DNA of 32,728 nucleotides from assembly GCA_023666775.1 (NCBI GenBank), contig JAMPBI010000004.1, positions 1-32,728 of the forward strand, in the 5' to 3' direction. Shown piece by piece: positions 1 through 32,728 of the stretch. How positions within the stretch are numbered: the first letter of the stretch is position 1; every line of letters begins with the position of its first letter. The DNA comes from Alistipes sp. (lineage in GTDB: Bacteria; Bacillota; Clostridia; Lachnospirales; Lachnospiraceae). The translations under genes and the position numbers were made by a program. The notes under the pieces are model-generated. The model ran no database searches and had not been told where the DNA came from. It saw only the letters and a program-made list of their open reading frames with translations.

Positions 1-240
1 GGAGAAGAAAAACAGCTTACGGCAAGGGAATACGACATGCTTTTGTATTTCGTCCAAAATCCCAATAAGGCAATTCCGAAAAAGGAGCTGTTTTCGGCGG
101 TCTGGGGAATGGAGTCTTTCGGAGACATTTCCACGGTGACGGTACATATTAATAAATTAAGGGATAAGATCGAATTTGACAGTTCCAATCCGCAGTTCAT
201 CGAAACGGTGTGGGGCGTCGGTTATCGGTTTAAGTTATAA
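1..240 (+). CDS. OmpR/PhoB-family response regulator, C-terminal part (5' end outside window)
   Basis: This is the DNA-binding end of a two-component response regulator; the receiver domain lies upstream of the window. The frame is open from base 1. The visible residues begin GEEKQLTAREYDMLLYF and end WGVGYRFKL, the classic OmpR-type winged helix. LTxxEYxLL starts the fold, the recognition helix carries TVTVHINKLRDKIE, and the GVGYRF wing closes it. An ATG at 37 is internal to the domain and is not the start. No histidine kinase gene follows; the next gene begins two bases after the stop, so it is probably co-transcribed. The target genes cannot be inferred. The family call is secure. Confidence 0.93.
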   Translation, partial: GEEKQLTAREYDMLLYFVQNPNKAIPKKELFSAVWGMESFGDISTVTVHINKLRDKIEFDSSNPQFIETVWGVGYRFKL

Positions 241-242
241 CG

Positions 243-905
243 ATGGAACATATCATATTTGAAAATAAAGACTATATTGTATACAACAAACCCGCCGGAA
301 TGTTGGTTCAGTCGGATAAATCGTTTGACGTGGATCTGGTAAGCCGGCTGATGACGTATCTTTCCCAAAAGGGAGAGAAACCACGGATTTTTGTGATCAA
401 CCGTCTGGACAGACCGGTATCGGGGCTGGTGCTTCTCGCGAAGAATAAAGAAACGGCGTCAAAACTTTCCAAAGACCTTGCGGAGGGCAGAATCGGGAAG
501 GAATATATGGCGGTCGTTCACGGCGGATTGGCGGAAAAGACGGGGACGTTTACGGACTATCTTTTAAAGGACGGCAGAAGCAATCTGTCCAAAGTCGTAT
601 CCGGCAAAGAAAAGGACGCGAAAAAAGCGGTGCTTGAGTATGAGGTTCTGGAAACAAAGCAGGAACTGTCACTGGTACGTATCCGGCTTGTAACCGGGAG
701 ACACCATCAGATCCGCGTTCAGTTCGCCTCCCGCGGACACGCGTTATACGGAGATACCAAATACGGTTTGGGCGGGGAGCGTTCGGGAGAACGGGGAATG
801 ATCGCGCTGTGTTCCTGTGAATTATCCTTTTGGGGAAGGACATTTACCGTAGAACCGGAGGGCGGCGCCTTTGAATATTTTCGGAAGGATTCGGGAACAC
901 TCTAA
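243..905 (+). CDS. RluA-family RNA pseudouridine synthase
   Basis: The enzyme isomerises uridine to pseudouridine in rRNA or tRNA in the cytoplasm. The catalytic motif is RLDRPVSG at residues 54-61, with D56 as the nucleophilic aspartate. The family's usual HRLD is NRLD here. The second conserved block, VTGRHHQIRVQFA, is near residues 150-162, and the nearby YGDTKYG segment is also typical. At 220 residues it is a short form that begins directly with the catalytic domain (YIVYNKPAGM) and lacks the N-terminal S4 RNA-binding domain of RluD. Such short forms are common in Bacillota. The substrate position is unknown. The start lies two bases after the regulator stop, suggesting translational coupling. 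Confidence 0.9.
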   Translation: MEHIIFENKDYIVYNKPAGMLVQSDKSFDVDLVSRLMTYLSQKGEKPRIFVINRLDRPVSGLVLLAKNKETASKLSKDLAEGRIGKEYMAVVHGGLAEKTGTFTDYLLKDGRSNLSKVVSGKEKDAKKAVLEYEVLETKQELSLVRIRLVTGRHHQIRVQFASRGHALYGDTKYGLGGERSGERGMIALCSCELSFWGRTFTVEPEGGAFEYFRKDSGTL

Positions 906-917
906 TCAAAAATACGC

Positions 918-925
918 GGGTGATC
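918..925 (+). promoter_or_regulatory. Ribosome binding site fixing the start of the AI-2E-family gene at 929
   Basis: GGGTGATC matches the 3' half of the ideal anti-SD complement (GGAGGTGATC). If the core is aligned to end at 920, the distance to the ATG at 929 is eight bases. The in-frame GTG at 920 lies inside this element and has no purine-rich site of its own, so it is unlikely to be the start. Confidence 0.6.
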
Positions 926-928
926 GGA

Positions 929-1984
929 ATGTTTGGCGGAATCAATGATAATGACAGGAAAACTTTAATATTGGCAGGGCTATGTGCCGGCGTAACCGGG
1001 GTCGTATATTTTTTCTTTAAATATCTCCTATATCTGGTTGCGCCTTTTTTGGTGGGATTAATTTTGGCGGTTCTTATCAACAAACCGGTCTCTTTTATGA
1101 ACAGAAAGTTTAAGATCCACCCGATAATCGGAACGATATTTGTTATCGCGTCGGCTGCCGCGGTGTTTTCTTTCTGGCTTTCCTATGTAGGGACAAGATT
1201 TGTATTTGAGATAAAGAAATTTTTAATAAATTATCCCATTTACTATGACAAGGCGGTTGATTCCGTCTGCGATTTATGCTGCCGTATGGATACCACGCTG
1301 GGAATGGACGACGGGTGGACATATGCCCTTGTGGAGAGAAATGTTACCAGAACCATGTCGCAGGCGGCGGACAATATGCTGCCGTCGCTTATGCAGAGTT
1401 CCGCAGGCGTCATCACCACGGTCGTCATGTGGGGAGCGGGTATCGTTCTGGCGATCACGTCCGTTTTTTTTATGATAAAAGATGTAGATAAAATGGCGGC
1501 ATGGGTGAAGAACGGAGTATACAGCAAATGGTTCCGTATTCTTTTCGGCAGGCTTTCCCACTTCGGGGCGGCGTATCTGAAAACCCAGTTTGTTATCATG
1601 GCGATTACGGCAGTCATATGTACGCTGGCGATGTATCTTATCGGCAACGGATATCCCATTATGATCGGTATTCTTATAGGACTTCTCGACGCGCTTCCGC
1701 TGTTTGGTACCGGGACGGTGCTGATCCCATGGACGGTCATTTATCTGTTTGCGGGAAAATTTTATAAAGGGGCGATCGTATTTACGGCTTACGCGGTCTG
1801 CTATGTGGTCCGTGAGATCCTGGAGCCGAAAATGATGGGAGGACATATGGGGATCCCTCCCGTAGTTATGCTGATCACAATGTATATCGGTATTCTTTTA
1901 TTCGGATTGTTTGGCTTTATACTGGGACCCGCCGCTTATATCATCATTACGGAGGTAACGGCGTATTTGCGGAAGGTCATTTAA
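929..1984 (+). CDS. AI-2E / PerM-family membrane transporter
   Basis: This is an integral membrane protein of about 351 residues with roughly seven to eight hydrophobic segments. The first two helices come early (LAGLCAGVTGVVYFFF and YLVAPFLVGLILAVLI). A large soluble stretch with amphipathic helices lies around residues 75-155. The C-terminal half is rich in Gly and has the family pattern GLLDALPLFGTGTVLIPW followed by EPKMMGGHMGIPPVVMLI. That pattern is typical of the family named after TqsA/YdgG; members are associated with AI-2 export, proton-coupled ion transport (Bacillus TqsA-like antiporters) or unknown substrates. The substrate here cannot be assigned. The start is taken at ATG 929 on the strength of the upstream GGGTGATC; GTG 920 is the alternative. 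Confidence 0.85.
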   Translation: MFGGINDNDRKTLILAGLCAGVTGVVYFFFKYLLYLVAPFLVGLILAVLINKPVSFMNRKFKIHPIIGTIFVIASAAAVFSFWLSYVGTRFVFEIKKFLINYPIYYDKAVDSVCDLCCRMDTTLGMDDGWTYALVERNVTRTMSQAADNMLPSLMQSSAGVITTVVMWGAGIVLAITSVFFMIKDVDKMAAWVKNGVYSKWFRILFGRLSHFGAAYLKTQFVIMAITAVICTLAMYLIGNGYPIMIGILIGLLDALPLFGTGTVLIPWTVIYLFAGKFYKGAIVFTAYAVCYVVREILEPKMMGGHMGIPPVVMLITMYIGILLFGLFGFILGPAAYIIITEVTAYLRKVI

Positions 1985-2000
1985 AAAATTCCGCTTTTAC

Positions 2001-2029
2001 TTGCCAAGAAACCGCTTTCGGGTTATTAT
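2001..2029 (+). promoter_or_regulatory. Sigma-A-type promoter for the cheX-like/cheY-like pair
   Basis: A TTGCCA -35 box (2001-2006) and a TATTAT -10 box (2024-2029) are separated by exactly 17 bases, and each differs from consensus at one position. It sits in the 81-base gap between the transporter stop and the CheX-like start at 2066. Transcription would begin near 2036, leaving a leader of about 30 bases with an AGGAAGGA ribosome binding site. Confidence 0.65.
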
Positions 2030-2065
2030 AGTAGTAGTGATTTTGCGGAAAGGAAGGACTTTTAT

Positions 2066-2932
2066 ATGGTTGAATATATATTGGGGAATTATATGATATC
2101 CAAAGAACTTATGTCCAGAGAACAACTTGACCGCGTCTGTGAAAAACAGGATAAGATCCGGGTGAAGCTGGGGCTTATCGCCGTTTCCGAGGGGTATATG
2201 TCGGCAGGACAGGCGGAGGAAGTCAATCGGGAACAGGCTGTCTGCGATAAACGGTTCGGGGATATCGCGATAGAGAAAGGTTACATCACGCCCGCGCAGC
2301 TTGACAGGATATTGAAGCTGCAGGGGAATACATATTTGATCTTCGTTCAGGCGCTGGTGGACGAAGGAATTGTAAGTATCGAGGGTATGGAAGACGTTCT
2401 GGAGCGGTTCCGTAAGGAAAACGGCTATGGCAATTCGGAGATGGAAGTGTTAAAGTCCGATGACGTGGACAAAATCCTTCCGCTGTTCCTCCCGGCAAAG
2501 GCGGAGGAAGTGGAAGAGGTGATCCATATAGCCGTAAAAACAATACTCCGCTGTATTGACAGACATGTATATCCCGAACGCGCCTTTTTTGTGGATAAGC
2601 TGTCTACGGAAAACATGGTCATGCAGACGCTGGAGGGTGACATAACCTTGACTACGGCGTTTCAGGAGGACTCCGGGGCGATGGTTCTGCTGGCGGGGGC
2701 ATACGCCAGGGATAAGTTTAACGCGCTCGATGAGGAAGCGCTGGACTCGGCGGCGGAATTTCTGAACTGTATCAACGGAATGTATACGGCGGCGCTGGAA
2801 ACCAAATCGATCAGCACGGATCTGATACCGCCGGAATATGGTTCGGCAGAATGGGAAATAAATGAGGGCACGATCTGTAAAGTGCCTTTGTGGATACGAA
2901 ACAAGAAAATGTATTTTGTGGTTATTAAATAA
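2066..2932 (+). CDS. CheX/CheC-like phosphatase domain protein with N-terminal MshEN-like repeats
   Basis: A 288-residue soluble protein of two parts. Residues 1-115 contain three to four copies of a roughly 28-residue helical unit of the form LGxIAxxxGYIxxxQLDxxxxxQ (about 7-29, 36-58, 64-86 and a weaker one at 90-115). This resembles the GspE N-terminal/MshEN repeats, which in other proteins can bind c-di-GMP. Residues 130-288 look like CheC/CheX. The phosphatase signature [D/S]-x3-E-x2-N followed about 21-22 residues later by Pro is met by D227, E231, N234 and P255/P256. CheX dephosphorylates CheY-P. The adjacent CheY-like receiver, 15 bases downstream, is the obvious partner. The catalytic-signature match is visible; the ligand of the repeats is inference. 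No other chemotaxis gene is in the window. Confidence 0.75.
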   Translation: MVEYILGNYMISKELMSREQLDRVCEKQDKIRVKLGLIAVSEGYMSAGQAEEVNREQAVCDKRFGDIAIEKGYITPAQLDRILKLQGNTYLIFVQALVDEGIVSIEGMEDVLERFRKENGYGNSEMEVLKSDDVDKILPLFLPAKAEEVEEVIHIAVKTILRCIDRHVYPERAFFVDKLSTENMVMQTLEGDITLTTAFQEDSGAMVLLAGAYARDKFNALDEEALDSAAEFLNCINGMYTAALETKSISTDLIPPEYGSAEWEINEGTICKVPLWIRNKKMYFVVIK

Positions 2933-2947
2933 AGTGGAGGAATAATT

Positions 2948-3310
2948 ATGGCAACTGTATTAATTGTTGATGATTCGAAGACTTCAAGGAAAATTCTTCG
3001 GGGAATACTGGAAGGAGCGGGACATGTTATCGTAGGCGAGGGCGTCAACGGTGAAGAAGCGTTTTTAAGGTATAAGGAGCTGAGACCGGATATCGTTACG
3101 CTGGATATTACCATGCCGAAGATGGACGGGCTCGAGGCGCTGCAGATTTTAAAGAAGCAGGACGAAAACGCCAGAATAATCATGATCACGGCGTTGGGAC
3201 AGAAAGAGAAAATGATCCAGGCGGTTAAGTTCGGCGCGACGGAGTTCATCACCAAGCCTTTTGAAGATGAGGACGTTTTAAAGGCAGTAAATAAGGCGCT
3301 TGAGAATTAA
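2948..3310 (+). CDS. CheY-like single-domain response regulator
   Basis: A stand-alone receiver domain of 120 residues with no output domain. The acidic pocket is D8/D9 (VDDSK), the phosphoacceptor is D53 in TLDITMPKMDG, the switch threonine is T81 in MITALG, and the conserved lysine is K103 in TKPF. All essential residues are present. A strong GTGGAGG ribosome binding site precedes the ATG. It lies just after the CheX-like phosphatase, and the two probably form one signalling module with CheX as the brake on phosphorylation. It could act on the flagellar switch or on another process; no flagellar genes are visible here. Confidence 0.92.
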   Translation: MATVLIVDDSKTSRKILRGILEGAGHVIVGEGVNGEEAFLRYKELRPDIVTLDITMPKMDGLEALQILKKQDENARIIMITALGQKEKMIQAVKFGATEFITKPFEDEDVLKAVNKALEN

Positions 3311-3331
3311 GGCGGAATAAGGAGATTGATA

Positions 3332-4765
3332 ATGGCAGGAAATAAGAAGTTTGTTGAAGCGATCACTTCCATGGAGGAAGATTTTGCGCAGTGGTATACG
3401 GACATTGTAAAGAAGGCGGAACTGATCGATTATTCCAGCGTAAAAGGCTGTATGATCATTAAACCGGCAGGGTACGCGATCTGGGAGAATATCCAGAAAG
3501 AGCTGGACGCGCGGTTTAAGGAAACGGGCGTGGAAAACGTTTATATGCCGATGTTCATACCCGAAAGTCTTCTTCAGAAGGAGAAAGACCATGTGGAGGG
3601 GTTCGCGCCGGAAGTGGCGTGGGTGACCCACGGAGGATTGGAGCCGCTTTCGGAGAGGCTCTGCGTAAGACCGACTTCCGAGACGTTATTCTGTGATTAT
3701 TACGCGAATTGTGTGGAATCTTACAGGGATCTGCCGAAGCTTTCCAACCAGTGGTGTTCCGTAGTCCGCTGGGAGAAGGAGACAAGACCGTTCTTACGTT
3801 CCCGGGAATTTTTATGGCAGGAGGGACATACGGCGCACGCAACAGCGGAAGAAGCGCAGGAGAGGACCGTCCAGATGTTAAACCTTTATGCGGAATTTTT
3901 GGAAAATGTCCTTGCAATCCCGGTGATCAAGGGACAGAAGACCGAAAAGGAAAAGTTCGCGGGCGCAATCGCTACTTATACCGTGGAAGCGTTAATGCAT
4001 GACGGAAAGGCGCTGCAGTCGGGAACCAGCCACAATTTCGGCGACGGTTTCGCCAAGGCGTTTGATATTCAGTATACGGACAGGGACAATACGTTAAAAT
4101 ATGTTCATCAGACTTCATGGGGAATGACTACGAGGCTGATCGGCGCGATCATCATGGTTCACGGCGACGACAGAGGGCTTGTGCTTCCGCCGAAGATTGC
4201 TCCGGTTCAGGTCGCCGTTATTCCGATCCAGCAGAAGAAGGAAGGCGTTCTTGAAAAGGCGGCGCAGTTGAAGGAAGCGCTTTCCGGTTTCCGCGTGAAA
4301 GTGGACGATACGGACAAGAGTCCGGGGTGGAAGTTCTCGGAGCAGGAAATGAGAGGTATTCCGGTAAGGATTGAGATCGGACCGAAAGATATCGAAGCTG
4401 GTCAGTGCGTGGTGGTCCGAAGAGATACCGGTGAGAAGATACCGGTCCTGCTTGACGAGGTTTCTTCAAAGATACCGGAAATTCTTGATACCATGCAGAA
4501 GGAAATGCTTGAGAGGGCAAGAAAGCATAGGGATTCCCATACCTACACGGCAGTAACTTATGATGAATTTAAAGAGACGGTCGCGAATAAACCGGGCTTT
4601 ATAAAGGCTATGTGGTGCGGCGACGAGGCATGCGAGCTTAAAATAAAAGAAGAGACGACGGCAACGTCAAGGTGCATGCCGTTTGAGCAGGAGCAGTTAT
4701 CGGATAAATGCGTGTGCTGCGGAAGACCTGCGAAAAAAATGGTTTACTGGGGCAAAGCGTACTAA
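3332..4765 (+). CDS. proS: Prolyl-tRNA synthetase, archaeal/eukaryotic type
   Basis: It charges tRNA-Pro with proline in the cytoplasm. At about 477 residues it is the short archaeal/eukaryote-like form, which lacks the editing insertion of the E. coli-type enzyme and is common in Clostridia. Class II motif 2 is [20 protein letters not shown]. Motif 3 is in [18 protein letters not shown]. The anticodon-binding domain follows. The C-terminal extension has the family's cysteine-rich zinc-type segment (CGDEACE and [18 protein letters not shown]) and the terminal tyrosine. The start is ATG 3332, seven bases after AAGGAG at 3319-3324. A TTG at 3326 is too close to that site. Confidence 0.96.
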
Positions 4766-4808
4766 TCCGACGAGTTTTTCATAGTAAGAATAAAGTGAGT
4801 GATCGTAA

Positions 4809-6083
4809 TTGATAAAGGCAGGAAAACTTAGAATTGAATTACCGAAAGATGTTAAATATATCATTGATACGCTGTGTGAACATGATTTTGAGGCATACGC
4901 GGTGGGTGGCTGTATCCGCGACAGCATTTTAAAACGTAACCCCGACGACTGGGATATCACGACAAACGCGCTGCCCGGGCAGGTAAAAGAACTGTTTAAA
5001 CGGACGGTGGATACCGGGATACAGCACGGAACGGTTACCGTTATGATTGACAAGAACGGTTACGAGGTGACCACTTACCGTATCGACGGCGAGTACGAGG
5101 ACGGCAGGCACCCCAAGTCGGTTGAATTTTCTTCGGAACTGGTTGAGGATCTGAAACGCCGTGATTTTACGATCAATGCCATGGCATATAACGATAAAAC
5201 GGGACTACGCGACGAGTTTGGCGGGATCAGCGATATCCGCAAGTGTATGGTGCGCTGCGTGGGAAATCCGAGAGAGCGTTTTAACGAGGACGCGTTAAGA
5301 ATGATGCGCGCCGTCCGGCTTTCGGCACAGTTGGGATTTTCCATTCACAGGGAGACGCTGGAGGCGATCCGGGAGCTTGCGCCGAATATCAAGAAAATCA
5401 GCATGGAGCGTGTTCAGACCGAACTTATGAAAACGCTCCTGTCGGACAGACCGGAGACGGTGGAACTCTTTTCGGAGTGCGGATTATTAAAGCATATTCT
5501 GCCACAGGTAGACAATATTTTAAAATCCCCAAAGAAAACGCTGGTTTTAAGAATGCTCAAAAATTCCGATAAAACGGCTGTCATGCGGTATGGAGCGTTA
5601 TTGTATTATGCCGGGGAGACCGGTGCCCGCGATATCTTAAAGACGTTAAAACTTGACAACGACACGGTGGATATGGTTACGAAGCTGATTAAATACGAGG
5701 CGGTGCCGATCAAAGTGAACGAGGTGGACGTGCGGCAGGCAATGCACGATCTGGGTGTTGATTTTATTCCCCTGCTCCGCGCGTATAAGAGAAATATTTA
5801 TAAATCAAAAGAAGAGGCGATGTTTATCCCCATGGGAAAACATCTGACGCAGATTGAGACGGTTTACAAACTGTATCAGCAGATTGTGGCGCGCGGAGAC
5901 TGCGTGCAGCTTAAAGACTTAGCGGTAAACGGTAAAGATCTGATCAATATGGGAATGAAGCCGGGAGAAGAGATTGGCGAAATGCTGGAACTTCTTTTGC
6001 GGGTGGTCATCGAAAAACCCATTGAAAATGACAGACAGGTGCTTCTTGCGCTGGTAGAAGGAAAGCTTGCAGACGAAAATTAA
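4809..6083 (+). CDS. cca: CCA tRNA nucleotidyltransferase / poly(A) polymerase family
   Basis: A class II nucleotidyltransferase that builds or repairs the CCA end of tRNA. The N-terminal head domain has the flexible GG (AYAVGGCIRDSIL, G33-G34) and the metal-binding carboxylates D47 and D49 in NPDDWDITTNA. It also has RRDFTINAMAYN and the neck motif RERFNEDALRMMRAVRLSAQLGF. The C-terminal half (from about 230) is helical and HD-like but degenerate. The length of 424 residues is normal for Bacillota. Sequence alone does not separate a full CCA-adding from an A-adding or CC-adding enzyme. The start is TTG at 4809, placed correctly after GTGATC (4799-4804); no ATG is available before the catalytic domain. 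A terminator-like hairpin follows the stop. Confidence 0.92.
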   Translation: MIKAGKLRIELPKDVKYIIDTLCEHDFEAYAVGGCIRDSILKRNPDDWDITTNALPGQVKELFKRTVDTGIQHGTVTVMIDKNGYEVTTYRIDGEYEDGRHPKSVEFSSELVEDLKRRDFTINAMAYNDKTGLRDEFGGISDIRKCMVRCVGNPRERFNEDALRMMRAVRLSAQLGFSIHRETLEAIRELAPNIKKISMERVQTELMKTLLSDRPETVELFSECGLLKHILPQVDNILKSPKKTLVLRMLKNSDKTAVMRYGALLYYAGETGARDILKTLKLDNDTVDMVTKLIKYEAVPIKVNEVDVRQAMHDLGVDFIPLLRAYKRNIYKSKEEAMFIPMGKHLTQIETVYKLYQQIVARGDCVQLKDLAVNGKDLINMGMKPGEEIGEMLELLLRVVIEKPIENDRQVLLALVEGKLADEN

Positions 6084-6088
6084 ATAAG

Positions 6089-6162
6089 TATCCCATCAAC
6101 ATATTTTGCTGAGGACGTTCATAAAATTAATAGACTCTTCAGATGGCTGATGGGATATTTTT
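6089..6162 (+). terminator. Long stem-loop with T-tract after cca
   Basis: A perfect 10-base inverted repeat, TATCCCATCA (6089-6098) and TGATGGGATA (6148-6157), is followed at once by five T residues (6158-6162). Within the 49-base loop a second stem can form between CTGAGGA (6109-6115) and TCTTCAG (6136-6142) with one G-U pair. It begins six bases after the cca stop and ends just before the ribosome binding site of the next gene. It is best read as an intrinsic terminator, or an attenuator, between the two genes. Confidence 0.7.
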
Positions 6163-6168
6163 GTGTTT

Positions 6169-6173
6169 GGAGG
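6169..6173 (+). promoter_or_regulatory. Ribosome binding site fixing a GTG start at 6182
   Basis: GGAGG is followed by an eight-base spacer and then GTG at 6182. The in-frame ATG at 6143 lies inside the upstream terminator hairpin and has no Shine-Dalgarno sequence, so this site decides the start of the CotS-like gene. Confidence 0.7.
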
Positions 6174-6181
6174 CAATTAAA

Positions 6182-7159
6182 GTGGGGGTTTTTGAGCAAT
6201 ATGGAATATCAGTATACAGGACGGTAAGAGGAAGAGGGGCATTTATCTGTGAAACGAGCGACGGAATGAAGCTTCTGCGGGAGACGGCGTACTCGAAAGA
6301 AAAGTACGCAAAAGAAGATTTTGTGACCGGCTCATTGTATAATTCCGGTTATGAAGCGGTGGATATTTTCTGTAAAACCCTGACAGGAGAGTTGTTTGCG
6401 GAGGACGAGGAAAAGAAGAAATATTATCTCAAAAACTGGTTTGAGGCGGCGGAGTGCGACGTAAAAAATTACCATGACGTAATGGAGGCGGTGGCGGGTA
6501 TTGCGAAAGTGCATTTATATCTTAATAAAATACGGATCGATCAGCAGGAGCTTCCGTTCCGGATTCCCGTGGCAGAAAGCCTGAGGGACCGGTTTGGGCG
6601 AAAATATAAGGAAATGCGCTCGATCAACAATTATCTGAGAAAAAAGAAAAAGAAAACGGATTTTGAGAGAAAGGCGTGGGAAAATATGCAGGGATATCTG
6701 CGTGAAGCCCAGAGCGCCATGGAACTGCTGGAACAATTCGATTATGACAAATTGTTTCAGGGCGCCGTTGAGAATGGCGTACTTGTACACGGTTCCTGTA
6801 ACCATCACAACATACTGACCGGGAAAAATTATGTGGCGGTGGTTAATTTTGAGCGCGCACATATTAATTTACAGATAACGGACCTGTATGATTTTATGCG
6901 GAAGGTTCTGGAAAAGTATCAGTGGGATATTAAACTGGCATACCGCATGATTGACGAATACAACCGCTGCAAAACCATTCGCGGGGAGGAACTGAAACTT
7001 CTGGCGGTGCTGTTTGGGTATCCGGAAAAATATTTTAAGATCATGAACCATTATTATACCTCGTCAAAAGCTTGGATACCGGATAAGGATATTGAAAAAT
7101 TAAATGTGGTCGTAAAACAGAATGAGGCAAGATTAAGGTTTGTAGAATCCTTGAAATAA
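6182..7159 (+). CDS. CotS-like (spore-coat family) kinase-fold protein, probable pseudokinase
   Basis: A protein of 325 residues from the GTG start, resembling the CotS/CotI/YtaA spore-coat family, which shares the aminoglycoside phosphotransferase fold. The brackets are a nucleotide-loop-like region (YRTVRGRGAFICETSDGMKLLRE), a catalytic-loop-like HGSCNHHNIL at 203-212 and a DFD-like VVNFERAH at 220-227. A kinase would have HGD and an aspartate in the second motif. Here these are S205 and N222, while N210 is kept. The downstream pattern DLYDFMRKVLEKYQW is typical of the clostridial branch. A basic stretch, LRKKKKKT, lies before the catalytic loop. The protein therefore looks catalytically dead or altered. 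A role in the spore surface is inferred from the family only, and it stands alone between a terminator and a promoter. Confidence 0.7.
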   Translation: MGVFEQYGISVYRTVRGRGAFICETSDGMKLLRETAYSKEKYAKEDFVTGSLYNSGYEAVDIFCKTLTGELFAEDEEKKKYYLKNWFEAAECDVKNYHDVMEAVAGIAKVHLYLNKIRIDQQELPFRIPVAESLRDRFGRKYKEMRSINNYLRKKKKKTDFERKAWENMQGYLREAQSAMELLEQFDYDKLFQGAVENGVLVHGSCNHHNILTGKNYVAVVNFERAHINLQITDLYDFMRKVLEKYQWDIKLAYRMIDEYNRCKTIRGEELKLLAVLFGYPEKYFKIMNHYYTSSKAWIPDKDIEKLNVVVKQNEARLRFVESLK

Positions 7160-7179
7160 TCCGCAAAATAAAGTATAAT
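7151..7179 (+). promoter_or_regulatory. Near-consensus sigma-A promoter of the heptose/glycan operon
   Basis: TTGAAA (7151-7156) and a perfect TATAAT (7174-7179) are separated by 17 bases. The -35 box is formed by the last two codons of the CotS-like gene and overlaps its stop. Transcription would start near 7186, giving a leader of about 33 bases before the gmhA ATG at 7219. It is the only promoter of this quality seen ahead of the eleven-gene run to 18891. Confidence 0.8.
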
Positions 7180-7218
7180 AAAAAAGATTATATGTATTTT
7201 GACGGAAAGGACTTATTT

Positions 7219-7812
7219 ATGAAAGAGTATATCAGAAACAATATTGAGGAAAGTATCGATGCAAAGAAGAAACTGCTTGCGGACGACAGCCTCCTTTCCG
7301 TAGTAGAACAAGTCTCCCGTATTTGTATCGACGCTTATGAAAAGGGCAATAAAATATTAGTGTGCGGTAATGGCGGAAGCGCGTCGGACGCGCAGCATAT
7401 GGCAGGGGAACTGGTTGGAAGATATAAGATGGAACGGGCGGGGATCCCCGCAATCGCGTTGAATGCCAATACTGCCGTGATGACGGCATTGGGTAATGAT
7501 TACGATTATGACAGTATATTTGAAAAACAGGTGGCGGCGCTGGGGAAGAAAGAAGATATTTTATTTGTTATTTCCACAAGCGGTAATTCCCAAAATACGG
7601 TGCGTGCCTGCGAAGCGGCAAAAAAGATGGGGATAATAACCGTAGCCCTTACGGGAGCCAATGGCGGAATATTAAAAACACTATGCGATCATACGATCAA
7701 TGTGCCGTCGGATAATACTCCGCGGATTCAGGAAATGCATATTCTGATCATTCACAGTTTATGCGGGCTAATAGAAAAAGAATTGTATAACAGAGGATTT
7801 TTTGAGGATTGA
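7219..7812 (+). CDS. gmhA: Sedoheptulose-7-phosphate isomerase
   Basis: First step of ADP-heptose synthesis: sedoheptulose 7-phosphate to D-glycero-D-manno-heptose 7-phosphate, in the cytoplasm. It is a 197-residue SIS-domain protein, about the length of E. coli GmhA. Visible signatures are CGNGGSASDAQHMAGELVGRY, containing the active-site glutamate of the AGE segment, the phosphate-binding ISTSGNSQN, and RIQEMHILIIHSLC with the catalytic-type histidine. The start is ATG 7219, seven bases after GGAAAGGA (7204-7211); the in-frame ATG at 7192 has no ribosome binding site and would include it. It is the first gene after the promoter at 7151-7179, and gmhB follows after three bases. DiaA/LpcA-like SIS proteins are the alternative, but the context makes GmhA secure. 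Confidence 0.94.
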   Translation: MKEYIRNNIEESIDAKKKLLADDSLLSVVEQVSRICIDAYEKGNKILVCGNGGSASDAQHMAGELVGRYKMERAGIPAIALNANTAVMTALGNDYDYDSIFEKQVAALGKKEDILFVISTSGNSQNTVRACEAAKKMGIITVALTGANGGILKTLCDHTINVPSDNTPRIQEMHILIIHSLCGLIEKELYNRGFFED

Positions 7813-7815
7813 TCG

Positions 7816-8337
7816 ATGAGAAAGGCTGTTTTTCTGGATAGGGACGGGACGATTAACGAGGAAGTAGACTATCTGCATGAATGTGACAAACTGAAATTTA
7901 TTCCCGGTACGGAGGAAGCGTTAAGAATTTTAAAGGAAAAAGGGTATCTTCTTATTGTTGTCACCAATCAGTCCGGCGTGGGCAGAGGATATTACCCGCT
8001 GGAAGACGTGTATCGGGTACACCGGTACATGAATGAACTGCTGAGGAAAAGCAATGCGGAGATAGACGGTTTTTACTGCTGCCCTCATGTGGAAGAGGAT
8101 CATTGCGGCTGCCGTAAACCGGAGGCGGGAATGTATTTAGAGGCGCAGAAGGATTTTGATATCGATCTGAAACAGTCGTATATGGTTGGAGACAAAGTAA
8201 CGGATATCCTTGCGGCAAAAAAACTTGGCTGCGGAGTCGGATTACTGCTTTCCGGGCATGATATAAATGAGGAATACCGCATACAATATGAAAAAGATTG
8301 TTACGGAAATCTGCTGGAGTTTGCGAGGGCAATATAG
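7816..8337 (+). CDS. gmhB: D-glycero-D-manno-heptose 1,7-bisphosphate 7-phosphatase
   Basis: Third step of the pathway: removal of the 7-phosphate from heptose 1,7-bisphosphate. It is a 173-residue HAD-IIIA phosphatase. Motif I is FLDRDGT with D8 (nucleophile) and D10 (acid/base). Motif II is VVTNQSGVGRG around T50. The zinc loop is C89-P-H91 with C97-G-C99 ahead of RKPEAGM, and motif IV is MVGDKVTDI. The zinc loop and the CRKP element are hallmarks of GmhB and HisB-N and separate it from general HAD phosphatases. The histidinol-phosphatase alternative is unlikely because no his genes are near. It is translationally close to gmhA (three-base gap). Confidence 0.93.
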   Translation: MRKAVFLDRDGTINEEVDYLHECDKLKFIPGTEEALRILKEKGYLLIVVTNQSGVGRGYYPLEDVYRVHRYMNELLRKSNAEIDGFYCCPHVEEDHCGCRKPEAGMYLEAQKDFDIDLKQSYMVGDKVTDILAAKKLGCGVGLLLSGHDINEEYRIQYEKDCYGNLLEFARAI

Positions 8338-8349
8338 AAAGAGACAGAG

Positions 8350-9549
8350 ATGGGATTAAAAGGAAAGATTGATAAGTTATTAAGATGGGGAAAGATCTGG
8401 CGGGCGCAGTTTACCGCGGCAAAAACGCAAAACGCGAGATGTGGGGCAGGCAGCGGCAAGGTTCTGGTAATAAAGTCCGACGCCATAGGAGATTTCCTGA
8501 TCTGGCTGGACAGCGCCAAAGAGCTTAGAACACTGTATGAAGGTAAATGTATTGTATTGATATGCAGCAGTCCGTGTGTGGAGATCGCGAAGGCAACGGG
8601 ATATTTTGATGAGATCCTTACGCTGGATATCCGCAGGTTTGAAAGCGATACGGCATACCGGAAAGAAATGATACGGCAGTTTAGCGGTCTTTCGTTTGAT
8701 ACGCTGATACAGACGGCGTTTTCCAGAACCGTGCATATGGACATGCTGGCGGCAGTCATTCCCGCTACGGAAAAAATCGGTCTGGTTTCCGATGAATCCC
8801 GCACCAATTTAAGCCGTTATATCGTTACAAAATCCAATAAAAAGAAACTGGATTCCGTTTATGATAAGCTAATCCCCGTAACGGACGGGTGGCTTATGGA
8901 AGTTAAAAGGAACGGCGAGCTGATACGGGGGCTGGGTAGGAAGGACTTTAAAACAGGCATGCCTGTACTAAAACCATATGACGTGAGAGACGGAATTATT
9001 CCGAAAGGCGATTACTTTATAATTTTTCCGGGAGCAAGCACGCCGAAAAAGATGTGGAATATTAAAAGTTTCGGGGAAATCGCGGATTATGTCTGTGAAA
9101 AAACAGGCTGGATCGCGTATGCTTGCGGCGGTCGCGACGAGCAGTATCTCTACGGGCGGCTTGACAGGACAGGCATTGTGGATTATTTCGGAAAGACGAC
9201 TCTGATGGAGCTTGCGGAAGTGATCCGTCACGCAAGGCTTGTGATCAGTAACGACACCAGCGGGATCCATTTTGCGGCGGCGGTCAATACACCGTCCGTC
9301 TGTATTTTAGGCGAATATAATTACGGAAGATTTCTTCCTTATGACTATGACAGGGAATATGGAAGCGAGTTAAAGCCGATGATCGTGTGCCATGCCGATA
9401 TGCCGTGTAAAAGGTGCGCGGCAGGAAAAATGACGTCGGAATGTAACGCGTGCATGGCGGCAACGGGAAGGTATCTTTGTGTGGAGAAGGTAACGGTTTC
9501 CCAGGTAAAGGAAGCCGTGGACAAGATAATAAACACTTACGGGGAGTAG
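8350..9549 (+). CDS. Glycosyltransferase family 9 (heptosyltransferase-like) with C-terminal Cys cluster
   Basis: A GT-B glycosyltransferase of 399 residues, related to the heptosyltransferases that use ADP-heptose. The N-domain starts KVLVIKSDAIGDFLIW (residues 38-53), the usual acceptor-side GD motif. The donor domain has FPGASTPKKMW near 225-235, then HARLVISNDTSGIHFAAAVNTPSVCILG near 297-325. The NDTSGxxH block is the family's donor-site signature. Cysteines at 347, 353, 356, 365, 368 and 377 form a spaced cluster that looks able to bind metal; shorter Cys sets occur in many GT9 proteins and in the iron-finger TibC/BAHT heptosyltransferases. It sits between gmhB and hldE, so ADP-heptose is the likely donor. 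The acceptor (glycan, lipid or protein) is unknown. Confidence 0.87.
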   Translation: MGLKGKIDKLLRWGKIWRAQFTAAKTQNARCGAGSGKVLVIKSDAIGDFLIWLDSAKELRTLYEGKCIVLICSSPCVEIAKATGYFDEILTLDIRRFESDTAYRKEMIRQFSGLSFDTLIQTAFSRTVHMDMLAAVIPATEKIGLVSDESRTNLSRYIVTKSNKKKLDSVYDKLIPVTDGWLMEVKRNGELIRGLGRKDFKTGMPVLKPYDVRDGIIPKGDYFIIFPGASTPKKMWNIKSFGEIADYVCEKTGWIAYACGGRDEQYLYGRLDRTGIVDYFGKTTLMELAEVIRHARLVISNDTSGIHFAAAVNTPSVCILGEYNYGRFLPYDYDREYGSELKPMIVCHADMPCKRCAAGKMTSECNACMAATGRYLCVEKVTVSQVKEAVDKIINTYGE

Positions 9550-9551
9550 AT

Positions 9552-11003
9552 ATGACGAAGGAAATGATACAAAATATGGCAGGGAAACCAAAAAATTTTT
9601 TGGTGATCGGCGATATCATGCTGGACAAGTTCTGTAACGGAAAGATTAACCGTATTTCACCGGAGGCTCCGGTTCCGGTCCTGCGTTATCAGAATGAAAA
9701 AAATATCCTGGGCGGCGCGGCGAACGTGGCTACCAATCTGGTGGGTATCGGACAGAAAGTTGCCTTGATGGCGTGCGTAGGTACGGATAAAGCGGGAGAT
9801 GAAGTGCGCCGTCTGCTCTCGGAAGCGGGGATCGACGCGGAGATGGTTGTTTCGGAAGAATGCCGTCCGACGACGGTAAAAACAAGATTTGTCGCGGGAC
9901 ATCAGCAGCTTCTCCGTGTAGACGACGAGAGTACAAAGGAACTGGAAGAGAAAACAAAAGAAGCGGTTCTTGAATGCTATAAAAGAAGAATAAAAGAATT
10001 TGACTTAATACTGATATCCGATTATATGAAAGGAATGCTGTCGTATGATTTTACCCGGCAATTGATTCAGACGGCGCATAGCGCGGGTAAAAAAGTTATT
10101 GTGGACGTAAAAGATTTGAATGCCGCAAAATACGCGGGTTCCTATCTTTTAAAGCCCAACCGTAAGGAACTGCATGAATTGACCGGTTTACCTGTTGAGA
10201 CGATGGACGACGTGGTGGAGGCGATGAAGGAACTTCGCGCAAGAGCGGAATGTAAATGCGTTCTCGCGACATTAAGCGGCGACGGCATGGCGTTTTTGGG
10301 TGAAGATGACACGGTACTGTTTGAAAAATGTGATTCCAGAAAGGTATATGACGTGGTGGGAGCAGGCGACACGGCGTTTGCCTATGTGGCGGCGGCGCTT
10401 GGTTTCGGACTTTCGCCAAGGGATATGTTAAGACTTTCCAATACGGCGTCTTCCATTAAAGTTACCCGTTTTGGCACGTCGGTTGTCACGCTGGGAGACG
10501 TGACGGACGAACTGTACCATGAAGTGAACAAGATACAGTCGGTTGATACGATCGAAGGCGCGCTTTTAAGGCATAGAGACAAGAAAATCGTATTTACGAA
10601 CGGCTGTTTTGACATTCTTCATATCGGACATATCCGTTATCTCAAAGAGGCAAAGGCAAAAGGAGATATTCTTGTGCTGGGACTCAATTCCGACGAATCG
10701 GTGAAGCGGTTAAAAGGACCTCAGAGACCGGTCAATAAACAGCAGGACAGGATCGATATGCTGGCGGAAATGGAGTTTATTGATTATGTGGTAGTTTTTG
10801 AGGAGGATACGCCGTATGAGCTGATCACGAGAGTGAAGCCGGATATTTTGATCAAAGGCGGCGATTACGAGCCGGACAGGATCGTCGGCGCGGATTTTGT
10901 CCGTTCCAACGGCGGAACCGTTGAAGTGATTCCGTTCGTGGAAGGAAAATCAACCACAAATATCATCAATGCAATGAAGCGGCTGGAAGGAGAAACAGAA
11001 TGA
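9552..11003 (+). CDS. hldE: Bifunctional heptose-7-phosphate kinase / heptose-1-phosphate adenylyltransferase
   Basis: It performs steps two and four of ADP-heptose synthesis: phosphorylation of heptose 7-phosphate at C1, and later AMP transfer to heptose 1-phosphate. It has 483 residues, close to E. coli HldE. Residues 1-320 form a PfkB/ribokinase domain with GDIMLDKF, RISPEAPVPVL, GGAAN at 54-58 and the catalytic VVGAGDTAF (GAGD 270-273). Residues about 345-483 form a cytidylyltransferase-like domain with FTNGCFDILHIGHIRYL (HIGH 357-360) and the loop IKGGDY. Both active sites look intact. The start is ATG 9552 after GGGGAG (9541-9546); an upstream ATG at 9450 would overlap the GT9 gene by 100 bases and adds residues outside the fold. 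It overlaps hldD by ATGA. Confidence 0.96.
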   Translation: MTKEMIQNMAGKPKNFLVIGDIMLDKFCNGKINRISPEAPVPVLRYQNEKNILGGAANVATNLVGIGQKVALMACVGTDKAGDEVRRLLSEAGIDAEMVVSEECRPTTVKTRFVAGHQQLLRVDDESTKELEEKTKEAVLECYKRRIKEFDLILISDYMKGMLSYDFTRQLIQTAHSAGKKVIVDVKDLNAAKYAGSYLLKPNRKELHELTGLPVETMDDVVEAMKELRARAECKCVLATLSGDGMAFLGEDDTVLFEKCDSRKVYDVVGAGDTAFAYVAAALGFGLSPRDMLRLSNTASSIKVTRFGTSVVTLGDVTDELYHEVNKIQSVDTIEGALLRHRDKKIVFTNGCFDILHIGHIRYLKEAKAKGDILVLGLNSDESVKRLKGPQRPVNKQQDRIDMLAEMEFIDYVVVFEEDTPYELITRVKPDILIKGGDYEPDRIVGADFVRSNGGTVEVIPFVEGKSTTNIINAMKRLEGETE

Positions 11004-11965
11004 GCATAGTAGTAACAGGCGGCGCCGGTTTTATCGGAAGCTGTATCGTGGCAAAATTAAATGAAATGGGAATTGAGGATATTTATATTGTAGATAATGT
11101 GAACACGTCAGAAAAATGGCTGAATCTGCGGAACAAAAAGTATATCCGCTATTATCACAAAGATGAGTTCCTTGAAGAACTTCCCGGACTTTCGGGAATA
11201 ACCCATATTATCCATATGGGGGCATGTTCCGCGACGACGGAACAGGACTTTGATTATCTGTATAAAAACAATTATCTGTATACCGTTGCGTTGTGGGAAT
11301 ACTGTGCGAAAAAACAGATCAGTTTTCTCTACGCAAGTTCGGCGGCAACTTACGGCGACGGAGAACAGGGATTTGACGACAAAATGAATATTGATTCCTT
11401 GATGCCGTTGAACCGTTACGGTTATTCCAAGCAGATTTTTGACTTATGGGCAAAGAAGCAGGAGAACCGACCGAAACAGGCGGTAGGTATGAAGTTCTTT
11501 AACGTTTATGGTCCGAACGAGTACGCGAAAGGGAGAATGGCGAGCATGATCTATCATGGATATAAGCAGGTCATGGAAAACAACTGTATCCGCCTATTCA
11601 AATCTTATAAAGAAGGGTTTGAGGACGGCGGTCAGCTTCGCGACTTTGTTTATGTCAAGGATATCTGCGACGTGATCGCGTTCTTTATGGAAAACCCTTA
11701 CGTAAACGGATTATTTAATCTGGGAACAGGTCATGCGGAAAGTTTCCGTGTGTTGGGAGAGTCCGTTTTCGAGGCGTTGGGAAGAACGCCGAATATCCAA
11801 TATATTGAAATGCCGGAGGATTTAAGGGGGAAATACCAGTATTACACTCAGGCGGATATGGATAAACTTCATGAAGCAGGATATACAAAACCGTTCCATG
11901 ATTTAAAGAGCGGAGCAACCGATTATGTTCAGAATTATCTGGATAAAGACTTTTTAGTTTGGTAG
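11000..11965 (+). CDS. hldD: ADP-L-glycero-D-manno-heptose 6-epimerase
   Basis: Last step: inversion at C6 of ADP-D-glycero-D-manno-heptose to give ADP-L-glycero-D-manno-heptose. It is a 321-residue extended short-chain dehydrogenase. The NAD(P) site is TGGAGFIGS at 6-14. The signature set is HMGACSATTEQDFDYL, YASSAATYGDG, Y140-G-Y-S-K144, and FNVYGPNEYAKGRMAS. The lysine K177 of the last block matches the second catalytic base known in E. coli HldD (Y140/K178). HMGACS and the KGxMAS segment are specific to HldD rather than to general GalE-type epimerases. Its ATG overlaps the hldE stop in ATGA, so the two are translationally coupled. Its presence means the L,D-heptose form is made. Confidence 0.95.
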   Translation: MSIVVTGGAGFIGSCIVAKLNEMGIEDIYIVDNVNTSEKWLNLRNKKYIRYYHKDEFLEELPGLSGITHIIHMGACSATTEQDFDYLYKNNYLYTVALWEYCAKKQISFLYASSAATYGDGEQGFDDKMNIDSLMPLNRYGYSKQIFDLWAKKQENRPKQAVGMKFFNVYGPNEYAKGRMASMIYHGYKQVMENNCIRLFKSYKEGFEDGGQLRDFVYVKDICDVIAFFMENPYVNGLFNLGTGHAESFRVLGESVFEALGRTPNIQYIEMPEDLRGKYQYYTQADMDKLHEAGYTKPFHDLKSGATDYVQNYLDKDFLVW

Positions 11966-11976
11966 GAGACGATTGA

Positions 11977-13365
11977 ATGCGTGTATTTCATAACAGAAAA
12001 ATATTCCTGAGCGCTGTGGTTTTGTGTATGACGTTACTTAGCGGCTGTACGCCGGGGGGAAACGGCAACGCGATATCAAACGGGAATGAGATTACTCCCA
12101 TGCCGCCGAAGAAGACGGAAGCGGAGACGACATCTTCGTACAGCGGCGATCAGAAAATAACGGCGGCGTTGATCGGACTGGATTCCGAGAAAATGCAGAT
12201 GATAGTGAAAGACATATATAACGGAAATAATTATGTACTGTCCTATAACGGCGGTACGGATATAAAAAACGTTTATGACGAGATCGTCACGATGTTACAG
12301 GTGCCGGAGGGAGAGCTTCTCGACATTACGTTTGACGAGGAAAAAAAGAAAGCGAAAACGGTGTATGCATGTAAAGAAGCGTTCCGAAGCAACCATATCA
12401 TCGGTTTTAAGGCGACAGCCGCCAGTTCAACCATCACATTCGGAAGCGCCAGTTATATGTATACCGATACGCTGGTTGTATTGTCCGGCGGTAAGATCTT
12501 ATCGCCAAGCGAGGTTATGAACAGGGACCAGGTGACGGTCCGCGGTATTGATAATAAGATTTATTCCGTGACGGTGGATAAAGGGCATGGATACCTCACT
12601 TTTAGCGGAGCCGATGATTTTGTCGGGGGAATGGTTGAGATCGGAAGGAACTTTCTGTATACCGTCAGCGAGGATATGATGATCGTAATTCCCGAGGGTG
12701 AATATGAAGTGATCATGAGCAACGGCGATCTGGAGGGAAAACGTACCGTGTATGTCACAAAAGATATGACGGTAACCCTTGATTTTTCCGAGTACAGCAA
12801 ACCCGCCAACAAGACGGGCACGGTGGAATTTCAGATCCTGCCGAGAGACACGGACCTGTTTATAGAAGGAAATAAAACGGATTATAAACAGCCGGTGGTG
12901 CTGGAATACGGAACATATATCATTAACCTTTTGTCCAATGATTATGATACCTATACGACAAAGATCACGGTCAATTCTACATATAAGGTAGAATCGTTTG
13001 ATCTGGCAAAGATTTACGCGCAGGAAAATACCCAGACCCCTGTGGTTACGACTGCCGCGACGACAGCGCCGACCACGGCTTCTTCTACGACAAGCGCGAC
13101 GACAAGTTCGACCACGTCGTCCACAAATCCGACGGCGGCGCCGACAAACGGTTCCATCGCGCTGACGATCGCGGAACCGGCAGGGGCGAGCGTTTATGTG
13201 GATAACGTATATGTGGGGACGGCGCCCGTTACGGTCAACAAAGACCGGGGCGAATATGTGATCACGTTTAAGCGGGACGGCTATAATACCAAAAGTTATA
13301 TTGTAGATGTTGACAGCAGCGACGGTACGCAGTCGCTCAGCTTCCCTGCAATGAGTGAGGAATAA
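11977..13365 (+). CDS. PEGA-domain lipoprotein with Thr/Ser-rich linker
   Basis: A 462-residue exported lipoprotein. The signal is MRVFHNRKIFLSAVVLCMTL with lipobox LLSGC, so C24 would carry the lipid at the outer face of the membrane. Residues 45-270 are a beta-rich domain not recognised. Residues about 282-345 (GTVEFQILPRDTDLFIEGN onward) look like a first, diverged PEGA-type unit. Residues 352-391 are a Thr/Ser/Ala/Pro linker, and about 392-458 form a canonical PEGA domain (EPAGASVYVDNVYVGTAPV, then GEYVITFKRDGY). PEGA domains are small surface-exposed beta folds, often in envelope proteins. The linker is a plausible O-glycosylation target or wall spacer. Its place between hldD and the glycosyltransferases suggests a role in the same envelope system, but its function is unknown. 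Confidence 0.8.
   Translation: MRVFHNRKIFLSAVVLCMTLLSGCTPGGNGNAISNGNEITPMPPKKTEAETTSSYSGDQKITAALIGLDSEKMQMIVKDIYNGNNYVLSYNGGTDIKNVYDEIVTMLQVPEGELLDITFDEEKKKAKTVYACKEAFRSNHIIGFKATAASSTITFGSASYMYTDTLVVLSGGKILSPSEVMNRDQVTVRGIDNKIYSVTVDKGHGYLTFSGADDFVGGMVEIGRNFLYTVSEDMMIVIPEGEYEVIMSNGDLEGKRTVYVTKDMTVTLDFSEYSKPANKTGTVEFQILPRDTDLFIEGNKTDYKQPVVLEYGTYIINLLSNDYDTYTTKITVNSTYKVESFDLAKIYAQENTQTPVVTTAATTAPTTASSTTSATTSSTTSSTNPTAAPTNGSIALTIAEPAGASVYVDNVYVGTAPVTVNKDRGEYVITFKRDGYNTKSYIVDVDSSDGTQSLSFPAMSEE
13030..13149 (+). repeat. Low-complexity Thr/Ser-rich coding segment
   Basis: About 40 codons in the PEGA lipoprotein are almost only Thr, Ser, Ala and Pro, with ACG/ACA/ACC and TCG/TCT codons in irregular runs. 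It is an extracytoplasmic linker between the body of the protein and the last PEGA domain. Length variation between strains would be expected here. Confidence 0.75.
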
Positions 13366-13371
13366 CGGAAA

Positions 13372-14127
13372 ATGAAGGTAACGGGAAGTATTGTAACATA
13401 CAATAACGGCAATATCATATATGAATGTATCAAGTCTGTTTTAGAACAGACGCAGGGCGTTGATTTTACGTTGTATGTAGTGGATAACGGTTCCACGGAC
13501 CGGACACTGGAGATAATCAAAAACAACTTTGACGGGCAGGTAAAGATTATTGAGAACGGCAGAAACCTGGGCTTTGGACGGGGACATAACCGCGTTATAG
13601 AAGAGGCGGAGTCCGATTATCATGCCGTAATAAATCCGGATATCACGCTGGCGGAAGATACGATTGCCGTGCTTTGCCGTTACATGGAAGAAAACAGCGG
13701 TGTTCTCATGGCGACGCCGAAGATTTTAAACGAGGACGGAACGGAGCAGTATTTACCGAAATATTGTCCTACGATCCGTTATGTTATGATCAGTAAATTA
13801 AAACCGTTCCGTTATTTGAGAAAGCGCTATACCAGGGAAGAAGAAAACTTTACAAAACCTGTGGAGGTGGAATTTTGCACGGGCTGCTTTTTTGTGGCGC
13901 GCACGGCGCTGCTAAAGGAATTAAAAGGGTTTGATCCGCGGTACTTTATGTACTGTGAGGACGCGGATCTTTCCAGAAAAGTGCGCCGGAAAGGAAAAAT
14001 CATATTTTATCCTTGGGCATGCGCGACCCATAAGTGGGGAAGAGATAACACAAGGAGTTTCAAAGGCGTGTTTCGTTTTTTGTCCTCGTTGTTTAAATAT
14101 TTTTGTAAATGGGGCTTTCAGGTATGA
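13372..14127 (+). CDS. Glycosyltransferase family 2, rhamnosyltransferase-like
   Basis: A GT-A-fold enzyme of 251 residues with no membrane helix. The nucleotide-binding start is GSIVTYNNGNIIYECIKSVL, then VVDNGSTDRT (37-45), the GRNLGFGRGHNRVI block typical of WbbL-type rhamnosyltransferases, and the DxD-equivalent INPD at 87-90. A later block, EFCTGCFFVARTALLKELKGFDPRYFMYCEDADLSRKVR, holds the ED acid motif. It probably adds one sugar to a lipid-linked glycan on the cytoplasmic face. The rhamnose donor is only a family guess; no dTDP-rhamnose genes are in the window. It starts six bases after the lipoprotein stop, and the next gene overlaps by four bases. Confidence 0.88.
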   Translation: MKVTGSIVTYNNGNIIYECIKSVLEQTQGVDFTLYVVDNGSTDRTLEIIKNNFDGQVKIIENGRNLGFGRGHNRVIEEAESDYHAVINPDITLAEDTIAVLCRYMEENSGVLMATPKILNEDGTEQYLPKYCPTIRYVMISKLKPFRYLRKRYTREEENFTKPVEVEFCTGCFFVARTALLKELKGFDPRYFMYCEDADLSRKVRRKGKIIFYPWACATHKWGRDNTRSFKGVFRFLSSLFKYFCKWGFQV

Positions 14128-14897
14128 AAATTTACGGAATTATGGTAATATATAATAAGTCCTTAAAGAAAGCCGCCGCTTATGAAAGTCTGATCCAAAG
14201 CGGTATCCCGCTGGTCATTTGTGACAACAGCACGAAGGAAAGCGATAACAGGGAACTGGCAGAGCAAAACGGCAGCATTTATATTTCCATGAATGGCAAT
14301 CAGGGGCTGAGTAAGGCATACAACCGGGCGATTTCGTATATTCGGGACAAGCTCGGTCCGGGGAAGGAAGATTATGTCTGCTTCTTTGATGACGACACCA
14401 TCATTCCCGACGAATACTTTGACAGGCTGAAAGAACAGGACGGCGGGATCGTTCTTCCGATAGTAAAAGACCGGGCGGGGATCATGTCGCCGGTACGGCT
14501 CAACAATAAGATCGTCACAAGGTTTCCGGATAAAAATGCCGTATTTCACGCAAAGAGGGAATGTCTTTCGGGCATTAACAGCGGAATGGCGGTGCGCATG
14601 GAGATTTTTGGGGAATTTCGCTATAATGAGGAAATGTTTCTTGATTATATCGATCATATGTTTATAATGGAAATGAGGAAACAAAAGATATATCCGCAGG
14701 TCTGCGATGTCGAGCTGGAGCAGAACTTTTCGGCTCTGGAGGATAACAAAGAAACCGCGGCGCGGCGTTTCGCGCTGCAGAAAAAGGATTTGCGGATTTT
14801 TTACGGAAACGCGAAAGCGGGATATTGGTTTGTGGTTTGTAAGAAGCATATTAAACTTGCGGTGAAATATCGGGATTTGAGAATGTTGTTTTGCTGA
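14124..14897 (+). CDS. Glycosyltransferase family 2
   Basis: A 257-residue GT-A-fold enzyme. It begins KIYGIMVIYN, has the family's VICDNST at 31-37, GNQGLSKAYNRAI at 58-70 and the metal-binding FDDDT at 88-92. The later GINSGMAVRMEIF plus FLDYIDHMFIMEMR corresponds to the acceptor/base region. It resembles rhamnosyl/glycosyltransferases that build O-antigen-like units. The start is ATG 14124, which overlaps the upstream stop as ATGA. An in-frame ATG at 14109 would give a longer overlap without a better site. Sugar and linkage are not predictable. The tight overlap makes co-translation with the previous GT2 likely. Confidence 0.85.
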   Translation: MKIYGIMVIYNKSLKKAAAYESLIQSGIPLVICDNSTKESDNRELAEQNGSIYISMNGNQGLSKAYNRAISYIRDKLGPGKEDYVCFFDDDTIIPDEYFDRLKEQDGGIVLPIVKDRAGIMSPVRLNNKIVTRFPDKNAVFHAKRECLSGINSGMAVRMEIFGEFRYNEEMFLDYIDHMFIMEMRKQKIYPQVCDVELEQNFSALEDNKETAARRFALQKKDLRIFYGNAKAGYWFVVCKKHIKLAVKYRDLRMLFC

Positions 14898-14919
14898 ATA
14901 CAACGGAGTGCGTGGAGCG

Positions 14920-15618
14920 ATGAAGATTTCGGTTGCGGTTGCGGTCTACAATGGGGAAAAATATATAATGGAACAGCTTGACTCGATTTTAAGCCAGTTA
15001 GACAGTGAGGACGAAGTCTGCGTCTCCGTGGATCCTTCAACCGACGACAGTTACCGCATGATGACAGAGTTAAGCCGGAGGGAACCGAGGATCAAGGTCA
15101 ATATGGGACTTGGAGCAGGCGTAAAAAAGAATGTCGAGCAGGCGGTCAAAATGTGTACCGGCGATATCATTTTCCTTGCGGATCAGGACGACGTCTGGAA
15201 AGAGGACAAGGTTATCCGTGTACTGGAATGTTTTGCTGATCCTAAGGTGCTTCTTGTACTGCATGATGTGGTAGTGATGAATGAAAATCTTACCGAGGTG
15301 CAGATCGAGTCCTTTTTCGCGTATAAGGGCTGCAAACCGGGTGTGATGAACAACGTGGTTAAAAATTCCTATATGGGCTGCGCCATGGCATTTAGAAAAG
15401 AACTGCTGGAGTATATTCTTCCTATTCCCGAAAGCGTACCGATGCATGACCAGTGGATCGGTTTGGTTGCGGAGAAGAAAGGAAAGGTTGTTTTCCTGCC
15501 GAAACGTCTGTTGAAATACAGGCGTCACGGGAATAACGCGACGAATATGAAACATTCGACGGTGGGTAATATGTTAAAGTGGAGAACGCAGATTTTGGCT
15601 GCGCTTATGAAAGTATAG
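14920..15618 (+). CDS. Glycosyltransferase family 2
   Basis: A GT-A enzyme of about 232 residues. MKISVAVAVYNGEKYIMEQLDSILSQ is a classic N-terminus. VSVDPSTDDSY corresponds to the nucleotide-contact region and LADQDDVWKEDKV (86-97) holds the DxD motif. The MHDQWIGLVAEKKG block with the following RRHGNNAT segment marks it as close to the RfbN/alpha-glycosyl branch seen in capsule loci. The start is set at ATG 14920 because family members begin with MKISVAV; GTG 14908 in the same frame is the alternative, and both have only moderate GGAG sites. It is the third GT2 in a row, so with the GT9 enzyme the operon could add at least four sugars. Confidence 0.87.
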   Translation: MKISVAVAVYNGEKYIMEQLDSILSQLDSEDEVCVSVDPSTDDSYRMMTELSRREPRIKVNMGLGAGVKKNVEQAVKMCTGDIIFLADQDDVWKEDKVIRVLECFADPKVLLVLHDVVVMNENLTEVQIESFFAYKGCKPGVMNNVVKNSYMGCAMAFRKELLEYILPIPESVPMHDQWIGLVAEKKGKVVFLPKRLLKYRRHGNNATNMKHSTVGNMLKWRTQILAALMKV

Positions 15619-15648
15619 AAAAAAGAAAGATGTCTGAGGTGTACATTC

Positions 15649-17022
15649 GTGAAGCGATTTTTGGAGAGCATTGGAAGTTCTATCGTATTTTTACTGAAAA
15701 TGCTGTTGTATTCAATCTTATTTTTAATATTTTTCATATCCTTTTCCAGGGTTCACTGGCAGCTGCTGCACCCGTCAAGAACCATGGGCGTTACCATGCT
15801 TACCTTTGTCTTTGTGGGTATTCTTCTGCTGATGGTTTACGGGGATTATAATATCGGAAAAAGAAAAAGTAAACCGATCATATATTCCATTACCCTTGCC
15901 ACGATCATAACCGATATCGTGACGTGGGTCATGCTTGGTATCATGAACTATAATGAAAATAACAACGACCGTTTTATGCTGGAAAATCCGGATATCATGT
16001 TCTGGGTTATGGTAATGCAGCTTTTGGTCATCGTCATTTTTGTTTATTTCGGAAATTTCGTTTATTTTAAGATATACGACCCGGAGAGGTGCTGTTTTAT
16101 CACTTCCTGCCGGGATAGCGCGGGAATGCTTTTCCATGCCATTGAAAAATTCAAAAAACAGTACAATATCGTCTTCGTTGATGAATATACGGACAACCGG
16201 CTGTATAAACATATCGACCGTGTGGACACGGTGTTTCTCCATGAAGTGCCGGTGGCGGAACGGGTGGAGATCATGGAGTATTGTTACAAGAATTTCAAAA
16301 ATATATACTATACGCCGAGCATTGCCGATATCGTGCAGGTAAACGCGAAACATAATATACTGGACGACGTTTCCCTTGTCGCGGCACCGGTAAAAGAACT
16401 GACGATCGAGCAGCGGGCGGTTAAGCGGCTGATGGACGTTGTCATTTCCATAATAGCGCTGATACTGACCATTCCTGTCTGGATCGTATGCGCCATCGCT
16501 ATTAAATCTTATGATAAAGGACCGATCCTGTACCGTCAGAACCGTGTGACAAAGAACGGGAAGATATTTTCGGTTTTAAAGTTCCGAACCATGCGCGTTA
16601 ATGATGAAAATCATTCCGTGACAGCAGATGACGACCGGATCACGCCGATAGGAAAGATTTTAAGAAAGTACCGTATTGATGAAATACCGCAGTTTATTAA
16701 TATCCTTATGGGAGATATGAGCGTGGTAGGACCAAGACCGGAAATGATCGAGAACGTTTATAACTACACAACGGAACTTCCGGAATTTGCGTATCGCCTG
16801 CGGGTGAAGGCAGGACTGACAGGTTATGCCCAGGTTGAGGGAAAATACAGCACTTCGCCGAAGGACAAACTTATGATGGATATGATGTATATTGAAACAT
16901 ACAGCTTTTTAAAAGATATCAAGCTGATATTCATGACGCTCATTGTCCTGTTTAAGAAAGACAGCACGGAAGCATTTGAAAACCAGAAGGAGATCGACTG
17001 GAAAAAATATCATAAGAGGTAA
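15649..17022 (+). CDS. Polyprenyl-phosphate sugar-1-phosphate transferase (WbaP/WcaJ-like), copy 1
   Basis: It is predicted to start a lipid-linked glycan by moving a sugar-1-phosphate from a nucleotide sugar to undecaprenyl phosphate at the membrane. It has 457 residues. Four hydrophobic segments lie in about residues 10-135, followed by a Rossmann-like domain (CFITSCRDSAGMLFHAIEKF), then the transferase domain with its re-entrant helix (KRLMDVVISIIALILTIPVW). That domain also has LKFRTM, the catalytic pair D344-E345 in RIDEIPQFINIL, GDMSVVGPRPEM and AGLTGYAQVEGKYS. The first sugar is unknown. The GTG start at 15649 is supported by GAGGTG (15636-15641). A second enzyme of the same class is on the opposite strand at 21853-23256. 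Confidence 0.92.
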   Translation: MKRFLESIGSSIVFLLKMLLYSILFLIFFISFSRVHWQLLHPSRTMGVTMLTFVFVGILLLMVYGDYNIGKRKSKPIIYSITLATIITDIVTWVMLGIMNYNENNNDRFMLENPDIMFWVMVMQLLVIVIFVYFGNFVYFKIYDPERCCFITSCRDSAGMLFHAIEKFKKQYNIVFVDEYTDNRLYKHIDRVDTVFLHEVPVAERVEIMEYCYKNFKNIYYTPSIADIVQVNAKHNILDDVSLVAAPVKELTIEQRAVKRLMDVVISIIALILTIPVWIVCAIAIKSYDKGPILYRQNRVTKNGKIFSVLKFRTMRVNDENHSVTADDDRITPIGKILRKYRIDEIPQFINILMGDMSVVGPRPEMIENVYNYTTELPEFAYRLRVKAGLTGYAQVEGKYSTSPKDKLMMDMMYIETYSFLKDIKLIFMTLIVLFKKDSTEAFENQKEIDWKKYHKR

Positions 17023-17025
17023 TAT

Positions 17026-18891
17026 ATGTGCGGAATATTTGGAGCGGTCAATGTTAATTTAAGCGAACAGAAAGCGATGAATTGCTTGAACCAGTTAGAA
17101 CACAGGGGACCGGACGGATTTGGATTATGGCAGAAAGACGGCGTGACTCTCGGTCACAGAAGACTGGCTATTCTCGATCTGTCGGATAACGGAACGCAGC
17201 CGATGTCTTATGCCGATGAAAGGTACCGGCTTGTTTTTAACGGGGAAATTTATAATTTCCTCGAGGTGCGTAAGGAGCTGGAACAAAAAGGCTATACGTT
17301 CCGGAGCGAAACCGATTCGGAAGTGGTTCTTGCGGCTTTCGCGGAGTGGGGAGAAGACTGTCAGAACCGTTTTAACGGCATGTGGGCGTTTGCCATATGG
17401 GACTGCGAGACAAAAAAACTTTTTCTCAGCAGGGATCGTTTCGGCGTAAAACCTCTTTATTATGCGGTACTGCCGGAAGGCGGCTTTGCGTTTGCTTCGG
17501 AGATGAAATCGATCATTCCTGTTTTGCCGGAAGTGGAAGCCGACAAAGAGGCGTTTGCGCTTTACCGGGCGAAAGTCCATTACGAAAATCAGGAAAAATG
17601 TATTATAAAAGGGATCCGCAGATTTCCGGCAGGAAGCTGCGGCTGGCTGTCGGGCGGAAACTTTCAGGTTAAGAGATGGTGGAATACCCTCGACCATCGG
17701 ATAAGCGTACCTTCCGATTATGAGGAGCAGGTGGAAATGTTCCGTGATTTATTTCTGGACGCCTGCCGGATTCGTATGCGAAGCGACGTTACGATCGGAA
17801 CGGCGTTAAGTGGCGGGCTTGATTCCAGCGCGTCGATCTGTGCCATGGCGCACATTGCCAAAAACGGCGGGACGGGAAGAATGGCGTCGGACTGGCAGCA
17901 TGCGTATGTCGCGTGCTTTCCGGGTACCTGTCTTGACGAATCCGAGTACGCGAAAAAAGTAACGGATCATCTGGGGATTGAGAGTACCTTTTTGGAAGTT
18001 CAGGACACGGTTTCCCAGGCGGAGTTATATCGGTATATTTATCAGTTTGAGGAACTTTACACGAATATGCAGATCCCGATGATCAAAATATACGAGCAGG
18101 AACGCAAGTACGGAACACTGGTTTCCATAGACGGACACGGCGCGGACGAATTGTTCGGCGGTTATAGCTTCGATATCGTGAAAGCCCTGTATAATGCCAA
18201 AGGAACGGAAGAGATCGACACGATCGTTAAAACGTATATTGATATGAACAGTGACAGCGACGTTTCCTGCGATACGCCGGAATTTAAGGATATGCGCAAG
18301 AGAATGCTTTTTGATAATGTAACGAAACAGAAGATTAAAAAACTGCTCGGTAAACCGATCGTAAGAAGCGAATATGCCGGGCACCCCGCATGGAAGGAAT
18401 TGGACAATCTGAATAAGACTCTGTTTGTGTCTACCCATGAGACGATTTTGCCGACGCTTCTCAGAAACTATGACCGAACCAGCATGATCAACGGAATTGA
18501 AATCCGTATGCCGTTTATGGACTACCGGCTGGTGCAGTTCGCGTTTTCCATCGGGTGGCAGTCCAAGGTGCGCAACGGGTTCAGCAAGAGTATTATCCGT
18601 GACGCGGTCGCGCCGTTCATGCCGGAGGAAATTGCGTACCGCCGGGGAAAGATCGGCTTTAACGCGCCGATCCTTGATTGGATCAAGGGTCCGTACCGGG
18701 AAATGTTCCTTGATATGACGGCGTCGCAGGAATTTGCCAATTCCGAATTGCTGGCAAGTCCCGTTGAGACGAAGGGACTTCTTGAAAACGTTCTTTCCGG
18801 AAAGACCAGTTTTCACGAGGCGGCGATGGTATGGGACGAATTACAGATTTTTATGTGGGAGCAGGTATTCTTAAAAAAGAAATCGGCGTGA
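17026..18891 (+). CDS. asnB: Glutamine-hydrolysing asparagine synthetase (AsnB family)
   Basis: A two-domain amidotransferase of 621 residues. The N-terminal class II glutaminase domain begins MCGIFGAVN, with C2 as the nucleophile after Met removal, followed by LEHRGPDGFG and FNGEIYNF. The synthetase domain has the ATP PP-loop ALSGGLDSSASI (S262-G-G-L-D266-S-S) and later DGHGADELFGGY and MPFMDYRLVQFAFS. All catalytic elements are present. It may make asparagine. As the last gene of a glycan operon, three bases after the sugar transferase stop, it may instead amidate a sugar acid or peptide, as AsnB-like proteins do in some capsule and wall pathways. That is inference. A hairpin terminator follows. 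Confidence 0.9.
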   Translation: MCGIFGAVNVNLSEQKAMNCLNQLEHRGPDGFGLWQKDGVTLGHRRLAILDLSDNGTQPMSYADERYRLVFNGEIYNFLEVRKELEQKGYTFRSETDSEVVLAAFAEWGEDCQNRFNGMWAFAIWDCETKKLFLSRDRFGVKPLYYAVLPEGGFAFASEMKSIIPVLPEVEADKEAFALYRAKVHYENQEKCIIKGIRRFPAGSCGWLSGGNFQVKRWWNTLDHRISVPSDYEEQVEMFRDLFLDACRIRMRSDVTIGTALSGGLDSSASICAMAHIAKNGGTGRMASDWQHAYVACFPGTCLDESEYAKKVTDHLGIESTFLEVQDTVSQAELYRYIYQFEELYTNMQIPMIKIYEQERKYGTLVSIDGHGADELFGGYSFDIVKALYNAKGTEEIDTIVKTYIDMNSDSDVSCDTPEFKDMRKRMLFDNVTKQKIKKLLGKPIVRSEYAGHPAWKELDNLNKTLFVSTHETILPTLLRNYDRTSMINGIEIRMPFMDYRLVQFAFSIGWQSKVRNGFSKSIIRDAVAPFMPEEIAYRRGKIGFNAPILDWIKGPYREMFLDMTASQEFANSELLASPVETKGLLENVLSGKTSFHEAAMVWDELQIFMWEQVFLKKKSA

Positions 18892-18892
18892 T

Positions 18893-18935
18893 AAAAAAGA
18901 GGCGGCTGCAAAGGATACAGCCGCCTCTGTCTATT
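18893..18935. terminator. Bidirectional terminator between asnB and trkH
   Basis: An 11-base perfect stem pairs AGAGGCGGCTG (18898-18908) with CAGCCGCCTCT (18918-18928) around a nine-base loop. On the minus strand the stem is followed by a six-T run, the complement of 18893-18898, which makes a strong stop for trkH. On the plus strand it is followed by GTCTATTTT, a weaker tract, and it lies just after the asnB stop. It separates two convergent operons. Confidence 0.88.
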
Positions 18936-20417
18936 TTACATATTCTCTGTTTTTCTTCGGTTCAGCCGTCTTCTTGCAAACATATCCTTCCAGACGACCG
19001 GGTGGAATAAAATCAACAATGGGAATAGTTCCAGTCTCCCGGCAAGCATATCAAACATTAAAACATACTTGGAGAGCGCGGAAAAACCTCCGAAATTCTG
19101 TGTGGGACCCACCAGCTCCAGACCGGGTCCGATATTGTTGATCGTTGCGGCAACCGCCGTAAAGTTCGTGGTCAGGTCTTTCCCCTCAAAGGAAACGAGA
19201 AAGACGGAAACGGAAAAGAGAACGATAAACGTGAGAAAATATACGTTCACGGAGCGTATAATCTCATGGTCAACCGGTCTGTCGTCCATTTTGATCTGCT
19301 GGATACTTTTTGGATGAATGTAATATTTCAACTCTTTAAAAATATTTTTGACGGCAATGATAAAACGGGAAACTTTAATTCCGCCGCCGGTACTTCCCGC
19401 GCAGGCGCCTATGAACATCAGCATTACCAGTACCGTTTTCGCCGAGGACGACCAGAGATTAAAGTCCGTTGTCGCGAATCCCGTCGTGGTGATGATGGAA
19501 GCGACCTGGAATAGGGAGTGTCTCAGCGCGCCCAGTATTCCTAAGGAAGTATTATAAATATTTATAAATATAACGGCGGTGGACGCGGCAATGATCAGAA
19601 AATAACATTTTACTTCCGCCATGTTCAACGCTTTTTTCCAGCGGCGGAATAAAATCAGATAGTACGCGTTAAAATTTACGCCGGATAGGATCATAAAAAT
19701 CGTGACAACCCATTGGATATACGGGGAATATCCCGCGAGGCTGTCGTTTCGGATACCGAATCCGCCGGTGCCCGCCGTTCCGAAAGAAATGGTTACGGCG
19801 TCGAAAACGGACATATGTCCTATCAGAAGGAATAGGATTTCGGCAATCGTGATCCCAAAATAAATAATATAGAGTATTCTCGCGGTATAACGGACCTTTG
19901 GAACCAGTTTTCCTACAGACGGCCCCGGGCTTTCCGCACGCATAAGATTAATATGGGAGCCTCCCGTCAGGGGAATGACCGCAAGAAGAAAGACTAAAAC
20001 GCCCATACCTCCGATCCAGTGGGTAAAACTTCTCCAGAACAGCGTGCAGTATGAAAGGCTTTCCACATCGCTTAAAATGCTGGCTCCCGTTGTTGTAAAA
20101 CCGGAAATGGTTTCAAACAGAGCGTCCGTAAAAGAAGGGATTTCCCCGCTGATCACAAAGGGAAGACAACCGAACAGACTTAAAATGATCCAGCTCAGGG
20201 AAGTGGTGACACAGCCTTCTTTGAGATAGAATACAAATGTTTTCGGTTTTCTGTGCGTCATGGCAATTCCGAGAACGGTACATATTACAAATGTAATGAA
20301 AAAGGAAATTCCTGCCTTTTCCCGGTATATCAGCGCGACAAAACATGGAAGAAGAAGCACGACGGCTTCTATTTTCAGCACATGCCCCAATATATAACGA
20401 ATGATTGAACTGTTCAT
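18936..20417 (-). CDS. trkH: Trk/Ktr-type potassium channel subunit TrkH
   Basis: The membrane pore of a potassium uptake system, 493 residues, the usual length for TrkH. Four pore-loop repeats are visible: FTTTGASIL (TTTG at 108-111), FGTAGTGGFG (213-220), a third TTTGFATTDF near 315, and a fourth NNIGPGLELVGP near 432. Many hydrophobic helices lie between. The N-terminus is IIRYILGHVLKIEAVVLLLP, matching the conserved first helix, and GGMGVLVFLLAVIP follows as in TrkH. It sits 14 bases after trkA and works with TrkA as the gating ring. It ends at the bidirectional terminator and is apparently read from the promoter at 23316-23344. Confidence 0.94.
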   Translation of the reverse strand: MNSSIIRYILGHVLKIEAVVLLLPCFVALIYREKAGISFFITFVICTVLGIAMTHRKPKTFVFYLKEGCVTTSLSWIILSLFGCLPFVISGEIPSFTDALFETISGFTTTGASILSDVESLSYCTLFWRSFTHWIGGMGVLVFLLAVIPLTGGSHINLMRAESPGPSVGKLVPKVRYTARILYIIYFGITIAEILFLLIGHMSVFDAVTISFGTAGTGGFGIRNDSLAGYSPYIQWVVTIFMILSGVNFNAYYLILFRRWKKALNMAEVKCYFLIIAASTAVIFINIYNTSLGILGALRHSLFQVASIITTTGFATTDFNLWSSSAKTVLVMLMFIGACAGSTGGGIKVSRFIIAVKNIFKELKYYIHPKSIQQIKMDDRPVDHEIIRSVNVYFLTFIVLFSVSVFLVSFEGKDLTTNFTAVAATINNIGPGLELVGPTQNFGGFSALSKYVLMFDMLAGRLELFPLLILFHPVVWKDMFARRRLNRRKTENM

Positions 20418-20431
20418 AACCGCTGCCTCCG

Positions 20432-21823
20432 CTATTTCAAAATATCCTGGATCGTGTCCAGTCCCGTGTGCGTCGTGACAACTACGACGCTGTCGCCTTT
20501 TTGGAGGCTGTCGTTACCGCTGGGAAGAATGATCCGTCCGTTACGGTTTATAATGGTAAGCAGGAGATTGTCTTTCAGCCTCAGATCCTTTAAAGGAATA
20601 TTAGTAACCGTGGATTCCTGGTCGATCGTAAATTCAATCGCCTCGGCTCTGGAGTCGAACATATGGTAAAGGGTTTCAATGTTGCTGTTCATGGAATCCC
20701 GTTTCGCGCGGACATAGGCAACAATCGCCTCGGAGGTAATGTATCTTGGATACACCACGCTTCCCAGCTCCAGATTACCCACTACGTTTTTAAAGTTGAC
20801 CCGGTTTATTTTTGTGATCACTTTTGCCTTGGAAATCTGCTTCGCATGGAGAGTCAGCATAATATTTTCCTCGTCGATTCCCGTTAAAGGAACGAACGAT
20901 TCCGTATATTCAATGCCCTCTTCCTTCAAAACCTCTTCATCGGTACCGTCCCCGTTGATAATGATCGCGTTGGGAAGGAGAATACTTAGCTCCTCGCAGC
21001 GTTTGCGGCTGTTTTCGATGATCTTTACGTCGATCCCCATCGAAAGAAGCTGTTTCGCAAGATAAAAGGCAGCGGTGCCGCCGCCGATGATCATGGTATC
21101 TTTGACCTGGTTCGTATGAAATCCGATTTTCTGTAAAAAGGTTCGGGCGTTTTGTCTTGAAGCAGTAAAGGAAATCAGATCCCCTGCCTTGAGGATAAAG
21201 TTACCCGATGGAATGTAGACTTCTCCGCCGCGTTCTATGGCGCATATCAGTATGTTTACGGAAATGCTTTTTCCGAGAGAAGCGATCGTCTGGTTATGCA
21301 TTACGTTGCCTTCCGGGATTTTGATCTTGATCAGTTCCGCCTGTCCGTGGGCAAAGGTATTGATCTCAAGAGCCGTCGGAAGGTACAGAACGCGGGCGAT
21401 TTCAATCGCGACAGCCAGCTCCGGGTTTATGATCATGGCAAGACCCAGCTTTTCACGGAGATACCCGGCTTCCTCACTGTAATCCGGCGTGCGCACGCGG
21501 GCTATGGCGGCGCAGTTCCCCACACGTTTCGCAACGGTGCAGCATAACAGATTTAATTCATCGGAACCGGTTACGGCAATGATCAGATCGGTATTCTCAA
21601 TACCGGCGTCCATCTGGACACTGTAACTGGCACCGTTTCCCGTAATACCCATAACATCATATGTATCGGACAATGACTGGACGATCTGGGCGTCCTTATC
21701 AATAATGGTAATGTCATGTCCTTCCTTACTTAACTGCTCGATCAGAGTGGAACCGACTTTTCCGCACCCGACAATGATAATAGTTAATCCCTTTTTTGCG
21801 GAATTTGCTTGTTTAAACAACAT
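20432..21823 (-). CDS. trkA: Trk potassium transporter regulatory subunit TrkA
   Basis: A cytoplasmic RCK protein that gates TrkH in response to nucleotides. Its 463 residues contain two halves, each an RCK_N Rossmann domain followed by a TrkA_C domain. Half one has IIIVGCGKVGSTLIEQL (G19-x-G21-x-x-G24) and IIDKDAQ. Half two has MIIGGGTAAFYLAKQLL and KIIENSR. The regulatory segments end in PSGN, characteristic of TrkA_C. The GGAGG site before the ATG is good. It is 30 bases downstream of the sugar transferase and no separate promoter is obvious, so expression may be tied to that gene. An internal promoter in the end of the sugar transferase gene cannot be excluded. Confidence 0.94.
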   Translation of the reverse strand: MLFKQANSAKKGLTIIIVGCGKVGSTLIEQLSKEGHDITIIDKDAQIVQSLSDTYDVMGITGNGASYSVQMDAGIENTDLIIAVTGSDELNLLCCTVAKRVGNCAAIARVRTPDYSEEAGYLREKLGLAMIINPELAVAIEIARVLYLPTALEINTFAHGQAELIKIKIPEGNVMHNQTIASLGKSISVNILICAIERGGEVYIPSGNFILKAGDLISFTASRQNARTFLQKIGFHTNQVKDTMIIGGGTAAFYLAKQLLSMGIDVKIIENSRKRCEELSILLPNAIIINGDGTDEEVLKEEGIEYTESFVPLTGIDEENIMLTLHAKQISKAKVITKINRVNFKNVVGNLELGSVVYPRYITSEAIVAYVRAKRDSMNSNIETLYHMFDSRAEAIEFTIDQESTVTNIPLKDLRLKDNLLLTIINRNGRIILPSGNDSLQKGDSVVVVTTHTGLDTIQDILK

Positions 21824-21852
21824 GATAAACCTCCAACTGTTTATTCAAACGT

Positions 21853-23256
21853 TTATTTAGCGCCTTTTCTCTGCAATACGACAAATACCGTTTTAAATAA
21901 AATCTTGATATCAAGACTCAGACACCATTCGTTGATGTATTTTACGTCTAACCGGACAACGTCCTCAAAATCGGTAATGTCGCTTCGACCGCTGATCTGC
22001 CATAGTCCGGTGATCCCCGGTTTGATACTGAGGCGCATTTTGTGATAACTGTGGTATTGTAAAAATTCGTCTACGGTCGGCGGTCTTGTTCCCACAAGAC
22101 TCATGTCGCCCTTTAGTACGTTAAAAAACTGAGGAAATTCGTCAAGACTTGTCTTGCGTAAAAATTTTCCAATCTTGGTAACGCGGGGGTCGTCCTCCAT
22201 TTTAAACATAAAACCGTCCATCTGGTTTCTTTCCATCAGCGCCTTTTTGCGTTCCTCCGCGTCTTCGTACATGGAGCGGAATTTGTACATTTTAAAGTAA
22301 CGTCCGTTCTTTCCCACGCGCTTCTGGGCGAAGAAAACAGGCCCCGGCGATTCCAGTTTGATCAAAGGTCCGATAACGATCGTTAAAAGCAGGGTAATAA
22401 AAGAACCGATCAGGGATCCCACGATATCAAGGCTTCTTTTTATAAAAGCCTGCTTTAGCGAGAGCAGCCGGTTGGCGAACGTTATGGTAGTCTGACCTCC
22501 GATCTGGGTTACGATGGACAGACCGGCGTAATTCAGATTGAAAGTTTTAAGTCCTACATGGACCGTTATGCCCATGGACAGGATTTCGTTCAGTATGGAG
22601 CTGATCCTGCCGTTTACGGTAACGACCAGAACTTCGTCAACAACGTTGGATTTGCAGTAATTTAAAATATCCTCCGCGGTGTGTGAAACGATCGGAATAT
22701 TTAAAATGGATTCACCGATATGGTCCGAATCCACGATGGCAATACTCCGGATACAGTAATCCCAGCGGTTTTTCTGCTGGATATGATCGATCAGTTCGGA
22801 AACGTTGTCATAATCGCAGATCAGCATAAGCTGTCTGGAATTGATATTTCTGCTGTAAAAACGCGTCAGCGCGTACTTAAAAGCAAGATGAAAAATATAG
22901 GAAACAACCGTGTTAATAACCAGAAAGTAAACGGTCAGCCTACGGGAAAAATCCACATCAACCGCTCGGGTAAAATATATGATAAAAATTGAAAAAATGG
23001 CTACAATGATACTGATCTTGATACAGGTGACCAATTCAGCGAAATAGCCGTTTTCGGCAATCCTGCTGTTTAAATTTACAATTAAATATACAAAAATATA
23101 CGCAATCAGGAATATGCTTGTAAGATTGGCAATATAATTCGCCGGCATCCACTGTTTATGGCGGATATAGTTTGCCAGATGCAGGCTGATCACAATGGAA
23201 AGGCAGTCAAATAAAATAATAAATATATTTTGCAGGTTATTTCTAAAACGATACAC
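21853..23256 (-). CDS. Polyprenyl-phosphate sugar-1-phosphate transferase, copy 2
   Basis: A second membrane enzyme that would start a lipid-linked glycan. It has 467 residues. Hydrophobic segments lie at roughly 10-30, 44-62, 80-96 and 108-126, followed by a Rossmann-like domain (RQLMLICDYDNVSELIDHIQ) and the transferase domain from about 272 (IKRSLDIVGSLIGSFITLLL). The catalytic pair is D372-E373 in SLDEFPQFFNVLKGD. SLVGTRPPTVDEF and ITGLWQISGRSDITDF are features of the CpsE/WbaP/glucose- or galactose-1-phosphate branch. It starts at GTG with an AGAGG site and has its own strong promoter. It is divergent from the Wzz-like gene, so it may initiate the glycan finished by the plus-strand genes 23429-31338. 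It differs clearly from copy 1 at 15649. Confidence 0.92.
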   Translation of the reverse strand: MYRFRNNLQNIFIILFDCLSIVISLHLANYIRHKQWMPANYIANLTSIFLIAYIFVYLIVNLNSRIAENGYFAELVTCIKISIIVAIFSIFIIYFTRAVDVDFSRRLTVYFLVINTVVSYIFHLAFKYALTRFYSRNINSRQLMLICDYDNVSELIDHIQQKNRWDYCIRSIAIVDSDHIGESILNIPIVSHTAEDILNYCKSNVVDEVLVVTVNGRISSILNEILSMGITVHVGLKTFNLNYAGLSIVTQIGGQTTITFANRLLSLKQAFIKRSLDIVGSLIGSFITLLLTIVIGPLIKLESPGPVFFAQKRVGKNGRYFKMYKFRSMYEDAEERKKALMERNQMDGFMFKMEDDPRVTKIGKFLRKTSLDEFPQFFNVLKGDMSLVGTRPPTVDEFLQYHSYHKMRLSIKPGITGLWQISGRSDITDFEDVVRLDVKYINEWCLSLDIKILFKTVFVVLQRKGAK

Positions 23257-23315
23257 GGTGCAACCTCTTTAATAAACTTTTGTTATAGTATTACACATTT
23301 TCTGAATTTTAAATT

Positions 23316-23344
23316 AGTATATAATGTTATGAAACACAAGTCAA
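23316..23344 (-). promoter_or_regulatory. Strong sigma-A promoter for sugar transferase-trkA-trkH
   Basis: Reading the minus strand, TTGACT (23344-23339) and TATACT (23321-23316) are separated by exactly 17 bases. Each box differs from consensus at one position. Transcription would begin near 23309, leaving a leader of about 53 bases before the GTG at 23256. It faces away from the promoter of the Wzz-like gene. Confidence 0.8.
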
Positions 23345-23363
23345 TGAAAGAATAATATTTTGC

Positions 23364-23392
23364 TGGAAATAATATCCTTACTGTGTTAGAAT
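23364..23392 (+). promoter_or_regulatory. Promoter of the Wzz-like gene cluster
   Basis: TGGAAA (23364-23369), a 17-base spacer and TAGAAT (23387-23392), with TGT just before it giving an extended -10 pattern. The -35 box is weak (four of six). A start near 23399 would leave a short leader and the AAGGAG site (23415-23420) eight bases before the ATG at 23429. The 23257-23428 gap also holds the opposing promoter; nothing else is seen in it. Confidence 0.5.
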
Positions 23393-23428
23393 AACAACGT
23401 ATATAGTTACGCATAAGGAGAAGTATAA

Positions 23429-24718
23429 ATGGAAAATAAGAGCGTTCGGAAAATCGATATTATGAATATTATCAGGTATGTATTTCAAAAGTGGCTGACG
23501 GTAGCCATTATAGCCGTTTTATTTGCGGGGGCGTTTGGCGGATATAAGTATTTTCGTTATAAGGTTCAGCAGGCAAACGAGCTGTATGCCAACGCGAACC
23601 GCATTGACCCGATTTACGGTTCTTTTGTCATCTATATCAACAATTTTGACGATAGTGAGAACTACTATAACCGGATCGAGGACGTTACTTCCATTATAAA
23701 AGGTTACAGTTCCCTGAATAATCTGATCGAAAAGAACGGTCTGAATGCCAACATGAATATCATGACCAATTGTGTTGCCGCGGTCAGCGTAGGCATAAAC
23801 CAGTTGGAGATCAGCGTGGAAGGATCCCTGATCGGTCTGAACCAGGAACAGGTGGTTGACGTTACAAAACAGTTATGTGATTATACGGTTGCGGAATTTA
23901 CAAGGAATTTCGGAAAAAACAGTATTCTTGTTCTGGACGAGCCTCATGCGGGAGCGTATGCCCTTGAGACGTCGATGAAGATGGACGGGGATAAGATTGA
24001 AAAGATCACGAAGACGAAAGTGGTAAAATACGGTATCTTAGGAGGCTGTGTCGGCGTCGTCGCAGGTATCGTGTTTGTTGTATTTTATATGCTGATCAGC
24101 ACGAAACTTCGTTTTAAGACGGAGGTTCTGGAGAGTTACGGATACGCGCTGTTTGGCGAGGTGGACAAGGCAGGAGCCGTAAAAGAAGAATATAAACGCG
24201 CGGCGGGCTTGTTAAAAAGTTTGCGTCTTATGTTATTCCTGTCGCTCAGCGATAAAGAATACCGCCATGAGACGGTAGAAAATCTCGCGGGCGTTATGGC
24301 GGTCAACGGCAGGAAAGCGTTAGTTGTAAAGATTGAAGAGAATAATACGGATTATGAAAATAACGGACTTTATCAGTATATAACGGAAAAGAAAACCATG
24401 AAGGAAATCGTGGAGGCTTCTCAGAGGGCGTCTGTAAAAGTTATGAACTGGACGACGGCGTCGCCGGAGGATATGGATCTGTTTACAAATGACAGACTTG
24501 CCGTATTGTTCAAGGAGATAAAGAAAGAATTTGACGTGGTGCTTATTGACGCTCCGGCGTTAAAAACCAGCGTATCCGGATTAAGCCTTGCGTCCCTGAC
24601 GGACGGCGTTATTGTCATTGCCGGTAAGAACGCGGTAAAAGAAGCAGACGTCAATAAGATGAAAAATTCGTTTGCATTAAATAAAATCGAATGTACGGGT
24701 ATGTTGTACGTTGAGTAA
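23429..24718 (+). CDS. Wzz/CpsC-like chain-length protein with a degenerate BY-kinase-like domain
   Basis: A 429-residue membrane protein. Helix one is at about 21-41 (KWLTVAIIAVLFAGAFGGY) and helix two at about 202-224, with an extracytoplasmic loop of about 160 residues between them. That is the Wzz/CpsC topology. From about 232 to 429 the protein continues with a domain resembling the CpsD/Wzc tyrosine kinase. SLRLMLFLSL and the segment before 300 occupy the place of the Walker A core, but no GxxxxGKS/T is present. The Walker-B-like hydrophobic strand with an aspartate, VVLIDAPAL (370-378), is kept. No tyrosine-rich tail exists. So the chain-length part looks intact and the kinase part dead. 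It leads the cluster and probably sets or organises polymer length with the Wzy-like protein at 27353. Confidence 0.8.
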   Translation: MENKSVRKIDIMNIIRYVFQKWLTVAIIAVLFAGAFGGYKYFRYKVQQANELYANANRIDPIYGSFVIYINNFDDSENYYNRIEDVTSIIKGYSSLNNLIEKNGLNANMNIMTNCVAAVSVGINQLEISVEGSLIGLNQEQVVDVTKQLCDYTVAEFTRNFGKNSILVLDEPHAGAYALETSMKMDGDKIEKITKTKVVKYGILGGCVGVVAGIVFVVFYMLISTKLRFKTEVLESYGYALFGEVDKAGAVKEEYKRAAGLLKSLRLMLFLSLSDKEYRHETVENLAGVMAVNGRKALVVKIEENNTDYENNGLYQYITEKKTMKEIVEASQRASVKVMNWTTASPEDMDLFTNDRLAVLFKEIKKEFDVVLIDAPALKTSVSGLSLASLTDGVIVIAGKNAVKEADVNKMKNSFALNKIECTGMLYVE

Positions 24719-24733
24719 TCGGGGAATAAAGAA

Positions 24734-25804
24734 ATGTTTGTATTAAAAGGATTTCTGGTAGCGGTGGCTACGGTTGGGGTTCCCACGATACTGGGGACGG
24801 TTGTTACGAAACATATGGGGGAGCAGTTTGAAAAACATCTGCTTGCGGACTGGGTGTTTGGAATGGTATTCCTGTTCGCGCAGTTGCAGTTGATGGCGGT
24901 GCCGATGATCATAGCGGACTGCCGGTTTCATACCTTATTTTATGTTTATGTGGCTCTGGTGGTACTGGAAGTGCTTATCGTTCTCTCGGGAAGCGCAAAG
25001 GAACTGATTGGCGGCGTGAATGCCATACCGATGAAGGTAAAGCGTACCGGCATGATCGGCGCGGTTGTTCTTCTGAGTATATTCCTCCAGGCGTTTGCCC
25101 TTTCTTATTATGAACATACGGACGATGACGATGCAAGGTTTGTACCAAGCGCCGTAGCGGCGGTACAAAAGGATATGATGTTTGAGGAAAACCCGGTGAC
25201 GGGAGAATTACTGTACAGCAGGGTTTCCGAAGTGTTTAAAGATATGGTTTCACCGTGGATCATGCTCTGGGCGGTGATCAGTAAGCTTTCGTTCATTCAC
25301 CCTGCGGTATTTATGCACAGCGTGGTCCCGCTGATATTCATTCCTTTTTCTTACGCGGTATACTGGCTTCTCGCGGGGCAGTTTTTCGGGAATGATTATG
25401 AAAAGAAGACGGTTTTTCTGGGACTGGTCAGCGCGGTAAATATATTCAGCGGTTATTCCACATATAACGCGGGCGCCTTCCTGTTGTTCCGCATATGGCA
25501 GGGAAAGGCGTTGTTTGCCGGAATATTTGTTCCGATCCTGTTTTTAACGGCATTGTATCTGTTCGGAAAAGAGGACGGACGTATCGGATTTCGGGAAATG
25601 CTTCTGACGGCGATGGTATGCTGCGGCGCATGTCTGACCTCCGGTTTCGGCATTATCTTATCGGCGCTGTTTTTCGGAGTGGTTTCCGTTATTTACGGAA
25701 TATCCCGCCGCAGTATAAAGGGAATGGTATTATTGTGGATCGCGCTGATCCCATGCGTTGTATTTGGATTTTTATACGCTTTCGGGGAAAAATTATTTGT
25801 TTAA
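24734..25804 (+). CDS. Polytopic membrane protein, DUF6077-like N-terminal part
   Basis: A 356-residue protein with about nine hydrophobic segments. The loop after the fourth helix contains YYEHTDDDDARFVPSAVAA, which I associate with DUF6077-type membrane proteins found beside glycan genes in Lachnospiraceae. It has an acidic cluster and looks like an outside-facing catalytic or sugar-binding loop, reminiscent of GT-C enzymes, but that is speculation. It ends in a hydrophobic helix (VVFGFLYAFGEKLFV). The next gene begins 13 bases on in another frame and looks like the missing C-terminal part of such a protein, so this may be half of a split gene. Function is unknown. Confidence 0.62.
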   Translation: MFVLKGFLVAVATVGVPTILGTVVTKHMGEQFEKHLLADWVFGMVFLFAQLQLMAVPMIIADCRFHTLFYVYVALVVLEVLIVLSGSAKELIGGVNAIPMKVKRTGMIGAVVLLSIFLQAFALSYYEHTDDDDARFVPSAVAAVQKDMMFEENPVTGELLYSRVSEVFKDMVSPWIMLWAVISKLSFIHPAVFMHSVVPLIFIPFSYAVYWLLAGQFFGNDYEKKTVFLGLVSAVNIFSGYSTYNAGAFLLFRIWQGKALFAGIFVPILFLTALYLFGKEDGRIGFREMLLTAMVCCGACLTSGFGIILSALFFGVVSVIYGISRRSIKGMVLLWIALIPCVVFGFLYAFGEKLFV

Positions 25805-25817
25805 CAGGGGAGTGCCA

Positions 25818-26597
25818 ATGTTTGAACTGATTCGTGTTGCGTGGCAGGAATATGCCAAATTTATTGGAGCAAGTTTGTATATATGGTTCGCGTATGCTTC
25901 CATTCTGTATATTTTTATAAAGGATAAGAAGAGAAGGCTGGTGCTTGGAGTATTTCCGGCGGTACTGCTTTTTATATTCTTTAATCCGCTGTTTATCAAG
26001 ACGATGTACTATAAGTATTTCTTTGGTACTTACTGGCGGGTTTTATGGCTGTTTCCGGCAACCATAGTCAATGCTTACGCGGCAACCCGGCTCATTTTCC
26101 GCTTTAAAGACAAAATAAAGCAGTTTGTGTGTATAGCGCTTGTACTGGCGGTTATTGTTGTATCGGGGAAACTGATCTATACCACGGATAATTTTTCCCA
26201 CAGAAAAAACTGGTACAAGGTGCCGAAACCGGTGGAGGAAATCGGATATAACATTGAACATTATTCTACGGATTCATGGTATCCCACGATCATTGTTCCC
26301 AATGAACTGTACTGTTCCATGAGGCAGTATTCTTCCTATTATCGGCTGCTTTACGGACGGGACGCGGAAGGGTATATGTCGGGGATCGAGACGGAAGAGA
26401 TACAGACGATATATGAGGAAATGTGCAAGCGGGAGCCGGACGTAGGGCTGATCGTGGAACTGGCAAGACAATATGAGGTAAACAATATCATTTTCAATAT
26501 GGACTATCATGTTTTGACGGACGAACCGGAGCAATATGGCTGCATTTATTGCGGCGATACGGATAATTACCGGTATTATCTGATTTCTTATGATTGA
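25818..26597 (+). CDS. Membrane protein with C-terminal soluble domain, possible second half of DUF6077-like protein
   Basis: A 259-residue protein from ATG 25818 (AGGGGAG at 25806-25812, five bases before). The frame is open back to 25758 without a ribosome binding site. Three to four helices (YIWFAYASILYIFI, VLGVFPAVLLFIFF, YWRVLWLFPATIVNAY and FVCIALVLAVIVVSG) are followed from about 125 by a soluble domain of about 135 residues with many aromatic residues. GT-C-like glycosyltransferases and O-mannosyltransferase-type proteins often have this arrangement of helices plus an extracytoplasmic domain. No catalytic motif is recognised. Its helix topology continues that of the preceding gene, suggesting the pair work as one complex or derive from one protein. 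Confidence 0.6.
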   Translation: MFELIRVAWQEYAKFIGASLYIWFAYASILYIFIKDKKRRLVLGVFPAVLLFIFFNPLFIKTMYYKYFFGTYWRVLWLFPATIVNAYAATRLIFRFKDKIKQFVCIALVLAVIVVSGKLIYTTDNFSHRKNWYKVPKPVEEIGYNIEHYSTDSWYPTIIVPNELYCSMRQYSSYYRLLYGRDAEGYMSGIETEEIQTIYEEMCKREPDVGLIVELARQYEVNNIIFNMDYHVLTDEPEQYGCIYCGDTDNYRYYLISYD

Positions 26598-26610
26598 CGG
26601 CGGGTGTGCG

Positions 26611-27369
26611 ATGGAAAATTTAACGTATTGCAGGATACTTGATACCAATATCAATGTTATATCCATGCAGGAGACGCTTGATTATATTACAGGCAATATT
26701 GAGGCGCTTCGGGGAAAGTATATCTGTGTATCCAATGTTCATACGACGGTGATGTCTTATGAGGACGAGGCGTATAACCAGATCCAGAATGGGGCGGCGC
26801 TGGCGCTTCCCGACGGGAAACCGTTGTCTGTAGTGAGCAGGAAGAGGGGATTTGCGGACGCAAGCCGTGTAACGGGACCGGACCTGATGGGTGAGTTTTT
26901 TAAGAGGGCGCAGGAATATCCCCTGCGTCATTACTTCTATGGAGGAACAAAAGAGACTCTTGAGATACTGGGTGAGAAACTTCGCGAAACGTATCCCGCC
27001 TTACGGATTGCCGGCATGTATTCCCCGCCGTTTCGGACGCTCACACAGGAGGAGCTTGACGGCGTTTACACAAAAATCAATGCGACGCTTCCCGATATTG
27101 TGTGGATCGGTCTGGGAGCGCCCAAACAGGAGAAATTCATGTATGACAACCGCGGAAAACTGTCGGCGGTTATGATCGGCGTGGGAGCAGGGTTTGACTA
27201 TCATGCCGGACGGATAAAACGAGCGCCCGCATGGATGCAGAAATGCTCGCTGGAATGGCTGTACCGTCTGTTTCAGGATCCGGCGCGGTTATTTAAACGG
27301 TATTTTATAACGAATTTTAAGTTTCTATATTATATATTTTTGGAGAATATTCGTGGAAAAAAGCATTAA
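26611..27369 (+). CDS. WecG/TagA/CpsF-family glycosyltransferase
   Basis: A 252-residue GT26 enzyme, peripheral at the cytoplasmic membrane, which transfers a sugar (N-acetylmannosamine, its uronic acid, or other sugars in different members) to a lipid-linked acceptor. All signature blocks are present: CVSNVHTTVMS, LPDGKPLSVVSR, RVTGPDLMGEFF, GLGAPKQEKFMYDN, GVGAGFDYHAGRIKRAPAWMQ and LEWLYRLFQDPARLFKRY. The start is ATG 26611, because GGGTG (26602-26606) lies just before it. The ATG at 26590 overlaps the previous gene and has no site. In teichoic-acid pathways this enzyme adds the second sugar. Here it may do so on the lipid made by copy 2 of the sugar transferase. Confidence 0.93.
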   Translation: MENLTYCRILDTNINVISMQETLDYITGNIEALRGKYICVSNVHTTVMSYEDEAYNQIQNGAALALPDGKPLSVVSRKRGFADASRVTGPDLMGEFFKRAQEYPLRHYFYGGTKETLEILGEKLRETYPALRIAGMYSPPFRTLTQEELDGVYTKINATLPDIVWIGLGAPKQEKFMYDNRGKLSAVMIGVGAGFDYHAGRIKRAPAWMQKCSLEWLYRLFQDPARLFKRYFITNFKFLYYIFLENIRGKKH

Positions 27370-28531
27370 GAACAGAAACGCGCGGGTGGCGTTCTATATT
27401 TATTTTTTGTCGATGACCGCTTTGAAATCGCTGGGTTTAAGCTCGAACGATAAAGCGTTCATGATCGTATTTATGATCGCCCTTGCGTTTCTCGCGTTGA
27501 AAATCATATATACGGAATACAGGCCTTCGGAGCTTATTGTGGTGTTTTCCTTGGTGCTGCTCAGCCTGATCGGTTTTTTGCGGGCAAGGGAACAGACCTA
27601 TTTTCTTGCGGCGATTTCCATTGCCGGAATGAAAGGGATTAATTTTAAGGATCTGTGCAGGAAGACATTCTGGGTACATTCCGTGTTTTCTTTTCTTGCG
27701 GTGACCGGCTCCATGCTGGGGTATTTTCAGGATAATCTTTTGATCATCAACGAGGAGACAAAGGCGGCATATCATACATACGGCTATTCGGACTTCAATG
27801 TTCTGTTCGTAAATATGTTTATCATCGCGGCGCTTCTTATCTATATACGTTATGAAAAACTGGGGATTTGGGAGTTTGTTCTGACCAATCTGCTTATGCT
27901 CTGGACCTATCACGCGACCCACAGCCGGACGGGTTATATCCTGTTTTTCGGAATGTGGCTGCTGATCATACTGGACAAGTTTTTGCTAAAGGAACATTGG
28001 AAGAAGAAACTTTATAAAATATATACGTTTGCCCCTTTCATCATGGTCTTTTTAAGTTTTCTCCTGCCGTACCTGTATGAACTGTTTGGCAAGACCAAGA
28101 TCATGTATGAGATCAACCATGTATTAACGGGCAGGGTGTTCATCATGAATTATTACCTGAAATTGTACCCTTTTACGTTGTTTGGCAATACCTATGAATT
28201 TTGGCTCCATAATGCGGGAAAAATACTGGAGATCGTAGATAACCTGTATGTGACGATCTATCTGTATTCCGGCGTAGTCATGCTGATCCTGTATGTCGTG
28301 GGCGTGTTTGCCCTGCTGCAAAAGCTGTACCGGAAACGGTATGATATTGAGCTGATCTTAGTAGCGATACTTGCGGTGTACGCGTTTATGGAAGAATTTC
28401 CGTTAAATCCTACCGTAAATCCTTTCGCGGTAATGCTGGCATGGATCATTTTTGACGGCAATATGATTCGAGGTGATGATTTTGAAACGGGTCGTAATAA
28501 TAACCAACATTCCGTCTCCTTACCGGGTTGA
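27353..28531 (+). CDS. O-antigen polymerase/ligase-like membrane protein (Wzy/WaaL type)
   Basis: A 392-residue polytopic protein with about ten to twelve hydrophobic segments. Wzy and WaaL proteins share little sequence, so the call rests on topology, length, context and a segment HATHSRTGYILFFGMWLL near 182-199, which resembles the short HSR(T/A) signature of the O-antigen ligase/polymerase family. A later extracytoplasmic region (LTGRVFIMNYYLKLYPFTLFGN) also fits. The GTG start at 27353 has GGAG (27342-27345) seven bases upstream and overlaps the TagA-type gene by 17 bases. It may polymerise repeat units or ligate a lipid-linked glycan to a surface acceptor. The two cannot be separated here. 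Confidence 0.78.
   Translation: MEKSIKNRNARVAFYIYFLSMTALKSLGLSSNDKAFMIVFMIALAFLALKIIYTEYRPSELIVVFSLVLLSLIGFLRAREQTYFLAAISIAGMKGINFKDLCRKTFWVHSVFSFLAVTGSMLGYFQDNLLIINEETKAAYHTYGYSDFNVLFVNMFIIAALLIYIRYEKLGIWEFVLTNLLMLWTYHATHSRTGYILFFGMWLLIILDKFLLKEHWKKKLYKIYTFAPFIMVFLSFLLPYLYELFGKTKIMYEINHVLTGRVFIMNYYLKLYPFTLFGNTYEFWLHNAGKILEIVDNLYVTIYLYSGVVMLILYVVGVFALLQKLYRKRYDIELILVAILAVYAFMEEFPLNPTVNPFAVMLAWIIFDGNMIRGDDFETGRNNNQHSVSLPG
28470..28477 (+). promoter_or_regulatory. Ribosome binding site for the GT4 gene, fixing a TTG start
   Basis: GAGGTGAT, with the GAGG core eight bases before TTG 28482. The GTG at 28473 and ATG at 28476 lie within the site itself, so TTG is preferred. The site and start lie inside the last codons of the Wzy-like gene, so the two are translationally coupled with a 50-base overlap. 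Confidence 0.6.
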
Positions 28532-29582
28532 TTTTTTCCACTATCTTCAGGAGCATGTGAAACAGTACGAATTTCATATTGTTTATTCCAGCGCCAGGAA
28601 TACGTCAAGGCAGTGGCACGCCGATGAGGAGAGGATACAAAATTCTACCTTTCTCAAATCGTATAATATCAAGATCAAAAAGCGCTATGACGAACATGAC
28701 ATCTATATTCCGCACGGTGTGGGAAAGGCGCTGTCGGAATTAAAACCCGATGTGGTGGTGGCGATGGAGTATAATCCCACGATCCTTATGGCAATGCACT
28801 GGTGCAGGCGGCATAAGGTAAAGTATATCAGCTGGACGGACGGAACGGCTTTTTCCGAGAGAAATATCGGGAAGATACAGAAAATGTCCCGCAGATATAT
28901 CTTTAAGAGGGCGGACGCGTTTATCGGCAGCAGTACCGCTTCAAGGGAAAATCAGATCGCGCACGGGGCGGATCCTTCCAGATGTTTTATCAGTTTTTTG
29001 ACGGTAGACCTGAAAAAATATATCCGGGAAAAAAATTCGTATGGCAATCGTAAACTTGTCTGCGTCGGCGGGCTGATCGTAAGAAAAGGCGTGGATCTTC
29101 TTTTAAAGGCGCTTGCCCTGACGGATCCGGCCATCGGTCTTGTGGTGGTGGGCGAAGGCGGCGAAAAGGAACGGCTGATGGCGCAGGCGGAGGAACTGAA
29201 AATCTCCGGGCGGGTAGAATTTAAAGGATTTCTCGAGGGGGAGGAGCTGTACCGCTGTTATGCGGAGAATGCGGCGTTTGTGCTTCCCACCAGAGAAGAT
29301 TGTTTCGGCTTGGTAACATTGGAGGCGATGTGCGCCCATCTTCCGGTTATTTCATCGAAATATGCCGACGGCGCAAGGGATCTGGTGGAAGATCATGTAA
29401 CGGGACTTCTTGTGGATCCGTATGACGAGAAGGAATTTGCAAGGGCGATCGAGTCTCTTGTTCTTGACGAAAAGAAATTAAAAATGTTCGGAGATGCCGG
29501 TTTTGAGCGGATCGAAAGATTTTCTTTCGAGAACGTATCGAAAGGATATGTGGCGGCGATCGAGAGTGTTATCGGAAAATAA
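28482..29582 (+). CDS. Glycosyltransferase family 4
   Basis: A GT-B retaining enzyme of about 366 residues. The N-domain opens KRVVIITNIPSPYRVDFFHYL, which fits family members acting on lipid-linked sugars. The donor domain has VCVGGLIVRKGVDLLLKALAL, FKGFLEGEELYRCYAENAAFVLPTREDCFGLVTLEAMC, and then the nucleotide-sugar signature E-x7-E (EDCFGLVTLE) before HLPVISSKYADGARDLVEDHVTG. It probably uses a UDP- or GDP-sugar to extend the glycan in the cytoplasm. The start is TTG 28482 as explained by the upstream site; the alternatives GTG 28473 and ATG 28476 are less likely. It is 19 bases upstream of the ABC exporter. Confidence 0.9.
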   Translation: MKRVVIITNIPSPYRVDFFHYLQEHVKQYEFHIVYSSARNTSRQWHADEERIQNSTFLKSYNIKIKKRYDEHDIYIPHGVGKALSELKPDVVVAMEYNPTILMAMHWCRRHKVKYISWTDGTAFSERNIGKIQKMSRRYIFKRADAFIGSSTASRENQIAHGADPSRCFISFLTVDLKKYIREKNSYGNRKLVCVGGLIVRKGVDLLLKALALTDPAIGLVVVGEGGEKERLMAQAEELKISGRVEFKGFLEGEELYRCYAENAAFVLPTREDCFGLVTLEAMCAHLPVISSKYADGARDLVEDHVTGLLVDPYDEKEFARAIESLVLDEKKLKMFGDAGFERIERFSFENVSKGYVAAIESVIGK

Positions 29583-29601
29583 CGGATAGTGAGGTTTGTC
29601 C

Positions 29602-31338
29602 ATGAATACGATTAAAATGATGTTTCAGATATTTGAGAAAAAACAGAAAAGACAGCTTATATGGCTGCTTCTGGCAATCATTGCGGGCGCCGGGGTGGAA
29701 CTGGTAAGTATTTCTTCCGTGCTTCCTTTTGTGGAGATGATCACGGATCCGGACGCCATGATGGACGACCAATATGTGCAGTTTGTAAGCGGTATTACCG
29801 GCATAACGCAATTTTCTTCTCTGGTGATCCTGATGTGCGGGCTGATCATAACGCTGTTTGTGATCAAAAATATTTATGTGGTTTTTCTGAGTAATTTTCA
29901 GTACCGCTTTACTTATTACGGACTGCGGGATCTGAGCAGCAAGGTCATGAACGGGTACATGGAAAAAAGTTATCCGTTCTTTCTCAATCATAATAGCGCG
30001 GAACTTCTCAAAAGCGTTCAGACGGATACCAATATGTTTTATGTGACGGTGCTGAACGGAACGCAGTTGATCTCGGAGTGTATCGTCTCGTTTGTACTGG
30101 TGATCTACCTGATCGTGAAAGATCCGGTTATCGCCATATCCATGGCGGTCGTTCTGGGTATTTTCGCGTTTGGGTTCATGAGCGTATTCCGGAAGGCGTT
30201 TAAACGTATGGGTAACGAGTACCGTGTTTTTGTGGAGGAACAGATCAAATGTATGCACCAGTCCTTCGGCGGGATCAAAGAAATCAAGATTTCCGATAAC
30301 GAGCAGTTTTTTAAGGACCAGTTTTGGGATATCGCGGCGGGGCTTGCCAAAAACCAGGTAAAGAACGGATTATATAACGCGATCCCGAAGCCGATGATGG
30401 AGACGATGGTGATCGGCGTAATTCTTGTGATCGTCGCGATAAAGACGGCGTCGGGAAATTCGGCGGCTTCGTTTATCCCGGTTATTACGGTATTTGCCTT
30501 AGCGGCGTTTCGCCTTCTTCCGTCCGTGAACAAGATTTCCTCTTATGTGGGCGTGATCATGTACAATAAAGTTGCCGTGGAAGCCGTATATAATGAAGTG
30601 AATGAAATGCGCAATACCATTTCACAAAGAGAGAAGACGGTTGAGGAGGAAATCCGTTTTGACAGGGCAATCTGTTTAAACGACGTGGTCTTTGCTTATG
30701 ACGGAGCCGATAAAAACGTGATCGACCATGTGTCGCTGGAAATAGAAAAGAATACGTCCGTGGCGTTTATCGGACCGTCCGGTGCGGGCAAGACGACGAT
30801 CGTTGACGTTATGCTGGGTATCTTAAAAAATCAGCAGGGAAGCATTACCGTTGACGGCACCGATATCCGGAACGCCCTTTCGGGCTGGCATAAGAAGATC
30901 GGTTATATTCCGCAGGTGATTTATCTGATGGACGATACGATACGCAATAACATCGCGTTTGGAATGAAACCGGAGCAGATCGATGACGACCGGGTGTGGG
31001 AGGCGTTGGAGGAAGCCCAGCTCAAACAGTTTGTGGAAACGCTGGACAACGGGCTGGATACGATGGTGGGGGAACTGGGAACAAGGCTTTCCGGAGGACA
31101 GCGCCAGCGTATCGGCATTGCAAGGGCGCTGTACAGACAGCCGGAACTGCTTGTTCTGGACGAAGCGACTTCCGCTCTGGATAATGAGACGGAAACCGCC
31201 GTAATGGAGGCAATCGACAGTCTCCACGGCAAGCTGACCCTGATCATTATCGCCCACCGCCTTACGACGATAAAGAATTGTGACGTCGTTTATGAGATCA
31301 AGGACGGAAGCATTGAAACAAAGCAGAACGTTATATAA
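29602..31338 (+). CDS. ABC exporter half-transporter, MsbA/PglK-like lipid-linked glycan flippase candidate
   Basis: A 578-residue fused half-transporter that would dimerise. Residues about 1-320 hold six transmembrane helices, the first near 20-45 (LIWLLLAIIAGAGVELVSI). The nucleotide-binding domain has Walker A GPSGAGKTT (391-399), Q-loop IPQVIYLMDDTI, signature LSGGQRQR (496-503), and Walker B LLVLDEATSALD with the H-loop in IIIAHRL. All are intact. It resembles the PglK/WlaB and MsbA type found in glycan loci that lack a Wzx flippase, and no Wzx is seen in this window. It is therefore the best candidate to move lipid-linked oligosaccharide outward. A peptide or lipid exporter is possible from sequence alone. 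Start is ATG 29602 after GTGAGG (29589-29594). Its stop overlaps a convergent gene by eight bases. Confidence 0.88.
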   Translation: MNTIKMMFQIFEKKQKRQLIWLLLAIIAGAGVELVSISSVLPFVEMITDPDAMMDDQYVQFVSGITGITQFSSLVILMCGLIITLFVIKNIYVVFLSNFQYRFTYYGLRDLSSKVMNGYMEKSYPFFLNHNSAELLKSVQTDTNMFYVTVLNGTQLISECIVSFVLVIYLIVKDPVIAISMAVVLGIFAFGFMSVFRKAFKRMGNEYRVFVEEQIKCMHQSFGGIKEIKISDNEQFFKDQFWDIAAGLAKNQVKNGLYNAIPKPMMETMVIGVILVIVAIKTASGNSAASFIPVITVFALAAFRLLPSVNKISSYVGVIMYNKVAVEAVYNEVNEMRNTISQREKTVEEEIRFDRAICLNDVVFAYDGADKNVIDHVSLEIEKNTSVAFIGPSGAGKTTIVDVMLGILKNQQGSITVDGTDIRNALSGWHKKIGYIPQVIYLMDDTIRNNIAFGMKPEQIDDDRVWEALEEAQLKQFVETLDNGLDTMVGELGTRLSGGQRQRIGIARALYRQPELLVLDEATSALDNETETAVMEAIDSLHGKLTLIIIAHRLTTIKNCDVVYEIKDGSIETKQNVI

Positions 31339-32230
31339 ACAGCCGTAACAGCTTTCTTTTTACATTTCCGAGACGGGAATAATCATACATGGAGCGGAAC
31401 TCGCGCATGATTTTGGCGTCCGGGGTAAGATTTTCAAAGGCGCAAGGCGTATCGCCGGAAACCAGAGTCGTGTCATAAAGACCGGAATCCACACAGTTTG
31501 TCCCGGAATTATCGCAGCCGATGTTGCGGACCCGGGACTCTTTCGGGTAAACGGTAAACATATTTTCCCTGCTTTCCTGATAACACCAGCGGATCGCCCA
31601 GGAATTGATCTTCCCGTGTACCTGACGGGAAAGCATATCCGTCATATCCGGTCCGCCTTCGTTAAAATGCCGGATCTTCTCACGGTCATGGATAAATTCT
31701 TCAAAATCGGAAACGTCCCAGTCAACTTTTTCAAAACGGTCTTTCCACGTCGCCCAGCCCCAGCTGCACCCTCGTGGGGACATATAGATATCATGAGGGT
31801 ACTTCCGCAGGGATTTTAGCGGAAACGTATAACCGCTGATCGACCAGACTTTCGGATTTTTCTCGTAAAAATCCAACGCGTTGTTCATATAGGTAAGAAA
31901 ATCTTTTGAGGTGACTAAGTCGTCTTCCACCACAATGATCCTGCCGTATTTTTGTAAAATCTCCCCTGCGCCGCCGATGATTGAGGCGGCGAGGCCTTTA
32001 TTCGTATCCGCCTTGATAACCGTTACGCTTTTAAAGCCGGAATGGCGCGCGAAATCGTCAACCACGGCACGGACGGCATCAACGGCTTCCCGCGCGTTCT
32101 CGTTTTTGGCGTTGTCGCAATAGATATACAGGCTGCTTTCGCCCGCAAGATCGTTTTCGGAAAGGCGGTTCAGCGTAGTCCGGGCGTGGTCCGCCCGATT
32201 ATAAACAAAAACAACAACCGGTGCCGGCAT
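31331..32230 (-). CDS. GT-A glycosyltransferase (GNT-I/GT2-like)
   Basis: A 299-residue cytoplasmic enzyme. The N-terminus is PAPVVVFVYNRADHARTTLNRL with YIYCDNAKNE, then ADTNKGLAASIIGGAGEIL, followed by the metal-binding E102-D103-D104 in IIVVEDDLVTSKDFL. Later comes YMSPRGCSWGWATWKDRF, which is typical of a bacterial family related to N-acetylglucosaminyltransferase I and annotated as sugar transferase or GT2 in capsule loci. The sugar is unknown. It overlaps the ABC exporter gene tail by eight bases, tail to tail, without a hairpin between. It starts one base into the stop of the GT4 gene upstream (TAATG), after a strong GGAGGTGA. Confidence 0.85.
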   Translation of the reverse strand: MPAPVVVFVYNRADHARTTLNRLSENDLAGESSLYIYCDNAKNENAREAVDAVRAVVDDFARHSGFKSVTVIKADTNKGLAASIIGGAGEILQKYGRIIVVEDDLVTSKDFLTYMNNALDFYEKNPKVWSISGYTFPLKSLRKYPHDIYMSPRGCSWGWATWKDRFEKVDWDVSDFEEFIHDREKIRHFNEGGPDMTDMLSRQVHGKINSWAIRWCYQESRENMFTVYPKESRVRNIGCDNSGTNCVDSGLYDTTLVSGDTPCAFENLTPDAKIMREFRSMYDYSRLGNVKRKLLRLFI

Positions 32231-32728
32231 TATAATTCACCTCCGTATATTTGTTCGTAAAGCTCTCTGTAATGCTTCAGCATTAATTCTTCGGAATAAA
32301 GTTCTTCCGCTTTTTTTCGGCAGTTTATCCTCATGCCGCTCAGGCGCTCTTTATCGGAAAACGCTTCCTGAATGGCGGCAGCAAGCGCGTCGGCGTTTCC
32401 TGTTTCCACAAGCCAGCCCGTTTCCGAATCGATCTGTTCTACAAGACCTCCCGTCGCAAAAGCGATCACCGGCGTACCGCTGGCAAAACTTTCGATGGTG
32501 GTACAGGGGAAATTATCGGCGAGGCTTGGCGTGATATATACGTCGGAAAGCGCGTATAATTCATTCATGACGGCTTCATCGCGAATGTAGCCCATAGGAA
32601 AAACCGTAAATTCCTTATTATATTCCACCGGGGTATCACAGTTCCCCAGAACAACCAGACAATAGCCGGATTTATGTTCTATGAGTTCCAGCGCCGTAAG
32701 CAGGTGCTTAAAACTGCGGAATTGTGAA
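32230..32728 (-). CDS. Glycosyltransferase family 4, C-terminal part (5' end outside window)
   Basis: The donor-binding half of a GT-B glycosyltransferase. The frame remains open to the right-hand edge of the window, so the GTG at 32628 is internal rather than a start. Visible motifs are LVVLGNCDTP, GYIRDEAVMNELYALSDVYITPSLADNFPCTTIESFASGTPVIAF and GWLVETGNADALAAAI. NFPCTTIESFASGTP contains the E of the E-x7-E signature, with N/S exchanges usual in this group. It overlaps the next gene by one base (TAATG). The operon's start and the rest of the enzyme lie beyond the window. Confidence 0.9.
   Translation of the reverse strand, partial: SQFRSFKHLLTALELIEHKSGYCLVVLGNCDTPVEYNKEFTVFPMGYIRDEAVMNELYALSDVYITPSLADNFPCTTIESFASGTPVIAFATGGLVEQIDSETGWLVETGNADALAAAIQEAFSDKERLSGMRINCRKKAEELYSEELMLKHYRELYEQIYGGEL

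Follow-up and report, generated by a model that had tools for sequence, protein, structure and literature searches.

A clostridial CheX-like protein with a putative MshEN-type receptor domain, encoded next to a lone CheY-type receiver

A gene pair found in a clostridial draft genome (G000; 2.29 Mb, 310 contigs, 78% complete) is best read as a two-gene signalling module attached to the CheA core, in which an MshEN-type receptor is carried by a CheX phosphatase that would act on the adjoining receiver; we hold this reading to be somewhat probable. Its observed basis consists of the domain identities, the fold, the active- and ligand-site residues, the pairing of the two genes, their fusions, and the co-occurrence with CheW-domain and GGDEF genes. 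From these observations we infer a scheme in which CheA would phosphorylate the lone CheY-type receiver (2948-3310) and the CheX domain would remove the phosphate from this presumed target, with catalysis assigned to the E231/N234 pair. The central repeat pair (residues 34-86) would serve as an MshEN-type receptor for a cyclic dinucleotide, c-di-GMP being the likeliest; the bound messenger would set, as an activator or as an inhibitor, either the phosphatase activity or the access of the phosphatase to the receiver.

The window, which is the whole stretch of 32,728 nucleotides that was analysed, holds both genes on the forward strand. The gene of the MshEN-CheX protein (2066-2932) starts with ATG and encodes 288 amino acids, an assignment based on the open reading frame, a profile, the alignment and a structure model. 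After a gap of 15 nt it is followed by the receiver gene (2948-3310, also starting with ATG), the 120-residue product of which was identified by Pfam and alignment and is the likely substrate. An earlier note on this DNA had proposed such a pair, a CheX-type protein with MshEN-like repeats beside a lone CheY-like receiver; both reading frames were found at the positions given there and both domain assignments were confirmed. The pair lies between the gene of an AI-2E-family transporter (920-1984; Pfam E 5.3e-43) and a proline-tRNA-ligase-like gene that begins at 3326 and was named by reading its translation. The closest named relatives are MAGs labelled mostly as Lachnospiraceae, and also as Eubacteriaceae and Thermoflexaceae. 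A promoter-like site, TTGCCA-17-TATTAT, precedes the two genes (2001-2029, forward strand); it is a consensus match only (10/12) and counts as weak evidence, because the region contains five such sites and its shuffles 2.5 ± 1.7. The window gave no match to a riboswitch or other Rfam RNA, and no terminator was found in 1850-3450. A flagellar sigma promoter (TAAA-N14-16-GCCGATAT) upstream of the MshEN-CheX gene was also considered and rejected: 10 or 11 of 12 positions matched in 7 of 81 upstream regions, compared with about three expected from mononucleotide shuffles, and the best match in the window itself scored 8/12.

The N-terminal part of the 288-residue protein consists of four repeats with a spacing of 29 residues. 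When residues 1-118 were compared with themselves, the top score was found at a lag of 29 and the next at 58, and none of 2000 shuffles came up to the lag-29 score anywhere between lags 10 and 59. The earlier note had counted three to four copies in residues 1-115; four are present. Repeat 1 (residues 5-28; 2078-2149, forward strand, as are the others) is degenerate by alignment and self-comparison and lacks R/K at motif position 1. Repeat 2 (residues 34-57; 2165-2236) corresponds to MshEN motif I, with K34, L35, G36 and Q57 in place and with Ala50 and Asn54 in place of the consensus Leu, as seen in the alignment and in the structural match to MshE. Repeat 3 (residues 63-86; 2252-2323) was recognised by profile and alignment as MshEN motif II and carries R63, F64, G65, D66, L79, L83 and Q86. 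Repeat 4 (residues 92-115; 2339-2410) is again degenerate by alignment and self-comparison, without RLG and without the Gln. The suggestion that the repeats carry a ligand motif thus holds for the middle two and fails for the outer ones, as repeats 1 and 4 lack the initial R/K and repeat 4 also lacks G and Q.

The middle pair reproduces the MshEN motif of 24+5+24 residues exactly (34-57, 58-62 and 63-86). A profile search for MshEN, which had been proposed as a check, returned NCBIfam NF053729 (c-di-GMP motif, MshE-related) with 63.3 bits for the window protein, the cut-off being 38 (E 1.3e-17), and the same profile matches all 67 members of alignment A2. An AlphaFold2 model of the 288-residue protein was built on this alignment, with a mean pLDDT of 93.1. 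Residues 32-89 of the model superpose on c-di-GMP-bound MshE (5htl) with a Foldseek rmsd of 1.0-1.2 Å over 55-56 columns at 34% identity (Z 11.0), the Foldseek E of 0.14-0.24 being modest because the common piece is short. The model also superposes on the c-di-GMP-bound GSPII-B domain of PilF (8pdk; Z 10.4). Since the motif and structure matches fall on residues 32-89, the equivalent of MshEN_N is the middle repeat pair; an MshEN_C-like match was not seen in the 288-residue protein. Pfam matches to the fumarase C-terminus and to DUF4388 cover one repeat each and stay below their cut-offs. These were taken to reflect a common helical hairpin rather than a function.

The receiver possesses the expected residues D8, D9, D53, T81 and K103 (Pfam E 2.1e-30) and has no output domain. 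Among 85 paired receivers, which include those of L006, L007, L010, L012, G091 and G138, these positions are kept almost throughout (D8 in 85, D9 in 84, D53 in 85, T/S81 in 84 and K103 in 85). The paired receivers also share a surface of their own, with K88 in 73, K94 in 84 and Q85 in 83 of the 85. The possibility that the lone receiver is the flagellar CheY was ruled out. In a tree of 121 columns for 114 rows, of which only the flagellar clade was used, the CheYs of flagellar operons (23 loci) form a clade of their own with support 98/93 and the paired receivers fall outside it; many fixed positions differ. In addition, the source genome has a separate flagellar-type CheY on another contig (G000:C247), with flagellar-type genes adjoining it.

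The association between the two genes was followed through 80 loci, found with peptide patterns on residues 32-41 and 61-69 of the MshEN-CheX protein. In 79 of these loci of the best relatives, a receiver gene begins at most about 82 nt downstream of the MshEN-CheX gene. The remaining locus, L080, has an IS110-like transposase reading frame (7010-8257, identified by reading) between the MshEN-CheX gene and the receiver (8514-8873). A further 39 loci, several of which repeat loci already examined, have the receiver downstream in 29 cases, upstream in three and fused into one polypeptide in five; none was found in two (L198 and L201). In L007 (also L117; genome G012), the MshEN-CheX gene is interrupted early on by an in-frame TAA (2269-2271). 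This copy was omitted from alignment A1, and for the further loci and the 53-mers it was read from behind the stop only.

The distribution was analysed in a family sample of 150 genomes, 51 of which match the profile and 49 of which have the full-length protein, as G099 and G133 match in the CheX part only and were left out. CheW-domain genes are present in 48 of the 49 carriers against 32 of the 101 others (Fisher 1.8e-16), FliG in 44/49 against 34/101 (p 2.5e-11) and GGDEF in 49/49 against 80/101 (p 2.2e-4), where the p-values are descriptive and overstate independence because the genomes are related. GGDEF genes also occur in all 51 genomes with any match, and are common in the family regardless of the module. 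Of 196 genomes sampled across the class, 11 match, four of them in other families. The source genome has CheA and CheW genes and, away from the pair, genes taken by reading for CheC and CheD.

The carriers without a FliG match are G000, the genome of which is incomplete, and G066, G089, G138 and G091. Three of these, G066, G089 and G138, are 96-100% complete and have CheW genes but no FliG, and all three keep the module. Motility was rejected as the best correlate on account of these three near-complete genomes. On the contigs of G089 (L129) and G138 (L128), CheA, CheW, CheC and CheD genes stand in rows, CheW being assigned by profile and the others by reading translations, which suggests that the chemosensory core was apparently kept after the loss of flagella. 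The earlier note had advised a comparison of motile with non-motile relatives; its outcome is sharper than motility as such, since it is the CheA/CheW genes, and not the flagellum, that the module follows (CheW 48/49, FliG 44/49). The only carrier without a CheW match, G091, has a pair (L130, 6105-7424) in which D9 of the receiver is changed to A (DD to DA), E231 of CheX to D and G238 to A; a decay after the loss of CheA is possible. G148, with a weak CheW match, has neither FliG nor the module. The type IV pilus ATPase was also considered as a marker of the organelle behind the module and rejected. With PilB approximated by a best PF00437 E under 1e-100, it was found in 30/49 carriers against 41/101 others (p 0.02), and it is not the common denominator since 19 carriers lack it. 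PF00437 itself matches all 150 genomes, which we ascribe to Tad-type ATPases matching it too.

What the receiver would do with its phosphate can be read in two ways, and both a phosphate sink and a private target are allowed because the receiver lacks an output domain and a separate flagellar CheY exists. As a sink, the receiver would draw phosphate off CheA, the MshEN-CheX protein would set the rate at which it is emptied, and the messenger would tune the flagellar CheY-P indirectly. This is a possible reading, to be held tentatively, and it is compatible with the module proposed above. It is favoured by the separate flagellar CheY clade (98/93) with the paired receivers outside, by the missing output domain and by the way in which the module tracks CheW; however, the distinct receiver surface (K88, K94, Q85) would fit a private output partner as well, and the three genomes that keep the module without FliG speak against a sink.

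The ligand site of MshE provides the standard against which the repeats can be judged. According to the accessible text of PMC5013675, its half-sites consist of R9/R38, L10/L39, G11/G40, a Leu pair (L25/L29 or L54/L58) and Q32/Q61; the equivalents in the window protein are K34/R63, L35/F64, G36/G65, A50/N54 or L79/L83, and Q57/Q86. The absence of nucleotide-binding residues from the repeats had been named beforehand as one observation that would overturn the proposal; K34, G36, Q57, R63, G65 and Q86 are all present. G36, Q57, G65 and Q86 are invariant in 118/118 distinct 53-mers (from 128 extracted, the later ones by means of a pattern in residues 63-68 that again favours this stretch). At motif position 1, where the extended consensus has R, K or L, the window protein has K34 and R63, and K or R stands at each in 117/118. 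Lys at this position is compatible with very tight c-di-GMP binding in PilF, as described in the available part of PMC11731258. Position 64 is Phe in 117/118. Position 50 (motif position 17) is Ala in 96/118, otherwise Val, Thr or Ser and never Leu, and position 54 (motif position 21) is Asn in 110/118 and His in six, with Gly and Asp also seen and never a hydrophobic residue. Conservation inside residues 32-41 and 61-69 is partly built in, because the 80 loci were selected by those stretches; Q57, Q86, A50, N54, L79 and L83 lie outside the selection patterns.

These replacements are confined to one side of the site. In the first guanine pocket, A50, N54 (or His) and F64 take the places of Leu25, Leu29 and Leu39 of MshE, while the second is intact, with L35, L79 (or Val/Ile) and L83 together with Arg63. 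We take the first guanine pocket to be remodelled and the second to be of the standard type, with selection acting on them. MshE with such changes still binds to some degree: in the accessible text of PMC5013675, c-di-GMP still stabilises the protein with L25A alone, and L58A causes a ten-fold loss of affinity. The idea of the earlier note, that a second messenger is coupled to dephosphorylation of the receiver, can accordingly be kept in part. The profile, the fold, the pairing, the fusions and GGDEF in 51/51 speak for the domains as named, for a coupling to the receiver and for c-di-GMP as the likely messenger; the weak point is that one guanine pocket departs from the tested consensus at three contacts. 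A PilB-type ATPase of the same genome (L165, G000:C12) has a good first MshEN motif and a second one without the final Gln.

The same departure could be taken to mean that the repeats no longer bind a nucleotide, and that they form a four-repeat scaffold, used for dimerisation or receiver docking, on an unregulated dedicated CheX phosphatase. Two of the three Leu contacts in one guanine pocket have become small or polar, repeats 1 and 4 are degenerate, and a loss of binding by such changes is documented among MshEN relatives in the accessible text of PMC5013675, for instance in XpsE, a non-binder that differs, among other things, by an Arg in place of Leu29. However, both Gly and both Gln are kept in 118/118, and the replacing residues are conserved in their turn (N54 in 110, F64 in 117), unlike what decay would leave behind. 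Even G091, the catalytic residues of which have slipped, still has both Gln, both Gly and N54. A scaffold that has lost its ligand is for these reasons rather unlikely.

In the module as we propose it, the output of the receptor is the CheX domain (residues 143-288; 2492-2929, forward strand), which was identified by profile search and fold matches. The CheX part of the model superposes on CheX (1squ) with Z 15.8 over 144 residues at an rmsd of 2.8, and on the CheX chain of the Borrelia CheX-CheY complex (3hzh_B) with Z 15.7 over 140 residues at 2.5. FliM (Z 10.8) and CheC (Z 8.1) rank below it, and folds that scored under Z 5, H-NOX among them, were disregarded. When the PDB sequences were searched with the family profile, CheX also came first (E 6e-6), with E231/N234 aligned on the ELGN of Thermotoga maritima CheX. 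The sequence identity to CheX is remote (20%), and the window protein does not reach the gathering score of Pfam CheX PF13690 (20.4 bits against 27), while 59/67 family members match it at E 0.01 or better, which is a different test from gathering. Because the Pfam cut-off is a score threshold and not a structural feature, the domain was classed, on its fold and residues, with the CheX-like proteins as a remote member.

The phosphatase signature D227...E231xxN234 (2744-2767, forward strand) lies on the long CheX helix, as judged from the alignment to the T. maritima ELGN and from the model. E and N of the ExxN motif are the catalytic residues in CheX. The signature with its Pro, as described from the window alone, was borne out across 89 distinct homologues (92 rows less three identical ones): D227 is kept in 88, E231 in 88, N234 in 89 and P255 in 88. 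It could still be argued that the domain is a binding partner that senses the phosphorylation of the receiver, and no phosphatase, as is thought for CheC with CheD. Proteins of the CheC family can work chiefly as regulated binders, and the similarity to CheX is remote (20% identity). Yet E231 and N234 are almost invariant, and the fold is nearer to the CheX of the CheX-CheY complex than to CheC (Z 15.7 against 8.1), which makes this reading improbable. A second CheX-like family without MshEN repeats was observed in L015, L016 and L017, beside a truA-like gene; a guaB-like gene, named by reading, lies upstream of the CheX-only relative in L016 and L017, and in L016 that relative is followed by a receiver gene of its own. 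L013 is too close to the contig end for judgement.

That the ligand is another cyclic dinucleotide, e.g., 3',3'-cGAMP, accommodated by a remodelled first pocket (Ala50/Asn54/Phe64) beside the intact second, is the least probable of these alternatives: the replacement is conserved, coordinated and restricted to one base pocket, and MshE itself binds cGAMP weakly, but MshE reads the guanine edge through backbone amides, which side-chain changes would not affect (both from the accessible text of PMC5013675), and all carriers have GGDEF genes.

Compared with the MshEN domains of MshE and PilB/PilF, as described in the available parts of PMC5013675 and PMC11731258, the window protein shares the 53-residue motif of 24+5+24, the four-helix fold (1.0-1.2 Å), both Gly, both Gln and the Lys/Arg at position 1. 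It differs by Ala/Asn (or His)/Phe for Leu25/Leu29/Leu39 around guanine 1, by two degenerate flanking repeats, and by an output that is CheX and not an ATPase. The combination as such has been noted before: in PMC5013675, Wang et al. 2016 name the occurrence of MshEN with CheX in one sentence, and that passage, as far as the text was accessible, gives neither a family nor a partner, a pocket analysis or an experiment. A search of titles and beginnings of abstracts on MshEN, CheX, c-di-GMP and CheY-P phosphatases, with a coverage mostly outside subscription journals, found no such protein beyond this sentence. The MshEN-CheX combination is thus known since 2016, and what is added here is the receiver pairing, the fusions, the link to CheA and the pocket variant.

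The CheX proteins of T. maritima and Borrelia burgdorferi (1squ, 3hzh) share the fold of residues 143-288 and the ExxN pair, but their chains are single domains of about 155 residues, whereas here a receptor-like N-terminal domain is added. CheC-CheD of Bacillus subtilis and T. maritima represents the same superfamily and the same idea of a regulated CheY-P phosphatase; in contrast to CheC, which uses the protein partner CheD, a built-in small-molecule domain is proposed here.

A broader reading may be put forward as a speculation that we think less likely than the module itself. A clostridial lineage would wire a second messenger into the chemosensory phosphate flow, by means of a variant MshEN that binds c-di-GMP or another cyclic dinucleotide and allosterically controls a CheX dedicated to a second, non-flagellar CheY; this circuit may outlive the flagellum, with CheA then serving another output. 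c-di-GMP is the usual swim-or-stick signal. If true, the circuit would constitute a direct link between c-di-GMP and chemosensory phosphorylation in gut bacteria of the Lachnospiraceae type, and the conserved change in the pocket would offer a natural test of how far the ligand rules of MshEN reach.

Elsewhere in the window, at 7192-11003, genes for a SIS-domain (GmhA-like), a HAD (GmhB-like), a glycosyltransferase family 9 and a PfkB+cytidylyltransferase (HldE-like) protein stand in a row and are followed by glycosyltransferases. By reading, this row resembles a pathway to ADP-heptose, here in a lineage that is Gram-positive.
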